A stretch of DNA of 64,000 nucleotides, taken from the NCBI RefSeq assembly GCF_029210365.1, contig NZ_JARGES010000043.1, forward strand, positions 496,001 to 560,000, read 5' to 3'. The position numbers were made by a program, and so were the translations under genes. Positions 1-64,000 of the stretch are shown here, one piece after another (positions within the stretch are counted from its first letter, which is position 1; every line of letters begins with the position of its first letter). The DNA is from Mesorhizobium sp. YIM 152430 (GTDB lineage: Bacteria > Pseudomonadota > Alphaproteobacteria > Rhizobiales > Rhizobiaceae). Under the pieces are notes generated by a model that made no database searches, was not told the origin of the DNA, and was given only the letters and a program-made list of their open reading frames with translations.

Positions 1-1
1 G

Positions 2-934
2 GCCATGGCGATGGGCTGTTCCACCAACGCGATCATCCATTTGATCGCGATGGCGCGCCGCGCCGGTGCGGATATCGGACTCGACGATTTCGACCGCGCG
101 AGCCGCATCGTGCCGGTGATCGCCAACATTCGCCCGAGCGGCGACAAATATCTGATGGAGGATTTCTTCTACGCCGGAGGCATGGAGGCCATGATGGCGT
201 CGCTCGGCGAGCATCTCCACGTCGATTGCATTACCGTTACCGGCTGCACGCTGCGAGAGAACATCGCCGGCGCGCAAGTCCACGATGCGGATGTCATCCG
301 CCCGCTCGACAACCCGATCTACGGCGAGGGCGCGCTTGCGGTCCTGAAGGGCAATCTTGCGCCGGAAGGCTGCGTCATCAAGCCCAGTGCCTGCGATCCG
401 CGCTTCCAGCAGCACACGGGCCCCGCGCTGGTCTTCGACGATTATCCGTCGATGAAGGCGGTGATCGACCGGGACGATCTCGACGTCACCGCCGATCACG
501 TCCTCATCCTGCGCAATGCCGGCCCGCTCGGCGGGCCGGGAATGCCCGAATGGGGCATGTTGCCGATCCCGAAGAAGCTGGTGCGCCAGGGCGTCCGCGA
601 CATGGTGCGGATTTCCGACGCGCGCATGAGCGGCACCAGCTATGGCGCCTGCATCCTCCACGTTGCGCCCGAATCCTACGTTGGCGGACCTTTGGCGCTG
701 GTCAGGACGGGCGATCTCATCAGCCTCGACATTCCCGCCCGCTCGATTCGGCTGGAGGTGAGCGACGAGGAAATGGCCGCGCGCAAGGCGGCATGGACGC
801 CGCCTGCGCCGCGCTACGAGCGCGGCTATGGCTGGATGTTCTCGAAGCACATCCGTCAGGCCCATGAAGGCTGCGATTTCGATTTCCTGGAAACCGAATT
901 CGGCCGTCCGGTGGACGAGCCGGCGATCTACTGA
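2..934 (+). CDS. IlvD/Edd family dehydratase, C-terminal part (likely sugar-acid dehydratase)
   Basis: This is the last 310 codons of an IlvD/Edd-family dehydratase; the 5' part lies outside the window. Family members are cytoplasmic Fe-S enzymes that remove water from sugar acids or dihydroxy acids to give 2-keto-3-deoxy acids. The family block ISDARMSGTSYGA followed by HVAPE sits about 105 codons before the stop, preceded by NAGPLGGPGMPEWG. The RraA-like aldolase gene begins 10 bases downstream behind a good ribosome site, so the two are probably cotranscribed. That pairing fits sugar-acid catabolism (for example L-arabinonate-type dehydratases) better than branched-chain amino-acid synthesis. 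The exact substrate cannot be read from the sequence. Confidence 0.88.
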   Translation, partial: AMAMGCSTNAIIHLIAMARRAGADIGLDDFDRASRIVPVIANIRPSGDKYLMEDFFYAGGMEAMMASLGEHLHVDCITVTGCTLRENIAGAQVHDADVIRPLDNPIYGEGALAVLKGNLAPEGCVIKPSACDPRFQQHTGPALVFDDYPSMKAVIDRDDLDVTADHVLILRNAGPLGGPGMPEWGMLPIPKKLVRQGVRDMVRISDARMSGTSYGACILHVAPESYVGGPLALVRTGDLISLDIPARSIRLEVSDEEMAARKAAWTPPAPRYERGYGWMFSKHIRQAHEGCDFDFLETEFGRPVDEPAIY

Positions 935-944
935 GGAGCTTCCC

Positions 945-1661
945 ATGCCTCTTTCGGCTGAAACGCGCGACAAGCTCAAGACCGTCTCCACCGCGACGCT
1001 CTGCACCGCGCTCTACAGGCGCGGCCTGCGCAACCAGTTCATCCAGGACGTGCATCCGCTCGATCCGACGAAGCCGACCATGGTCGGCGAAGCCTTCACG
1101 CTGCGCTACATGCCCGCGCGCGAGGATCTGAACAGGCTCGAGGTCTTCCGCGACCGCGCCCATCCGCAGCGCAAGGCGATCGAGGATTGCCCGGAAGGCG
1201 CGGTGATGGTGATCGACAGCCGCAAGGATCCGCGGGCGGCGTCCGCCGGCGGAATTCTCGTCACGCGGCTGATGGTTCGCGGCGTCGCCGGGGTGGTGAC
1301 CGATGGGGGTTTTCGCGATTCGGCCGAGATTGCCGGCCTCGCCATCCCCGCCTATCACAACCGCCCTTCCGCCCCGACGAACCTGACGCTGCATCAGGCG
1401 ATCGACATCGATGTGCCGATCGGCTGCGGCGACACGCCGGTTTTCCCCGGCGACGTGATGGTCGGCGACGGCGATGGCGTCGTCGTGATCCCCGCGCACC
1501 TGGCCGACGAACTCGCGGCGGAGGCGGTCGAGATGACGGCCTTCGAGGATTTCGTCACCGACGAAGTGCGCAACGGCCGCTCGATCCTCGGCCTTTATCC
1601 GGCAACGGAGGAAAAGACTCTGACCGATTTCGCCGCCTGGCGGAAGGTCAACGGCCGTTAG
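945..1661 (+). CDS. RraA-like / HMG (4-hydroxy-4-methyl-2-oxoglutarate) aldolase family protein
   Basis: The protein has 238 residues and belongs to the RraA / HMG-aldolase fold. Members cleave 4-hydroxy-2-oxo acids to pyruvate or decarboxylate oxaloacetate; a minority regulate RNase E. Visible family features are the VVTDGGFRDS segment with the Arg-Asp pair that binds substrate and metal, and the later GCGDTPVFPGD and GDGDGVVVIP segments. The ATG at 945 was chosen over an upstream in-frame ATG inside the dehydratase gene because GAGGAG stands six bases before it. Placement behind an IlvD/Edd dehydratase suggests aldol cleavage of the keto-deoxy acid made by that enzyme (inference). The 3' end overlaps the convergent CRTAC1 gene by 14 bases. 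Confidence 0.85.
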   Translation: MPLSAETRDKLKTVSTATLCTALYRRGLRNQFIQDVHPLDPTKPTMVGEAFTLRYMPAREDLNRLEVFRDRAHPQRKAIEDCPEGAVMVIDSRKDPRAASAGGILVTRLMVRGVAGVVTDGGFRDSAEIAGLAIPAYHNRPSAPTNLTLHQAIDIDVPIGCGDTPVFPGDVMVGDGDGVVVIPAHLADELAAEAVEMTAFEDFVTDEVRNGRSILGLYPATEEKTLTDFAAWRKVNGR

Positions 1662-3237
1662 GCTTCCAGGCGACGGGCTCGGTGTCGCGCGCCAGCACGT
1701 AGAAACCGTCCGCCGCAACACGCGTCCAATCGCCCTCGGCGCCATCCGGCCAGATGACCCGTATTTCGGCCTCGTCCCGATCACCGAGGCCGAAATGCCA
1801 CCAACCCGTCTGGCCGCTGACATGGCCGCCTCCCGAGGTCGCCTCCCGCCGCATCGTCACATCGCCCCGCCTGACCTCGATCCAGGCGCCGACCGCGTCA
1901 CGGTTCGGTCCGTCCTGTTCGAGCTTCATCTGCACCCAGCGCCCGGCATCCTCGCTCGTATTGCGCCAGATCTGCGCCCTGTCGTGCCGGTTGACGACGA
2001 CGAGATCGACCAGCCCGTCGAGGTTGAAATCGACCAGCGCCGCGCCCCGGCCGGTCAACATGCTGGCCACGCCGGCCGTGTCGCCCGCTTCGCCGAACGT
2101 GCCGTCCGGCTTCTGGATGAGCAGGTTGTTCGGGTCCTTCCGCGCGAAGTCCGGCATCTCCCAGACATTGCCCTTGGCGATGAAGAGATCGGCGAGACCG
2201 TCATTGTTGACGTCTTCGAACTGCGCGTGCCAGGCGGTGCTCGGCTGGATCTCACCGCCCGTATAGGGCCGGTGCGCCGTCACGCCTTTGGCAAAGGCGA
2301 TGTCGTCATAGCGGGGCAGCATCTCTCCCGCTTCGGGTGGAACCAGCCTTTGCAGCTTGTTGTCGGCCATGCTGGTCAGGAAATAGTCGGGATAGCCGTC
2401 GAAGCCGAGATCGTAGGAGGCGATCCCCATCCCCCAGATGCGCAGGCGTTGCCAGCCTTCCTCGGGCGTATAGAGCGCCGGCGCTTCGCCCGCGCGCACA
2501 TGCCAGAGCTGTTCCTGCCCGCCCTTGTAATATTCGCGGTCGTTCGAGACCCGCAAGGCAGGCGTGCCGGACCGGTTCCAGTCGGTGAAGAGCATGGAAA
2601 GCGCGCAATGGCTTGGCGTCAACGGCAGGGGTGCATCAAAACGGCGCTCGCCTGCCGCCGGCCGGTGAAGCCAGTTTTCGGTGCAGGAGCCCCAGGGAAA
2701 CATCTGCTCGTTCCGGTCGACATAATTGCCGATGGCGAGCGTCGGAAAGATTGCGTCCCTCTCCCAGGTCGCGGCGAAGGCGGTCGACCACGCATCGCCG
2801 CCCTCGAAGCCCCAGTCCTCGTTGGCGCGTTCGAACCGGCAGTCGCCAAGCCCGCGCAGCACGACGTTCTCGCCGACGCGCAGGAGAACGAGATCGGTGA
2901 CGCCGTCGCCGTCGATGTCGAGTGGATAGGCGCCCGCAACCTCGTCGAATTCCGCGCCGCTTCTCGCCTTTTCGAACCGCAGTTCGCCTCCCGCCTCGCT
3001 CGCATTCCGATAGAATCTTGCCGGCGCCGAGCCTCCGGCCAGAAACACGTCGGGAAAGCCGTCGCCACTACAGTCGAAGACGGCCACGCCGCCGCCGACC
3101 ATGAATTCCCATTCGCCCTCGAACACGCTGTCGATGCCCGACGCGTCGGTTTCCTCGACGAAGCTCGGGATCGCCTGCGCATGGGCGCTCGCGACGCCGG
3201 TGAAAAGCGCGATCGAAAGGACGAAGACCATACGCAT
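1648..3237 (-). CDS. CRTAC1 family secreted protein (FG-GAP/VCBS repeats, ASPIC/UnbV C-terminus)
   Basis: The 529-residue protein starts with a cleavable signal peptide (hydrophobic residues 4-18, then AHA-Q). It carries repeated FG-GAP/VCBS blade motifs of the form DxxGDGxPD: DCSGDGFPD, DIDGDGVTD, DVNNDGLAD and DFNLDGLVD. These are calcium-binding loops of a beta-propeller. The C-terminal ~80 residues (AVGAWIEVRRGD, then SGGGHVSGQTGWWHFGLG) match the ASPIC/UnbV domain of CRTAC1-like proteins. Function is unknown and a periplasmic or extracellular location is likely. Its ATG lies three bases after the stop of the haloperoxidase-like gene, so the two form an operon. Confidence 0.85.
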   Translation of the reverse strand: MRMVFVLSIALFTGVASAHAQAIPSFVEETDASGIDSVFEGEWEFMVGGGVAVFDCSGDGFPDVFLAGGSAPARFYRNASEAGGELRFEKARSGAEFDEVAGAYPLDIDGDGVTDLVLLRVGENVVLRGLGDCRFERANEDWGFEGGDAWSTAFAATWERDAIFPTLAIGNYVDRNEQMFPWGSCTENWLHRPAAGERRFDAPLPLTPSHCALSMLFTDWNRSGTPALRVSNDREYYKGGQEQLWHVRAGEAPALYTPEEGWQRLRIWGMGIASYDLGFDGYPDYFLTSMADNKLQRLVPPEAGEMLPRYDDIAFAKGVTAHRPYTGGEIQPSTAWHAQFEDVNNDGLADLFIAKGNVWEMPDFARKDPNNLLIQKPDGTFGEAGDTAGVASMLTGRGAALVDFNLDGLVDLVVVNRHDRAQIWRNTSEDAGRWVQMKLEQDGPNRDAVGAWIEVRRGDVTMRREATSGGGHVSGQTGWWHFGLGDRDEAEIRVIWPDGAEGDWTRVAADGFYVLARDTEPVAWKPNGR

Positions 3238-3240
3238 TGC

Positions 3241-4593
3241 CTACTGCACCGTTTTCAGCGCGGTCGCATGGGCGCCGATGCAGCGACCCTGGTCAAGCCC
3301 GCGTTCGATCGCGGCCCGAAAATGGATGCCGCCGTAAAGCCGCGACATCGCCGCTTCTTCGGCTGCTGCCCAAAAATCGGAAAAGCGGCGCGGATCGAAC
3401 CCCTCGTCGACATGCGTTGCGTCCTCGAAGGCGAAGTCCTCGCCGAAATGCGCCGTCAGCACCGCCGCCGCCGCTCCGGACTGGGTGGAGTGGCCGCTCG
3501 GATATTCGGGGAAGGGCGGGGTGATCAGGATCGGCTGCCAGTTCGGATCGATGACCCGGCGGATATAGGTGACGGGCCGTATCAGGTCGAATTCGTACTT
3601 GGCGTGCCAGCATCCGATGAAGGCATCCGCCATCGCGACGCCCAGCCGCGCAAGAAGATCCGCGCGTTCGCCCGCATCCGCCTTCCTGTCCTGAAGAATG
3701 TCCATGGCGATGGATATCCAATGGCCGGGCGGCGTCGGCGAGAGCATCGGGTCGTCCGACCAGAACCGCGCGATCGTGGCCTGTTCCGGCGTTAGCGTCT
3801 TGGCGGTCTCGTAGACCTCGAGCGCCTCGGCGTGGAAGTCGGACCCGGCCTTCTCGCTATAGGCAGGTGGCGCGGGCAGTGGGCATGACGCGCCGGTCGG
3901 CATGGCGAAACTGCGGTTCTCGCCCCATCGGGGCAGAAGCGGCGCCTGCTGCTGCGCGACGAGACTGGTCGGCGCCCAGGCCCCCGGTCGGCTGTTCAGC
4001 GCATGGTCGAACGGAAAGCCCATATTCTCGACGACCGCGCCGCCATCGTCCTGGGACCAGTCGAGCACATGTGCGCCGATCGCCTCGCCGAATTCGACGC
4101 TGCGCGCGGCGATGGCGTCGGGCACCCCCGCGGCGCTCACCTGCGAAAGCTGTGCTTCCATCGCCTTCATGGCGCGCTGCCCCGTCGGACCGGTATTGCC
4201 GAAGAAATTGCGCACGGCGAATGCCATCGCCGCCTGCATGATTATCGCCTCGTCATAGGCCGCACCGGTTTCGCGCACTGGGCCAGGCTCGAACCCGTTC
4301 AACTGCCCGGAAAGCGAGACGAGGTCCGCGCCGCCCGCCGCGGCCTCATAGGCGATGACGCCCAGATAGGCGAAGGCCCGGCTGGCGACAGGTGGCGAAT
4401 AGGTCGGCGTGTGACGCACCAGTTCGAGCACCATCCTATACCAGTTGTGCAGGATCTGGTCCGCGGCTGGCCGCTCCTGCGCAACCGCGACCGTCGCGGG
4501 TGCTCCGATCAGGATCAAGACGGCCAGAAATTGACGGAATCGGTTCACGCGGGCCTCGTTGGCGATGCGGGACAAGTCGTGAACAGTAAGCAT
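3241..4593 (-). CDS. Vanadium-dependent haloperoxidase / PAP2-family phosphoesterase, exported
   Basis: The product has 450 residues from the upstream ATG. A GTG at 4548 with GAGG five bases before it would give 435 residues and place the signal peptide (VNRFRQFLAVLILIG, cleavage near AVAQ) at the N-terminus; I favour it but report the long form. The vanadate/phosphate pocket looks complete: a Lys and Arg in KYEFDLIRP, the EYPSGHST motif, and SRLYGGIHFR with its His and Arg. Enzymes of this fold oxidise halides with peroxide or act as acid phosphatases; sequence alone does not decide. It is the first gene of a pair with the CRTAC1 gene. Confidence 0.85.
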   Translation of the reverse strand: MLTVHDLSRIANEARVNRFRQFLAVLILIGAPATVAVAQERPAADQILHNWYRMVLELVRHTPTYSPPVASRAFAYLGVIAYEAAAGGADLVSLSGQLNGFEPGPVRETGAAYDEAIIMQAAMAFAVRNFFGNTGPTGQRAMKAMEAQLSQVSAAGVPDAIAARSVEFGEAIGAHVLDWSQDDGGAVVENMGFPFDHALNSRPGAWAPTSLVAQQQAPLLPRWGENRSFAMPTGASCPLPAPPAYSEKAGSDFHAEALEVYETAKTLTPEQATIARFWSDDPMLSPTPPGHWISIAMDILQDRKADAGERADLLARLGVAMADAFIGCWHAKYEFDLIRPVTYIRRVIDPNWQPILITPPFPEYPSGHSTQSGAAAAVLTAHFGEDFAFEDATHVDEGFDPRRFSDFWAAAEEAAMSRLYGGIHFRAAIERGLDQGRCIGAHATALKTVQ

Positions 4594-4742
4594 GGAGGCT
4601 CGATCACCCGCAAGGCATGTCTACGGAGAGATGAAAGCGAAGAGGCAGGTTTCACGGCGATATCAGGCCGCGACTGCGGCCCGGGCTTTCGCCCGCCCTA
4701 TCGGACGCGTGAGCAAAGCGAACTGCCGTTAGATAGAAGAAA

Positions 4743-4818
4743 TGGTGGAGCCAAGCGGGATCGAACCGCTGACCTCCTGCATGCCATGCAGGCGCTCTCC
4801 CAGCTGAGCTATGGCCCC
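4743..4818 (-). tRNA. tRNA-Ala (anticodon GGC)
   Basis: The minus-strand sequence folds as a complete 76-base cloverleaf including an encoded CCA end. The acceptor stem GGGGCCA pairs with TGGCTCC (one G-T). The D arm contains AGCTCAGCTGGGAGAGC, the anticodon stem CCTGC/GCAGG encloses ATGGCAT with anticodon GGC, and the T arm carries GGTTCGATCC. G-T at the third pair and GGC identify alanine. Confidence 0.96.
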
Positions 4819-4921
4819 AGACCGACGGTATCTGCCGGTGCGAGGCGGCTTCTAGCGCCGCCCCGGATCGATTGCAAGCCCAAAAGCGCGAGAACGAAGG
4901 CTTCGGGCAAACGACGTGGCG

Positions 4922-5308
4922 TCAGGCGTCGTCGTCGTCGTCACCGACGCCGATGATGTCGTCGAGGCCGTCCTCGTCCTCGTCATCGTCGTCGGCGAGG
5001 AAGGTGTCGTCATCATCGTCGAGATCGACATCGTCCTCATCGTCGTCGGCATCGGAAACGTCGGAGCCGCCCTTGATTTCCTCGTCGGCTTCCTCGAGCG
5101 AAACCGTGTCGACGTCGCCCTCCTCGACCTCGTCGACTTCCTTCTCTTCGATCTCTTCCTCATCCTCGGCCGGCGAGCCGCTCTCGAAATAGGAGCGTGG
5201 ATAGGACTGGCCGGTATAGGGAGAAACGACCGGATCCTTATTCAGATCATAGAATTTCCGGCCCGTCTCGGGGCAGATGCGCTTGGTGCCAAGTTCGGGT
5301 TTAGCCAC
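4922..5308 (-). CDS. TIGR02300 family protein (conserved alphaproteobacterial, acidic C-terminus)
   Basis: The 128-residue protein begins (GTG read as Met) AKPELGTKRICPETGRKFYD, the conserved start of the TIGR02300 family. I chose GTG at 5308 because GAGG stands seven bases upstream and because the family normally starts at this point; two in-frame ATGs further upstream would add residues the family lacks. The first 45 residues resemble a zinc-ribbon in outline, but only one Cys remains (CPETG, then SPYTG). The remainder is almost entirely Asp and Glu, so it should be very acidic and disordered. Function is unknown. It is divergent from aroA and next to tRNA-Ala. Confidence 0.82.
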   Translation of the reverse strand: MAKPELGTKRICPETGRKFYDLNKDPVVSPYTGQSYPRSYFESGSPAEDEEEIEEKEVDEVEEGDVDTVSLEEADEEIKGGSDVSDADDDEDDVDLDDDDDTFLADDDDEDEDGLDDIIGVGDDDDDA

Positions 5309-5501
5309 GGTGAGCCTCATCGTGTCTTCGGGCTTCGGCGCCGCCAGATGCTCCCGATCTTCGGGACGGGCAAAAACGGTCGCGTTCGGATGAAAAGTGC
5401 GGTCCCCATAAACACTGAATGACCGGCTGTCAAAGCCTATGTCAACCAGCAATCGACGCGCCGGGTCGCGCAGGGATGACCAGCGCGAAAGCGCGTGTTA
5501 G

Positions 5502-7543
<2,042 letters not shown>

Positions 7544-7726
7544 AGACCGGACGGCCTGCCTCGCAACCGCAAGGGTCGCGATCGCGGGCATTCGGTTTTT
7601 GATACGAACCGGCCGCGTCGCATCCTGCGCCGAAATTTCGACCATTGAAGGTCGATGCGACGAAAGGTCATGTCAACACCAACCCCGGCGCCGCTCGAGG
7701 TCATGCCCGAGCTTCCAGGAGCTTAA

Positions 7727-9430
7727 ATGTCAAACGCAAACCCCACCCGTGACGATTTCGCCAGCCTTCTCGAGGAGTCGTTCTCCGAGAGCCATTCGGC
7801 CGAAGGTTCCGTCGTCAAGGGTCTCGTCACGGCCATCGAAAAGGACATGGCCATCATCGACGTCGGCCTGAAGGTCGAAGGTCGCGTCCCGCTGAAGGAA
7901 TTCGGCGCCAAGGCCAAGGACGGGCAACTCAAGGTCGGCGACGAAGTCGAAGTCTATGTCGAGCGCATCGAGAATGCGCTGGGCGAAGCCATGCTGTCGC
8001 GCGACAAGGCGCGCCGCGAGGAAAGCTGGGTCAAGCTCGAAGCCAAGTTCGAGGCCGGCGAGCGCGTCGAAGGCATCATCTTCAATCAGGTCAAGGGCGG
8101 TTTCACGGTCGATCTCGACGGTGCCGTGGCCTTCCTGCCGCGTTCGCAGGTGGACATCCGCCCGATCCGCGACGTCACGCCGCTGATGCACAACCCGCAG
8201 CCCTTTGAAATCCTCAAGATGGACAAGCGCCGCGGCAACATCGTCGTCTCGCGCCGCACCGTGCTTGAAGAGAGCCGCGCCGAGCAGCGTTCGGAGATCG
8301 TCCAGAACCTCGAAGAGGGTCAGGTCGTCGAAGGCGTCGTCAAGAACATCACCGACTATGGTGCGTTCGTCGACCTCGGCGGCATCGACGGCCTGCTGCA
8401 CGTCACCGACATGGCCTGGCGCCGCGTCAACCACCCGACGGAAATCCTGTCGATCGGCCAGACCGTCAAGGTCCAGATCATCCGCATCAATCAGGAAACC
8501 CACCGCATCTCGCTCGGCATGAAGCAGCTCGAGGCAGATCCGTGGGAAGGCATCGGCACGCGCTATCCGATCGGCAAGCGCGTCACCGGCAAGGTCACGA
8601 ACATCACCGACTACGGAGCGTTCGTCGAGCTGGAACCGGGCATCGAAGGCCTCATCCACGTCTCCGAGATGTCCTGGACCAAGAAGAACGTCCACCCCGG
8701 CAAGATCCTGTCGACGACTCAGGAAGTCGACGTGGTCGTGCTCGAAGTCGACCCGCAGAAGCGCCGCATTTCGCTCGGTCTCAAGCAGACGCTCGAGAAT
8801 CCTTGGGAAGTGTTCGCCCGCACCTATCCGTCCGGTTCGCTGGTCGAGGGCGAGGTCAAGAACAAGACCGAATTCGGCCTGTTCATCGGTCTCGAAGGCG
8901 ATGTCGACGGCATGGTTCACCTCTCCGATCTCGACTGGACGCGTCCGGGCGAGCAGGTCATCGAGGAGTACAACCGCGGCGACATGGTGCAGGCGCAGGT
9001 TCTCGACGTCGACATCGAGAAGGAGCGCATCTCGCTCGGCATAAAGCAGCTTGGCAAGGATGCGATCGGCGATGCCGCCGCTTCCGGCGAACTGCGCAAG
9101 GGCGCGATCGTCACCTGTGAGGTCACCGCCATCAAGGACGGTGGCATCGAGGTCAACCTCGTCGACCACGACATCGAGAGCTTCGTGAAGCGCTCGGACC
9201 TATCGCGCGACCGCGACGAGCAGCGCCCCGAGCGCTTCTCGGTCGGCCAGAAGGTCGATGCGCGCGTCACGCAGTTCGACAAGAAGACCCGTCGCCTCTC
9301 CGTCTCCATCAAGGCGCTCGAAATCGCCGAGGAGAAGGAAGCGGTCGCCCAGTACGGTTCGACCGATTCGGGCGCTTCGCTCGGCGACATTCTCGGCGCC
9401 GCGCTGAAGAAGCAGAACACCGACAACTAG
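7727..9430 (+). CDS. rpsA: 30S ribosomal protein S1
   Basis: This 567-residue RNA-binding protein has six S1 (OB-fold) repeats, beginning roughly at residues 27, 110, 200, 285, 371 and 458. Repeats 3 and 4 are the most regular (NITDYGAFVDLGGIDGLLHV and NITDYGAFVELEPGIEGLIH). Repeats 1, 2 and 6 are divergent, as is normal for S1. It brings mRNA to the 30S subunit and helps translation of messages with weak Shine-Dalgarno sites. A CAGGAGC site stands six bases before the ATG. The 183-base gap after cmk holds no gene I can see, so S1 may have its own promoter. A strong terminator follows 25 bases after the stop. Confidence 0.97.
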   Translation: MSNANPTRDDFASLLEESFSESHSAEGSVVKGLVTAIEKDMAIIDVGLKVEGRVPLKEFGAKAKDGQLKVGDEVEVYVERIENALGEAMLSRDKARREESWVKLEAKFEAGERVEGIIFNQVKGGFTVDLDGAVAFLPRSQVDIRPIRDVTPLMHNPQPFEILKMDKRRGNIVVSRRTVLEESRAEQRSEIVQNLEEGQVVEGVVKNITDYGAFVDLGGIDGLLHVTDMAWRRVNHPTEILSIGQTVKVQIIRINQETHRISLGMKQLEADPWEGIGTRYPIGKRVTGKVTNITDYGAFVELEPGIEGLIHVSEMSWTKKNVHPGKILSTTQEVDVVVLEVDPQKRRISLGLKQTLENPWEVFARTYPSGSLVEGEVKNKTEFGLFIGLEGDVDGMVHLSDLDWTRPGEQVIEEYNRGDMVQAQVLDVDIEKERISLGIKQLGKDAIGDAAASGELRKGAIVTCEVTAIKDGGIEVNLVDHDIESFVKRSDLSRDRDEQRPERFSVGQKVDARVTQFDKKTRRLSVSIKALEIAEEKEAVAQYGSTDSGASLGDILGAALKKQNTDN

Positions 9431-9455
9431 GCCGCTTGGTTTCGTTGAACGGATG

Positions 9456-9489
9456 AAAAACCCCGCCGGAGCGATCCGGCGGGGTTTTT
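9456..9489. terminator. Bidirectional intrinsic terminator between rpsA and the ParE-type toxin gene
   Basis: A perfect 15-base inverted repeat (AAAAACCCCGCCGGA / TCCGGCGGGGTTTTT) flanks a GCGA loop. It gives a GC-rich stem with a U5 tail in both directions. It ends rpsA transcription on the plus strand and the toxin-antitoxin transcript on the minus strand; the toxin stop codon begins at its last base. Confidence 0.93.
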
Positions 9490-9794
9490 CATGAATGAGA
9501 AGAGTCGCCGAGAAGGTGCCGGTAATCCGTCGCGCCATGGATCACGCGAACCACGCGAACATGCACAGGATCGACTTCGTAGAGGATGAGGTAGTTGCCG
9601 TGGACCCTGCGACGAATACCGCGTTTTTCATAACGGGGAACAAGCTGGAAGCGTTCAGTCAGCGTTGCCAACCCGAGACAAGCCGATCGCAGTTCGGCAA
9701 CGAAGGTGAGCGACCGAACCGGGTTAGAACGCGCAATCCATAGGCCGATCTGGCGGATATCCGCTCTGGCCGCTGCCGAGATGACGACCTTCAC
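9489..9794 (-). CDS. Type II toxin, ParE/RelE family
   Basis: The 101-residue basic protein has the ParE/RelE toxin outline: N-terminal VVISAAARADIRQIGLWIAR helices, a central RYEKRGIRRRVHGNYLILYEV strand pair, and a C-terminal RVVRVIHGATDYRHLL. ParE-type toxins inhibit DNA gyrase and RelE-type toxins cut mRNA; the RDIR-helix start and HGATDYRHLL end favour ParE. The start is GTG, overlapping the antitoxin stop by four bases, so antitoxin is made first. The gene ends in the terminator it shares with rpsA. Confidence 0.85.
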   Translation of the reverse strand: MKVVISAAARADIRQIGLWIARSNPVRSLTFVAELRSACLGLATLTERFQLVPRYEKRGIRRRVHGNYLILYEVDPVHVRVVRVIHGATDYRHLLGDSSHS

Positions 9795-10051
9795 GAGCGG
9801 GACACGGCCAGTGCCCGGATTTCGGCCTCCAGTTCGTCGAACACGTCTTCCGCGTCGTGAACGCGGCCGGCGTCGATATCCGCCAGCCCCTCCGCGACCA
9901 TCGCATCGAGCACGGCAAGCTTTGCCTCCCGCTCTTCCAGCAGGCGCAGCCCGTCACGCAAGACTTCGCTTTTCGAATTGTAGCGTCCAGAACTCACCAG
10001 CTTTGCGACGAATTGCTCGAGATGCGTTCCAAGTTCGGCGCTGACGGCCAT
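9791..10051 (-). CDS. Type II antitoxin, ParD/CopG ribbon-helix-helix family
   Basis: The 86-residue protein starts MAVSAELGTHLEQFVAKLVS, then GRYNSKSEVLRDGLRLLEER. This is the ribbon-helix-helix DNA-binding half (about residues 1-48). The acidic C-terminal half (DAMVAEGLADIDAG..EDVFDELEAEIRAL) would wrap the toxin. The ATG at 10051 was chosen over an upstream in-frame start because AGGAAG lies six bases before it and the family starts there. Such antitoxins normally repress their own promoter. It is the first gene of the pair with the ParE-type toxin. Confidence 0.85.
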   Translation of the reverse strand: MAVSAELGTHLEQFVAKLVSSGRYNSKSEVLRDGLRLLEEREAKLAVLDAMVAEGLADIDAGRVHDAEDVFDELEAEIRALAVSRS

Positions 10052-10206
10052 GGCGATCTTCCTTTCGATAACTGTTATGGAATATGCGCCGAGCCGCCCC
10101 CTTGTGCAAGCCACGGGAAACGGAACCGCTTTCACCCTTCCACGTTAGCTGAGCAGGACGGCAGCAAATCCGTCACCAAGGTGCAGAACGAGGAAGGAAT
10201 TTGGCC

Positions 10207-10404
10207 ATGAATTGGAATCAGATCGAAGGCAATTGGGAGCAGTTCAAGGGCAAGGCCCAGCAGCAATGGGGCAAGCTCACCAATGACGATCTCGATGTGA
10301 TCAAGGGCAATCGCAAGGAACTGGCAGGAAAGATCCAGGCTCATTACGGCAAGAGCCAGGAAGAAGCCGAACGCGAGATCGACGACTGGTCGGCCCGCCA
10401 CTGA
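10207..10404 (+). CDS. CsbD family stress-associated small protein
   Basis: This 65-residue hydrophilic protein has the full CsbD pattern: MNWNQIEGNWEQFKGKAQQQ, WGKLTNDDLDVIKGNRKEL, AGKIQAHYGKSQEEAEREID. CsbD proteins are abundant under general or osmotic stress, and their molecular role is unknown. The ATG at 10207 has GGAAGGAA about eight bases upstream; an in-frame TTG two codons earlier is less likely. The gene is monocistronic, with a terminator about 100 bases downstream. Confidence 0.9.
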   Translation: MNWNQIEGNWEQFKGKAQQQWGKLTNDDLDVIKGNRKELAGKIQAHYGKSQEEAEREIDDWSARH

Positions 10405-10506
10405 TCGCCCAGGCATCTTATCGAAAAGGGCTGCCGATTTTCGGACCATCGATGCCAGTAATACGACGACTGGACCGCTCGCGACTGAGCGGACCTGGTC
10501 CGGCAG

Positions 10507-10535
10507 AAGGCTCCGCTTTCGGGCGGGGCCTTTTT
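10507..10535 (+). terminator. Intrinsic terminator after the CsbD gene
   Basis: AAGGCTCCGC and GCGGGGCCTT form a ten-pair stem with one G-T pair around a six-base loop, followed by a run of T. It lies between the CsbD gene and the acetylpolyamine amidohydrolase gene. Confidence 0.85.
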
Positions 10536-10616
10536 CACGTCTGGCCCACAGTTGCGCGGTTGGCAGGTCGAGCCTGCCGCGGTTAGTTTTGCCGAACCGC
10601 AAGCCGAGGATCGTTC

Positions 10617-11648
10617 ATGAAAACCGTCTTCTCCCCACGTCATGCCGGCCATTCCGGCAATCTCGAATTGATCGACGGCGCAATCGTGCCGGCTTTCGAG
10701 ATGCCGTCGCGCGCCGAATTCATCAGGGCGCGGATCGAAGAGGTCGGCCTGGGTTCGATATCCGAGCCGGATGCGCAAGATCTGGAGACGGCAAAGAAGG
10801 TTCACAGTCCGGCCTTCATCGATTTTCTGCCGCAGGTCTATCCCGAATGGGAAAAGACCGGCCGCGCCGGCACCGCGATCCCCTTCACATGGCCGACGCG
10901 CGGCCTGCGCGGCGATGTCGAGCCGAAGAAGATCGATGCGCGCCTTGGCTTCTATTCCTTCGACGGCGGCGCGACCTTCGTCAAAGGCACCTGGGATGCG
11001 GTCAAGTCTTCGCACGACACGGCGCTGACGGCGGCTGGTTTGGTTCAGGCGGGCGAGCGCGCCGCCTTCGCGCTCTGCCGTCCGCCCGGCCATCATGCCG
11101 GGTCGAACTTCATGGGCGGCTACTGCTTCATCAACAACGCCGCCGTCGCCGCTCAACGGTTTCTCGACAATGGCGCCAGCCGCGTCGCCATCCTCGACGT
11201 CGATTACCACCACGGCAATGGCACGCAGGAAATCTTCTATGCCCGCGCCGACGTGCAGGTCATCAACCTCCATGCCGATCCGCTGGTCGAATATCCCTTC
11301 TTCCTCGGCCATGCCGACGAGACGGGCGCGGGTGCTGGCGCAGGTTTCAACCACAATTTCCCGATGCCCTTCGGCACGACCTACGATGAGTGGGCCGAGG
11401 CGCTGGAAGAAGCTTGTCGCCGGCTCGCGGCCTATGCGCCGGATGTCGTCATCGTGTCCCTCGGCGTCGACACGTTCGAGAAGGACCCGATCTCGAAATT
11501 CAGGCTGACGACGGGCGACTATCCGAAGATCGGCCGCCGCCTCGCGGCTCTCGGCCTGCCGACGCTCTTTGTGATGGAAGGCGGCTACGCCGTCGCAGAA
11601 ATCGCCGTCAACGCGGTCGGCGTTCTGCAGGGTTTCGAGGACGGCTAA
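10617..11648 (+). CDS. aphA: Acetylpolyamine amidohydrolase (histone-deacetylase superfamily)
   Basis: The 343-residue cytoplasmic zinc hydrolase removes acetyl groups from acetylated polyamines and related acetyl-amines. It resembles the Mycoplana acetylpolyamine amidohydrolase along its length: charge-relay and active-site segment CRPPGHHAG (about residues 154-162), [15 protein letters not shown], zinc-ligand segment [13 protein letters not shown], a second ligand in [13 protein letters not shown], and catalytic Tyr in VMEGGYAV. A long insertion at about residues 75-120 matches the loop that restricts this subgroup to small polyamine substrates. GAGGATC stands seven bases before the ATG. 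It overlaps the convergent COG0523 gene by four bases. No other polyamine genes are adjacent. Confidence 0.88.
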
Positions 11649-12868
11649 GCTGCCGGCCGCGTCCAGCTCGGGAACGGATCGGGCAACCCCTTCCACAGGT
11701 CTGGCATGAAGATCGGCGCGTCGACGAGGCAGGCATCGAGTTCCGCCTTGATGCGCACCTCGTTCATCGGATGGGTGCCGATGAACACGATCTCCTGCCG
11801 CCGGTCGCCCCAGACGGGGTCGAGATAGTTCGCCATGGCGGCGTGCCAGTCGGGATCGTTCGGCCAGCGCGCCTTGGGCACCGCCGCCCACCACCAGCCC
11901 CGCTTTTGCGTGCGCACCAGCGCGCCGGCCTGGCTGATCTCGCCTACGAAATCGGGCCGCGTCGCCAGCCAGAAGAATCCTTTGGCGCGGATCACGCCCG
12001 GCCATTCACGATTGACGAATTCCTTCAGTTTCGCCGGCTGGAACGGCCGCCGTGCGCGATAAACGAAGGAGCGCACGCCATATTCCTCGGTCTCGGGCAC
12101 ATGGTCGGCAAAGCCGTTCAGTTCCTTGAACCACAGCGGATGCGTCTCGGCCTTGGCGAAGTCGAAGCGGCCGGTGTCGAGAACATCGCCGAGGCCGACG
12201 CGCGCGAAATCCGTTTCGATCACATGGGCATCGGGGTTCAGCGCGCGGATGATGCTGCGTGCCATGTCCAGTTCACCCGCTCTGGCGCTGCCGATCTTGT
12301 TGAGGACGATCGTGTCGGCGAATTCGATCTGCTCGACGAGCAGGTCGACCAGCGTGCGATCGTCGCCCGCGCCGGCCGTCTCGCCACGGTCGCGCAGGAA
12401 ATCGGAGGACGAATAATCCTTCAGGAGATTGGCTGCGTCGACCACGGTCACCATCGTGTCGAGCCGCGCGATGTCTGAGAGGCTTTCCCCTGCCTCGTCG
12501 CGGAACTCGAAAGTCGCGGCCACGGGCAGCGGTTCTGAAACCCCGGTCGATTCGATCAGAAGATTGTCGAATCGGCCCTCGGCTGCAAGCCGCCGCACTT
12601 CGGCCAGGAGATCGTCGCGCAAGGTGCAGCAGATGCAGCCATTGGTCATCTCGACCAGCTTTTCGTCCGTGCGCGACAGATTTGCGCCGCCGTCGCGCAC
12701 CAGGGCGGCATCGATGTTCACCTCGCTCATGTCGTTGACGATGACGGCGACGCGCCGACCCTCGCGATTGTTGAGGACGTGATTCAGAAGCGTCGTCTTG
12801 CCGGCGCCGAGAAAGCCGGAAAGCACGGTGACGGGCAGGCGGTGATCGTGGGCCAAGGCGGGCTCCAT
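11645..12868 (-). CDS. COG0523 (CobW/YeiR/ZigA-like) GTPase, probable zinc metallochaperone
   Basis: This is a G3E-family GTPase of about 407 residues. It has P-loop GFLGAGKTT, the metal-binding CICC motif inside [12 protein letters not shown], a Walker-B-like [11 protein letters not shown] segment, NKIG for guanine recognition, and a C-terminal CobW_C domain. COG0523 members next to znu genes are zinc-responsive chaperones that help zinc enzymes under starvation. I place the start at the second Met (12868). The first possible Met (12883) lies at the edge of a Zur-type palindrome, and neither Met has a clear ribosome site. The gene lies just downstream of znuA on the same strand but behind znuA's terminator, so it has its own zinc-controlled promoter (inference). 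Confidence 0.88.
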
Positions 12869-12883
12869 GTTATAGTGTAACAT
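12867..12883. promoter_or_regulatory. Probable Zur box at the COG0523 gene start
   Basis: ATGTTATAGTGTAACAT is an imperfect palindrome with perfect six-base arms (ATGTTA/TAACAT). Its core GTTATAGTGTAAC matches two further sites in the znuA-znuC promoter region, and zur itself is encoded 3 kb away. Confidence 0.8.
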
Positions 12884-12891
12884 CGAAGGGC

Positions 12892-12924
12892 AAAGAGAAG
12901 GGGGCGGGCCAGCGGTCCGCCCCC
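12892..12924 (-). terminator. Intrinsic terminator after znuA
   Basis: On the minus strand GGGGGCGG and CCGCCCCC form an eight-pair stem followed by TTCTCTTT. It lies between the znuA stop and the COG0523 promoter, separating the two zinc-regulated transcripts. Confidence 0.65.
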
Positions 12925-12944
12925 ACTCGTAGAGACGGACAGGC

Positions 12945-14099
12945 TCAGCTTTCGCTGAGACAGGTCGTCAGGGAGGTCGTGAGATTGCCGATCAGCTCGA
13001 AATAGAGTTCCGCTCCTTCTTCCAGATCGGCACCCAGCGGATCGAGCACGCCGGCTTTCGCCTCGGTTCCTTCGGTGATGACGGAGACCAGCCGCGGCTC
13101 GAACTGCGGTTCGGAGAAGACGCAGGCCGCGCCGAGTTCGCGCACCCGCTCCTGGATGTCCGTGAGGCGCTGCGCGCCGGGCATGACTTCCGGGCTCACG
13201 GTGATCGATCCGGCAGCCTCGATCCCAAATCGATTTTCGTAGTACTGGTAGGCGTCGTGAAAGACGATGAAACCGCGATTGTCGACATTGTCTATTGCCG
13301 CCTGCGTCTCGGTCAGAAGAACGTCCAGCCGTTCCGTCGTCGCGGCCGCATTGGCGGCGTAGGTCTGCGCGTTATCCGGATCGGCCGCACTCAGGGCCGC
13401 CTCGATCTCGCGCACCATGACCTTGGCGTTTTCCGGGTCGAGCCAGAAATGCATGTCGTAGGCGCCATGTGCATGGCCGGCCTCGGCCTCATGTGCGTGG
13501 TCGTGCGCGCCGCCGGCATCGGCCTCGTCTTCATGGGCGTGCTCATGCGAATGAGCAGCCTCGGCCGCCTCGGCCTCGTCGTCTTCATGCTCATGAGCGT
13601 GGTCGCTTTCGGCGGCCGCCTCTTCGTGCTCGTGGGCATGATCATGTGCGTCGTCGGCGTCGTGCGATGCCGATTCATGAGCAGGATCGTGTTCGCCTTC
13701 GGCTTCCGCCTCATGGTCGTGCTCGTGGCTCTCGAACGGACCGCCCTCGCGATAGGCAAGCCGCGTCAATCCGTCCGCCTCGCCGAGTTCGACGACTGTC
13801 GCATTGCCGGCCAGCGTGTCGAGCGGGCCGTCGAGGAACATTTCCAGATCGTGACCGACCCAGAAGATCAACGAGGCGCTTTCCAGCATCTGCGCTTCGG
13901 AGGGACGCATCGAATAGGTGTGCGGCGAACCCGCGCCGGAGACGAGCAGCGACGGCGCGCCGACATCGCCCATCACGGCGGCCACCAGCGAATGGACGGG
14001 CTTGATCGAGGCGACCACGCCGTCGAGCGCCACCGCCGGTGCCGCCGAAACGATCGTCAAGGCGGTCCCGGCAAAAAGGGCTGTGCGAAATCTCTTCAT
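12945..14099 (-). CDS. znuA: Zinc ABC transporter, periplasmic zinc-binding protein
   Basis: The 384-residue protein has a signal peptide (residues 1-24, cleavage after AVA-L). It is a cluster A-I metal-binding protein: [18 protein letters not shown] near the start, [16 protein letters not shown] with the first zinc His, [10 protein letters not shown] with the second, and [17 protein letters not shown] with the third. Between roughly residues 120 and 215 is an exceptionally long loop built almost entirely of His, Asp, Glu and Ala, far longer than the usual ZnuA loop. It captures zinc in the periplasm and hands it to ZnuBC. It is transcribed divergently from znuCB-zur from a region with two Zur-type boxes. 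Confidence 0.95.
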
Positions 14100-14119
14100 G
14101 CGGGATGCTCCTCATGGCT

Positions 14120-14132
14120 GTTATGGTATTAC
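14120..14132. promoter_or_regulatory. Probable Zur box 1 in the znuA/znuC divergent promoter
   Basis: GTTATGGTATTAC matches the site at the COG0523 gene in spacing and arms. It lies 20 bases upstream of the znuA start codon, so bound Zur would mainly block znuA. Confidence 0.75.
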
Positions 14133-14141
14133 ATTCGTTGC

Positions 14142-14154
14142 GTAACGCTATAAC
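14142..14154. promoter_or_regulatory. Probable Zur box 2 in the znuA/znuC divergent promoter
   Basis: GTAACGCTATAAC, read on the other strand, is GTTATAGCGTTAC, differing at two positions from the COG0523 box. Its centre lies 22 bases from the centre of box 1. It is the nearer box to znuC, about 57 bases before its start codon. Confidence 0.75.
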
Positions 14155-14210
14155 GTCGGATATAGCGGGCTGGCAACCCGTTCCGGACGAAAAACGCTAA
14201 AGACACGCGA

Positions 14211-15068
14211 ATGCTGAAGACGATCGACAAGACGGGCGATCCCCTGGTGCGGATGACCGGCGCAGGCGTCCATCGCGCGGGCCGCTGGCTGGTGCGTGGC
14301 GTGGACATGGAAATTCGCCCCGGCGAGATCGTCACGCTCATCGGCCCGAACGGCTCGGGCAAGAGCACCACGGCCAAGACCGCGATCGGCATCCTGAAGC
14401 CGCAGGAAGGCGCGGTCGCGCGCAAGCCCGGCCTCAAGGTCGGCTATGTGCCGCAGCGGCTTGCCATCGACTGGACGCTGCCCCTGACGGTCGAGCGCCT
14501 GATGAAGCTCACCGGCACGCCTTCCGCGATGCAGGTCGCCGAAGCGCTGGAGGCGACCGGCGTCGCCCATCTTGCCAAAGCCGAGGTGCAGACGCTCTCC
14601 GGCGGCGAGTTCCAGCGCACGCTTCTCGCCCGCGCCATGGTGCGCAATCCCGACCTTCTGGTGCTCGACGAGCCCGTTCAGGGCGTCGACTTTTCCGGCG
14701 AGGTCGCGCTTTACGAACTCATCCGCCGCATTCGCGACCGCACGGGATGCGGCATCCTCCTGATTTCGCACGACCTGCATGTCGTCATGGCCGATACCGA
14801 TACGGTCATCTGTCTCAACGGTCATGTCTGCTGTCGCGGCACGCCGCAAAATGTCGTGGCGAGCCCGGAATATCTGAAGCTCTTCGGCGCGCGCGCGGCA
14901 GAGACGCTGGCGATCTATCGCCACCGCCACGACCACACCCATCTGGCGGACGGCCGCGTTCTCCATGGCGACGGCACGGTTACCGATCATTGCCATCCGG
15001 GCGATGGCCATCATGATCATGCGCACGACCATTCCCATGAACGGTCCCATGGACATCGCGATGCTTGA
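14211..15068 (+). CDS. znuC: Zinc ABC transporter, ATP-binding protein
   Basis: This 285-residue ABC ATPase powers ZnuB. Walker A is GPNGSGKST (about residues 45-53), the Q-loop lies in VGYVPQRLAID, the signature is LSGGEFQR, Walker B is LLVLDEPVQGVD, and the switch His is in LLISHDLHVV. The last ~45 residues form a His-rich tail (HRHRHDHTHLADGR and GDGHHDHAHDHSHERSHGH), as in ZnuC proteins that sense or buffer zinc in the cytoplasm. It is the first gene of znuC-znuB-zur, and its end overlaps znuB. Confidence 0.95.
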   Translation: MLKTIDKTGDPLVRMTGAGVHRAGRWLVRGVDMEIRPGEIVTLIGPNGSGKSTTAKTAIGILKPQEGAVARKPGLKVGYVPQRLAIDWTLPLTVERLMKLTGTPSAMQVAEALEATGVAHLAKAEVQTLSGGEFQRTLLARAMVRNPDLLVLDEPVQGVDFSGEVALYELIRRIRDRTGCGILLISHDLHVVMADTDTVICLNGHVCCRGTPQNVVASPEYLKLFGARAAETLAIYRHRHDHTHLADGRVLHGDGTVTDHCHPGDGHHDHAHDHSHERSHGHRDA

Positions 15069-15867
15069 CGGTTTTTTCACCCGTGCCCTCATCGCCGGCA
15101 TCGGCCTTGCGCTGACCGTCGGCCCGCTCGGCTGCTTCATCGTCTGGCGGCGCATGGCCTATTTCGGCGACACGATGGCCCATTCGGCCCTGCTCGGAGT
15201 CGCGCTCGCCTTTTTGTTCCAGATCAATCTGATGGCGGGCGTCTTCCTCGTCGCATCGCTGGTCTCCATCGCGCTTTTGCTGCTGCAAAGGCGCGGCGCG
15301 CTATCGACCGACGCGCTGCTCGGCATCCTGTCGCATTCGACGCTGGCGCTCGGACTGGTGATGGTCGCCTTCATGAGCTGGGTCCGCGTCGACTTGATGG
15401 GCTTTCTCTTCGGCGACATTCTGGCCGTCTCGCGGACCGACATCGCCTTCGTCTATGGCGGCGGTGCGATCATTCTCGGGCTGATGGCCTGGCTGTGGAA
15501 GCCGCTTCTGGCGGCGACGGTGAATGAGGAACTGGCCGAAGCCGAGGGCATGGCGCCCGAACGCTCGCGCTTCGTCTTCATGCTCCTGATGGCGCTCGTC
15601 ATTGCGATCGCGATGAAGATCGTCGGCATCCTGCTGATCACCTCGTTGCTGATCATCCCGGCCGCGACCGCACGGCGCTTTTCCTCGACGCCGGAGCGCA
15701 TGGCCCTGTTCGCCTCGCTGATCGGCGTCGTCGCGGTCGTCGGCGGTCTCTACGGTTCGCTGCATTTCGACACGCCGTCCGGTCCCTCGATCGTCGTTGC
15801 CGCGCTTGTGCTGTTTCTGCTCAGCCTGTTGTCCTTCAACCGTCACCCGGCAGGAGTCCTGCGATGA
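15061..15867 (+). CDS. znuB: Zinc ABC transporter, membrane permease
   Basis: The 268-residue inner-membrane permease has about eight hydrophobic segments. Landmarks are VGPLGCFIVWRRMAYFGDTM and AHSALLGVALAF near the start, then the ABC-3 segment IVGILLITSLLIIPAATARR in the second half. It forms the zinc channel energised by ZnuC. The ATG at 15061 overlaps the znuC 3' end by eight bases; in-frame ATGs at 15037 and 15049 are possible, but the family starts MLDxFF. It overlaps zur by four bases. Confidence 0.93.
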   Translation: MLDGFFTRALIAGIGLALTVGPLGCFIVWRRMAYFGDTMAHSALLGVALAFLFQINLMAGVFLVASLVSIALLLLQRRGALSTDALLGILSHSTLALGLVMVAFMSWVRVDLMGFLFGDILAVSRTDIAFVYGGGAIILGLMAWLWKPLLAATVNEELAEAEGMAPERSRFVFMLLMALVIAIAMKIVGILLITSLLIIPAATARRFSSTPERMALFASLIGVVAVVGGLYGSLHFDTPSGPSIVVAALVLFLLSLLSFNRHPAGVLR

Positions 15868-16262
15868 GTGCGCAACACGATCTGACCAAGAACCAGGAAA
15901 TGGTGCTGGGCGCGCTGTCGGCGGCCGACGGGCCGCTGTCGGCCTATACGATCCTCGACCGGCTGCGGGATCGGGGTTTCCGTGCGCCCCTGCAAGTCTA
16001 TAGGGCGCTGGACAAATTGCTCGATTACGGGCTGATTCACCGGCTGGAATCGATCAATTCCTTCGTCGCTTGCGCCCATCCGCAGTGCCACGGCCATGGC
16101 AGCATCGCCTTTGCGATCTGCGAGAAATGCGGACAGGTCGAGGAGTTTTCCGACGCCATGGTCCAGCAGCACCTGTCCGAGCGGTCGCGCGAACGCGGCT
16201 TCAAGCCGTCCAAGACGGTGATCGAGATCCGCGGCACCTGCGCCGCCTGTCTGGCGGCTTGA
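15864..16262 (+). CDS. zur: Zinc uptake regulator Zur (Fur family)
   Basis: The 132-residue Fur-family repressor has an N-terminal winged helix (about residues 1-75, including SAYTILDRLRDRGFRAPLQV and YRALDKLLDYGLIHR) and a C-terminal metal and dimer domain. The structural zinc site is visible as CEKCG and CAACL, and the regulatory site includes HPQCHGHG. With zinc it represses zinc uptake genes. It is the last gene of znuC-znuB-zur, overlapping znuB as ATGA, so the regulator is made with the genes it controls. The likely targets are the three GTTAT-N3-type palindromes at znuA/znuC and the COG0523 gene. Confidence 0.92.
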   Translation: MSAQHDLTKNQEMVLGALSAADGPLSAYTILDRLRDRGFRAPLQVYRALDKLLDYGLIHRLESINSFVACAHPQCHGHGSIAFAICEKCGQVEEFSDAMVQQHLSERSRERGFKPSKTVIEIRGTCAACLAA

Positions 16263-16279
16263 TCCGTCAGAAGGCGTCA

Positions 16280-16324
16280 TCCCGGAAGGCCGCATTGAGC
16301 GAAGCGAAAAGCGGCTATCCGGGA
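16280..16324. repeat. Hairpin repeat between convergent zur and mur genes
   Basis: TCCCGGA..GCCGC pairs with GCGGC..TCCGGGA around a 17-base loop, and no T run follows. It lies between two convergent genes, where it may act as a weak bidirectional transcript end. The arms resemble dispersed palindromic repeats of rhizobial genomes (from memory). Confidence 0.6.
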
Positions 16325-16348
16325 CTCATTCCGTGCCGCCGAAGATTG

Positions 16349-16798
16349 CTATCCGCCCCGCGAAGTCTTCTTCGCCCGCCGCTTTCGCCCGTAAAGCTCC
16401 AGTCGGTGATGCACGATCTCATAGCCGAGTTCGCGCGCGATCTCCTGCTGCAATTCCTCGATCCTTTCCGAATGGAACTCGATCACGTCGCCCGTGTCGA
16501 GGTCGATCAGATGGTCGTGATGCTCCACCCCCGCCGGCTCGAACCGTGACGGACCGCCTTCGAACGCATGGCGGTGGATCGCGCCGACGCCCTCCAGCAG
16601 TTTCATCGTCCGGTAGACGGTCGACAGCGAAACCCCCGAATCGATTCCGACCGCGCGCTTGAAGATCTCCAGCGCGTCCGGGTGGTCGCCCGCATCGGCC
16701 AGGATCGACAGGATCACCTTGCGCGGCCGCGTGATCCGCACGCCCGCCTTGCGCAACTCGCCTTCGTAGTCGGGTCGGATCGGCAGCGTCTCGTTCAT
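16349..16798 (-). CDS. mur: Fur-family regulator, probable manganese-responsive Mur
   Basis: The 149-residue Fur-family protein has winged-helix part [19 protein letters not shown] and [20 protein letters not shown], then [20 protein letters not shown], the His-rich metal site typical of Fur/Mur. It lacks the CxxC pairs of Zur. In Rhizobiales the Fur orthologue divergent from sitABCD acts as a manganese regulator (Mur), which fits the position here: the 147-base gap to sitA contains a TTGCAAA palindrome. An in-frame reading continues far upstream but is antisense to sitA; ATG at 16798 is the family start. Confidence 0.88.
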
Positions 16799-16863
16799 GC
16801 CCCTGATTATGCGGCAGTTGGGAATGCGATGCAAAGACCGCGTTTCGCAACTGACATGTTTAG

Positions 16864-16880
16864 TTGCAAACGATTTGCAA
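16864..16880. promoter_or_regulatory. Probable Mur/Fur operator in the mur-sitA promoter region
   Basis: TTGCAAACGATTTGCAA is a perfect inverted repeat with seven-base arms and a CGA centre, overlapped on its right by GCAATTGC. It lies midway between the divergent mur and sitA starts. TGCAAA-type palindromes are the Mur-responsive elements described for rhizobial sitA (recalled, not checked). Confidence 0.72.
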
Positions 16881-16945
16881 TTGCATTGACGTCCGTTTCG
16901 CGTGACGCTACGTATGTCGCGATGCAAACTGACCGGAGCCCTTCC

Positions 16946-17836
16946 ATGACCATCCTGTGCCGCCTCATCCTTGCCGTGGCGTTCATCGCCGCTACGGCAC
17001 CTGCATACGCTCAGGATGACCGGTTCAAGGTCGTGACGACCTTCACCGTCATCGCCGACATGGCGCGCAACGTCGCCGGCGATGCCGCGGTGGTGGAATC
17101 GATCACCCGTCCCGGTGCGGAAATCCATGAATACCAGCCGACCCCGCGCGATCTCGTCCGCGCGCAGGACGCCGACCTGATCTTGTGGAACGGGCTCAAC
17201 CTCGAACTCTGGTTCGAGCGCTTTTTCGCCAACCTGTCCGACGTGCCGAGCGTCGTGGTGACGGAGGGCATCGAGCCGATGGGCATTGGCGGCGGTCCCT
17301 ATGAGGGCCAGCCGAACCCCCATGCCTGGATGTCGCACAGCGACGCCCTGATCTATATCGACAACATCGCCGCCGCCTTTGCCGCGCATGATCCCGACAA
17401 TGCCGCGACCTATCGCGCCAACGCGGACGCATACAAGGTGAAGATCGAGGCGATGGTCGCGCCGATGCGTGAGGCGCTCGGCGAAATTCCAGATGAACGC
17501 CGCTGGCTCGTCACCAGCGAGGGCGCGTTTTCCTATCTCGCCCGCGATCTCGGCCTGAAGGAACTTTATCTCTGGCCGATCAACGCCGACGCCCAGGGCA
17601 CGCCGCAGCAGATCCGCCGCGTCATTGACGCGATGCGCGAAAATTCCATTCCCGCGATCTTCTCCGAAAGCACGGTTTCGTCCGCCCCGGCCGAACAGGT
17701 CGCCCGCGAGACCGGCGCGGCCTATGGCGGCGTCCTGTATGTCGATTCGCTTTCGGAGGAGGGCGGTCCCGTGCCGACCTATCTCGATCTTCTGCGCGTC
17801 ACCACGGAAACCATCGTCAAGGGCCTGTCGGAATGA
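16946..17836 (+). CDS. sitA: Manganese ABC transporter, periplasmic binding protein
   Basis: The 296-residue cluster A-I metal-binding protein has a signal peptide ([20 protein letters not shown], cleavage near YAQ). Metal ligands are in [14 protein letters not shown] (His), NPHAWMS (His), [15 protein letters not shown] (Glu) and FSESTVSS region (Glu/Asp). The Glu in place of a third His, and the lack of a His-rich loop, fit Mn/Fe binding rather than zinc. The ATG at 16946 has CGGAG seven bases upstream. It is the first gene of sitABCD. Confidence 0.92.
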
Positions 17837-18732
17837 ACGTCGAAGGCCGAAAACCGATCGCCGTCCCCGCTCCCCAGGGCGGCGACGGCCTCACGATCGA
17901 AAATGTGACGGTCACCTATCGCAATGGCCAGACCGCCCTGCGCGATGCGTCCTTCGCCATTCCGCGCGGCACCATCACCGCCTTGGTCGGCGTCAACGGC
18001 TCCGGCAAGTCGACGCTGTTCAAGGCGATCATGGGCTTCGTCCCGTCGGGCTCCGGCCGCGTCACGATTCTGGGCGAACCCGCCGGCCGCGCCCTGAAGC
18101 GCAACATCGTCGCCTATGTCCCGCAGGCCGAGGAGGTCGACTGGAATTTCCCCGTCCTCGTCGAGGACGTCGTCATGATGGGCCGCTACGGCCATATGGG
18201 CTTCCTGCGCATCGCCTCTCGCGAAGACCGGCGCATGGTCGACGCGGCGCTGGCGCGCGTCGGCATGGCGTCCTATCGCAAGCGCCAGATCGGCGAACTG
18301 TCCGGCGGCCAGAAGAAGCGCGTCTTCCTCGCCCGCGCGCTGGCGCAGGAAGGCCAGGTCATCCTGCTCGACGAGCCCTTCACCGGCGTCGACGTCACCA
18401 CCGAGGAGGCGATCATCAATCTCCTCCAGGAGTTGCGTGGCGAAGGCCGCATCATGCTGGTCTCGACCCACAATCTCGGCTCTGTGCCGGAATATTGCGA
18501 CCGCGCGGTGCTGTTGAACAAGACCGTGCTCGCCGCCGGTCCGACCGAACAGGTCTTCACCCACGAGAATTTGCAAAAGGCATTCGGCGGCGTGCTGCGT
18601 CACTTCACCCTCGGCGGGTCAGACCTCCACGACGATGCCGATGCGCGCAGCGTGACCGTCCTCACCGACGACGAACGCCCCTTCGTGCTTTATGGCGACG
18701 AGGCGAAAAAGATGCGCGGGGCCGACGAATGA
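17833..18732 (+). CDS. sitB: Manganese ABC transporter, ATP-binding protein
   Basis: The 299-residue ABC ATPase has Walker [11 protein letters not shown]-loop [12 protein letters not shown], signature LSGGQKKR, Walker [13 protein letters not shown], and switch His in LVSTHNLGS. It has no His-rich tail, unlike ZnuC in the same window. It drives manganese uptake through SitCD. It overlaps sitA by four bases (ATGA) and sitC by four. Confidence 0.92.
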
Positions 18733-19589
18733 TCCAGGCCATTGTCGAGCCCTTCACCTATGCCTACATCTTCAATGCGATGTGGGTCAGCGCGCTGGTC
18801 GGCGGCACCTGCGCGTTTCTTTCGGCCTATCTGATGCTCAAGGGCTGGTCGCTCATCGGCGACGCGCTCAGTCATGCCATCGTGCCCGGCGTCGCCGGCG
18901 CCTACATGCTCGGCCTGCCCTTCGCCGCAGGCGCGTTCCTCTCCGGCGGGCTCGCCGCCGGCGCCATGCTGTTCCTGTCGGCGCAGACCAGACTGCGCCA
19001 GGACGCGGTGATCGGGCTGATCTTCACCTCCTTCTTCGGCCTCGGCCTGTTCATGATCTCGCTCTCGCCCGCTTCGGTCTCGATCCAGACAATCGTCCTC
19101 GGCAACATCCTCGCCATCACGCCGGCCGACACGTTCCAACTCGTCCTCATTTCCGGCATCTCGCTTGCGATCCTCATCGCCAAGTGGCGCGACCTGATGG
19201 TCGTTTTCTTCGACGAGAATCACGCGCGCTCGATCGGCCTCCGGCCGAATGTCCTGAAGACCGTCTTCTTCACGCTACTTGCCGCCTCCACGGTCGCTGC
19301 GCTCCAGACGGTCGGCGCCTTCCTCGTCATCGCGATGGTGGTGACGCCGGGCGCCACCGCCTATCTCCTGACCGACCGCTTTCCGCGTCTCATCGTCATC
19401 GCCGTCGCCATCGGCTCGCTGACCAGTTTCCTCGGCGCCTATGCGAGTTTCCATCTCGACGGCGCGACGGGCGGCGTGATCGTCGTGCTCCAGATGCTCG
19501 TCTTCATTGCCGCCTTCCTGTTCGCGCCGAAACATGGCCTTGTCGCCGGTCGCCGCGCGGCGCGCCTCGAACGCGGGCGGACCCTATGA
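18729..19589 (+). CDS. sitC: Manganese ABC transporter, permease SitC
   Basis: The 286-residue ABC-3 family inner-membrane permease has about eight hydrophobic segments. The coupling segment [20 protein letters not shown] is near residue 38 and [18 protein letters not shown] in the second half. It pairs with SitD to form the channel; the two share the LKGWSLxGDAxSHAxxPG motif but are distinct genes. It starts on ATGA with sitB and overlaps sitD by four bases. Confidence 0.92.
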
Positions 19590-20437
19590 TCGACACGCTC
19601 TTGCTGCCGTTCCAGTTCCCCTTCATGGTCCAGGCGATCGTGATCGCGGTGCTCGTCGCTCTGCCGATGGGGCTTTTGTCGCCCTATCTGGTGCTCAAGG
19701 GCTGGTCGCTGATGGGCGACGCCATCAGCCATGCCGTGCTGCCGGGCATCGTCCTCGCCTATATCGCCGGCCTGCCGCTGGCGGCGGGCGCCTTCGCGGC
19801 CGGCCTCTTCTGCGCCATTGCCACAGGCTTCCTGAAGGATAATTCGCGCATCAAGGAAGACACCGCCATGGGCGTCGTCTTCTCGGGCATGTTCGGTCTC
19901 GGCCTTGTCATGTTCGTCGCGGTCGAGACGAGCGTTCATCTGAACCACATCCTCTTCGGCGACGTCCTCGGCACCATCTGGCGCGACATTGCCGAAACAG
20001 GTGCCATCGCAGGCGCGACCGTTCTCGCCCTCATCGTCTTCGGCCGCGATCTCATGCTGTTCTCCTTCGACCCCGGCCACGCGCGCACGGTCGGTCTCAA
20101 GGTCCGGCTGCTGCACTACGGCCTCCTGACGATGCTCTCGCTGACCATCGTCGGTGGTCTGCAAGCTGTCGGCATCATCCTCGCCATCGCCTTCCTCATC
20201 GCCCCCGGCGCCACTGCGTTCCTTCTGACACGGACGTTCCGCTCGATGGTCGTCACCAGCGCCATCATCGCGGTCCTCTCGGCCGCGACCGGCATCTACC
20301 TCTCCTTCTTCCTCGACTCCGCCCCCGCCCCGACCATCGTCCTCGTCATGTCGGCGGTCTTCGTCATTGTGTTTGCGTGGTCGCAGGTGCGCGATGCCCG
20401 GTCGCGTCAGACCATCGAGGCGAAAAACGCCCCATAA
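19586..20437 (+). CDS. sitD: Manganese ABC transporter, permease SitD
   Basis: The 283-residue ABC-3 permease has LKGWSLMGDAISHAVLPGIV near residue 36, DNSRIKEDTAMGVVFSGMFG, and IILAIAFLIAPGATAFLL in the second half. It forms the other half of the manganese channel with SitC. It overlaps sitC by four bases. Its last 31 bases overlap the convergent alpha-glucosidase gene, so the two share their terminal coding sequence. Confidence 0.92.
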   Translation: MIDTLLLPFQFPFMVQAIVIAVLVALPMGLLSPYLVLKGWSLMGDAISHAVLPGIVLAYIAGLPLAAGAFAAGLFCAIATGFLKDNSRIKEDTAMGVVFSGMFGLGLVMFVAVETSVHLNHILFGDVLGTIWRDIAETGAIAGATVLALIVFGRDLMLFSFDPGHARTVGLKVRLLHYGLLTMLSLTIVGGLQAVGIILAIAFLIAPGATAFLLTRTFRSMVVTSAIIAVLSAATGIYLSFFLDSAPAPTIVLVMSAVFVIVFAWSQVRDARSRQTIEAKNAP

Positions 20438-22083
20438 GGCCCGAGCCTGATCTCGCTCTTCTCATAGGTCCCGGCGAACCCATGCTCGTCCAATGCCGCA
20501 AGCTTCAAATCCTCCACCGCCAGCGATACCCATCCCGATCCGAGATTGAACGCGCAAAGCATCCGCTCTTCCGCATCGCGCCGCTCGAACACCAGCGCGT
20601 CCCCCTCCGCCACGAGGAAGGTGATCGACCCCTTCACCAGCGCCTTGTGACGGCGCCGGAAGGACAGAAACCGCCGATAGTGCTCCAGCACCGAATCCGG
20701 CCGCCCGACCTGAGCGGAGACCGACAGCGGTCCATGCGCCGGTGCCACTGGCAGCCACGGCACGGCCTCTGAAAAGCCCGACGCATGGTCGCCCTCTTCC
20801 CAGACCATCGGCGTGCGGCAGCCGTCGCGGCCGCGATATTCGGGCCAGAACCGGATGCCGTAGGGGTCGCGCAGATCCTCGAAGGCAAGCTCGGATTCCG
20901 GCAGGCCGAGTTCCTCGCCCTGGTAAAGGCAGACCGAGCCACGCAGCGAGAACAGCAGTGCCGAGACGATCTTGTTGTAGGCGACCGGATCGGCCTCGCC
21001 CTCGCCCCAGCGCGAGGCGTGCCGCATCACGTCGTGGTTGGAGAACGCCCAGCACGACCATCCCGTCCGCGCCACCGTCTCGAATTCCTCCAGCACGCGC
21101 CGCACGTTCGGCGCCGTGATCTTCATCGGCTGGAGGAAGTCGAAGGCGTAGCACATGTGAACGCGCTCGTTGCCGGCCGTATAGGCGGCGACGATGTCGA
21201 GCCCGCGCTGCGCATCGCCCACCTCGCCCACCGCCGTCGTGCCCGGATATTCGTCGAGCAACGCCCGGAAGCGCCGCAGGAAGTCGAGGTTCTCCGGCTG
21301 GCTCTTGTCGTAGAGATGGTCCTGGTAGTTGTAGGGGTTCACCGACGGCGCGATGGAATCGTTGCGGTGATCCTCATGCAGCGGCGGATTGTCCTCCAGC
21401 CCCTTCGAGTGGAAGTAGAAATTGATCACGTCGAGCCGGAAGCCGTCGACGCCCCGCTCCAGCCAGAACCGCACGATGTCGAGCAGTTCGCCCTGAACCT
21501 CCGCATTGTGAAAATTCAGGTCCGGCTGCTCGGCGAGGAAGTTGTGCAGGTAGTATTGCCGTCGGGGCGAATCGAACTGCCAGGCCGAACCGCCGAACAT
21601 CGACAGCCAGTTGTTGGGCGGCGTGCCATCCGGCTTCGGATCGGCCCACACGAACCAGTCCGCCTTGGGGTTGGTTTTGTTCACCCGGCTTTCGAGGAAC
21701 CAGGGATGCTCCAGCGCCGTGTGCGAAAGAACGAGGTCGATCATCACTTTCATGCCGAGCCGGTGCGCCTCGGCGATCAGCGCGTCGAAATCGTCGAGCG
21801 TGCCGAACATCGGGTCGACGTCGCGATAGTCCGATATGTCGTAGCCGAAATCGCGCATCGGCGACTTGAAGAAGGGCGAGATCCAGATCGCGTCGACGCC
21901 GAGCGAGGCGACATGCGGCAGGCGGCGCACGATGCCGGCGAGGTCGCCGATCCCGTCTCCGTTCGAATCTTGGAAGGAGCGCGGATAGATCTGGTAGATC
22001 ACCGCACCGCGCCACCAGTCGGCATCCGGCGCATCGGTCTGCGCGGGCGAGGGGTGAGCGAGGTTCGCTCTCACATCATCCAT
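20407..22083 (-). CDS. Alpha-glucosidase, glycoside hydrolase family 13
   Basis: The 558-residue (beta/alpha)8 hydrolase cleaves terminal alpha-1,4 or alpha-1,6 glucosidic bonds in maltose, sucrose-like or isomaltose-type sugars. Conserved regions are VIYQIYPRSFQDSNGDGIGD, DLVLSHTALEHPWF, the nucleophile Asp in GVDGFRLDVINF, acid/base Glu in TTAVGEVGDAQ, and transition-state Asp in FSNHDVMRHASRWG. This pattern is of the oligo-1,6-glucosidase/AglA subgroup, with no signal peptide. The gene stands alone: its 3' end overlaps sitD and no sugar transporter is adjacent, so the natural substrate is open. Confidence 0.92.
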   Translation of the reverse strand: MDDVRANLAHPSPAQTDAPDADWWRGAVIYQIYPRSFQDSNGDGIGDLAGIVRRLPHVASLGVDAIWISPFFKSPMRDFGYDISDYRDVDPMFGTLDDFDALIAEAHRLGMKVMIDLVLSHTALEHPWFLESRVNKTNPKADWFVWADPKPDGTPPNNWLSMFGGSAWQFDSPRRQYYLHNFLAEQPDLNFHNAEVQGELLDIVRFWLERGVDGFRLDVINFYFHSKGLEDNPPLHEDHRNDSIAPSVNPYNYQDHLYDKSQPENLDFLRRFRALLDEYPGTTAVGEVGDAQRGLDIVAAYTAGNERVHMCYAFDFLQPMKITAPNVRRVLEEFETVARTGWSCWAFSNHDVMRHASRWGEGEADPVAYNKIVSALLFSLRGSVCLYQGEELGLPESELAFEDLRDPYGIRFWPEYRGRDGCRTPMVWEEGDHASGFSEAVPWLPVAPAHGPLSVSAQVGRPDSVLEHYRRFLSFRRRHKALVKGSITFLVAEGDALVFERRDAEERMLCAFNLGSGWVSLAVEDLKLAALDEHGFAGTYEKSEIRLGPYGAFFASMV

Positions 22084-22177
22084 CTCGGCTTCCGTTGTTG
22101 GGACAGGACGAAGGCCCGAACGGGCGCGTTGGCTTTAGCAGAGCTAGCAAATGTGTGGTTTTGATAGCAACCCGCCT

Positions 22178-22543
22178 TCAATGGCAGGCGGTGAGGAAAA
22201 GAACCGGCCCGAGCGAGAAAAGGGTGGAGGCAAGCGCTGCCCATGCCGCCATCCACGCCGCCGTTTCCATGAAGGGGCGAAGCACGAGCCCCGCTCCGCC
22301 TGCCGCCCGCCGCCGTTCCGCGGTGATCCGCACCACCCACCATCCGGCAGCGAGCGAGACGCCGAGCAGCGCCACAAGCACGGCCCGCTGCACGGAAACG
22401 GGACCGAAATGGACCTGATCCCACCCGAAGACACAGCCGACCGAGAGGACCGAATAAAGCGCGACGAAGGCGATCGACCAGACGATGAAACCGGCCAGCA
22501 GCCACATCAGCCTGCTCGCCGGAACGCGTTCCGAAAGGATCAT
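22178..22543 (-). CDS. Small inner-membrane protein of the cytochrome oxidase operon
   Basis: The 121-residue protein has three hydrophobic segments, at about residues 13-37, 50-68 and 92-115, with a basic ITAERRRAA loop between the second and third. I do not recognise a family. Its ATG overlaps the stop of the fused oxidase subunit gene by four bases, so it is the last gene of that operon. It may be a small oxidase subunit or assembly factor in the position of CoxP in rhizobial coxMNOP sets (inference from position). Confidence 0.7.
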   Translation of the reverse strand: MILSERVPASRLMWLLAGFIVWSIAFVALYSVLSVGCVFGWDQVHFGPVSVQRAVLVALLGVSLAAGWWVVRITAERRRAAGGAGLVLRPFMETAAWMAAWAALASTLFSLGPVLFLTACH

Positions 22544-25062
22544 TGCCCGCCTCCCTGAATTGCGACGATCAGCGGCATGATCAGCACGAGCGCGATACCG
22601 GTAAGGCCCGTGAGCGCCGTATAGTCGTGCCATAATCTGCCGATCCGCAAATCGAGGCTGCGCCGCGCGGAGACGAATCCGTTCATGATCCGCCACACGC
22701 CGTAAAGCGCGAAGACGACGCCGAGCGCGGAATGGATCGCGGTATAGGCGAGCGTGACGAAGGCCGTCGCGGCATAGGCATGGCCGGTCGGCTCGGGCAG
22801 TGCCGTGTTGATGAGGTAGAGGAGCAGCCCGACGCTCACGACATGGGCGCCGGCCGAGGCGAGCAGCAGCGGCAGCGCTCCGCCGCCTTCGGCATTCGCC
22901 GAAACCGCCATGCGCGACAGGAGCGCCGCCCCGACGAGCGCGATGGCCGTCAGCAGAGGCAGCACGAGGCCGGTTTCGAGCAGTTCGGCCGGCGGCCATC
23001 CCGGCGCGACGAGCCAGAGGAAGAACACGGCGAAGATCAGCGAGGCGTAGAGCGTCCCGTTGCAGGCGAGCAGGAGCACCATGCCCCACCAGGAGGGCGG
23101 CCCGTCCGCCTCGTAATGCGGTGGCACGGAAAGATCGCCGCCGACATCGAGTTCGCCGTGGTCGTGCTTGAGACCGGTCACGTTGGTCCAGGCAAGACAG
23201 AGCACCAGCGTCAGGCCAAGCGGGACAAGCGACAGCCAGTAGAACTTGAACAGCAGGCACAGGACGAACAGGCCGATGGCGATCGCCGTCCACAGCGGCA
23301 GGAAGGTCCGGTTCGGCAGGATGATGGTCTGGTCCGGCCGCCCCGTCGTCATGTCGACGCCCAGCGTCTCCTGCCAGCCGTTGCGGCTGAATCCGAGATA
23401 TCCCTTGCCGGCGGCAAGTTCGTTGCCGATCGCGTGCGGGTCGAGCGTGTCGGCGCGCCGATCGACGAGCGGAAGGGCGGCGAAATTGTAGGACGGAGGC
23501 GGGTTGGGCTGCGCCCATTCCAGCGTCCGCGCGCTCCACGGATTGCGCCGGTAAGGCTTGCCGAAGCGGAATTGCAGGATGATGTCGACAAGGATCAGCG
23601 CGAAGCCCATCGTCAGGATGAAGCCGCCGATGGAGGACAAAAGGTTCAGCCAGTCCCAGCCGACGCCCGAGGGATAGGTGTGGACCCTCCGCGGCATCCC
23701 GCGCAGTCCGGTCAGGTGCATCATGAAGAAGGTCATGTTGAAGCCGATGAAGATCAGCCAGAAGGCCGGCACCGAGATCTTGTGCATCGTCAGCCGTCCG
23801 GTGACGTGCGGCAGCCAGTAATAGGCGGCGGCCAGCATCGGGAAGACGAACCCGCCGACCAGCACGTAATGCAGGTGCGCGACGACGAAATAGCTGTCGT
23901 GAACCTGCCAGTTGAACGGCACCATGGCGAGCATCACGCCGGTCAACCCGCCCAGCACGAAGACGAAAAGGAAGCCGAAGATGTAGAGCATCGGCACGTC
24001 GAAGCGCGGTTTTCCGTGCGCCAGCGTGGCCAGCCACGCGAAGATCTGCACCGCGGTCGGGATCGCCACAAGCGCGCTGGCCGCCGAGAAGAAGGCGAGC
24101 GCCAGATGCGGGATGCCCACCGTGAACATGTGATGGACCCATAGCCCGAACGACAGGAATGCGACGGCGATGATTGCGACGATGATCGCGCGATAACCCA
24201 TCAGTTCGCGCCGCGCGAAGACCGGGATGATGGTCGAGACCGCGCCCGCCGCCGGCAGGAAGATGATGTAGACCTCCGGATGGCCGAACAGCCAGAACAG
24301 GTGCTGCCACAAAAGCGAATCGCCGCCCCGCGTCGGGTCGAAGAAGGGCAGGTCGAAGGCGCGTTCCAGTTCGAGCAGGATCGAGCCGAGGATCAGCGGC
24401 GGAAAGCCGATCAGCATCATGCCCGCGGTGACCAGCAGATACCACGCGAAGATCGGCATCCGGTCGAGCGACATGCCCGGCGCGCGCAGCTTGAGGATAG
24501 TCACGGTGATCTCGACCGCTGCCGCGATGGCCGAAATCTCGACGAAGGTGATGCCGAGCAGCCAGACATCGGCGTTGATGCCGGGCGTATAGGTCGAGGA
24601 CGACAGCGGCGTGTACATGAACCAGCCCGAATCCGGCGCGACGCCGAAAAGCATCGCCACGATCAGGATCGATCCGCCGAAGATGTAGCAGTAGAAGCCA
24701 AGCGCGGTCAGCCGCGGGAAGGCGAGGTCGCGCGCGCCGAGGAGCTTGGGCAGGAGGTAGATCGCAAACCCCTCGAACATCGGGATCGCGAACAGGAACA
24801 TCATCACCGTGCCGTGCATGGTGAAGATCTGGTTGTAGACTTCAGGTCCGACGAAGGCGGTGTTCGGCGTTGCCAGTTGAGCCCGGATCAGCATCGACAG
24901 GATGCCGCCGATCGAGAAGAACACGAAGGCGGCGATGATGAAGCGGCGGCCGAGGATCGTGTGATTGACGGCGGCAAGCCGTTGCAGGCCGGGCGGCGTA
25001 TGCCAGATCGCGTCGAGTTCGCGATGCAGCCTGATGGCGTTCGTTTCGTGCCTCTCGCTCAT
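22540..25062 (-). CDS. Cytochrome c oxidase, subunits I and III fused
   Basis: The 840-residue membrane protein joins a heme-copper oxidase subunit I (about 1-600) to a subunit III (about 640-840). Subunit I shows the active-site helix FGHPEVYIIFLPAAG with the CuB His, cross-linked Tyr and proton-channel Glu, the CuB pair in WVHHMFTVGIP, and heme ligands in VAHLHYVLVGG. The subunit III part (WWGMVLLLACNGTLYASLIF onward) has about six hydrophobic segments. It reduces oxygen to water while pumping protons in the inner membrane. The start overlaps the subunit II stop by four bases. Order II, I-III, small membrane protein resembles coxMNOP with N and O fused. Confidence 0.92.
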   Translation of the reverse strand: MSERHETNAIRLHRELDAIWHTPPGLQRLAAVNHTILGRRFIIAAFVFFSIGGILSMLIRAQLATPNTAFVGPEVYNQIFTMHGTVMMFLFAIPMFEGFAIYLLPKLLGARDLAFPRLTALGFYCYIFGGSILIVAMLFGVAPDSGWFMYTPLSSSTYTPGINADVWLLGITFVEISAIAAAVEITVTILKLRAPGMSLDRMPIFAWYLLVTAGMMLIGFPPLILGSILLELERAFDLPFFDPTRGGDSLLWQHLFWLFGHPEVYIIFLPAAGAVSTIIPVFARRELMGYRAIIVAIIAVAFLSFGLWVHHMFTVGIPHLALAFFSAASALVAIPTAVQIFAWLATLAHGKPRFDVPMLYIFGFLFVFVLGGLTGVMLAMVPFNWQVHDSYFVVAHLHYVLVGGFVFPMLAAAYYWLPHVTGRLTMHKISVPAFWLIFIGFNMTFFMMHLTGLRGMPRRVHTYPSGVGWDWLNLLSSIGGFILTMGFALILVDIILQFRFGKPYRRNPWSARTLEWAQPNPPPSYNFAALPLVDRRADTLDPHAIGNELAAGKGYLGFSRNGWQETLGVDMTTGRPDQTIILPNRTFLPLWTAIAIGLFVLCLLFKFYWLSLVPLGLTLVLCLAWTNVTGLKHDHGELDVGGDLSVPPHYEADGPPSWWGMVLLLACNGTLYASLIFAVFFLWLVAPGWPPAELLETGLVLPLLTAIALVGAALLSRMAVSANAEGGGALPLLLASAGAHVVSVGLLLYLINTALPEPTGHAYAATAFVTLAYTAIHSALGVVFALYGVWRIMNGFVSARRSLDLRIGRLWHDYTALTGLTGIALVLIMPLIVAIQGGGQ

Positions 25063-25715
25063 CGCGATGCCTCCGCGCGTGCTTCGGCCAGTGCGGCAGC
25101 GTAGTCTTCGGGCGCATGGGCGATGAGTGTGAAGCGCATGGTCGTGTGTCCGTTGCCGCAGAATTCGGCGCAGACGCCGCGATAGGCGCCCGGCCGGTCG
25201 GCCTCGATGCGCAGCACGTTCTCGTGGCCGGGTATGGCGTCGATCTTTCCCGCGAGCCGCGGCACCCAGAAGGAATGGATGACGTCTTCCGTCGTCACCA
25301 CGACGTCGACCGGTTGTCCTACGGGGATATGAAGTTCGCTTGTCGTCGCCTCGTCGTCGTCATAGCCGAAGCGCCAGTCCCATTGATAAGCCTGCGCGTA
25401 GACGCGCAGAGGCGGGTCTTCGAGCGGGCGGGGGATCAGCCTTTCGCCGAGCACGAAGGCGGCGCCGACGAGCCCGACAAGGACGATGCTCGGCATGACC
25501 AGCCCTCCGCCGACGAGCCACTGGCCGACCGAGACACGCGCAAGGGCTGCCGGCCGGAACCATGCGAGCGCGTAAAGCGCGCCGACCAGAACGAAGAGCG
25601 CGGCCGAACCCCAGAACATGATCCACCACAAAGTCGCGACCGCGGCGGCGGCAGGTCCCGCAGGATCGAGCGTCGAAAGCGGCCCCGAACAGGCAGCCAG
25701 GAGCGGCAGGGGCAA
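25059..25715 (-). CDS. Cytochrome c oxidase subunit II (probable lipoprotein)
   Basis: The CuA-bearing subunit accepts electrons from cytochrome c. Visible are two N-terminal membrane segments, YQWDWRFGY, VIHSFWVPRL with the first CuA His, and CAEFCGNGHTTM with the two Cys, His and Met ligands. The start is uncertain. The only usable start codon in frame is TTG at 25715, which gives MPLPLLAACSG and no basic leader. Upstream codons EWR-LAALLPLPLLAAC would form a proper lipoprotein signal but have no ATG, GTG or TTG. A GAGG-GTG pair lies in the wrong frame at about 25742. Either an unusual start codon or a one-base error or frameshift is possible. Confidence 0.8.
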   Translation of the reverse strand: MPLPLLAACSGPLSTLDPAGPAAAAVATLWWIMFWGSAALFVLVGALYALAWFRPAALARVSVGQWLVGGGLVMPSIVLVGLVGAAFVLGERLIPRPLEDPPLRVYAQAYQWDWRFGYDDDEATTSELHIPVGQPVDVVVTTEDVIHSFWVPRLAGKIDAIPGHENVLRIEADRPGAYRGVCAEFCGNGHTTMRFTLIAHAPEDYAAALAEARAEASR

Positions 25716-25820
25716 GAGGGCTGCAAGGCGCCACTCGACACCGCCTCGCGGCGCGCTAGAATCGAGCTGTGCGGAACGAGGCGGGTTCGTCTCCGTTCGG
25801 GACGAAACGGAGGGCTTCCA

Positions 25821-26321
25821 ATGAACGAGACGCGCGACCGGGGCAATCCCGTCATCGAGGAAGTGATCGAAGAGGAAATCACCTCCACCGTCGCCATCGC
25901 CGGCCATCCGATCCATGCGATGAGCGTCCATTTCCCCATCGCGCTCGTCTTCGGCGTGCTCGGTTGCGACGTTTTCTACTGGTGGACAGGCGATCCGTTC
26001 TGGGTGCGCGTCGGCATCTGGGCGGCGGGTTTCGCCTTCTTCACCGGCATTGCGGCGGGCGTCGTCGGCACGCTCGAACTCCTGCTCGTCGCCGGTATCC
26101 GGATGCGCGTGGCAAGCTGGACCCATGCCGTTGCTGCCGTGACGCTGATTGCCATCGCCGGCACCAATTGGGGCCTGCGTCTGGTCGACGAGAGTGCGGT
26201 TCTGCCGCATGGAATCCTGCTCTCGGTTCTCGCGAGCATCTTCACCGGGCTTGCCGGCTGGCATGGCGGGAAACTGGTGTTCGATCACGGTGTCGGCCTC
26301 ATCGTGACAGCCAGGGAATGA
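25821..26321 (+). CDS. DUF2231 family membrane protein
   Basis: The 166-residue inner-membrane protein has four hydrophobic segments, starting near residue 37. The motif GHPIHAMSVHFPIALVFGVL near the start and the closing GLAGWHGGKLVFDHGVGL identify the DUF2231 family. The paired His residues (HPIH, VHFP, GWHGG, DHGVG) suggest heme or metal binding in the membrane (inference). GGAG lies before the ATG. It is divergent from the cytochrome oxidase subunit II gene and convergent with the CopD/HemJ-like gene, whose end it overlaps by 23 bases. Confidence 0.8.
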   Translation: MNETRDRGNPVIEEVIEEEITSTVAIAGHPIHAMSVHFPIALVFGVLGCDVFYWWTGDPFWVRVGIWAAGFAFFTGIAAGVVGTLELLLVAGIRMRVASWTHAVAAVTLIAIAGTNWGLRLVDESAVLPHGILLSVLASIFTGLAGWHGGKLVFDHGVGLIVTARE

Positions 26322-26799
26322 AGCCGCCGACGATGTCGCGCAGCGCGCCGGGGCGCATCCATTCGGCGGGCACCCAGTCGAAGTGGAGCGGCGGCTTGGC
26401 GAGCACCACGGCGAGAATCGCAAGGACGACCAGCGTCGTGACGATGGTGACGGCGACGAAGCGCCAGGCCGGATACCTCTCGCCCTTTTCGAACAGGCGG
26501 ATGATGACGAGGCCGGTCAGGATGTGGATCACGACCAGAACACCGACGAACGCCATCTTCAGCGAGAACCATTCGACGAAGGTCGATTGCAGGAAGATGA
26601 GCCCGATGCCCGAGCCGACCGCCACGAAGGCGGCCGGCGAAATCAGAGAGACATAGGCGAAGCGCACCAGCCCCTGGAGACGGTAGAGCGCATCGTCGTT
26701 CTCCATGTTGTGGCGCTGCGCATAAAGGCCGGGCAGGCAGATCAGCCCGGCGCACCAGATCGAGATCGCGGCCAGATGGACGAATTTCAGCCAGACCAT
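26299..26799 (-). CDS. CopD/HemJ-like integral membrane protein
   Basis: The 166-residue protein has four hydrophobic segments and starts MVWLKFVHLAAISIWCAGLI, then CLPGLYAQRHNM. This resembles HemJ and CopD proteins, where the first-helix His and a later Lys bind heme. Annotation varies between copper resistance protein D-like and protoporphyrinogen oxidase HemJ-like; I cannot choose. The ATG at 26799 overlaps the stop of the CtaG gene, so the pair is translationally coupled and probably serves oxidase or heme assembly. Confidence 0.7.
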   Translation of the reverse strand: MVWLKFVHLAAISIWCAGLICLPGLYAQRHNMENDDALYRLQGLVRFAYVSLISPAAFVAVGSGIGLIFLQSTFVEWFSLKMAFVGVLVVIHILTGLVIIRLFEKGERYPAWRFVAVTIVTTLVVLAILAVVLAKPPLHFDWVPAEWMRPGALRDIVGGFIPWLSR

Positions 26800-27572
26800 C
26801 AGCGCGCTTTCGGCGAGGCGAACGGTTCGGCGCGGCCGAAGAGCTTCCAGGCGATGACGAGCGCCACCGCCAGATAGGGCAGCGCCGCCGGCACCCACAT
26901 CAGGAGCCCGGCCAGTTGCTGGTCGCCGAGCGGCGTCAGGCCGAAGGGCAGCGTGGTGGTCGCATGGGCTTCATAGAGCGGCCGCGTGGCAAAGGTCAAA
27001 AGTGCGCCCAGCATCCCCATCTGGACGATCGAACCGAGCAGGGCGCCAAGCGCCGGCCCGGCGCGCGCGGCGAAGATTCCCTGCCACATCGCGAAGGCCG
27101 AGAAGAAAAGCGACAATTCCATCAGCCAGTAGACGGGCACGGATGACAGCGCCCATTCATAGGGGAGCGGCGCGTGCCACGTCCACATCAGAACCGTATG
27201 GGCAAGGAATGTCGCCGACAGCGGCATCCGGCCGAATCGCGCCGGCAGGGCCAGCGCCAGAAGCGGCGCTGCGGCTGCCACCAGCAGCAGGTGGTGGACG
27301 ATGCGGGCGGAAAACAGCGCCGATGCGACCGCGCAGACCGGGGAGACGAAGGCGATCAGCAGAACCAGAACGGCCATTGCGCCGTAGGGCGAACGGGCGG
27401 CTTGTCGCACGCCCGTTGACGACATGGCGAATGCGCCGACCGCCATCGCCGCGAACACGGCGATCAGCAGCGGGTCGAAATTCCAGCTCGACCAAAGGTC
27501 GCCTGGATGCGGTGCCGGTCCACAATAGGGGGTCTGCGTCGGTTGCAATCTGCCTCTCCGGTCGTCCCACAC
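26799..27572 (-). CDS. ctaG: CtaG (caa3-type) cytochrome c oxidase assembly protein
   Basis: The 257-residue membrane protein has about seven hydrophobic segments. The N-terminal YCGPAPHPGDLWSSWNFDP and the helix pair HHLLLVAAAAPLLAL / HTVLMWTWHAPLPYEWAL are hallmarks of the caa3_CtaG family, which is unrelated to the Cox11-type CtaG. Members help build heme-copper oxidases. The start is GTG. It is coupled to the CopD/HemJ-like gene and lies on the same strand as the oxidase genes, but it is separated from them by the oppositely oriented DUF2231 gene. Confidence 0.85.
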   Translation of the reverse strand: MWDDRRGRLQPTQTPYCGPAPHPGDLWSSWNFDPLLIAVFAAMAVGAFAMSSTGVRQAARSPYGAMAVLVLLIAFVSPVCAVASALFSARIVHHLLLVAAAAPLLALALPARFGRMPLSATFLAHTVLMWTWHAPLPYEWALSSVPVYWLMELSLFFSAFAMWQGIFAARAGPALGALLGSIVQMGMLGALLTFATRPLYEAHATTTLPFGLTPLGDQQLAGLLMWVPAALPYLAVALVIAWKLFGRAEPFASPKAR

Positions 27573-27611
27573 GCATACTCTACCGAACTTCGAGCGCCGC
27601 GACAGCCGTCC

Positions 27612-30080
27612 TTAGACGATCAGCTTGTGATAAAGGCCCCAGCGGCGCGTGATCTTTCCCTTCGGCAGCGCCAGCGCGATCAACGCGATGCCAGCCAGAA
27701 TCGCAGAGGCGATCTCGGCGCCCCTCGCCTCGACTAAGACGAGCGATCCGATCAGGATCGCGCCGAGCGCGACATTGACGTAGCGCGCAGGCCGACCTGT
27801 TTCGGCGAGCGCGATGACCGCGAAGGTCAGCGCCAGCGATCCGACGACATGATTGACGTTCGCGACGCCGCCATCGGAACCGAGCGACAGCGGCGTGAAC
27901 ATCAGCCACAGCGCGACGGGCAATGACAAAACGAGGTTCCAGGGCAGCCCGATTCCACCGCCGAAGAACGTCCCGACGATTTGATTGGGGGCGAGTTCAA
28001 AGGTCCGCTTCCGTTTCGCTGGCGCCTCGCCCTCGTCCGTATCGCCGGTAAAGAAGATGCGGATGACCGGCTCGCCTTTCCTCCATTTGCGGTAGAGGAA
28101 TTCCGAAGTCGCGACCAGTTCGTCGAGCGAATAGGGGATCTGCAAGAGCATCGCCGCTGCGCCGATCAGGCAAAGCGTGCAGAACGTGCCGATGACGATC
28201 GGCTGGATGATGATGAAGCCGATCGAGACGATTCCGAGCGGCACGATCAGGATGCCGAAGGCGATCGTCACCCAGGGCATCGTCCGCCAGCGGCGCTGCG
28301 ATCCGACGAGGCCGATGACGATCTCGAGGAGATAGACCGCAGCCCCCATGCCGGCATCGGGAATCGGGAAAGCTTCCGAGACGTCCGACGTCACCACGTC
28401 CTCGGTTCCGTTCAGTCCCGCGCGCGTTCCACCGAAGAACGGGTCCCAGGCCGCGTCGATATGGCCGAGCTGGTAGGCGGCGAGATATCGAGAAAAATAG
28501 AGTCCGACGAAGGCGAGCAGGATGATCGGCATCCGTTGCAGCCAGCTCGATGGATTGTAGCTCCAGCCGGGCGGAACGTCCGGTCCGGTCATCTGGGCGA
28601 TCGGGCTCACGCCCGGCTCGGGCCTGACGCACAGCGCCAGCGCCATGACGAGCGTGCCGACCAGCGTCCCGTTCAGATAGGCTGCCGCCGACGGCGTCCA
28701 GAAGACGAGCGGCGCGAACAGAATCCACAGGCCGACGACGGCCGTTGCGAAACGCACCATCGACAGCCGCCACGAAAGCGACAGGAGACCGAGCACGAAG
28801 AGCAGGGCGCCGGACGCCATGTCGCTCCAGCCGAGCCAGCTATCGGCATAGCCCATCGTCGCGGGTGAAACGATCATCCATGTGCCGAGCGCCGCATTGG
28901 CGAAATGCGCCCAGATGAAGCGTGCATGTTCGTCGCGCACCATCTCCTCGTGACGGGAGCGGATGTCCTCTGGGTTCTCGCCGCGCGCGTCGGCGGTCTT
29001 CAGCCAGTCCGGCGGCGTCAGACCGTTCTTCTCGTACCAGCCGGCCGGATCGGCCTTCAACTTGGCGACGATGGTCGACAGCGACGTGCGGATCGAATGG
29101 CGCGGCTCCCAACCGAGCTGTTTCCTGGCAAGGGAAATGTCGAGCGCGTAGTGGTCCTCCGCCATGTCGATCATGAACGGGCGGATGAACGGCTTTTCCC
29201 CCTTGTCGATGTCGTCGGGAATGAGTGGCTCGGCCTTGACCTCGGCAAATGCGCCGATCTTGGCGATCGGCTTCGGCACCGAAAAGGTCTCCCATTCCGC
29301 CTCGCCATGGATCAGCCGGCCGATCAGCGTCTGCAATTCGTCATAGGGCACCGCTTCGGCCTCGCCGGCGAGGATCACGCACTCGTCCGGCAGCGCCTTG
29401 CGCTTGTCGACGGCCAGCTTGAACAGCCGCATCATGTCGTCGCGATGGATGAAGGATTGCCCCGCCTTTACGTCGCCGGAATAAAGATGCGCCTTCATGT
29501 CGCGCTCGTAGATGCGCGCGATCTGGTGGGCGAGCGTCGGAACCGAACTCTCCTCATCATAAACACCGGCCAGATGAAGGAGCAGGATCGGCATCGCCCC
29601 GCGCTCCTGGCGGATCACCTCTTCCGCCTTCGCCTTCGATTTCGGATAGGCCCATTTCGGTGCGATCGGCGTGTCCTCGTCGACCGCTTCGCCCGGCTCG
29701 CCCGCCTCATGCACCAGCATGGTGCCGGAATAGATGAAGCGCTCGACGGAAACGTCCCGAAGCGCCCGCATCAGGTGCCGCGTGCCGTCGATGTTCACCT
29801 TCTGGTAAAGCGGATGATCCTCGCCGGAAAAATCGAAATAGGCGGCGAGATGAATCACCGCCGCGATCTCGGCACCGAATTGCGCCGTGACATTGCCGAT
29901 GGCGGTGCGCGTCGAATCCTCGGAGGTCAGGTCGACTTCGAAAAGCGGGCAGTCCGCTTCCTTGCCTTCGACGTCCAGCCCCACCACCTGGTACGAACCG
30001 GCGAGTTCCCGCGTCAGCGCCACGCCGAGATTTCCCGCCGCGCCGGTGATCAGGACGACCGGCTTTGTCTCGTCTGCCAT
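27612..30080 (-). CDS. Fusion protein: NAD-dependent epimerase/dehydratase + SPW + VKOR-like membrane domains
   Basis: This is an 822-residue multidomain protein. Residues 1-355 form an extended SDR with dinucleotide loop TGAAGNLG and catalytic YPKSK. From about 390 there are two helices with an SPW-repeat pattern (MIVSPATMGYADSWLGWSDM). About 515-650 is a four-helix region with FCTLC, matching the CxxC helix of vitamin K epoxide reductase (VKOR)-like proteins. The last ~120 residues are a second SPW-like helix set. The loop Cys pair that normally shuttles electrons in VKOR is absent; FCTLC holds the only Cys in that part. Role unknown; a membrane redox function coupled to a sugar or lipid dehydrogenase is conceivable. 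It starts 76 bases after the RidA gene on the same strand. Confidence 0.78.
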   Translation of the reverse strand: MADETKPVVLITGAAGNLGVALTRELAGSYQVVGLDVEGKEADCPLFEVDLTSEDSTRTAIGNVTAQFGAEIAAVIHLAAYFDFSGEDHPLYQKVNIDGTRHLMRALRDVSVERFIYSGTMLVHEAGEPGEAVDEDTPIAPKWAYPKSKAKAEEVIRQERGAMPILLLHLAGVYDEESSVPTLAHQIARIYERDMKAHLYSGDVKAGQSFIHRDDMMRLFKLAVDKRKALPDECVILAGEAEAVPYDELQTLIGRLIHGEAEWETFSVPKPIAKIGAFAEVKAEPLIPDDIDKGEKPFIRPFMIDMAEDHYALDISLARKQLGWEPRHSIRTSLSTIVAKLKADPAGWYEKNGLTPPDWLKTADARGENPEDIRSRHEEMVRDEHARFIWAHFANAALGTWMIVSPATMGYADSWLGWSDMASGALLFVLGLLSLSWRLSMVRFATAVVGLWILFAPLVFWTPSAAAYLNGTLVGTLVMALALCVRPEPGVSPIAQMTGPDVPPGWSYNPSSWLQRMPIILLAFVGLYFSRYLAAYQLGHIDAAWDPFFGGTRAGLNGTEDVVTSDVSEAFPIPDAGMGAAVYLLEIVIGLVGSQRRWRTMPWVTIAFGILIVPLGIVSIGFIIIQPIVIGTFCTLCLIGAAAMLLQIPYSLDELVATSEFLYRKWRKGEPVIRIFFTGDTDEGEAPAKRKRTFELAPNQIVGTFFGGGIGLPWNLVLSLPVALWLMFTPLSLGSDGGVANVNHVVGSLALTFAVIALAETGRPARYVNVALGAILIGSLVLVEARGAEIASAILAGIALIALALPKGKITRRWGLYHKLIV

Positions 30081-30156
30081 GAATGCGCATCCCCCTGGCC
30101 GTTCATGTCGTGAACGCCAGCCTCCGCCTCATGTTCCATGCGAATGTGCTGAAATA

Positions 30157-30564
30157 TCAGGCCGGAATGACGGCCGTCGCCTCGATCTCGACCTTCGCCT
30201 CGTCCTCGATCAGCGCCACGACCTGCACCATCGCCATCGCTGGGAAATGACGCCCGATCACGTCCCGATAGGCGGCTCCGATTTCCTTGAGATGGTCGAG
30301 ATAGGCGCGTTTGTCGGTGATGTACCAGGTCATGCGCACCAGATGTTCCGGCCCTGCGCCCGCCTCGGCAAGCACGTCGACGATGTTCTGCAAGGTCTGC
30401 CGCGTCTGGCCGACGAGGTCCTTTTCCTCGAACACCTGATTGCCGTTCCAGCCGATCTGGCCGCCGACAAAGACGGTCCGGCCCGAAGCGGCGATGCCGT
30501 TTGCATAGCCCGACGCCTTTTTCCAGTTGGCTGGATGCAGGATCTCATGCACGAATGCGCTCAT
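30157..30564 (-). CDS. RidA (YjgF/YER057c/UK114) family protein
   Basis: The 135-residue protein starts MSAFVHEILHPANWKKASGY and has VFVGGQIGWNG and GAGPEHLVRMTWYITDKRAY, the RidA trimer fold. RidA proteins hydrolyse reactive enamine/imine intermediates to keto acids plus ammonia. Its place at the end of the tryptophan/anthranilate island suggests hydrolysis of an enamine left after ring reduction of aminobenzoyl-CoA (inference). GAGG stands eight bases before ATG 30564; a longer in-frame reading upstream overlaps livF and is not used. Confidence 0.88.
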   Translation of the reverse strand: MSAFVHEILHPANWKKASGYANGIAASGRTVFVGGQIGWNGNQVFEEKDLVGQTRQTLQNIVDVLAEAGAGPEHLVRMTWYITDKRAYLDHLKEIGAAYRDVIGRHFPAMAMVQVVALIEDEAKVEIEATAVIPA

Positions 30565-30602
30565 GGTCGTTTCCTCGTCCCGGTCTGAAGCCGGCTGATT
30601 GT

Positions 30603-31286
<684 letters not shown>

Positions 31287-31321
31287 GTCGCAACTCCCCC
31301 CGCGAGCTCGCGAACGGCGAA

Positions 31322-31458
31322 TACCCCCACCCCTTACCCCTCCCCACAAGGGGGAGGGGGATTCTGAAGCGTTTCCGCCCAGCAGAATTCGTGGCCCATC
31401 GAAACGCAAACGCCAACGCCTCCCTCCCCCTTGTGGGGAGGGGTAAGGGGTGGGGGTA
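31322..31458. repeat. Inverted-repeat element, copy 1 (37-bp arms)
   Basis: Perfect 37-base inverted arms at 31322-31358 and 31422-31458, starting TACCCCCACCCCTTACCCC, enclose a 63-base spacer. It lies between livG and livF. An almost identical element is at 55624-55765 beside the second ABC cluster. No open reading frame of its own is evident, so it is a small non-coding dispersed palindrome. Confidence 0.9.
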
Positions 31459-31496
31459 ACTCGTAGGGCGCAAGCCTGACAAGCCGGAAGCTATCA

Positions 31497-32243
31497 TCAT
31501 TCGTCCCCCAGATATGCGCGGCGCACTTCGGGATTGGTGCGGATTTCGTCCACCGTCCCGGTCGCGATCACACGGCCATAGACCAGCACGGAGATCCGGT
31601 CGGCCAGCGCGAAGACCGCATCCATGTCGTGTTCGATGAGCAGGATCGGCGCTTGCCTGCGCAATTCGGACAAGAAGCCCGTCAGCGCCTTGGAGCCTTC
31701 CGGTCCCATGCCGGCCATCGGCTCGTCGAGCAGGAACGCCTTCGATCCGAGCGCCAGCGCGATGGCGATCTCAAGCTGCCGCCGTTCGCCATGCGACAGT
31801 TCCGCCGCCGGCACGTTTGCGCGGTCCTCGAGCCCGACCCTTGCCAAGGCGGCCCGTGCCGGTTCGGTCAGCGATGCGTCGCTCGTCACCGGCCTGAAGA
31901 AGCGGAAGCTCGATCCCTGCACCGACTGCACCGCCAGCATGACATTGCGCAGCGCGGAGAATTCCGTCGCAAGCGACGAGACCTGGAACGAGCGGCCGAG
32001 CCCGCGCCGCGCACGTTCGGCGACGGAGAGGTCGTTCAGCCGGTCGCCGAGAAAGACGATCTCGCCGGAATCCGCCTTCAGCGTGCCGGCGATCTGGTGG
32101 ATCAGCGTCGACTTGCCGGCCCCGTTCGGGCCGATCAGCGCGTGGATCTCGCCCGGATAGAGATCGATCGAAACGTCCTCGGTCGCCTTCAGTGCGCCGA
32201 AGCTCTTGCAAAGATTGCGGATCGACAGGACAGGCTCAGCCAT
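31497..32243 (-). CDS. livG: Branched-chain-type ABC transporter, ATP-binding protein LivG (cluster 1)
   Basis: The 248-residue LivG-type ABC ATPase has Walker A GPNGAGKST, ARRGLGRSFQVSSLATEFSA, signature LSHGERRQLEIA (H in place of the usual G), Walker B FLLDEPMAGMG, and LLIEHDMDAVF. It overlaps livM by eight bases, forming livHMG with a coupled end. It supplies ATP energy with LivF. Confidence 0.9.
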   Translation of the reverse strand: MAEPVLSIRNLCKSFGALKATEDVSIDLYPGEIHALIGPNGAGKSTLIHQIAGTLKADSGEIVFLGDRLNDLSVAERARRGLGRSFQVSSLATEFSALRNVMLAVQSVQGSSFRFFRPVTSDASLTEPARAALARVGLEDRANVPAAELSHGERRQLEIAIALALGSKAFLLDEPMAGMGPEGSKALTGFLSELRRQAPILLIEHDMDAVFALADRISVLVYGRVIATGTVDEIRTNPEVRRAYLGDE

Positions 32244-33219
32244 GACGCGCCTTTCCGGCGAGGAAGCCGATCAGCCCGCCGCGCGCGAAGAGCACGACGG
32301 CGAGCAGCGCCAATCCAAGGAAGAACTGCCAGCGGTCCGTCATGCCGCCGAGCAGATATTCCACCATCACGAACATCATCGCGCCGGCGACCGGACCGAA
32401 AAGCCGGGCGACGCCGCCGAGGATGATCAGCACGATGAACTCGCCCGACATGTGCCAGGACAGCATGGACGGGCTGACGAAGCGGTTGAGATCGGCATAG
32501 AGCGCGCCGGCCAGCGCCGTGATCATGCCGGAGATGACGAAGGCGGCGAGCCGGATGCGGAACGGTGCGATGCCGACCGAGGCGACGCGAACGTCGTTCT
32601 GCCGGGCCGCTTGGAGCGCGGTGCCGAAGCGGGAGCGGGCGATCAGCGCGAAGAGCACCAGCACGGACATCAAGACGCCGTAGCAAAGGAGAAAGAAGCT
32701 CAGTGGCACCATCGTGTTGATGCCGGGAAACTGGTTGCGCACGAAGATCGACAGCCCGTCCTCGCCGCCATAGGCGGGCCATGAAATGGCAAAATAATAG
32801 GTCATCTGCGCAAAGGCGAGCGTGATCATGATGAAGTAGACGCCCGACGTCCGCAGGCTGATGGCGCCGATGAAGAGAGCCAGCAGCCCCGCCGCCAGCA
32901 TCGCGACGAGCCAGATCGCGAGCATCGAATTGGTGCCGGCGACGCTGGCGAAGCCGAGATCGAGCGGCTGCATGGAAAAGGCGTGGCTGGCCAGAATGCC
33001 CGCCGCATAGCCGCCAACGCCGAAAAATGCCGCATGGCCGAACGAGACGAGCCCGCCTAGTCCCAGGACGAGGTTCAGCCCGACGGCGGCGAGCGCCAGG
33101 ATCGCCATGCGCGTGGCCAGCGTCACATAGAAGGGCGAGCCGACCTGCATGGCGATGAACGGGATCGCCAGCAGAATCAGTGCGAGCCCGATATTGACGA
33201 TCGTTTCGCGGCTCATCAT
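32236..33219 (-). CDS. livM: Branched-chain-type ABC transporter, permease LivM (cluster 1)
   Basis: The 327-residue inner-membrane permease has about nine hydrophobic segments. LivM markers are GLGGLVSFGHAAFFGVGGYA near residue 50 and IILGGVARLFGPVAGAMMFV near 255-275. It overlaps livH by four bases and livG by eight. It works with LivH as the translocation pore. Confidence 0.9.
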   Translation of the reverse strand: MMSRETIVNIGLALILLAIPFIAMQVGSPFYVTLATRMAILALAAVGLNLVLGLGGLVSFGHAAFFGVGGYAAGILASHAFSMQPLDLGFASVAGTNSMLAIWLVAMLAAGLLALFIGAISLRTSGVYFIMITLAFAQMTYYFAISWPAYGGEDGLSIFVRNQFPGINTMVPLSFFLLCYGVLMSVLVLFALIARSRFGTALQAARQNDVRVASVGIAPFRIRLAAFVISGMITALAGALYADLNRFVSPSMLSWHMSGEFIVLIILGGVARLFGPVAGAMMFVMVEYLLGGMTDRWQFFLGLALLAVVLFARGGLIGFLAGKARHG

Positions 33220-34136
33220 TTTGCCCCCGCAAACAGGCCCTGCGGGCGGACGGCGAGGATGACCGCCATGACGAGATAGATCAGCATGGAAGCGACGGCG
33301 GCGCCGGCGGTCGCCGCCTGCGACGTGCCCATGAAGATCGAGAAGACCTGCGGCATCAGGAAGCGCCCCATCGTGTCGATCAGCCCGACCAGGATCGCCC
33401 CCACCAGCGCGCCCTTGATCGAGCCTATGCCGCCGATGACGATGACGACGAAGGCGAGGATCAGCACCGGTTCGCCCATGCCGACTTGAACGGATTGCAA
33501 CGCACCGACCATGGCGCCGGCAAAGCCGGCAAGTGCGGCGCCGAGCGCGAAGACGATGGTGTAGAGCGTGCGGATGTCGACGCCGAGCGCGCCGATCATC
33601 TCGCGGTCGCTCTCGCCAGCCCGGATGCGCATCCCGAGCCGTGTCCTGGAAATGAGCAGATAAAGCCCGAGCGCGACCGCGACACCCACCCCGATGATCG
33701 CGAGGCGATAGAGCTGGTAGCGCGAACCGCCCGGCAGGGTGACGAAGCCGGCAAGCTGCGAAGGCACGTTCAGATAGAGCGGCACCGAGCCGAAGACCCA
33801 GCGCGTGCCCTCCGAAAAGATCAGGATCAGCGCGAAAGTCGCCAGCACCTGGTCGAGATGATCGCGTTTATACAGCCGGCGAATGATCGCGATCTCGACG
33901 ATCGCCCCCATTGCCGCCGCCGCTGCGAGACTGGCGACGAGCCCGATCCAGAACGATCCGGTCTGCGCCGCCACCCACGCACAGGCGAATGCGCCGACCA
34001 TGTAGAGCGAGCCATGGGCGAGATTGATGAGCCCCATGACGCCGAAGATCAGCGTCAGGCCGGCCGCCATGAGAAACAGCATCACGCCGAGCTGTAGCCC
34101 GTTGAGCAGCTGTTCGATGAGAAGTGCGCTGGACAA
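33216..34136 (-). CDS. livH: Branched-chain-type ABC transporter, permease LivH (cluster 1)
   Basis: The 306-residue inner-membrane permease has about eight hydrophobic segments. LivH markers are the start LLIEQLLNGLQLGVMLFLMA, then GVMGLINLAHGSLYMVGAF near 29-47 and VVIVIGGIGSIKGALVGAIL near 229-248. Its ATG is 80 bases beyond the binding-protein stop, with a stem-loop between. It overlaps livM by four bases. Confidence 0.9.
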   Translation of the reverse strand: MSSALLIEQLLNGLQLGVMLFLMAAGLTLIFGVMGLINLAHGSLYMVGAFACAWVAAQTGSFWIGLVASLAAAAAMGAIVEIAIIRRLYKRDHLDQVLATFALILIFSEGTRWVFGSVPLYLNVPSQLAGFVTLPGGSRYQLYRLAIIGVGVAVALGLYLLISRTRLGMRIRAGESDREMIGALGVDIRTLYTIVFALGAALAGFAGAMVGALQSVQVGMGEPVLILAFVVIVIGGIGSIKGALVGAILVGLIDTMGRFLMPQVFSIFMGTSQAATAGAAVASMLIYLVMAVILAVRPQGLFAGAK

Positions 34137-34178
34137 GGTGATGTCGCTTACGGTTGGAATGAAGCGTCGAGCGGTGTT

Positions 34179-34207
34179 GCCCTCTCCGTAGTATCTGCGG
34201 AGAGGGC
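34179..34207 (-). terminator. Intercistronic stem-loop between binding-protein gene and livH
   Basis: GCCCTCTCCG and CGGAGAGGGC form a perfect ten-pair stem with a nine-base loop, without a T run. Such hairpins behind ABC binding-protein genes usually protect the upstream mRNA and lower expression of the permease genes. Confidence 0.75.
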
Positions 34208-34217
34208 ATTTCCGGAC

Positions 34218-35354
34218 TTACTGCGTGCACTGCTCCGCATAGGCGTCGCCATGGTCGGTGAACACGGTCTCGACGGTCCGGTTCGTCAACACGTCGCCGT
34301 CCTTGACCACCTCCATCATGAAGATGTCCTGGATTGGATGGCGGTTGGTGTTGAACGAGAATTTGCCGCGCGGCGATTCGATGTCTGCTTCCATCATCGC
34401 GGCGGCAAACGCGTCCGCATCCTTCACGTCGGCCTTGGATGCCGCCGAAAGGATGAGTTGCGCGGCGTCATAGGCCTGGACGGCATAGATCGAGGGCAAC
34501 CGGTCGTATTTCTCCTGGAAGGCGGCGAGGAAGGACTTCGAGGCTTCATTGTCGAAGTCCGGCGCCCACTGTCCCGAATTCATCACCCCCAGCGCCGCAT
34601 CGCCGATCGCCGGCAGCACGTCCTGGGAGAACGAGAAGCCGGGGCCGGTTACCGGAATGTCGACGCCAGACTGCGCATACTGCTTCATGAAGGCGATGCC
34701 CATGCCGCCCGGCAGGAACATGAAGACCGCGTCGGCGCCGGAATCGCGAATCTGTGCGATTTCGGCCGCATAGTCGGTCTGGCCGAGCTGCGTGTAGACC
34801 TCGTTGGTCACCTCCCCTTCGAAATAGCGCTTGAAGCCCGCCAGCGAATCCTGGCCGGCCGGATAGTTCGGTGCCATGATGAACATCTTCTCGTACTGGC
34901 CGTTGGCGTATTCGCCGGCTGCCTCGTGCAGATTGTCGTTCTGGTAGGCGGCGTTGAAGTAGAGCGGGTGGCAGTTGGCGCCGGCGAGCGCGGCGGGCGC
35001 GGCGTTGGTCGAGACGTAGAACTTGCCCTGCGCGGTCGCCGACGGAACCACGGCCATGGCAAGGTTCGACCACACGATGCCGGTCAGGATATCGACCTGA
35101 TCGGACTGGATCATCTTGTCGGCGATCTGGACGGCGAGTTCGGGCCTTTGGCCGTCATCCTCGATCACGACCTCGATCTCGTCGTTGCCGGCCTGCTCGA
35201 TGGCGAGCATGAAACCGTCGCGCGTGTCGATGCCGAGGCCCGCGCCGCCGCCCGAAAGCGTTGTGATCATGCCGATCTTGACCGGCTCGGCCATGGCGAG
35301 GCCCGAGACCGAGAGGGAAAGGCCGAAAATTCCTGCTGCAACTATCTTCTTCAT
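34218..35354 (-). CDS. ABC transporter substrate-binding protein (branched-chain/aromatic type, cluster 1)
   Basis: The 378-residue periplasmic binding protein has signal peptide MKKIVAAGIFGLSLSVSGLA, cleaved near AMA-E. The Peripla_BP_6 fold is clear: VKIGMITTLSGGGAGLGIDT, then DDGQRPELAVQIADKMIQ, FYVSTNAAPAALAG, and GPGFSFSQDVLPAIGD. GGGAG stands eight bases before ATG 35354; the track-longest start five codons earlier is less likely. Ligand unknown; its position just downstream of kynA and upstream of livHMGF suggests tryptophan, kynurenine or anthranilate (inference). Confidence 0.88.
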   Translation of the reverse strand: MKKIVAAGIFGLSLSVSGLAMAEPVKIGMITTLSGGGAGLGIDTRDGFMLAIEQAGNDEIEVVIEDDGQRPELAVQIADKMIQSDQVDILTGIVWSNLAMAVVPSATAQGKFYVSTNAAPAALAGANCHPLYFNAAYQNDNLHEAAGEYANGQYEKMFIMAPNYPAGQDSLAGFKRYFEGEVTNEVYTQLGQTDYAAEIAQIRDSGADAVFMFLPGGMGIAFMKQYAQSGVDIPVTGPGFSFSQDVLPAIGDAALGVMNSGQWAPDFDNEASKSFLAAFQEKYDRLPSIYAVQAYDAAQLILSAASKADVKDADAFAAAMMEADIESPRGKFSFNTNRHPIQDIFMMEVVKDGDVLTNRTVETVFTDHGDAYAEQCTQ

Positions 35355-35434
35355 TTCGCAAACTCCCATTGCTTTTCGTTTCAGTTCCCACGGGGACCTT
35401 CAGCTTTTTGCGCCCTTGCGGCCCCGAATTTCTT

Positions 35435-35484
35435 GAGCATCGGACCGAAAAGTGGTTTCCGGTTTTCGGTTGACTCCGATGCTC
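35435..35484. repeat. Dispersed hairpin repeat (GCATCGGACCGAAAAGTG type), copy A, behind kynA
   Basis: GAGCATCGGA pairs with TCCGATGCTC as outer arms, and CCGAAAA with TTTTCGG as inner arms. It begins three bases after the kynA stop and probably ends the kyn transcript. Copies with the same core occur at 49718 and, degenerate, at 61587. Confidence 0.85.
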
Positions 35485-35487
35485 CAA

Positions 35488-36324
35488 CTACAACTCCGTC
35501 CGCACCTTCCACAATTCCGGGAAGAGCTCGACGTCCAGCATCTTGCGCAGATAGGAGACGCCCGCCGTTCCGCCCGTCCCCCGCTTCAGCCCGATGATGC
35601 GTTCGACAGTCGTGACATGATTGAACCGCCAGCGGCGAAAATAATCTTCGAAATCGACAAGCTTTTCCGCAAGTTCGTAAAGCAGCCACCAGCGTTCCGG
35701 GTCGCGATAGACCGTCTTCCAGGCTTCCATCACCTTGTCGCTCTCGGGGCGCTTTTCCCGCCAGTCGGTTCGCTCTACCTCCGCACCGACGTCGAAGCCG
35801 TTGCGTGCAAGAAGCCGGATCGCCTCGTCGTAAAGGCTAGGCTTGACGAGAATCTCTTCCAGCGGCCCGACGCGCTTTTCGGCATGGGCGTGCGGCTTCA
35901 GCATCGCCAGGTTGCGATTGCCGGCCAGATACTCGACCGCTCGATACTGCCAGGACTGGAAGCCCGAGGACTGGCCGAGATCGTCACGGAACCGCGTATA
36001 TTCCGACGGCGTCATGGTCCGCAGCACGTCCCATGCGCTGTTGAGCTGCTCGAAGATGCGCGCCACCCGCGTCAGCATCTTGAAAGCCGGCTGAAGATCG
36101 TCCCGCGCGATCGCATCCATCGCCGCGCGCATCTCGTGGATGGCCAGCTTCATCCACAATTCCGACGTCTGGTGCTGGATGATGAACAGCATCTCGTCGG
36201 GCGATTTCGACAGCGGTGTCTGCGCGTTGAGGATCGCGTCGAGCCGCAGATAGTCGCCATAGGCCATGCGCCTGGCGAAATCCGTCTCCGCGCCATCGGG
36301 CGTTTCGTCATGCGCGGCGCTCAT
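35488..36324 (-). CDS. kynA: Tryptophan 2,3-dioxygenase
   Basis: The 278-residue heme enzyme opens the indole ring of L-tryptophan to N-formylkynurenine. Active-site features are [20 protein letters not shown] with the distal His, [20 protein letters not shown], and the proximal segment [20 protein letters not shown] followed by VSYL. The start overlaps the kynU stop by four bases (ATGA). It is the last gene of an eight-gene coupled operon and is followed by a hairpin repeat. Confidence 0.95.
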
Positions 36325-37517
36325 GTGACCCTGCTTCGCATCTTGTGTTCGGGCGTGTCCCACAGCCGGTCCCGCATGATCTCCTCGAGGATTTCGGCCG
36401 CACGCACCACGTCGTCTTCTGAGAGGTAAAGCGGCGTGAAGCCGAACCGCATGATGTCCGGCGCGCGGAAATCGCCGATCACGCCCTTCGAAATGAGCGC
36501 CTGCATCCCCGCATAGCCTTCGTGGAAGCGGAACGAGACCTGGCTGCCCCGCGCCTTGGGATCGCGCGGCGAGGCGAGTTCGAGGTCCGGGCACCGCGCC
36601 TCGGCTTCCCGGATGAACCGTTCGGACAATTCGATCGAGCGCGCGCGGACCGCATCCATCGTCACGCCGTCCCAGGCGTCGAGCGCCGCGTCTAGCGCCG
36701 CCAGCGCCACGATCGGCGGCGTTCCGACCCGCATCCGCTCCACGCCCTTCGCCGGGCGGTAGTCGAGGTCGAAGGCGAACGGACTTTCGTGGCCGATCCA
36801 GCCCGAAAGGGCAGGGCGCACCACGTCGGCATGTTTCGGCGCGACATAGATGAAGGCCGGCGCGCCCGGCCCGCCATTGAGATATTTGTAGGTGCATCCG
36901 ACGGCGAAATCCGCCTTCGAGCCGGTTAGGTCGACCGGGATCGCGCCGGCAGAATGCGCGAGATCCCAGATCGCGACGGCACCCACATCGTGCGCCTTTT
37001 GCGTCAGCCGCTTCATGTCGTGCAGGCGGCCGGTGCGGTAGTCGACCTCGGTGATCATCATCGCCGCGACGGTCTCGTCGATATTGGCCTCGACCGCTTC
37101 GGGTTCGACCACTTTCAACTCGTATCCCTTGCCGAGCGACGTCAGGAGCCCCTGCGCCATATAGAGATCGGTCGGGAAATTGCCGCTGTCGGAGAGAACG
37201 ACTCGGCGATCCGGGTTGAGTTCCAGCGCCGAGGCGAGCGCCTGGTAGACCTTGATCGACAGCGTGTCGCCCATCACCACCGAGCCCGGCGCCGCACCCA
37301 TGAGTCGCCCGATCCGGTCGCCGATCCGCGTCGGCCAGTCCATCCAGCCGGCCAGGTTCCAGCCCTTGATCAGCATCTCGCCCCACTCGGCCTCGATGGT
37401 TCTCGCCACGCGCGAAGAAGCGGCCTTGGGGAGAGGACCGAGCGAATTGCCGTCGAGATAGATGACGCCGTCGGGAATGTGGAACAGCGCGCGGGTGCGG
37501 GTGAAGAGGTCGGTCAT
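36321..37517 (-). CDS. kynU: Kynureninase
   Basis: The 398-residue PLP enzyme cleaves kynurenine to anthranilate and alanine. Visible are [13 protein letters not shown] at about 20-32, the cofactor segment [20 protein letters not shown] with the PLP-contacting Asp, and [15 protein letters not shown] with the Schiff-base Lys. [19 protein letters not shown] is near the end. The in-frame extension upstream is antisense of nothing recognisable, so ATG 37517 is used. It overlaps kynA and the CoA ligase gene by four and one bases. Confidence 0.95.
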
Positions 37518-39145
37518 CACGCCCCCTCCTTCAACCGGAACCGCTGGATCTTCCCCGTCTGCGTCTTCGGCAATGCCGCGACGAACTTCACCGACCGCGG
37601 ATATTTGTAGGGCGCGATTGCCGCCTTCACATGGTCCTGCAACAGCTTCACCATCAGCGCGTCGCCGACGGCCCCTTCCACCAGCACCACATGCGCCTCG
37701 ACGATCTGCCCGCGCGCCTCGTCCGCCACGCCGATCACCGCGCATTCGAGCACATGTTCATGCGCCAGCAGCGCCGCCTCGACCTCCGGCCCGGCGATGT
37801 TGTAGCCGGCCGAGACGATCATGTCGTCGGACCGCGCGGCGAAGTGAAAGAAGCCGGCCTCGTCCTGCACGAAACTGTCGCCCGTCAGGTTCCAGCCGTC
37901 CTTGACATATTCGCCCTGCCGGACGTCGGCGAGATAGCGGCAGCCGGTCGGCCCGCGCACCGCCAGCCGCCCGATCTCGCCGCGCGGCAATTCGTTCATC
38001 TCGTCGTCGACGATCTTCGCCTCGTAGCCGCCGACCGGCCGCCCGGTCGTCGCCGGCGCCATGTCCTCCAGCCGGTTGGAGATGAAGATGTGCAGCATTT
38101 CCGTCGCGCCGATCCCGTCGAGTATCGGCTTGCCGGTCTTTTTCGTCCATTCCTCGAACACCGGCCCCGGCAGCGTCTCGCCGGCCGAGACCGCGATGCG
38201 CAGCGATGTAAGGTCCGCGCCCTCGTCCATCGCCTTCATCATCGCGCGATAGGCGGTCGGTGCGGTGAACGAAATCGTCGCCTTATACTTCTCGATGATC
38301 TCGATCATGTTGGGCGGCGTCGCGCTTTCGAGCAGCGTCGCGGCCGCGCCGAAGCGCAGCGGGAATACCGCGAGGCCGCCGAGCCCGAAGGTGAAGGCGA
38401 GCGGCGGCGAGCCGACGAAGACGTCGTCCGGCGTTACCTTCAGGACTTCCTTCGCATAGGCGTCGGCGATGATCAGGATGTCGCGGTGAAAATGCATCGT
38501 CGCCTTCGGCACGCCGGTCGTGCCCGAGGTGAAACCGAGCAGCGCCACGTCGTCGCGCCCGGTCTTCACCGCCTCGAAGGTGACGGGCTTGTCGAGCGCG
38601 GCACGGTCGAGTTCGGCATCATGGTTCGCCGTGCCGTCGAAGCCGATCACCTTTTTCAGGAACGCGCTGTCCTTGGCGCAGGCCACCATCTCGTCCATCA
38701 GCCGCGTGTCGCACAGCGCGACCGTGATCTGCGCCTTGTCGACGATCTTGGCGAGTTCGCCCGCGCGCAGCATCGGCATGGTGTTGACCACGACCGCGCC
38801 CGCCTTGGTCGCCGCCAGCCAGCACGCGACCATCGCCGGATTGTTGGCCGAGCGAATCAGCACCCGGTTGCCCGGCTTCACGCCGTAACTCTCCACCAGC
38901 GCCCGCGCCAGCCGGTTGGTCCAGTCGGCCAGTTCCTTGTAGGTCCGCCGCCGGCCATTGCCGATCAGCGCCGTATGGTCGCCCATTCCCTTTTCGACCA
39001 GCCGGTCGGTGAGTTCGACGCCTGCATTGATGAAATCAGGATAATCAAACCCGTCGAGCAGAAAATCCGGCCACTGGTCCACTGGCGGCAGGTTGTCGCG
39101 CGCGAACGTGTCTGTATGAGCGGAGGGGCCGAGCATTCCAGTCAT
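37517..39145 (-). CDS. 2-aminobenzoate (anthranilate)-CoA ligase, benzoate-CoA ligase family
   Basis: The 542-residue acyl-adenylate enzyme would convert anthranilate, ATP and CoA to 2-aminobenzoyl-CoA. ANL motifs are [20 protein letters not shown] (about 203-222), [20 protein letters not shown], and the C-terminal catalytic Lys in [14 protein letters not shown]. Its neighbours, kynureninase on one side and the acyl-CoA dehydrogenase and aminobenzoyl-CoA monooxygenase on the other, argue for anthranilate rather than plain benzoate. The start overlaps the acyl-CoA dehydrogenase stop by four bases. Confidence 0.85.
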
Positions 39146-40284
39146 CCCATCACCTGCCGCGCGATCACGATCTTCTGGACGTCCGACGCGCCCTCATAAA
39201 TCCGCAACGCCCGGATTTCCCGATAGAGGCTTTCGACGATATGTCCCTTTTTCACACCGTCGCCGCCATGAATCTGCACCGCCTTGTCGATGACGTCTTG
39301 AGCCTTGTCGGTCGCGTAAAGCTTGGCCATCGCGGCCTCGCGCGTCACCCGCGGCGCGCCCGAATCCTTGGTCCAGGCCGCGCGATAGATCAAAAGTGCC
39401 GCCGCATCGACGTCGAGCGCCATGTCGGCGATGTGGCCCTGCACCATCTGAAGGTCGAACAGCGGCGCGCCGAACAATTGCCGAGACCCTGCACGCGAAA
39501 TCGTCTCGTCCAGCGCCCGCCTAGCAAAGCCCAGCGCCGCCGCACCCACCGTCGAGCGGAACACGTCCAGCACCGACATCGCGATCTTGAACCCTTCGCC
39601 CGCCTTGCCGATCAGGCTCGACGCCGGCACCTGCACATCGTCGAAGGACAGCCGCGCCAGGGGATGCGGCGCGATCACCTCCAGACGCTCCGCAACGCGC
39701 AGGCCCGGAATATCCGCCGGCACCACGAAAGCCGAAATTCCCTTGGCCCCCGGCGCCTCGCCGGTTCGCGCGAATACCGTATAGACATCGGCGATCCCGC
39801 CATTGGAAATCCATGTCTTTTCGCCCGACAGAACGAATTCGTCGCCATCGCGCGTCGCCGTCATCTCCATGTTTGCGACGTCGGAGCCCGAACGCGGTTC
39901 GGACAGCGCGAAGGCCGACAGCGCTTTGCCGGCACGCGTCTTTTCCAGCCATTTCTGCTGGTCCGGCGTGCCGAACAGGCTGATCGCGCCGGTGCCGAGC
40001 CCCTGCATCGCAAAGGCGAAATCCGCCAGCCCGTCATGCCGCGCCAGCGTTTCGCGCGTAATGCAGAGCGTGCGCACGTCGAGCGGCTGAGGATCGGCGG
40101 GATCGATCGCCGAAGGCTTCAGGAAACCGGCCTCGCCGAGCTTGGCGACCAGCGACTTGCAGGCCGCGTCTACGTCGTGGTGGTCGGCCGGTAAATTCTG
40201 CGCACACCACGCCTCCAGCCGCTCCGCATGGTCGCGGTGGCGATCTTCGAGGAACGGCCAGGAGAGGAAAGAGCGATCAGCCAT
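39142..40284 (-). CDS. Acyl-CoA dehydrogenase family protein
   Basis: The 380-residue FAD enzyme has [15 protein letters not shown] and [18 protein letters not shown] for FAD and substrate binding, [20 protein letters not shown], and [17 protein letters not shown], whose Glu is in the catalytic-base position. It would oxidise a CoA thioester intermediate after ring reduction or ring opening of aminobenzoyl-CoA (inference). The ATG overlaps the enoyl-CoA hydratase stop as ATGA. Confidence 0.9.
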
Positions 40285-41096
40285 CAATTCCCCTCGAATA
40301 CAGGCCGCTGCTTTGCGACGAAGGCATGATAGGCTCGCGAGAAATCCTGCGTCTGCATACAGATCGCCTGCGCCTGCGCTTCCGCCTCGATCGCCTGGTC
40401 CAGCCCCATCGACCATTCCTGGTTGAGCTGCGTCTTGGTGATCCCATGCGCGAAGGTCGGGCCGGAGGCGATCTGCTGGGCGAGCTTCAGCGCCTCGGCC
40501 TCCAGCGTCTCGGCCGGAACGAGGCGGTTGAAATACCCCCAGCGCTCGCCTTCCTCCGCGCTCATCGATCGGCCGGTGTAGAGCAGTTCGGCCGCGCGGC
40601 CCTGTCCGATGATCCGCGGCAGCATCGCGCAGGCGCCCATGTCGCAGCCGGCGAGGCCGACGCGAGTGAACAGGAAGGCCGTCTTCGCCTCCGGCGTCGC
40701 GAGCCTTATGTCCGAAGCCATGGTGATGATCGCACCGGCGCCGACCGCCACCCCGTCGACGGCCGAGATGATCGGCTTGCCGCAATTCAGCATCGCCTTG
40801 ACGAAATCGCCGGTCATCCGCGTGAACGCCAGAAGCCCCTTCATGTCCATCTCGACCAGCGGCCCGATGATGTCGTGGACATCGCCGCCCGAGCAGAAAT
40901 TGCCGCCATTGGGAAGGAATACGACTGCATCCACATCGTCGGCATAGACGAGATCGCGGAACGTGTCGCGCAATTCGGCATAGGAATCGAATGTAAGTGG
41001 ATTCTTACGTTCCGGCCGATCGAGCCGGATGACGGCGACGCGTCCCTCCATGCGCCACAGGAAATGCTGCGGCTTCAGTCCCGCCATTCTGGTCAA
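40284..41096 (-). CDS. Enoyl-CoA hydratase/isomerase family protein
   Basis: The 270-residue crotonase-fold enzyme has the oxyanion-hole segments [17 protein letters not shown] and [20 protein letters not shown], followed by [21 protein letters not shown] place the start at TTG 41096: GGGAGG stands seven bases upstream and the TTG overlaps the MarR stop (TTGA). The first ATG, at 41087, has no ribosome site at normal distance. It probably hydrates or hydrolytically opens a dearomatised ring CoA ester in the anthranilate pathway (inference). Confidence 0.85.
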
Positions 41097-41569
41097 TGTC
41101 CGTCCTCCCAATTGCTTCGGAATGTCTTCAGCGTCGCCGAAAGCCTTTCGGCGTCGCCGAGCGAAACATCGCCCAGAAATTCCTCGATCCATGCCTCGTG
41201 CGCGGCGGCCATTTCGGTGAAACGCCGCTCGCCCGCCGCCGTCAGCTTTACGATCGATGTCCGCCGGTCGCCTTCGCGCGCCGCCCGCGAAACCAGCCCG
41301 TCCTTGACGAGCCGCTCGACGATGCCGGTGACGTTGCCGTTCGAGACCAGCAAAAAGCGCGACAGATCGCTCATCAGCATCCCGTCGGGCTGGCGATAGA
41401 GCGCCGCCAGAACGTCGAAACGCGGCAGCGTCGAATCGAAATCGCGCTTCAGCCGTTCGCGCAACTCGCTCTCGATCAGGCGCGAAGCGCGCAGCAGCCT
41501 TATCCACAGGCGCAGACGCTCCTTGGCGGCGTTCGGGCGTTCGATCGTATCGAGCGGCGCGCTCACCAT
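41093..41569 (-). CDS. MarR family transcriptional regulator
   Basis: The 158-residue regulator has a winged helix in [40 protein letters not shown], and [20 protein letters not shown]. It sits inside the catabolic operon, coupled on both sides, and is the obvious candidate to sense anthraniloyl-CoA or a related CoA ester. The two abutting palindromes at 44658-44685 are likely operators (inference). GGAGG lies six bases before the ATG. Confidence 0.9.
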
Positions 41570-42312
41570 GTCTCGCCTCCACAGATCGCCAGCGCCTGCC
41601 CGTTGACCGAGCGTGCGCCCTCGCCGACGAGATAGAGCACGGCCGCCGCGACCTCGTCGGCCTCGATGATGCGTGCCTGCGGATTGTCGCCCGCAAGTTC
41701 CGCCCGTGCCTCGGCTTCGCTCCGGCCGGTCTTTTCCATGATGTTGGCCAGCGTGCGCTCCAGCATCGGCGTCTCGACATAGCCCGGGCAGACGGCATTG
41801 ACCGTCACACCGGATTTCGCAAGCTCCGCCGCCAATGCTCGCGTCAGCCCGACGACGCCATGCTTGGCGGCGACATAGGCGGAAACGTAGGGCGCGCCCT
41901 TCAGCCCCGCGATCGACGCGATGAATACGATGCGGCCCGCTTGCGCCCGCTTCATCGGCTCGATCGCCGGGCGCACGGTCAGGAACGAACCCGTCAGATT
42001 CACGTCGAGCGTCTTTTGCCACATGTCGAGCGAGGTCTTGTGCGCTGGCGCGCTCTCGCCTGCGCCCGCATTGGCGACGACGATGCCGAACGGCCCCCGC
42101 GCGGCGGTGGCCTTTTCGTAGAAGGCGGCGACCGACGCCTCGTCCGTCACATCGGCGATCTCGGCATGGATGGCAGGGTGCATCGCCGCAACCTCCTCCA
42201 GAACATCCGTCCGCCGCCCGCAGATCGTCACCCCATGTCCGGCATCTGCCAATGCCAGCGCGATCGCCTTGCCGACGCCCGTGCCCCCGCCCGTGACGAG
42301 TGCGTGGGTCAT
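41563..42312 (-). CDS. SDR family oxidoreductase (probable 3-hydroxyacyl-CoA dehydrogenase step)
   Basis: The 249-residue classical SDR has the cofactor loop [26 protein letters not shown], the catalytic YVAAK (in SAYVAAKHG), and [10 protein letters not shown]. It is NAD(P)H-dependent. In this operon a beta-oxidation-type alcohol oxidation is likely. Its ATG overlaps the monooxygenase-reductase stop by one base and its stop overlaps the MarR start by seven. Confidence 0.88.
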
Positions 42313-44600
42313 CACACCTTCCCCGTCATCTGTTCCTGAGCCCGCTCGGCCAGCCGGTAGAGCTGGTCCCGCCCCGGCAGATACGGGTCCGGCCACTTCA
42401 CCAGTCGATCCCCCAACGCGGCCGCCGCGTGCAGCGTCCAGTACGGATCGGCCAGATGCGGCCGTGCCAGACAGACGAGGTCCGCTCGCCCCGCCATCAG
42501 GATCGAGTTGACGTGATCCGGCTCGAAGATGTTGCCGACCGCCATCGTCGCCATGCCGGTTTCGTTGCGGATGCGGTCGGAAAACGGCGTCTGGAACATG
42601 CGCCCATAGACCGGCTTGGCTCGCTTCGAGGTCTGCCCCGCCGAAACGTCGCAGATATCGACTCCTGCACTTTGCAAAATCTTCGCGATCTTCACCGCCT
42701 CTTCCGGGGTCACGCCCTCGTCGCCGACCCAGTCATTGGCCGAAATTCGCACCGAGATCGGCTTGTCGTCCGGCCAGACGGCACGAACCGCGTGGAAGAT
42801 TTCGAGCGGATAGCGCATCCGGTTCTCGAGTGATCCGCCATAGTCGTCGGTGCGCCTGTTGGTCAGCGGCGAGATGAAGGAGGAGAGCAGATAGCCATGC
42901 GCGAAATGCAGCTCCAGCATGTCGAACCCGCAGCGTTCCGCCATCTGCGCCGACGCCACGAACTGGTCGCGCACCTCGTCCATGTCGGCGCGGTCCATCG
43001 CCTTCGGCGTCTGGTTTTCCGGCGACCAGGCGACTTGCGACGCCGCCAGCAGCGGCCAGTTGCCCTCCTTGAGAGGCGCGTCGGCGTCTTCCCAGCCGAC
43101 CTGGGTCGAGCCCTTCGGCCCGGCATGGCCGAGCTGCGCGCAGATTTTCGCATCCGTCTCCGCATGGACGAAATCGACCAGCCGCGACCAAGCCGCCTGG
43201 TGTTCCGGCCTGTAGAAGCCGGGGCAGCCGGGCGTGATCCGCCCTTCCGGCGAGACGCAGGTCATTTCGATGTAAACGAGCCCGGCGCCGCCCTTGGCGC
43301 GCTCGGCATAGTGGACGAAGTGCCAGTCCGTCGGCGTGCCGTCGACCGCCTTGTACTGCGCCATCGGCGAGACGACGATGCGGTTCTTCAGTTCCATCCC
43401 ACGCAGCTTGAACGGCGCCAGCATCGGCGGGCGATGCGAGGCCGACCCGGCCTTCTTCTGAAACCACGCCTCCGCGCTTCCGAGCCATTTTTCGTCGCGC
43501 AGCCGCAGATTCTCGTGGCTGATGCGCTGTGAGCGGGTCAAAAGCGAATAGTTGAACTGCACCGGGTCGAGCCCGAGATAGCGTTCCACGTCCTCGAACC
43601 ATTCGAGCGAGTTGCGCGCCGCCGATTGCAGCTTCAGGACCTCGGTGCGCCGGGCATCCTCGTATTTTTCGAACGCCTTTGCGAGCGTCGGCTCGGACTG
43701 CACGTAATCGGCCATCGCGATCGCGCTTTCGAGCGCGAGCTTGGTGCCCGAGCCGATCGAGAAATGCGCGCTCGCCGCCGCATCGCCCATCAGCGCCAGG
43801 TTCTGGAACGACCAGCGCTGGCAAAGCACGCGCGGGAAGTTGATCCAGGCCGAGCCGCGAATGTGGTTCGCATTGGTCATCAGCGGATGGCCGCCCAGAT
43901 GCTTTTCGAAAATCGTCTCGCAGACCGCGATCGATTCCTGCTGGCTCATGGTGCCGAAGCCGAACCGGTCCCAGGTGTCCTGCGAGCATTCGACAATGAA
44001 GGTCGCGGTGTCGGGATCGAACTGGTAGGCGTGCGCCCACACCCAGCCATGCTCGGTCTTCTCGAAGATGAAGGTGAAGGCGTCGTCGAACTTCTGGTGC
44101 GTGCCGAGCCAGACGAACTTGCATTTGCGGGTATCGATGTCGGGCTCGAAATGATCGGCGAAGGCCGCGCGCGAACGCGAATTGAGCCCGTCCGCCGCGA
44201 TCACCAGGTCATGGCTTTCCATGAAGGGGCGCGGGTCGGCGATTTCGGTCTGGAACTCAAGCCTGATGTCGAGTTCGCGCGCCCGCTCCTGCAACAGCAT
44301 CAAAAGCTTCTTGCGCCCGATGCCGCAAAAGCCGTGTCCTGTCGAAACCGTGCGTATGCCCTTGTGGATGACGGCGATGTCGTCCCAGTAGGCGAAATGC
44401 TCGCGGATCGCGGCGGCGCTCTTCGCGTCGTTGTCGGCAAGGTTGTCCAGCGTCTCGTCGGAGAGGACCACGCCCCAGCCGAACGTGTCATCGGCCTTGT
44501 TACGCTCGTAGACGGTGATATCGTGGGCAGCGTCGCGCAGCTTCATGCTGATCGCGAAATAAAGACCTGCCGGTCCGGCGCCGAGCACCGCAATCTTCAT
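42312..44600 (-). CDS. Bifunctional 2-aminobenzoyl-CoA monooxygenase/reductase (salicylyl-CoA 5-hydroxylase-like)
   Basis: The 762-residue flavoprotein joins an FAD monooxygenase (about 1-395) to an Old Yellow Enzyme reductase (about 400-762). The first part has [25 protein letters not shown] and [20 protein letters not shown]. The second has [32 protein letters not shown], and [20 protein letters not shown]. The known fusion of this type in Azoarcus hydroxylates and then reduces 2-aminobenzoyl-CoA to a non-aromatic ketone. GGGAG precedes the ATG. It is the first gene of the minus-strand operon and divergent from the kynurenine formamidase. Confidence 0.88.
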
Positions 44601-44657
44601 CGCCGCGCACTCCCATTATCGTTCTTATAATGGCAGGATCGCACCGAAGCGATTTTG

Positions 44658-44685
44658 TTTCAAGTATGAAATTTCAAGGTTGAAA
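44658..44685. promoter_or_regulatory. Two abutting 14-bp palindromes, probable MarR operator
   Basis: TTTCAAGTATGAAA (44658-44671) is followed without gap by TTTCAAGGTTGAAA (44672-44685). Both are TTTCA-N4-TGAAA inverted repeats, and together they are a tandem repeat. They lie in the 135-base divergent promoter between the monooxygenase-reductase operon and the formamidase gene, so one regulator could control both directions. Confidence 0.75.
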
Positions 44686-44735
44686 TATTGCGGTGCGGCA
44701 AGGATAGTGCGGTGCGGATTTTCGAGGGAGGAACA

Positions 44736-45566
44736 ATGCTTTTCCATCAGGTGAGGGACTGGGACGATGCCTATGCCAACGGTCCCAACATCGCGCGCGG
44801 CGAGCGATGGCCGGGCCTCTGGATCGAGCCTGCTGCCGCTTTCCGCAAGGCGCTGGAGGCGCAGGGCCGTGCGAAACTCGACCAGCCCTATGGCGACCGT
44901 CCGCGCAACCGCTTCGATCTCTTCCTGCCCGAGGGCAAGCCGAAGGGCCTCGTCGCCTACATCCATGGCGGCTTCTGGCTGCGGCTCGACAAGAGCTTCT
45001 GGTCGCACCTCGCAGCCGGCCCGCTCGCCCACGGTCACGCCGTCGCCATGCCATCCTATACGCTCTGCCCGGACATCCGCATCGGCGGCATCGTGCAGGA
45101 AATCGGCGCCGCGATCGAAAAGGCGGCAACGCTGGTCGACGGCCCGATCCGGCTGACCGGCCACTCCGCCGGCGGCCATCTGGCAACGCGCATGGTCACC
45201 ACCACCTCGCCGCTCTGCGACGCCGCCCGCGCGCGCATCGCGAATACGGTGTCGATCTCCGGCATCCACGATCTGCGGCCGATGATGCGCACCGCGATGA
45301 ATGCCGATTTGAAGCTCGACGAAGCGGAAGCCCTCGCCGAGAGCCCGGCGCTGCTCTGTCCGTTGGAAGGCGCCCGCGTCACCTCATGGATCGGTGGTGC
45401 CGAGCGTGCCGAGTTCCGCCGCCAGAACGCGCTCCTCGCCAATATCTGGACCGGCCTCGGCGCCGTTACCTCCTGCGTCGAGGAGCCCGACCGGCACCAT
45501 TTCGACGTTATCGACGGTTTGGCCGATCCCGACCACGCGCTGACGCGAACCTTGTTGACAGGGTGA
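44736..45566 (+). CDS. kynB: Kynurenine formamidase (arylformamidase), alpha/beta-hydrolase type
   Basis: The 276-residue hydrolase would convert N-formylkynurenine to kynurenine, the step between KynA and KynU. The esterase-type motif HGGFWLRLDKS (oxyanion hole), nucleophile Ser in GHSAGGHLATRM, and catalytic His in DRHHFDVIDG are visible. This is the alpha/beta-hydrolase arylformamidase, unrelated to the metal-dependent bacterial KynB family, so the symbol is by function. GAGGGAGGAACA directly precedes ATG 44736. It is divergent from the anthraniloyl-CoA operon across the shared operator. Confidence 0.82.
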   Translation: MLFHQVRDWDDAYANGPNIARGERWPGLWIEPAAAFRKALEAQGRAKLDQPYGDRPRNRFDLFLPEGKPKGLVAYIHGGFWLRLDKSFWSHLAAGPLAHGHAVAMPSYTLCPDIRIGGIVQEIGAAIEKAATLVDGPIRLTGHSAGGHLATRMVTTTSPLCDAARARIANTVSISGIHDLRPMMRTAMNADLKLDEAEALAESPALLCPLEGARVTSWIGGAERAEFRRQNALLANIWTGLGAVTSCVEEPDRHHFDVIDGLADPDHALTRTLLTG

Positions 45567-45609
45567 GCGCCGCGTCCGAGTCTTGCGGCAACCAACCGGA
45601 GCATTGTTG

Positions 45610-45846
45610 ATGAGACCCGTTTTCGTGCAGTTGCGCTGCGTCCCCGGCAAGACCTACGAGGTCGCCGACGAACTCTACAAGCGCGAGATCGCGTCCGAAC
45701 TCTATTCGACCAGCGGCGACTACGACCTGCTCCTGAAAGTCTATATCGATGACCAGACCGACATCGGCAAATTCGTCTCCGAAAACGTCGCCAACGTCCC
45801 CGGCATCGTCCGTTCACTGACGACGCTGACCTTCAAGGCGTTTTGA
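45610..45846 (+). CDS. Stand-alone Lrp/AsnC ligand-binding (RAM) domain protein
   Basis: The 78-residue protein (MRPVFVQLRCVPGKTYEVAD, SGDYDLLLKVYIDDQTDIG, then PGIVRSLTTLTFKAF) is a RAM domain without the N-terminal DNA-binding helix. Such proteins form rings with pockets for amino acids. Function unknown; it may modulate full-length Lrp proteins or bind amino acids. It lies 44 bases after the formamidase and may share its transcript. The next 317 bases contain no gene but a candidate small RNA on the other strand. Confidence 0.82.
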   Translation: MRPVFVQLRCVPGKTYEVADELYKREIASELYSTSGDYDLLLKVYIDDQTDIGKFVSENVANVPGIVRSLTTLTFKAF

Positions 45847-45855
45847 CGCCGTTTC

Positions 45856-45950
45856 AAAACGAAGAAAGCCGCCGTGGGGAGGGGGGATCCACGGCGGCTC
45901 TACTCGAAACGATGCGGCAGCCCGGAGAGGGGGGATGAGGCTGCCGCACT
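45856..45950 (-). ncRNA. Candidate small RNA with two anti-Shine-Dalgarno-type loops
   Basis: The 317-base gap between the Lrp-domain gene and polA contains two strong hairpins. Read on the minus strand, hairpin 1 is GCGGCAGCC/GGCTGCCGC with loop TCATCCCCCCTCTCCG. Hairpin 2 is AGCCGCCGTGG/CCACGGCGGCT with loop ATCCCCCCTCC, followed by TTCTTCGTTTT like an intrinsic terminator. The shared loop core ATCCCCCCTC can pair with ribosome-binding sites. This resembles the 'cuckoo' (CcsR-type) sRNAs of alphaproteobacteria, whose loops carry CUCCUCCC. A promoter-like TTGAAT...GATAAT occurs upstream near 46020-46050, so the 5' end could extend to about 46010. The hairpins could instead be simple dispersed repeats. 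Confidence 0.5.
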
Positions 45951-46163
45951 TTATGTCCGGTTAGGCGGGGGACGGGCCTTGTCCCGGACTCGGCTTTTTG
46001 AATTGCCGATAGAGATTATCTGAGAATTTGAACGTGGCAATTCAAGGGCACGAACATTACAAGTGCGTAACGTCGGCGTGATCGGAAAAGCGCCTGTCAG
46101 CAGCCTGTCGCGGCCGGGGCTTTTGCATGGACAGGCCACGCGCCAGACGCTACCTGATTGCCC

Positions 46164-49100
46164 ATGAAAAAAGGCGATCATCTCTTCCTCGTCGACGGCT
46201 CCGGCTACATCTTCCGCGCCTATCATGCGCTGCCCCCCTTGACGCGCAAATCCGACGGGCTGCCGGTGGGTGCGGTGTCGGGCTTCTGCAACATGCTGTG
46301 GAAGCTGATGCAGAACGCGCGCGACACGGAAGTCGGCGTCACTCCGACCCATTTCGCCGTCATCTTCGACTATTCGTCCAGGACGTTCCGCAACGAGCTT
46401 TACGACAAGTACAAGGCGAACCGCACCGCGCCGCCCGAAGACCTCGTTCCGCAATTCGGCCTCATCCGCCATGCGACGCGCGCCTTCGACCTGCCCTGCA
46501 TCGAGATGGAGGGGTTCGAGGCCGACGATCTGATCGCGACCTATGCGAAGCTCGCCTGCGAAGCGGGTGGCGATACCACCATCATCTCCTCCGACAAGGA
46601 TCTGATGCAGCTCGTCGGCCCCACGGTGTCGATGTACGATCCGATGAAGGACCGCGAGATCAAGGTGCCGGAGGTCGTCGAGAAATGGGGCGTTCCGCCC
46701 GAAAAGATGATCGATCTGCAGGCGCTGACGGGCGATTCCATCGACAACGTCCCCGGCGTTCCCGGCATCGGCCCGAAGACAGCCGCGCAGCTTCTGGAGG
46801 AGTATGGCAACCTCGACACGCTTCTCGCTCGCGCCTCCGAGATCAAGCAGCAGAAGCGCCGCGAGAACCTGATCGAGCACGCCGAGATGGCGCGCCTGTC
46901 GCGCGAACTCGTGCGCCTGCGCGACGACGTTTCGGTGCCCGAACCGCTCGCCGCGCTCGAACTCCAGCCGCCGAACGGGCCGAAGCTGATCGGCTTCCTC
47001 AAGGCGATGGAATTCACCTCGCTCACCCGCCGCGTCGCCGAGGCGACGGGCGCGGAGGCGGCCGACATCGAGCCGATGCATGTCGAGGTGCAGACGGGTT
47101 CGGCCGCCCATGGCCCCGACCTCGACGTGCCGAACCCGGCCTCCGTTGCACCCGGCGAGGAGGGCGACGTCGCGCCCGAGCCCAAAGCCGGCCCGTCGAC
47201 CCCCGCCGATCTCGCCAAGGCCCGCGCCGATGCTGCGGTCGCCGCCAGGATCGACCGCGCCGCCTATGTCACGATCCGCGACCTCGCGACCCTTCAGGCA
47301 TGGGTCACCGAGGCGCGCGAGGCGGGCGTCGTCGCCTTCGACACGGAGACGACTTCGCTCGACCCGATGCAGGCCGAACTCTGCGGCTTCTCGCTCGCCA
47401 CCGCCCCCGGACGCGCCGCCTATGTGCCGCTGATCCATAAATCCGGCGCGGGCGACCTTCTCGGCGGCGGACGGGTCGAGAACCAGATCCCGATCCGTGA
47501 CGCGCTGGCCGCCATCAGGCCGCTGATGGAGGACCGCTCGGTCCTCAAGATCGCGCACAATCTCAAATACGACTACCTCGTCCTCCTGCGCCACGGCATC
47601 GACGCCGGCCCTTGCGACGACACCATGCTGCTCTCCTACGTCACCGATGGCGGCTCGGGCTCGCAAAGCATGGATTCGCTCTCCGAACGCTGGCTTGGCC
47701 ACGTCCCGATCCCGTTCAAGGATGTCTGCGGCTCGGGCAAGTCGATGATCACCTTCGATTTCGTCGATCTGGAAAAGGCGACGGCCTATGCCGCCGAGGA
47801 TGCGGACGTCACGCTCCGCCTCTGGCACGTCCTCAAGCCGCGTCTCACCGCCAAGGGCCTCAACGCCGTCTATGAAAGGCTGGAACGCCCGCTGGTCCCG
47901 GTGCTGGCGCGCATGGAAAGCCGCGGCATCTCCGTCGACCGCCAGATCCTGTCGCGCCTGTCCGGCGAACTCGCCCAGCGCGCTGCCGCTTTCGAGGACG
48001 AGGTCTACGAACTGGCCGGCGAGCGCTTCACCATCGGCTCGCCCAAGCAGTTGGGCGACATCCTGTTCGGCCGCATGGGTCTGCCCGGCGGTTCGAAGAC
48101 CAAGTCCGGCCAATGGTCGACGTCGGCGCAGATTCTCGAAGAACTCGCCGCCGAAGGTCACGAACTGCCGCGCAGGATCGTCGACTGGCGTCAGCTCACC
48201 AAGCTCAAATCGACCTATACCGACGCGCTGCCGGGCTATATCCATCCCGAGACGACACGCGTCCACACTTCTTACGCGCTGGCCGCGACGACGACCGGCC
48301 GCCTGTCCTCGTCGGAACCGAACCTGCAGAACATCCCGATCCGCACCGCCGAGGGTCGCAAGATCAGGACCGCGTTCATCGCCGAGCCGGGCCGCAAGCT
48401 GATCTCGGCCGACTACAGCCAGATCGAGTTGCGCGTTCTTGCCCATGTCGCCGAAATCCCGCAACTGACACAGGCCTTCGCCGATGGCGTCGACATCCAC
48501 GCGATGACGGCGTCGGAAATGTTCGGAGTTCCGGTGGAGGGGATGCCCTCCGATGTGCGCCGACGCGCCAAGGCGATCAATTTCGGCATCATCTACGGCA
48601 TTTCGGCCTTCGGCCTCGCCAATCAGTTGTCGATCGGCCGCGAGGAAGCGGGCAGCTATATCCGCAAATATTTCGAGCGCTTCCCCGGAATCAAGGACTA
48701 CATGGACGCGACCAAGGCATTCGCGCGCGATAACGGTTATGTCGAAACCATCTTCGGCCGCCGCGTCCACTATCCCGAAATCCGCTCGCCCAATCCGTCC
48801 GTGCGCGCCTTCAATGAGCGCGCGGCCATCAACGCGCCGATCCAGGGGTCCGCCGCCGATATCATCCGCCGCGCGATGATCCGCATGGAAGACCGCCTCG
48901 CCGAGGCGGGTCTGTCCGAAACGCTGATGCTGCTCCAGGTCCACGACGAACTGATCTTCGAGGCGCCGGAGAGTCAGGTCGAGGCGGCGATCCCGGTCAT
49001 CCGCGAGACGATGGAACAAGCTGCCATGCCGGCGCTGTCCATGCGCGTGCCGTTGCAGGTCGACGCCCGTGCGGCGTCGAACTGGGACGAGGCGCACTGA
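46164..49100 (+). CDS. polA: DNA polymerase I
   Basis: The 978-residue repair and Okazaki-fragment polymerase has all three activities. The 5'-3' exonuclease occupies about 1-300 (FLVDGSGYIFRAYHALPPLT, EGFEADDLIAT, GDSIDNVPGVPGIGPKTA). The 3'-5' exonuclease at about 370-570 has intact motifs VVAFDTETTSLD, IAHNLKYDYLVL and YAAEDADVTLRLW. The polymerase domain has motif A ISADYSQIELRVLAH, motif B RRRAKAINFGIIYGIS, and motif C LLQVHDELIFEAP. An acidic linker of about 60 residues (AADIEPMHVEV to TPADLAKARAD) joins exonuclease domains. The ATG at 46164 is preferred to a TTG two codons upstream. Confidence 0.96.
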   Translation: MKKGDHLFLVDGSGYIFRAYHALPPLTRKSDGLPVGAVSGFCNMLWKLMQNARDTEVGVTPTHFAVIFDYSSRTFRNELYDKYKANRTAPPEDLVPQFGLIRHATRAFDLPCIEMEGFEADDLIATYAKLACEAGGDTTIISSDKDLMQLVGPTVSMYDPMKDREIKVPEVVEKWGVPPEKMIDLQALTGDSIDNVPGVPGIGPKTAAQLLEEYGNLDTLLARASEIKQQKRRENLIEHAEMARLSRELVRLRDDVSVPEPLAALELQPPNGPKLIGFLKAMEFTSLTRRVAEATGAEAADIEPMHVEVQTGSAAHGPDLDVPNPASVAPGEEGDVAPEPKAGPSTPADLAKARADAAVAARIDRAAYVTIRDLATLQAWVTEAREAGVVAFDTETTSLDPMQAELCGFSLATAPGRAAYVPLIHKSGAGDLLGGGRVENQIPIRDALAAIRPLMEDRSVLKIAHNLKYDYLVLLRHGIDAGPCDDTMLLSYVTDGGSGSQSMDSLSERWLGHVPIPFKDVCGSGKSMITFDFVDLEKATAYAAEDADVTLRLWHVLKPRLTAKGLNAVYERLERPLVPVLARMESRGISVDRQILSRLSGELAQRAAAFEDEVYELAGERFTIGSPKQLGDILFGRMGLPGGSKTKSGQWSTSAQILEELAAEGHELPRRIVDWRQLTKLKSTYTDALPGYIHPETTRVHTSYALAATTTGRLSSSEPNLQNIPIRTAEGRKIRTAFIAEPGRKLISADYSQIELRVLAHVAEIPQLTQAFADGVDIHAMTASEMFGVPVEGMPSDVRRRAKAINFGIIYGISAFGLANQLSIGREEAGSYIRKYFERFPGIKDYMDATKAFARDNGYVETIFGRRVHYPEIRSPNPSVRAFNERAAINAPIQGSAADIIRRAMIRMEDRLAEAGLSETLMLLQVHDELIFEAPESQVEAAIPVIRETMEQAAMPALSMRVPLQVDARAASNWDEAH

Positions 49101-49107
49101 CCGCGCC

Positions 49108-49719
49108 ATGGAGGCGGGCCCGCTCCTTTCCTTCGCGCTCGCCTCGCTCCTGATCGAGCTCACCCCCGGTCCGAACATGACCTGGCTGGCGCTGGTCGCG
49201 GCCGGCGAAGGGCGCCGGCGCGGCTATGCGGCGGTGGCAGGCGTCGCGCTGGGGCTGGCCGTGCTCGGCCTGGCGGCCGCCTTCGGTGTCGCCGAACTCC
49301 TCCAGCGTTCCATGATCGCCTACGAAATCCTGCGCTGGGCCGGCGGCCTCTTCCTGCTCTATCTCGCCTGGGACGGCTGGCGCGGCAATGGCGACGTGGC
49401 GCAGACCGGCAACGGCTCGAACAGCATTTATTTCCTGCGCGGTCTCGTCACCAACATGCTCAACCCGAAGGCGGCGCTGTTCTATGTCGCGGTCCTGCCG
49501 ACTTTCCTCGATCCCGCCCGCCCGCTGCTCGGCCAGACCCTCGCTTTGTCGGTGGTCTATGTGTCGGTCGCGACTGTCGTCCATGCCGGCATCGTCACGG
49601 CTGCCGGCGCATTGACCGCGTTCACGCAAAAGCCGGGCCGCGAAATCGCGACCCGGCGTGTTCTCTCAAGCCTTCTGGCCCTCGTTGCCGTCTGGCTGAT
49701 CTGGTCGACGGCGCGCTAG
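49108..49719 (+). CDS. LysE/RhtB family amino-acid exporter
   Basis: The 203-residue inner-membrane protein has six hydrophobic segments. LysE/RhtB markers are ELTPGPNMTWLALVAAGEGR near residue 17, GGLFLLYLAWDGWRG, and GLVTNMLNPKAALFYVAVLP in the middle. It would export an amino acid or related solute; the substrate is unknown. It follows polA by seven bases. Its stop codon lies inside the hairpin repeat copy B. Confidence 0.9.
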   Translation: MEAGPLLSFALASLLIELTPGPNMTWLALVAAGEGRRRGYAAVAGVALGLAVLGLAAAFGVAELLQRSMIAYEILRWAGGLFLLYLAWDGWRGNGDVAQTGNGSNSIYFLRGLVTNMLNPKAALFYVAVLPTFLDPARPLLGQTLALSVVYVSVATVVHAGIVTAAGALTAFTQKPGREIATRRVLSSLLALVAVWLIWSTAR

Positions 49720-49765
49720 CATCGGACCGAAAAGTGACTGCCGGTTTTCGGGCGATTCCGATGCT
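49718..49765. repeat. Dispersed hairpin repeat (GCATCGGACCGAAAAGTG type), copy B, behind the LysE-family gene
   Basis: AGCATCGGA pairs with TCCGATGCT, with inner CCGAAAA/TTTTCGG as in copy A, followed by TTTTCG. The LysE-family stop codon TAG overlaps its first two bases. It probably serves as the transcript end for the polA-LysE unit. Confidence 0.85.
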
Positions 49766-49777
49766 TTTCGAAAAGGC

Positions 49778-50314
49778 TTACTCGATCACCGCACACGCAT
49801 AGCGGTCGCCGGCATCGCCGGTCGGCTGCGTCTCGTAATCGTCCGTGCCGCCATGGATCATCAGCGCGCGGCCGGCAATGTCGGCCTCGCCGCCGTCGCC
49901 GAGCGTCACCATATGGTTGAACACCTGCGCGCGCAGGACGCCGTCCTCGCCGACATACTGGTTCGGCATGTCGCCGGCATGGGGTCCGCCTTCGGCCAGA
50001 TAGCCATGCGCCGCATCGGTCGGGTCGAAGTGGCCGCCGGCCGATTCATGGTCGCTTTCGTGGTCGCAGGTGCCTGTCTCGTGGATGTGGAAGGCCAGCC
50101 ATTCGCCCGCCGGCAGGCCCGATACCTCGATCTCGATCAGAACGCCGTTGGGCGTCCCGGTCAGCGTCGCCGTACCGTTCTCGGCACCGTCCATGTCGAC
50201 GAAGCTGGCGCTCGCGCTGGTCGTCTCCGCGGCAGGGGCCTGTTTGGCGTCCTGCGCAAAGCCGGTGGCCGTCATCAGCGCGAGTGCAGCCGTGGCTGGC
50301 AATGAAAGTCTCAT
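49778..50314 (-). CDS. sodC: Copper/zinc superoxide dismutase family protein, periplasmic
   Basis: The 178-residue protein has a signal peptide (about residues 1-20, cleavage before QDAKQ). The SodC core is seen in FHIHETGTC (copper His pair and disulfide Cys), GGHFDP, HGYLAEGGPHAGDMPNQY (shared and zinc His), LMIHGGTDDYETQPTGDAG (copper His, zinc Asp), and RYACAVIE with the second Cys. Normal metal ligands appear present. The DHESDHES insert before GGHFDP is richer in His and acids than usual. It converts superoxide to peroxide and oxygen in the periplasm. It is divergent from mrcA. Confidence 0.9.
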   Translation of the reverse strand: MRLSLPATAALALMTATGFAQDAKQAPAAETTSASASFVDMDGAENGTATLTGTPNGVLIEIEVSGLPAGEWLAFHIHETGTCDHESDHESAGGHFDPTDAAHGYLAEGGPHAGDMPNQYVGEDGVLRAQVFNHMVTLGDGGEADIAGRALMIHGGTDDYETQPTGDAGDRYACAVIE

Positions 50315-50405
50315 TTCCGCATCTCCCGGTTGTTGGTCCGCGAATGGGGAATGACGGTGGCGGCGAAATTGTTCCGGTTAACGCTCCCTTAAAGCGCCGC
50401 AATTA

Positions 50406-52622
50406 ATGTTCAGCGACAGCGACCATCAGGCAGACAAGAAGCGGGCATCAGGGGCGATGGGCGACAGACGGATCGAGCCGACCTTTGGCGGGGCGGCATC
50501 GGATGAAGGCTCCGGCCTTTTCGTGAGCGAGGAGGATCGGGTCGTGGGGCAGCCGAAGAAGCGCGGTTCGACGCACAGATCGTCTTCGCACAAGGCGGAG
50601 CCGAAATCGCGCGGCAAGAGGCGCGGCAAGTCGCGCCGCCGCTCTGGCGGCGGCCTGTTCGGCTTCCTGCGCAAGGCGACCTACTGGTCCTTCGTCCTCG
50701 CCATCTGGGGCGGCATCGCGGCGGCCGGCGTGCTGGTCTTCTATGCCGCGCAGATGCCCTCGGCCTCCACCTGGGCGATCCCGGACCGTCCGCCCAACGT
50801 CAAGATCATGGATGTCGAGGGCCGCCAGGTCGCCAATCGCGGCATGATGGGCGGCGAATCGATCGGGCTGCATGAAATGTCGCCCTATATCCCGCAGGCC
50901 GTCGTCGCCATCGAGGACCGGCGCTTCTACCAGCATTTCGGTGTCGATCCGATCGGCCTTGCCCGTGCCGTTTACGAGAACGCGGTCAATGGCCGCGTCG
51001 TGCAGGGCGGTTCGACGCTGACCCAGCAGCTTGCCAAGAATCTTTTCCTCACCAATGAGCGTTCCTATGATCGCAAGATCAGGGAAGTGCTGATGGCCTT
51101 CTGGCTGGAGAACGAATACTCCAAGGAACAGATTCTCGAACTCTACCTGAACCGCGTCTATTTCGGCTCCGGCGCCTATGGCGTCGAGGCCGCCTCGCAG
51201 CGCTATTTCGGCAAGAGCGCGCGCGAGGTGACCCTGTCCGAATCCGCGCTTCTCGCCGGCCTTCTCGTCGCGCCCTCTCGCCTGTCTCCGGCGCGCGATC
51301 CCAATGCGGCGGAAAACCGTGCCCAGCTCGTCCTGTCGGCCATGCGCGACCAGGGCATGATCGGCGACAGCGAACTGGCCTCGGCCATCTCAGCCCCGCC
51401 GGTGCGCGCCGCCGCCTACTGGACGGGCTCGGAAAACTACGTCGCCGACCGCATCATGGGCGAACTGCCCGGCCTGATCGGCATGGACGTCTCGAAGGAT
51501 CTGATCGTCGAGGCGACGGTCGACCTCGATCTTCAGGATCTCGCCGAGAAGGCCGTGCGCCGCATGGTCGACGAGAACAAGGCGGAACTCGACGTGTCTC
51601 AGGGCGCGCTCGTCTCGATCGACCCGACCGGTGCCGTGCGCGCCATGGTCGGCGGTTACGACTACGCCAATTCGCAGTTCGACCGCGCCTCCGAAGCCAG
51701 GCGCCAGCCCGGCTCCGCCTTCAAGGCTTTCGTCTGGATGGCGGCGATGGAGCAGGGGCTGTTTCCCGACACGATCCGCAACGACGCGCCGGTGAAGATC
51801 GGCAACTGGTCGCCGCAGAACTTCAACAACAAGTACCAGGGCCCGATGACGCTGTCGCAGGCGCTCGCCCGCTCTTCCAATTCCATCGCCGCCGTCCTCG
51901 CGCACGAGGTCGGTCCCTCGGCAATCGTCGAGACGGCGTGGCGCATGGGCATCGAATCCGATCTCCAGCCGAACCTGTCGATCTCGCTCGGCACGTCGGA
52001 GGTGACGCCGCTCGAACTCACCGCCGCCTTCGTGCCGTTCTCGACCGGCGGCGTCCGTCACGAAACCTATTTCGTCGAGCGGGTGACGACCGTGGACGGC
52101 GAGGTTCTCTATCAGCGCCCGCCCTCCGCCGGTACGCAGGTCGCCCGTCCTGAGACCATCGGCATGATGAACTACATGATGGCCGAGACCGTCGGCACCG
52201 GCACCGGCCGCAACGCTGATTTCGGCTGGCCCGCCGCCGGCAAGACCGGCACCAGCCAGAATTCGCGCGATGCCTGGTTCGTCGGCTATACGGCGGAACT
52301 GACGACCGGCGTCTGGTTCGGCAATGACGACGGCAAGCCGATGAGGAACATCACCGGCGGCCAGCTTCCGGCCAAGGCATGGAAGATCTTCATGGAAGGC
52401 GCCCATAACGGCGTCCCCGTCGCCTCGCTGCCCGGCCGCTGGACGCCCGGCACCTTCGAGCGCATCGAGGACCTTCTGGCGAGCGATCGGGGCATCCCGC
52501 AACAGGCCGCCTATCCAGTGGGCGACACCACCGGCTCCATCGCCCCGCCCGCCGATGTCGGCCAGCAGCAGCGTTCCGGGCCGATCGGCTCGATCATGGA
52601 TATCATCATGGGCAACAACTGA
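50406..52622 (+). CDS. mrcA: Class A penicillin-binding protein (PBP1A family)
   Basis: The 738-residue bifunctional peptidoglycan synthase starts with a basic cytoplasmic tail of about 92 residues and a membrane anchor at about 94-114. The GT51 glycosyltransferase follows with VVAIEDRRFYQHFGVDPIGL (catalytic Glu), QGGSTLTQQLAKNLFL and RKIREVLMAFWLE. The transpeptidase has the SxxK Ser in RQPGSAFKAFVWM, SxN in ARSSNSIAAVL, and KTG in AAGKTGTSQNSRDAW. It polymerises and cross-links glycan strands. The unusually long Lys/Arg/Ser-rich tail may bind partners. The symbol is by function; a pbpC-like assignment is also possible. Confidence 0.9.
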   Translation: MFSDSDHQADKKRASGAMGDRRIEPTFGGAASDEGSGLFVSEEDRVVGQPKKRGSTHRSSSHKAEPKSRGKRRGKSRRRSGGGLFGFLRKATYWSFVLAIWGGIAAAGVLVFYAAQMPSASTWAIPDRPPNVKIMDVEGRQVANRGMMGGESIGLHEMSPYIPQAVVAIEDRRFYQHFGVDPIGLARAVYENAVNGRVVQGGSTLTQQLAKNLFLTNERSYDRKIREVLMAFWLENEYSKEQILELYLNRVYFGSGAYGVEAASQRYFGKSAREVTLSESALLAGLLVAPSRLSPARDPNAAENRAQLVLSAMRDQGMIGDSELASAISAPPVRAAAYWTGSENYVADRIMGELPGLIGMDVSKDLIVEATVDLDLQDLAEKAVRRMVDENKAELDVSQGALVSIDPTGAVRAMVGGYDYANSQFDRASEARRQPGSAFKAFVWMAAMEQGLFPDTIRNDAPVKIGNWSPQNFNNKYQGPMTLSQALARSSNSIAAVLAHEVGPSAIVETAWRMGIESDLQPNLSISLGTSEVTPLELTAAFVPFSTGGVRHETYFVERVTTVDGEVLYQRPPSAGTQVARPETIGMMNYMMAETVGTGTGRNADFGWPAAGKTGTSQNSRDAWFVGYTAELTTGVWFGNDDGKPMRNITGGQLPAKAWKIFMEGAHNGVPVASLPGRWTPGTFERIEDLLASDRGIPQQAAYPVGDTTGSIAPPADVGQQQRSGPIGSIMDIIMGNN

Positions 52623-52642
52623 TTTTCGCCGCCTGACGACAC

Positions 52643-53479
52643 TCAACTCTTCAGGAAATCCCGCAACAACCCGATCTCGCGCTCGCTCGCCAGTGTCGGC
52701 GCATGGCCGCATTCGTCGAAGGTGACGAGGCGGGGTTTCGGGCCGCGCCTGGTCATCTCCTCGGCGGTTTCCGCCGCCAGGACGTCGGATGTCCTGCCGC
52801 GCAGCAGAAGCGTCGGGATCGTCAGCCGGTCATAGGCCGACCAGATGTCGAGATCGCCCGCATGATGGGTGAACTGGGCGACGATCTGCGGATCGTAATG
52901 CACGGTCACGCGGCCATCGTCGGTGCGTCGCATCGACGTGTCGGCCATGCGCCGCCAGAAGGCGGGCGTGTTCTCGCCGAAAGGCGCGTAATTCCTGCGC
53001 AGCCAGGCTTCGAGTTCGCCCACCGTGTCATAGACCGGCGGATTGCCGACATAATCGACGATGCGGCCGGTTCCGGCCTTGGGGATATCCGGCCCGACAT
53101 CGTTGATGACGAGATGTGTGATCCGGCCCTCGAGCATCCCTGCGGCGAGCGTGACGCCGATCAGGCCGCCCATCGATGTGCCGACCCAGCGGGTCTCGTC
53201 GATGCCGTAATGATCGAGCATTGCCGCCGCCGTCGCGCCGAAGGTGGCGTAGGAATAGTCGGTCGCCGGATCGCGCGCCCAGCTCGACAGGCCGCGCCCG
53301 AGCGTGTCGGGACACAGCACGAAATAAGTGTCGCAGATCGCCTCGGCCGCCTCGTCGAAATCGCGTCCCGTGCGCGCGAGCCCATGCCACATGACGAGGG
53401 CAGGTTTGGAGCGGTCGCCCCATTCGGTGACGTGAAGCTCGAAACCGGCGGCGGGGATATAGGTCGAGACGGGGTTCAT
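52643..53479 (-). CDS. Alpha/beta hydrolase
   Basis: The 278-residue alpha/beta-hydrolase has the oxyanion segment MWHGLARTGRDF, nucleophile Ser in WVGTSMGGLIGVTLA, Asp in LLLRGRTSDVLA, and catalytic His in FDECGHAPTL. Substrate unknown; esters or C-C bonds are possible. It has no signal peptide. The ATG overlaps the livM stop by four bases, so it is the last gene of the second ABC operon and probably acts on the imported compound (inference). Confidence 0.88.
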   Translation of the reverse strand: MNPVSTYIPAAGFELHVTEWGDRSKPALVMWHGLARTGRDFDEAAEAICDTYFVLCPDTLGRGLSSWARDPATDYSYATFGATAAAMLDHYGIDETRWVGTSMGGLIGVTLAAGMLEGRITHLVINDVGPDIPKAGTGRIVDYVGNPPVYDTVGELEAWLRRNYAPFGENTPAFWRRMADTSMRRTDDGRVTVHYDPQIVAQFTHHAGDLDIWSAYDRLTIPTLLLRGRTSDVLAAETAEEMTRRGPKPRLVTFDECGHAPTLASEREIGLLRDFLKS

Positions 53480-54582
53480 TTGCGGCCACCTTTGCCGAGC
53501 AGCGTGCCTGCGATGCCCGACGGGAAGAAATAGACGAGCAGGATGAAGAGGACGCCGAGCCACAGGAGCCAGCGGTCGGGATTGAGAAGGTCCGGGATCA
53601 GCGGCAGATCGGCCGTCGCCTGTGCGCCCGCTCCCATCAGGTCCTTGAGGTAGAACTGTGCGAGCGTCATGATGACGACGCCGACGATGGCGCCGACCAT
53701 GGTGCCCATGCCGCCGATGACGACCATCAGGAGAACGTCGATCATGATGTCGAAGGACAGCGTCACGTCCGGCCCTGTATAGCGCAGCCAGACGGCGCGC
53801 AGCACGCCGGCAAGTGCAGCCACGACGGCGGCGATGCAGAAGACCGAGGTGCGGTAGGCGACGACGCGGTAGCCGATCGCCTCGGCGCGCATCTCGTTCT
53901 CGCGGATCGCCTGAAGCACCGTGCCGAGCGGCGAGCGCACGATGCGGACCAGAAGGTAGAAAAGCGCGAGCGAGGACAGGAAGACGAAGTAATAGAGGTA
54001 GAGCCGTCCGGTGACCGGGACGCCGAACAGGCGAATCTGGTCGCCATTTGCATCTTCCAGCCTGTTGGCCGGCGAGAAGAAGCGCGGGATTTCGTAGGTG
54101 ATCCCGTCCTCGCCGCCGGTGAAGTTCGAAAGCTGGCTGGCGAGCACCAGCATGACCGAGGCGGCGGCAAGCGTGACCATGGCGAAGAAGATCTCCTTCA
54201 CGCGCAATGAGAGAAGCCCGATCAGAACCGCGAGGATGAAGGCCGCCGCGACGCCGAGCGAGCCGCCGACGACGATGGCGTCGAAGCCGCGCCCCATCGT
54301 CTTGAGCGCGATGGCGGTGCCATAGGCGCCGAGGCCGAAGAACATGGTGTGGGCGAAGGAGACGATGCCGGTATAGCCGATCAGGAGATCGTAGCTCGCG
54401 ACCAGCACGATGAAGACGCAGATCCGCGCCGCGACTTCCTGCGCCCGCACGTCGGGGAAGAGGAACGGCGCGAAGAGGAGGCACAGCCCGACGATGGCGG
54501 CGAAGCCATAGACTATGATGCGGCCGATCGTAACGCGGGCGGAGACGGTGTGCATGGGAGAGGCGATACTTTGTGTGGTCAT
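53476..54582 (-). CDS. Branched-chain-type ABC transporter, permease LivM (cluster 2)
   Basis: The 368-residue inner-membrane permease has about ten hydrophobic segments. LivM markers are IGYTGIVSFAHTMFFGLGAY near 68-87 and MVVIGGMGTMVGAIVGVVIM near 290-310. The insert between roughly 155 and 190 (FSPANRLEDANGDQIRLFG) is longer than in cluster 1 LivM and could face the periplasm. It overlaps the hydrolase and LivH genes. Confidence 0.9.
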   Translation of the reverse strand: MTTQSIASPMHTVSARVTIGRIIVYGFAAIVGLCLLFAPFLFPDVRAQEVAARICVFIVLVASYDLLIGYTGIVSFAHTMFFGLGAYGTAIALKTMGRGFDAIVVGGSLGVAAAFILAVLIGLLSLRVKEIFFAMVTLAAASVMLVLASQLSNFTGGEDGITYEIPRFFSPANRLEDANGDQIRLFGVPVTGRLYLYYFVFLSSLALFYLLVRIVRSPLGTVLQAIRENEMRAEAIGYRVVAYRTSVFCIAAVVAALAGVLRAVWLRYTGPDVTLSFDIMIDVLLMVVIGGMGTMVGAIVGVVIMTLAQFYLKDLMGAGAQATADLPLIPDLLNPDRWLLWLGVLFILLVYFFPSGIAGTLLGKGGRK

Positions 54583-54586
54583 GTCC

Positions 54587-55582
54587 TCACCCTTTCACGG
54601 CCGGCCGGAGGCCCCAGGGCCGCCACAGCAGGACGATCATCATCAACAGCATGGTCGAGGCGAGCGCCAGCTTGGGAAACAGGAAGGCGACATAATTGGT
54701 CGTCAGCCCCACCATCAGCGCGCCGAGAAGCGAGCCTTGGATCGACCCGAGCCCCCCGATGATGACGACGATGAAGACCATGACCATCAGTTCGGAGCCG
54801 AGCGCCGGCGTGATCAGCCCCTGATAGCCGGCCCACATGGCGCCGCCCATGGCCGCGAGCGCCGAGCCGGCCATGAAGACGCCGATGAACAGCCGGTCGA
54901 TGCGAAAGCCCATCGCCTCGACCATCTCGCGGTTTTCGACGCCCGCGCGGATCAGAAGCCCGATGCGGGTGCGGTTGAGCGTCAGGTGCAGGATGACATA
55001 GACGGCTAGGCCGAGCAGGAAGGCGAAGATGCGGTAGATCTCGACCGCGACGTCGCCGATCAGGAACGAGCCGGTGAGGATCGCCGGACGCGGGACGGGC
55101 ATCGGCGTGCCGCCCCAGATGACGAGCAGGATTTCCTCGGCGACGATCAGCGCGCCGACGGTGATGAGGATCTGGCGCAGATGGTCGGCATAGACCGGCT
55201 TGATGATGACGCGCTCGAAGAACCAGCCGGCGAGCGCCCCGAAGGCCGTCGCCGCGCCGATGGCGGCCACGAGGGCGAGAATGTTGAGGAAGGCGCTGTC
55301 GCCGCGCACCCAGATTCCGAGCGCCGCGAGCACCGTCGCGCCGATGAAGGCGCCGAAGGAGACGAAGGCGGAATGGCCGAAATTGAGCACGTCCATCAGG
55401 CCGAAGATCAGCGACAGCCCGGACGCCATCAGGAAGATCATCATCCCCATGGCAAGGCCGGCGATGGTCAGCGTCAGCCAGGAGGATGGGCGCCCGATCA
55501 GGACGAAGGCGACGAGCGCGAGGATGACCGGAAGCAGCATCACGCCGCCGAAGCGGGAGAAGGTAGCGGAAAGGGAGTTCAT
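54587..55582 (-). CDS. Branched-chain-type ABC transporter, permease LivH (cluster 2)
   Basis: The 331-residue permease starts MNSLSATFSRFGGVMLLPVI with ATG 55582 (the in-frame extension runs into repeat sequence). LivH markers are GLSLIFGLMDVLNFGHSAFV and VVIIGGLGSIQGSLLGALMV. It has about eight hydrophobic segments. Its 3' end lies four bases from the livM start on the same strand. A second, overlapping frame over this gene is a GC shadow. Confidence 0.9.
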   Translation of the reverse strand: MNSLSATFSRFGGVMLLPVILALVAFVLIGRPSSWLTLTIAGLAMGMMIFLMASGLSLIFGLMDVLNFGHSAFVSFGAFIGATVLAALGIWVRGDSAFLNILALVAAIGAATAFGALAGWFFERVIIKPVYADHLRQILITVGALIVAEEILLVIWGGTPMPVPRPAILTGSFLIGDVAVEIYRIFAFLLGLAVYVILHLTLNRTRIGLLIRAGVENREMVEAMGFRIDRLFIGVFMAGSALAAMGGAMWAGYQGLITPALGSELMVMVFIVVIIGGLGSIQGSLLGALMVGLTTNYVAFLFPKLALASTMLLMMIVLLWRPWGLRPAVKG

Positions 55583-55623
55583 GGGGCGAGGCTCCGCGAA
55601 GCGCAGATGTTCTTTGCGAAGTG

Positions 55624-55765
55624 ACCCCCACCCTTTACCCCTCCCCACAAGGGGGAGGGGGCCGTAGGCGTTGTGCCCGTGCTTTCAGCGCGGTGCCACG
55701 CTGCAAGGAAGTCACGGCGTGGATGCCCTCCCTCCCCCTTGTGGGGAGGGATAAAGGGTGGGGGT
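55624..55765. repeat. Inverted-repeat element, copy 2 (36-bp arms)
   Basis: Arms at 55624-55659 and 55730-55765 pair with one mismatch around a 70-base spacer. They match copy 1 (31322-31458) almost base for base, while the spacers differ. It lies between livF and livH of the second ABC cluster, as copy 1 lies between livG and livF of the first. Confidence 0.9.
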
Positions 55766-55781
55766 TCGCGGCGAAAAACCA

Positions 55782-56501
55782 TTAATGCGCCTCCAGCGAC
55801 AGGCTCAACAACCGCGCCTGCAATTCCGCATCCGCCGCAAGCTCCGCCATCTCCCCACGATGCACGATCCGCCCGTCGTCGATGACGGCCACCGTCCGCC
55901 CCAATGCCTTGGCGAAGAGGAAATTCTGTTCGACGAGCAGGATGGTCGTCTCCTCGCCGATTTCGCGGAAAGCGTCGATCATGTTGCGGATGATCGCCGG
56001 GGCGAGGCCCTTGGTCGGCTCGTCGATCAGGATCAGGTCGCGTCGCTCGATGATGGCGCGGGAGATGGCGAGCATCTGCTTTTGTCCGCCGGACAATGCG
56101 TGCGCCTGGCGGTCCCGGAACTTTTCCATCGCCGGGAAGATCGCATGGACCCGGTCGAGCCGCGCCTTGTCGAAGCGGCCGTGCGTGGCGGCGAGGCGCA
56201 TGTTTTCCTCGACCGTCAGCCCGCCGAAAATGCCCATGTTCTCCGGCACGAAGGCGATGCCGAGCCGGGCGATGTCCGATGTGTGCATGGCAGTGATGTC
56301 GCGGCCGCGAAAGACGATCGCGCCCTTCTTCGCCTTCCACAGGCCCATGATCGTGCGCAAAGTCGTCGTCTTGCCGGCGCCGTTGCGGCCGAGCAGCACA
56401 TGGACGCCGCCCTCCGGCACGTCGAGCGCGATGCCGTGCAGGATGTGATATTGCGCGATGTCGGTGTGGACGTCGTCGAGCCGCAGGACCGCGTTCCTCA
56501 T
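55782..56501 (-). CDS. Branched-chain-type ABC transporter, ATP-binding protein LivF (cluster 2)
   Basis: The 239-residue LivF-type ATPase has Walker A GRNGAGKTT, LGIAFVPENMGIFGGLTVEE, signature LSGGQKQM, Walker B LILIDEPTKGLAP, and LVEQN instead of the usual switch His position. ATG 56501 overlaps the livG stop by four bases. It serves the importer of unknown substrate. Confidence 0.9.
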   Translation of the reverse strand: MRNAVLRLDDVHTDIAQYHILHGIALDVPEGGVHVLLGRNGAGKTTTLRTIMGLWKAKKGAIVFRGRDITAMHTSDIARLGIAFVPENMGIFGGLTVEENMRLAATHGRFDKARLDRVHAIFPAMEKFRDRQAHALSGGQKQMLAISRAIIERRDLILIDEPTKGLAPAIIRNMIDAFREIGEETTILLVEQNFLFAKALGRTVAVIDDGRIVHRGEMAELAADAELQARLLSLSLEAH

Positions 56502-57262
56502 GTCATCTCCTCCCCGCCGACGCCCAGATAGATCTCGCGCACGATGGGCAGCGCCATCACCTCGGCCGGCTTCCCGTCGGCGACGAGCTCGCCATTGTGA
56601 AGCACCACGATGCGGTCGGCGAGCGCGCGCACCACGTCCATCTTGTGCTCGACCAGCAGGATGGTCTTGGACCGGTCTTTCTTGAGGTCGGCGATGAGTT
56701 CGAGGATCACCGGCGCCTCGTCGACCGACATGCCGGCGGTGGGCTCGTCGAACATGAAGATGTCCGGCTCCATCGCCGCCAGCATCGCGACTTCGAGCTT
56801 GCGCTGGTCGCCATGCGGCAGGGCGGAGGCGGGCAGATGGACGACCGAGGACAGGCGCGTCTGCTCGATGTAGCGCGCGGCCTTGTCGGCGAGGTCGGTG
56901 AGGCTGGCCGCGTTGCGCAACGCCGACGGACCCTGCCCGGCCTTGGCCTGGACCGCGAGGCGGACGTTTTCGAGCACGGTCAGCTTGGGAAAGAGATTGG
57001 TCAATTGGAAGGCGCGGCCGATGCCGGCCTTGGCGCGGGCCGAGGCCGACAGCCGCGTGATCTCCGTCTCGCCCTTGAAGATGCGGCCCTCGGTCGGCTT
57101 CAACTGGCCGGAGACGAGGTTGAACCACGTCGTCTTGCCGGCGCCGTTGGGCCCGACGATCACGGTCAACTCGCCCGGCTGGAACGCGCAGGTGACATCG
57201 TTCACCGCAGCGTGGCCGCCGAAGCGGATCGTCAGGTTTTCTGTTCGAATGGAGGGGGTCAA
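56498..57262 (-). CDS. Branched-chain-type ABC transporter, ATP-binding protein LivG (cluster 2)
   Basis: The 254-residue LivG-type ATPase has Walker A GPNGAGKTT, KAGIGRAFQLTNLFPKLTVL, the degenerate signature LPHGDQRKLEVAML, Walker B IFMFDEPTAGMS, and LLVEHKMDVVRAL. It overlaps livF by four bases. A 150-base gap with a strong hairpin separates it from the binding-protein gene upstream. Confidence 0.9.
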   Translation of the reverse strand: MTPSIRTENLTIRFGGHAAVNDVTCAFQPGELTVIVGPNGAGKTTWFNLVSGQLKPTEGRIFKGETEITRLSASARAKAGIGRAFQLTNLFPKLTVLENVRLAVQAKAGQGPSALRNAASLTDLADKAARYIEQTRLSSVVHLPASALPHGDQRKLEVAMLAAMEPDIFMFDEPTAGMSVDEAPVILELIADLKKDRSKTILLVEHKMDVVRALADRIVVLHNGELVADGKPAEVMALPIVREIYLGVGGEEMT

Positions 57263-57378
57263 TGTTCTTGCAGCCCATCTGAGGAAAGCGCAGCCGCAAT
57301 GGCGGCGCTTGTCCAGCCTGGTTTCCTCTCCCCGGGGCAGAGGGAAAGGTGGCCCGAAAGGCCGGAGTGGGGGTGATA

Positions 57379-57402
57379 CGTTCCCGGCTAAGGCCGGGAA
57401 CG
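57379..57402 (-). terminator. Intercistronic stem-loop behind the cluster-2 binding-protein gene
   Basis: CGTTCCCGGC and GCCGGGAACG form a perfect ten-pair stem with a TAAG loop, just beyond the stop of the binding-protein gene. No T run follows. Between it and livG, at about 57325-57375, are further small palindromes (CCTCT/AGAGG, GGCC/GGCC). As in cluster 1, this should damp read-through from the binding protein into the ATPase and permease genes. Confidence 0.75.
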
Positions 57403-57412
57403 ATCGAACATA

Positions 57413-58606
57413 CTACTCCTGGTTGTTTCGTCCCACCGGAATGTCCATCTCGGACGCCGGGATTTCGCGAACCAGCTCCGGGACGGCCCACTCGACGCCG
57501 TCCTGAACCGCGATCTTGAAATGGTACATGGATTGCAGCGCCTGGTGGTCTTCCGGGCGGAAGGTCATTTCGCCCTTCGGCGTGTCGAACGACATGCCTT
57601 CCATGGTCGATATCAGCGTCTCGGTGTCCCAGTCCTCGGCGGTTTCCAGCGCCTTGACGATGGCCATGGCCGACGCCATGCCGCCGGCGGTGAAGAAGTC
57701 CGGCGGCGAGTTGTAGCGTTCCATGTGCTGTTCGACGAGCCAATCGTTCACCGGGTTCTCCGGCAACTCGTAGTAATAATAGATCGCGCCTTCCATGCCC
57801 GGCACCTGCTTGTAGGAGACGAGCGCGGGCAGGATGTTGCCGCCGGTCGACAGCTCGATGTCGTAGCGGTCGAGACCGGCCGAGGCGAGCGGCGTCATGG
57901 CGTCGATGCCGGCGACATAGATCATGATGACCTTGCGGCCCGGCTGGTCGCGCAGCGCCGCCGTCAGGCGCTCGATGGTGGCGGTGAAATCGGTCGTCTG
58001 CTGGGGCACATATTCCTCGGCGACGAGATTGGCGCCGGTCCCTTCCAGCGCGGCCTTGAAGGCGGCGACACCGTCGCGGCCGAAGGCGTAATCCTGCGCC
58101 AGCGTGGCGACGTAGAGGTTCTCGTCGGGCGCAAGGGCAAGCGCCTGCGCCTGCATGTCCATCGACGAGTTGCGCGAGGTCTTGAAGACGTAGCGGTTGG
58201 AATCCGCGCCTGTCAGCCCGTCGGCGACGGCCGGCTCGACCACGAGGATGCGTTCATATTCGGCGGCGACCGGCAGAAGCGCCATCGCCACGCCCGACGA
58301 GGTGTCGCCGACCGCGATCAGCGCGTCGTCGTCGCCGTAAGCCTCGGCGAGAAGCGCGCGCGCGACATCCGGCTTGAACTGCGTGTCCTTCCTGATGATC
58401 TCGATCTTGCGGCCCTTGACCTCCATCGTGCCGTCGGTCGCATATTCGAGGCCCATCTCGAAGCCGGTTTGGGTCTGCTTCGAATAGGCTTCCAGCGGCG
58501 ATCCCGACAGGCCGTGCAGAAGGGCGATCCTGACCGGGTCATCCTGCGCCCCGGCGGGCATGACGAAGGCGCAGGACAGGGCCAGCGCGGCAAACCATTT
58601 CTTCAT
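57413..58606 (-). CDS. ABC transporter substrate-binding protein (Peripla_BP_6, cluster 2)
   Basis: The 397-residue periplasmic protein has signal peptide MKKWFAALALSCAFVMPAGA. It has the two-lobed fold: VRIALLHGLSGSPLEAYSKQ, RKDTQFKPDVARALLAEAY, AVGDTSSGVAMALLPVA, VATLAQDYAFGRDGVAAFKA. It differs from the cluster-1 binding protein throughout, so the ligand is probably different; it resembles amide/urea or carboxylate binders only in general fold. It is the first gene of the second ABC operon and divergent from a PAS-LuxR regulator gene. Confidence 0.9.
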   Translation of the reverse strand: MKKWFAALALSCAFVMPAGAQDDPVRIALLHGLSGSPLEAYSKQTQTGFEMGLEYATDGTMEVKGRKIEIIRKDTQFKPDVARALLAEAYGDDDALIAVGDTSSGVAMALLPVAAEYERILVVEPAVADGLTGADSNRYVFKTSRNSSMDMQAQALALAPDENLYVATLAQDYAFGRDGVAAFKAALEGTGANLVAEEYVPQQTTDFTATIERLTAALRDQPGRKVIMIYVAGIDAMTPLASAGLDRYDIELSTGGNILPALVSYKQVPGMEGAIYYYYELPENPVNDWLVEQHMERYNSPPDFFTAGGMASAMAIVKALETAEDWDTETLISTMEGMSFDTPKGEMTFRPEDHQALQSMYHFKIAVQDGVEWAVPELVREIPASEMDIPVGRNNQE

Positions 58607-58808
58607 GTACTTTCCTCCCGAAAGCGATTGAGCTGGTCGAAATTCGGCAAAGCACCGCCACAGCCGCCGAAGACGGTTGATTTTTGGTCCGGCACTCGCG
58701 ACTGTCCTCCCGGTTCGCGATGTCGCAGGTCATGGCCGGCCGCATCGTGAAATCCTGCCCAAACTATCGGCGAAAGCACGGTTTTTCCGCAATATCGTAG
58801 AAATACGC

Positions 58809-59369
58809 ATGACAGACGACATGTTCGACTACGCAAAGCTCGCCTTCGACCACGCGCCCGTCGGGCTCGTTGTCACGGAAAGCCGCGTCATTCGCGCCTG
58901 CAATGCGGCTTTCTCGGAGATGTTCGGCTACCGGATCGACGAACTCGTCGACCAGTCATTCGCCTTCCTCTATCCCAGCCAGGAAGAGTTCGTGCGCATC
59001 CGCGACGTTGGCGTGGAACCGCTCAGGAAGGACAACCGCTATTCCGACGAGCGGATCATGGCCAGAAAGGGCGGCGCCTTGTTCTGGTGCCGGGTGCGGG
59101 GCCATTCTCTGACGCGCGAGGATGACCCGCTGGGCCGCGCCGTCTGGAGTTTCGCGGACCTGTCGCAGGTGCGCCAGGTGCTTGCGCTGTCCACCCGCGA
59201 AAGGCAGATCGTGATGCATCTGGGCGAGGGGCGCACCTCGAAGGAGATCGCGCGGATGCTCGACGTTTCGCCGCGCACGGTTGAGGCGTATCGCGCGCGG
59301 CTTTTGAAGAAATGCGGAGCCGTCAACGTGGCCGAACTGCTTTCACATCTGAGCTCGATGCCGCACTGA
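58809..59369 (+). CDS. PAS domain LuxR-type transcriptional regulator
   Basis: The 186-residue regulator joins a PAS sensor (about 8-115: LAFDHAPVGLVVTESRVIRA, AFSEMFGYRIDELV, SFAFLYPSQEEF) to a LuxR helix-turn-helix (about 125-180: LSTRERQIVMHLGEGRTSKE, IARMLDVSPRTVEAYRARLL). There is no receiver domain or heme-binding His I can confirm. It is divergent from the ABC binding-protein gene across 202 bases and convergent with the SDR gene. It most likely senses a small molecule and controls this cluster (inference). Confidence 0.88.
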   Translation: MTDDMFDYAKLAFDHAPVGLVVTESRVIRACNAAFSEMFGYRIDELVDQSFAFLYPSQEEFVRIRDVGVEPLRKDNRYSDERIMARKGGALFWCRVRGHSLTREDDPLGRAVWSFADLSQVRQVLALSTRERQIVMHLGEGRTSKEIARMLDVSPRTVEAYRARLLKKCGAVNVAELLSHLSSMPH

Positions 59370-59377
59370 AGTCTGGT

Positions 59378-60112
59378 CTAGACGTGCTGGCCGCCATTGA
59401 TATGGATTTCGGCGCCAGTGACGTAGGAGGACTGGTCGGAGCACAGGAAGAAGATCGTGTCGGCGACTTCCGCCGTCGAACCGAGGCGGCGCAGCGGGAT
59501 GGTCTCGACGATCTTCTCGGTCCCCGGCGAGAGAATCGCCGTGTCGATCTCGCCCGGCGCGATCGAGTTCACCCGGATGCCATGCGGGCCGAAATCGGCG
59601 GCCATCTCGCGCGACAGCGAGGACAGCGCCGCCTTCGACGTCGCATAGGCCGTTCCGGCGAAGGGATGGACGCGACTGCCGACGATCGAGGTGACGTTGA
59701 CGATCGAGCCCTTGGCGGCGGCCAGTTCCTTGAAAAGCCCGCGTGCGAGCATGATCGGGGCGAAGAAATTGACCTGGAAGACGTCGCGCCAGACATGCAT
59801 CGGCGTCTCGATCGAGTTCATCCGTCCGCCCTTGTCGAGCTTGGGCGAAATGGCGGCATTGTTGATCAGCGCATGGAGCTGGCCGCCGGTTTCTTCGAGC
59901 CGGTGGCGGATGTTCGCCACCGCCGATCCGACATCCTCGGGGTCGGAGAGGTCGATCTTGATGTGGTCTTCCGGGCCTTGCGGCCAGGGGCAATCCTCGG
60001 CGAAAGCATTGCGCGAACAGGTGATGACGCGCCAGCCCTCGCGCGAGAAGCGCTTGACCGTTGCGTGCCCGATGCCCCGGCTCGCGCCGGTCAAAACCAG
60101 TGTCTTTTGCAT
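59378..60112 (-). CDS. SDR family oxidoreductase
   Basis: The 244-residue classical SDR has cofactor loop TGASRGIGHATVKR, NNAAISPKLD, NVTSIVGSRVHPFAGTAYAT with catalytic YATSK, and RVNSIAPGEIDTAI. It ends TGAEIHINGGQHV. GGAG lies five bases before the second Met at 60112, which I prefer to the first (60115, two bases). Substrate unknown. It ends eight bases after the convergent regulator gene and belongs by position to the second ABC/hydrolase group. Confidence 0.88.
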   Translation of the reverse strand: MQKTLVLTGASRGIGHATVKRFSREGWRVITCSRNAFAEDCPWPQGPEDHIKIDLSDPEDVGSAVANIRHRLEETGGQLHALINNAAISPKLDKGGRMNSIETPMHVWRDVFQVNFFAPIMLARGLFKELAAAKGSIVNVTSIVGSRVHPFAGTAYATSKAALSSLSREMAADFGPHGIRVNSIAPGEIDTAILSPGTEKIVETIPLRRLGSTAEVADTIFFLCSDQSSYVTGAEIHINGGQHV

Positions 60113-60258
60113 CATCTCTCCGGCCGGATGGGTAAACCTGACGCTATGTAGAGAGTTTGCGCGGCGGAAGCGAGTGCAACAATACGTGTTGACGCATGTG
60201 TCGCTCCTGCCGCCCGCGCGGCAGGGGTCCTATGCCTGCCGCCCGCAGCGTAAAGGGG

Positions 60259-61506
60259 CTATGCCGCCCGCGCGCCGCGCATCCTGGTCCGCCACAGGAT
60301 CATCGCCATGATCACGACATTCATCAGGTTCCAGGCGATGCCGTTCAGGAACGCGGCCTGATACGAGCCGGTGATGTCGTAGATCAGCCCCGACAGCCAT
60401 CCGCCGAGCGCCATGCCGACGATCGTCGCCATGATGACGAGGCCGACGCGCTGTCCCGCCTCGTGCGCCGGCAGGTATTCGCGCACGATGATGGCATAGC
60501 TCGGAACGATGCCGCCCTGCGACAGGCCGAAGACCAGCGAGACCACATAGAGCGAGGCGAGCCCGTCGAACGGAATGTAGGCTGCGAGCGCCAGCATCTG
60601 GAAGACGGAGCCGAGAAGCAGCGTCTTCACGCCGCCGATATGGTCGGCAAGAAAGCCCGATGCGAGCCGGCTGACGACGCCGCCGATCAGCATCAGCGAC
60701 AGCATTTCCGCGCCCACGCCGACCCCGAAGCCGAGATCGACGCAATAGGCGACGATGTGGACCTGCGGCATCGACATGGCGACGCAGCACCCCAGCCCGG
60801 CGATCGAAAGGAGGATCTGGAGTTGGCGGGGCGAGAGGTCGATCGACCGAACCGGCTTCGGCACCACGGCATGGGTGCCGGAGCCAAGGTCCGGCGCGCG
60901 CGCCTTGAGGAACATCAGCGCCAGCGGAACCATGGTGACGAGCGCGAAGGCGCCGATGCCGAAATAGGTCGTGCGCCAGCCCCAATCGGGCAGGAATGCC
61001 TGAATGACCAGCGGCCAGATCGCGCCGGCGAAATAGTTGCCGCTCGCCGCCGCCGCCACTGCGACCCCGCGGCGCTTGACGAACCAGTGGGAGATGTCGG
61101 CGATCAGCGGGCCGAACGTCGCCGCCGCACCGAAGCCGATCAGCGTCTGCACGATCGCGAACACCCAGATCGAGGGCGCCAGCGCCGCCGCCGCATAACC
61201 GATGCCGAGCGCCAGCGCCGAGCCAATGACGGGAAGCAATATGCCTGCCTTGTCGACGAACCGGCCCATATAGACGTTGCCGACGGCAAACCCGACCATG
61301 GTCATCGTGTAGGGCAGGGAGGAGGCGGCGCGCATCGTGCCGAACTCGGCCTCGATCGCCGGCATGACGACGACGACCGACCACATGCCGACCGAACCGA
61401 TCGTGGCGATCAGCACCGACATGACGAGCCGCGTCCAGGCATAGCGGCCGTCGATCTGGCTGATCCGGTCGCGCGCGGGCCGGTCGGGAGCGGGCATCGG
61501 TTCCAT
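60259..61506 (-). CDS. MFS transporter
   Basis: The 415-residue inner-membrane protein has 12 hydrophobic segments in two halves. MFS motifs are MGRFVDKAGILLPVIGSALA after helix 2, WGWRTTYFGIGAFALVT, and in the second half SRLASGFLADHIGGVKTLL. It resembles the oxalate/formate or monocarboxylate porter group only in general. GAGGAG stands before ATG 61506. It lies downstream of nothing coupled, 147 bases before the SDR on the same strand; the two may be related in function. Confidence 0.9.
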   Translation of the reverse strand: MEPMPAPDRPARDRISQIDGRYAWTRLVMSVLIATIGSVGMWSVVVVMPAIEAEFGTMRAASSLPYTMTMVGFAVGNVYMGRFVDKAGILLPVIGSALALGIGYAAAALAPSIWVFAIVQTLIGFGAAATFGPLIADISHWFVKRRGVAVAAAASGNYFAGAIWPLVIQAFLPDWGWRTTYFGIGAFALVTMVPLALMFLKARAPDLGSGTHAVVPKPVRSIDLSPRQLQILLSIAGLGCCVAMSMPQVHIVAYCVDLGFGVGVGAEMLSLMLIGGVVSRLASGFLADHIGGVKTLLLGSVFQMLALAAYIPFDGLASLYVVSLVFGLSQGGIVPSYAIIVREYLPAHEAGQRVGLVIMATIVGMALGGWLSGLIYDITGSYQAAFLNGIAWNLMNVVIMAMILWRTRMRGARAA

Positions 61507-61586
61507 TGGTTCTCCTCAACGCTTGGTAGCGGCCCGCTGCCTCCGCCGTCAGCGCCAGAACGCGCCAACGACCAAGCCAGTTCAAC

Positions 61587-61630
61587 CACCGGACCGACAA
61601 GGGGGAGCCGGTTTCGGATGATTCCGATGC
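61587..61630. repeat. Degenerate hairpin repeat, copy C, behind the TauE/SafE gene
   Basis: CCACCGGACCGACAAGG to GATTCCGATGC matches copy B (49718-49765) at most positions, and both keep GATTCCGATGC at the right end. The left arm has lost several pairs. It lies one base beyond the TauE/SafE stop codon, the same placement as copies A and B. Confidence 0.6.
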
Positions 61631-61631
61631 G

Positions 61632-62399
61632 TCAGAAAACCTGCCCGATGCCCTGCCGCAGAAGGTCGAGCGCCAGAAGCGAGATGCCGATCCGGAAAAA
61701 GCGCCGAAACTGCGCTTCGGGCAGGCGTTCCAGCCATTTCGATCCATAGACCGTTCCGAGATATCCGGATGCGATCATGAGAGCCACCAGCGGCACCCAG
61801 GCTGCGAAGGCGAAGCCGGCCAGCCCGAAGACGACGATCTTCAGCGCGTGCTGGATGGTCATGCCGGCGGCGTGCGTGGCGACCAGCGCCTTGCGGTCGT
61901 CGGGAATGATCTGCGCGAAGACGGAGGAGAGCAGCGGCCCCGTCGCGCCGACCATCATCGTCAAAAGCGCCGTCGCGGCGCTGCCGACCGCCAGCCCGGC
62001 CCGCCCGAGCTTGTCGAAGCCGGGAATTTTGCTCCAGGTCACGATCAGGATGAAGCCGCCGAGGACGAGCTTCAGGAGCGCATCGGGCAATTGCACCACG
62101 ACGAAGGCGCCGGCCACCGCGCCGATCAGCGATCCGATCAGGAAGGGCCCGAAGATGTCGTGCCGGACGAACGGCCGCTGGTGCCACGCGCGGCCCGTAT
62201 TGGAGCCGAGCTGAACCGCGCCGTGAACGGGGATCAGCGCCGCGACGGGCAGAAACAGCCCCATCAGCGCCAGCATGGCGACCCCGCCGCCCACGCCGAA
62301 AGCAGCCGTCAGCGCGGAGGTGAAGAAGCTCGCGACGACGAGCAGTCCCGCCGCCCAGATTGCCAATCCATCGGGAAGGAGGCCGGCAATCGCCTGCAA
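61632..62399 (-). CDS. TauE/SafE family permease
   Basis: The 255-residue protein has about eight hydrophobic segments and the TauE/SafE pattern: FFTSALTAAFGVGGGVAMLA, PVHGAVQLGSNTGRAW, and MMVGATGPLLSSVFAQIIPD. Such proteins export sulfite, sulfoacetate or other small anions. The start is TTG at 62399 (no in-frame ATG nearby). It begins four bases after the upstream NDUFA9-like gene, so the two are probably cotranscribed. Confidence 0.85.
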   Translation of the reverse strand: MQAIAGLLPDGLAIWAAGLLVVASFFTSALTAAFGVGGGVAMLALMGLFLPVAALIPVHGAVQLGSNTGRAWHQRPFVRHDIFGPFLIGSLIGAVAGAFVVVQLPDALLKLVLGGFILIVTWSKIPGFDKLGRAGLAVGSAATALLTMMVGATGPLLSSVFAQIIPDDRKALVATHAAGMTIQHALKIVVFGLAGFAFAAWVPLVALMIASGYLGTVYGSKWLERLPEAQFRRFFRIGISLLALDLLRQGIGQVF

Positions 62400-62403
62400 T
62401 GGC

Positions 62404-63378
62404 CTACATGCCCTGCGGGCGGGTGAACTGGCCGGCCGCGCGATAGGTCCACAGATAGGTCGGCAGGATGGCTTCCATCGCCTGCGGGCGAATGCCGAGG
62501 CCCTCGAGCGTGCGGCCCTCGCTTGTCGCCTGCGGTGAGACGACGTTGTCGGTCTTGAGCAACTCCACCTGGTCGCGCGTCAGAAGCGGCTTCGGCATCC
62601 GGCCGAGGATCGCGCCCTGGATTTCGGCGATCTTCCAGGGGATGGTCACGAAGAGCCGCTTGCGGCCGACGATTTTCAGCATCAGCTTCATGCAATCGCG
62701 GAACGAAAGCGCTTCCGGTCCGCCCAGTTCATAGACCTTGCCGCCTGCGACCTCGCCGTCGACGGCGCGCGCGAAGGCTTCGGCGACGTCGCCGACATAG
62801 ACCGGCTGGAACATCGTTTTCCCGCCGCCGATCATCGGCAGTGCGGGTGCAAGCCGCGCCATGGCGGCGAAGCGGTTGAAGAACCCGTCCTCGGGACCGA
62901 AGACGATGGACGGGCGAAAGACGATCGCGTCCGGCAGCGTTTCGAACGCCGCCGCTTCGCCCTCGGCCTTGGTGCGGCCATAGTCGGAACTTGAGTTCGC
63001 ATCCGCGCCGATCGCCGACATCTGGATGAAGCGGGCGCCCGCGTCGCGCGCAGCTTCCGCCGCCATCCGCGCGCCGGCGGCCTGCACCGCATCGAAGGTC
63101 TGCGCGCCGCTTTCCGACAGGATGCCGACGAGATTGATCACCCAGGCCGCGCCCTCGACGGCCTTGTCGATCGAGGCGCGGTTGCGCAGGTTTCCACGCA
63201 CGGCATGGATCTGGCCGACATTGCCGAGCGGCTGCAAATGATGCGCCGTGTTCGGGTTGCGGCTGACGACGCGGATGCGATAGCCGCGCTTGGCCAGCGC
63301 GCGCACCACGTATCGGCCGACGAAACCGGAACCGCCGATAATCGTGACGAGGGGAGGAATCTGGGTGACGGGGGTCAT
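62404..63378 (-). CDS. NDUFA9-like atypical SDR (complex I-associated family)
   Basis: The 324-residue atypical SDR has dinucleotide loop IIGGSGFVGRYVVRAL, VSRNPN, MSAIGADANSSSDYGRTKAE, and FRPSIVFGPEDGFFNRFA. The YGRTKAEGE segment holds the Tyr-x-x-x-Lys. It matches the NDUFA9 family that in eukaryotes binds NADPH in complex I; in alphaproteobacteria the homologues are usually free proteins possibly acting on quinones or lipids. Location cytoplasmic or membrane-attached. Gene is divergent from gnd across 234 bases that hold no gene. Confidence 0.88.
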   Translation of the reverse strand: MTPVTQIPPLVTIIGGSGFVGRYVVRALAKRGYRIRVVSRNPNTAHHLQPLGNVGQIHAVRGNLRNRASIDKAVEGAAWVINLVGILSESGAQTFDAVQAAGARMAAEAARDAGARFIQMSAIGADANSSSDYGRTKAEGEAAAFETLPDAIVFRPSIVFGPEDGFFNRFAAMARLAPALPMIGGGKTMFQPVYVGDVAEAFARAVDGEVAGGKVYELGGPEALSFRDCMKLMLKIVGRKRLFVTIPWKIAEIQGAILGRMPKPLLTRDQVELLKTDNVVSPQATSEGRTLEGLGIRPQAMEAILPTYLWTYRAAGQFTRPQGM

Positions 63379-63612
63379 CGCGTCCTGCTCTTTGAAGCCT
63401 TCGCGGTTGTCTTAATCAGTTTGGATTGAAACGCAAAGAGCCAAGAGCCTTTCGCTTAAACAATGTTCCCCGTGCATGGCAGGCATTCCGTCTCGTGTGT
63501 TGACCGTCCTGTCCCGCGGCGCGACACCTTCGCTTCCGCTGCGTGAGTGGCGGCAATCAAGAATGAAGCATCGGGCAGATTCGATGCTCGCTCGAATTGA
63601 CCAGGGATGGAC

Positions 63613-64000
63613 ATGACCAAAGCGCATATCGGCCTCATCGGGCTTGGAACGATGGGCTCCAATCTCGCCTTGAACATCGCCGAAAAGGGCCATGCGGTTG
63701 CCGTCTACAACCGCACGGCGTCGAAGACCGGCGCCTTTTTCGAGAATGCCGCCAATCTGCGCGAGCGCATCGTGCCCTGTGCGACGCTGGCCGAATTCGT
63801 CGCCCAGATCCGCCCGCCGCGCCCGGTCATCCTGATGGTCCAGGCCGGCAAGGCGGTGGACGCGCAGATCGCCGAACTGCGCGAACATCTGGAAGCCGGC
63901 GACATGATCGTCGACGCCGGCAACGCCAATTTCCGCGACACGATCCGCCGCTTTGGCGAGCTTGACGGTTCCGGCCTCACCTTCGTCGGCATGGGAGTGT
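63613..64000 (+). CDS. gnd: 6-phosphogluconate dehydrogenase, N-terminal part
   Basis: Only the first 129 codons are in the window. The N-terminal Rossmann fold is clear: IGLIGLGTMGSNLALNIAEK, VAVYNRTASKTGAFFENA, and IVDAGNANFRDTIRRF. ATG 63613 was chosen because AGGG lies six bases upstream; ATG 63607 is too close to it. The enzyme oxidises 6-phosphogluconate to ribulose-5-phosphate and CO2 with NADP+. Confidence 0.9.
   Translation, partial: MTKAHIGLIGLGTMGSNLALNIAEKGHAVAVYNRTASKTGAFFENAANLRERIVPCATLAEFVAQIRPPRPVILMVQAGKAVDAQIAELREHLEAGDMIVDAGNANFRDTIRRFGELDGSGLTFVGMGV

Follow-up and report, generated by a model that had tools for sequence, protein, structure and literature searches.

The fusion gene in the window (the whole 64-kb stretch of DNA that was analyzed) encodes a recurring, uncharacterised protein in which an extended SDR is followed by SPW, VKOR and SPW domains. 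We describe its architecture, conservation and promoter sites, and we infer a function: with a probability of roughly 40%, the protein is a general-stress-induced oxidoreductase that depends on NAD and is anchored to a VKOR-like bundle, which binds quinone or isoprenoid and carries an optional periplasmic dithiol. The VKOR bundle, and not the SDR, is the most constrained part of the protein.

27612..30080, minus strand: SDR-SPW-VKOR-SPW fusion gene, an open reading frame with an ATG start, 822 aa and full-length relatives
30113..30137, minus strand: match to the EcfG (general stress response) promoter, GGAAC-N16-CGTT, at -57 from the ATG of the fusion gene
29001..30068, minus strand: extended SDR domain, residues 5-360, by Pfam, alignment and fold match
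28626..28916, minus strand: first SPW domain, residues 389-485, four predicted transmembrane (TM) helices, by Pfam
28077..28568, minus strand: VKOR domain, residues 505-668, four predicted TM helices, by Pfam, alignment and dN/dS
28170..28181, minus strand: CTLC motif, residues 634-637, at the predicted periplasmic end of VKOR TM4
27666..27953, minus strand: second SPW domain, residues 710-805, four predicted TM helices, by genome profile search

The reading frame occupies exactly 27612-30080 on the minus strand and contains no internal stops. A Pfam search of the 822-aa protein detected Epimerase at residues 9-230 (E 5e-22), SPW at 390-483 (60.7 bits against a cut-off of 31.5, in two stretches) and VKOR (PF07884) at 518-651 (86.3 bits against a cut-off of 27.5), and a profile search of the host genome detected two SPW (PF03779) copies, each above the cut-off, the second one after VKOR. 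These searches bear out the domain order SDR, SPW, VKOR, SPW that an initial annotation had proposed, as well as its VKOR assignment, for which it had named a profile search as the test; the SDR motifs it had described as intact, TGAAGNLG and YPKSK, are both found in the protein. Comparison with relatives of about 90% identity gave dN/dS values of 0.04-0.15 across all domains, lowest in VKOR (0.04-0.08), which indicates that the fusion gene is real and constrained; together with the full-length architecture in many genomes, this rules out a frameshift or misassembly artefact as the origin of the fusion. No defence family among the PADLOC profiles matched the protein, and an anti-phage reading was therefore dropped. 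None of the NCBIfam equivalogs was reached either, the best being HpnA with 55 bits against a cut-off of 368. Family members are currently annotated as either 'epimerase' or 'VKOR', and the open-licence literature yielded no paper on the SPW repeat, on EcfG with VKOR, or on VKOR with copper resistance and epimerase.

An AlphaFold2 model built from a 25-sequence alignment (pLDDT 84) places the SDR ahead of 12 TM helices arranged as 4+4+4. Lys and Arg residues number 17 in the inner loops and 2 in the outer loops, and from this charge distribution the SDR is predicted to be cytosolic, with CTLC at the periplasmic end of VKOR TM4. Structure searches of the PDB with the whole model listed only SDRs, so that the matches speak for the SDR and not for the membrane half, and a PDB sequence search with the VKOR part gave no match. 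Modelled alone, the VKOR domain yielded a poor model (pLDDT 58) with no PDB match, and its Foldseek matches were discarded for that reason. Stand-alone SPW repeat proteins (PF03779) are about 130 aa long, whereas in the fusion two SPW domains, both above the cut-off of this family, bracket VKOR. The host also carries two stand-alone SPW genes of about 130 aa (C10:542371-542652 and C40:154032-154313), with no exact EcfG site in the surrounding 3.3 kb.

The cysteine content sets this VKOR domain apart. FCTLC lies at residues 633-637 with no further Cys in the VKOR part, and when a VKOR-DsbA protein of a different genome is aligned, G550 and T559 take the places of its two loop Cys. None of the relatives examined, haloarchaea included, carries Cys in the periplasmic loop of VKOR, so the earlier remark that the protein keeps a CxxC and cannot use the usual loop-Cys relay holds across the family. 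Since the loop pair is a defining VKOR feature, the fusion is not a canonical VKOR enzyme despite its PF07884 profile. With bacterial VKOR and VKOR-Trx/DsbA proteins it has in common the profile match, a predicted four-helix bundle, the CxxC at the start of TM4 and the equivalent of human Ser57 (S565, which is invariant). Unlike them, it has G550 and T559 at the loop Cys positions, lacks the Trx domain of the VKOR-Trx/DsbA fusions, is flanked by two SPW domains and joined to an SDR, and belongs to a family in which the CxxC is dispensable. A published VKOR phylogeny (PMC4555120) held Cys43, Cys51, Ser57, Cys132 and Cys135 to be fully conserved and culled sequences without the known conserved residues.

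The CxxC is present in 40 of the 56 family rows, three haloarchaeal proteins among these. The other 16 have neither Cys and, with one exception, carry Ser and Ala instead; a row with a single remaining Cys does not occur (0/56). On a tree built without the Cys columns, the loss takes three changes, a number also imposed by the well-supported branches. No alignment columns other than the two Cys positions separate losers from keepers, and of 48 other VKOR positions that are invariant in the keepers, 42 are invariant in the losers as well. Because the pair was lost three times with these 42 positions unchanged, thiol redox cannot be the shared function; the all-or-none loss argues at the same time that the pair, where present, is not idle but works as a dithiol/disulfide. 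The alignment thus points to a job of the VKOR bundle that would be independent of the Cys, and to a CxxC that probably works as a pair yet is dispensable. This bears on the initial annotation in two ways: its suggestion of a redox enzyme with another partner, or else a non-redox CxxC, agrees with the paired loss as far as a dithiol role goes and fails as a description of the whole family, and CxxC conservation, which it had set as a refuting test, proved to be partial. VKOR enzymes are defined by four Cys. The present family, found in proteobacteria and haloarchaea, lacks the loop pair everywhere and has lost the CxxC three times, yet little else in the bundle has changed, and it provides a natural experiment on the role of the VKOR fold in the absence of thiols.

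The VKOR core is the most conserved part of the protein (mean identity 0.68, against 0.46-0.51 elsewhere), with the motifs RWRTMPW, PLG and QP; RWRTMPW is invariant from proteobacteria through haloarchaea, and the invariant residues include charged and polar ones. Going by what VKOR does elsewhere, the thiol-free job would most naturally be the binding of quinone or a similar isoprenoid lipid.

The SDR contains the motif residues TGAAGNLG, T120, Y145-x-x-x-K149 and D36, the last of which, as the acidic end of beta-2, suggests a preference for NAD. It shares TGxxGxxG, YxxxK and the fold (Z about 28.8 over about 290 residues in a structure search with the model) with extended SDRs of the GalE / UDP-glucuronate 4-epimerase type, although identity to these is only about 20% and, unlike them, it is tethered to a 12-TM unit. 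Across the family alignment, the SDR motifs are intact in almost all fused members. Four Cupriavidus members have lost the Tyr and Lys of YxxxK and keep CTLC and the membrane half; given this loss, SDR catalysis would not be universal in the family.

Fused proteins were found in about 1% of sampled proteobacterial genomes, namely 5/385 in the class and 6/398 in the phylum (both samples even, the host counted in both), and the open frame at every match in these samples spans 831-903 aa, enough to accommodate the fused form. In haloarchaea the membrane half occurs alone, without a fused SDR, at three loci. These proteins, named 'vitamin K epoxide reductase family protein' (454-504 aa), have the order SPW-VKOR-SPW, are 38-40% identical to the membrane half of the fusion and contain only the two Cys of CTLC; in contrast to the fusion, their genes are followed directly at 3/3 loci by a separate gene for an SDR of a different class. 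Haloprofundus and Natrinema have a GH15 gene before the membrane-half gene and a classical SDR gene after it, and in Haladaptatus the next gene encodes an NDUFA9-type SDR. In Cupriavidus and Azoarcus, GH15 and classical SDR genes also stand ahead of the fused gene, and the classical SDR there is 51-54% identical to the haloarchaeal ones. Since the neighbouring SDRs belong to classes other than that of the fused extended SDR, the pattern reflects a recurring SDR partnership and not a split of the same gene. Loss of the CxxC in some lineages and of YxxxK in Cupriavidus shows that each enzymatic motif can be lost separately, while the membrane core with RWRTMPW stays. Two of the haloarchaeal runs of GH15 (trehalase-like), SPW-VKOR-SPW and classical SDR genes are located in copper-gene regions of plasmids.

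The site upstream of the fusion gene fits the alphaproteobacterial EcfG consensus GGAAC-N17-20-GTT (PMC6599016), and genes for PhyR, NepR and an ECF sigma factor (EcfG) lie together in the host. Using exact GGAAC-N16/17-CGTT within <=200 bp upstream as the criterion in relatives, we found sites at 12/35 alphaproteobacterial loci from five or six lineages (expected 0.19) and at 0/8 loci outside the alphaproteobacteria; one further EcfG site was seen in another genome of the class (L042). Genome-wide, the exact motif occurs 69 times, against 67 for the reversed control, and as there is no enrichment a single EcfG site is weak evidence; the support comes from position, strand and recurrence. The window contains three exact sites, before the CsbD gene, the DUF2231 gene and the fusion gene. 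The first, in the stretch 10122-10404 (plus strand), is upstream of a CsbD-like stress protein and supports a motif that is probably functional in this genome; another, at 25773-25797 (plus strand), stands 23 nt ahead of the DUF2231 gene. The fusion gene is hence a predicted general-stress (EcfG) target. With it, the list of such targets, like the inventory of oxidase and copper stress islands, gains an uncharacterised membrane enzyme.

In the reading we prefer, the N-terminal extended SDR would be cytosolic, would use NAD(H) and would be tethered to a 12-helix SPW4-VKOR4-SPW4 inner-membrane unit, whose VKOR-like bundle may bind quinone or an isoprenoid-type lipid. The SDR would transfer hydride on a membrane-associated substrate that the membrane unit holds or delivers. 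Where CTLC is present, it might serve as a two-Cys centre through which the bound quinone and a thiol partner on the outside exchange electrons directly, with no loop-Cys relay, and lineages without CTLC would keep the remaining function. Quinone or lipid binding, the SDR substrate and any electron flow are proposed here on comparative grounds. The separate SDR genes beside the haloarchaeal membrane half and beside the fused genes of Cupriavidus and Azoarcus favour a partnership of SDR and membrane unit; the Tyr/Lys loss in Cupriavidus, the different classes of the haloarchaeal SDRs and the low pLDDT of the isolated VKOR model count against the reading as a whole. An extended version, in which the VKOR fold was repurposed from disulfide chemistry so that a quinone/isoprenoid bundle and an NAD-dependent SDR together couple cytosolic NAD(H) to the membrane quinone/lipid pool under general stress, flavin-free and with the CxxC serving an optional side role, is speculative, and we regard it as improbable.

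The SDR might instead be the only working enzyme, with SPW-VKOR-SPW as a mere membrane anchor or scaffold and CTLC as a relic of a VKOR ancestor. Such a role would agree with the threefold CxxC loss without any other signature, with a loop that lacks Cys in every member and with SDR motifs that are intact almost throughout. A passive anchor is, however, difficult to reconcile with a VKOR part that is more conserved than the SDR and holds charged and polar invariants, with a membrane half that exists without a fused SDR in haloarchaea and persists beside a degenerate SDR in Cupriavidus, or with Cys that are never lost singly and that haloarchaea retain; we consider this alternative rather unlikely.

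Also unlikely, to a slightly greater degree, is a disulfide generator of the VKOR/DsbB type, in which quinone-oxidised CTLC would hand disulfides directly to a periplasmic partner (SCO, TlpA or DsbA-like) for copper or oxidase assembly and the SDR would be an added regulator. VKOR homology by profile, the predicted periplasmic position of CTLC and the SCO, TlpA, DsbA, CcdA or DsbE genes near some members are consistent with it. The loop Cys are nevertheless absent, there is no Trx-like domain as in VKOR-DsbA fusions, and the one member flanked by SCO/TlpA/DsbA has no CxxC. The host, moreover, already has two DsbB genes by profile search, which makes the fusion unlikely as the cell's main disulfide generator; DsbB (PF02600) was not among the Pfam matches of the fusion protein at E up to 1.

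Downstream of the fusion gene lies an oxidase-assembly module.

26799..27572, minus strand: CtaG (caa3 oxidase assembly factor), 39 bp downstream of the fusion gene
26299..26898, minus strand: CopD-like / UPF0093 membrane protein
25821..26321, plus strand: DUF2231 membrane protein with its own EcfG match, antisense between CopD and coxB
25059..25961, minus strand: coxB, cytochrome c oxidase subunit II with CuA motif, start approximate
22540..25062, minus strand: coxA, cytochrome c oxidase subunit I, 840 aa

The length of coxA suggests a putative I-III fusion. An Aquisalinus member (56% identical) has the same gene order as the module in the window, and two Alteromonas plasmids carry CopD, DUF2231, coxB, ctaD and CtaG upstream of the fusion gene; the antisense layout of DUF2231 is likewise seen on the Alteromonas plasmids. 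CtaG and CopD are downstream at a further locus (L043, genome G182), the Aliihoeflea group displays CtaG/CopD/cox linkage, and coxA or CtaG is near members on two Microvirga plasmids and one Sulfitobacter plasmid. Copper-handling genes (copper ATPase, CueR, cop, multicopper oxidase, DUF411 or plastocyanin) flank the Pelagibacterium, Sphingobium, Sphingorhabdus, Paraburkholderia and haloarchaeal members. Neighbourhoods vary widely, many being stress islands that gather unrelated genes, and the oxidase/copper linkage is given here as a description of gene neighbourhoods and not as a scored association. Genes for tryptophan 2,3-dioxygenase and kynureninase are about 5 kb upstream of the fusion gene, with RidA and ABC-transporter genes between; none was seen beside distant family members, and they look incidental. 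The initial annotation had stated that neither neighbour explains the gene, which stands for the tryptophan genes and has to be revised for oxidase assembly, where linkage recurs in several lineages. Although the copper genes beside those members and CtaG/CopD in the window might suggest that CTLC binds Cu(I) in the membrane and that the protein assists in delivering or detoxifying copper for the assembly of heme-copper oxidases, this is very unlikely, because CTLC is absent from the members in the richest copper clusters, those of Sphingobium and Sphingorhabdus, and many members have no copper gene nearby.

In the transmissible locus of stress tolerance (tLST; PMC8290217) and in sphingomonad plasmid copies, Hsp20, YfdX, cardiolipin synthase and K+ efflux genes lie alongside; unlike the sphingomonad copies, the copy in the window is not in a tLST-type island. 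The word epimerase is absent from the tLST paper (PMC8290217). No homologue was found in the last 29 kb of pSymA of Sinorhizobium meliloti 1021. The annotation of S. meliloti R11 (L087 5992-8688) divides the gene into four pieces that overlap, the gene being broken or misread there, and on Paraburkholderia pBIL the annotation covers only a C-terminal piece. The copy in a MAG labelled Methylibium, a betaproteobacterium, groups with those of Microvirga and Mesorhizobium, through recent transfer or misbinning. A sodium:calcium antiporter gene is adjacent to or near the fusion gene at seven loci in roseobacters and Aquisalinus.
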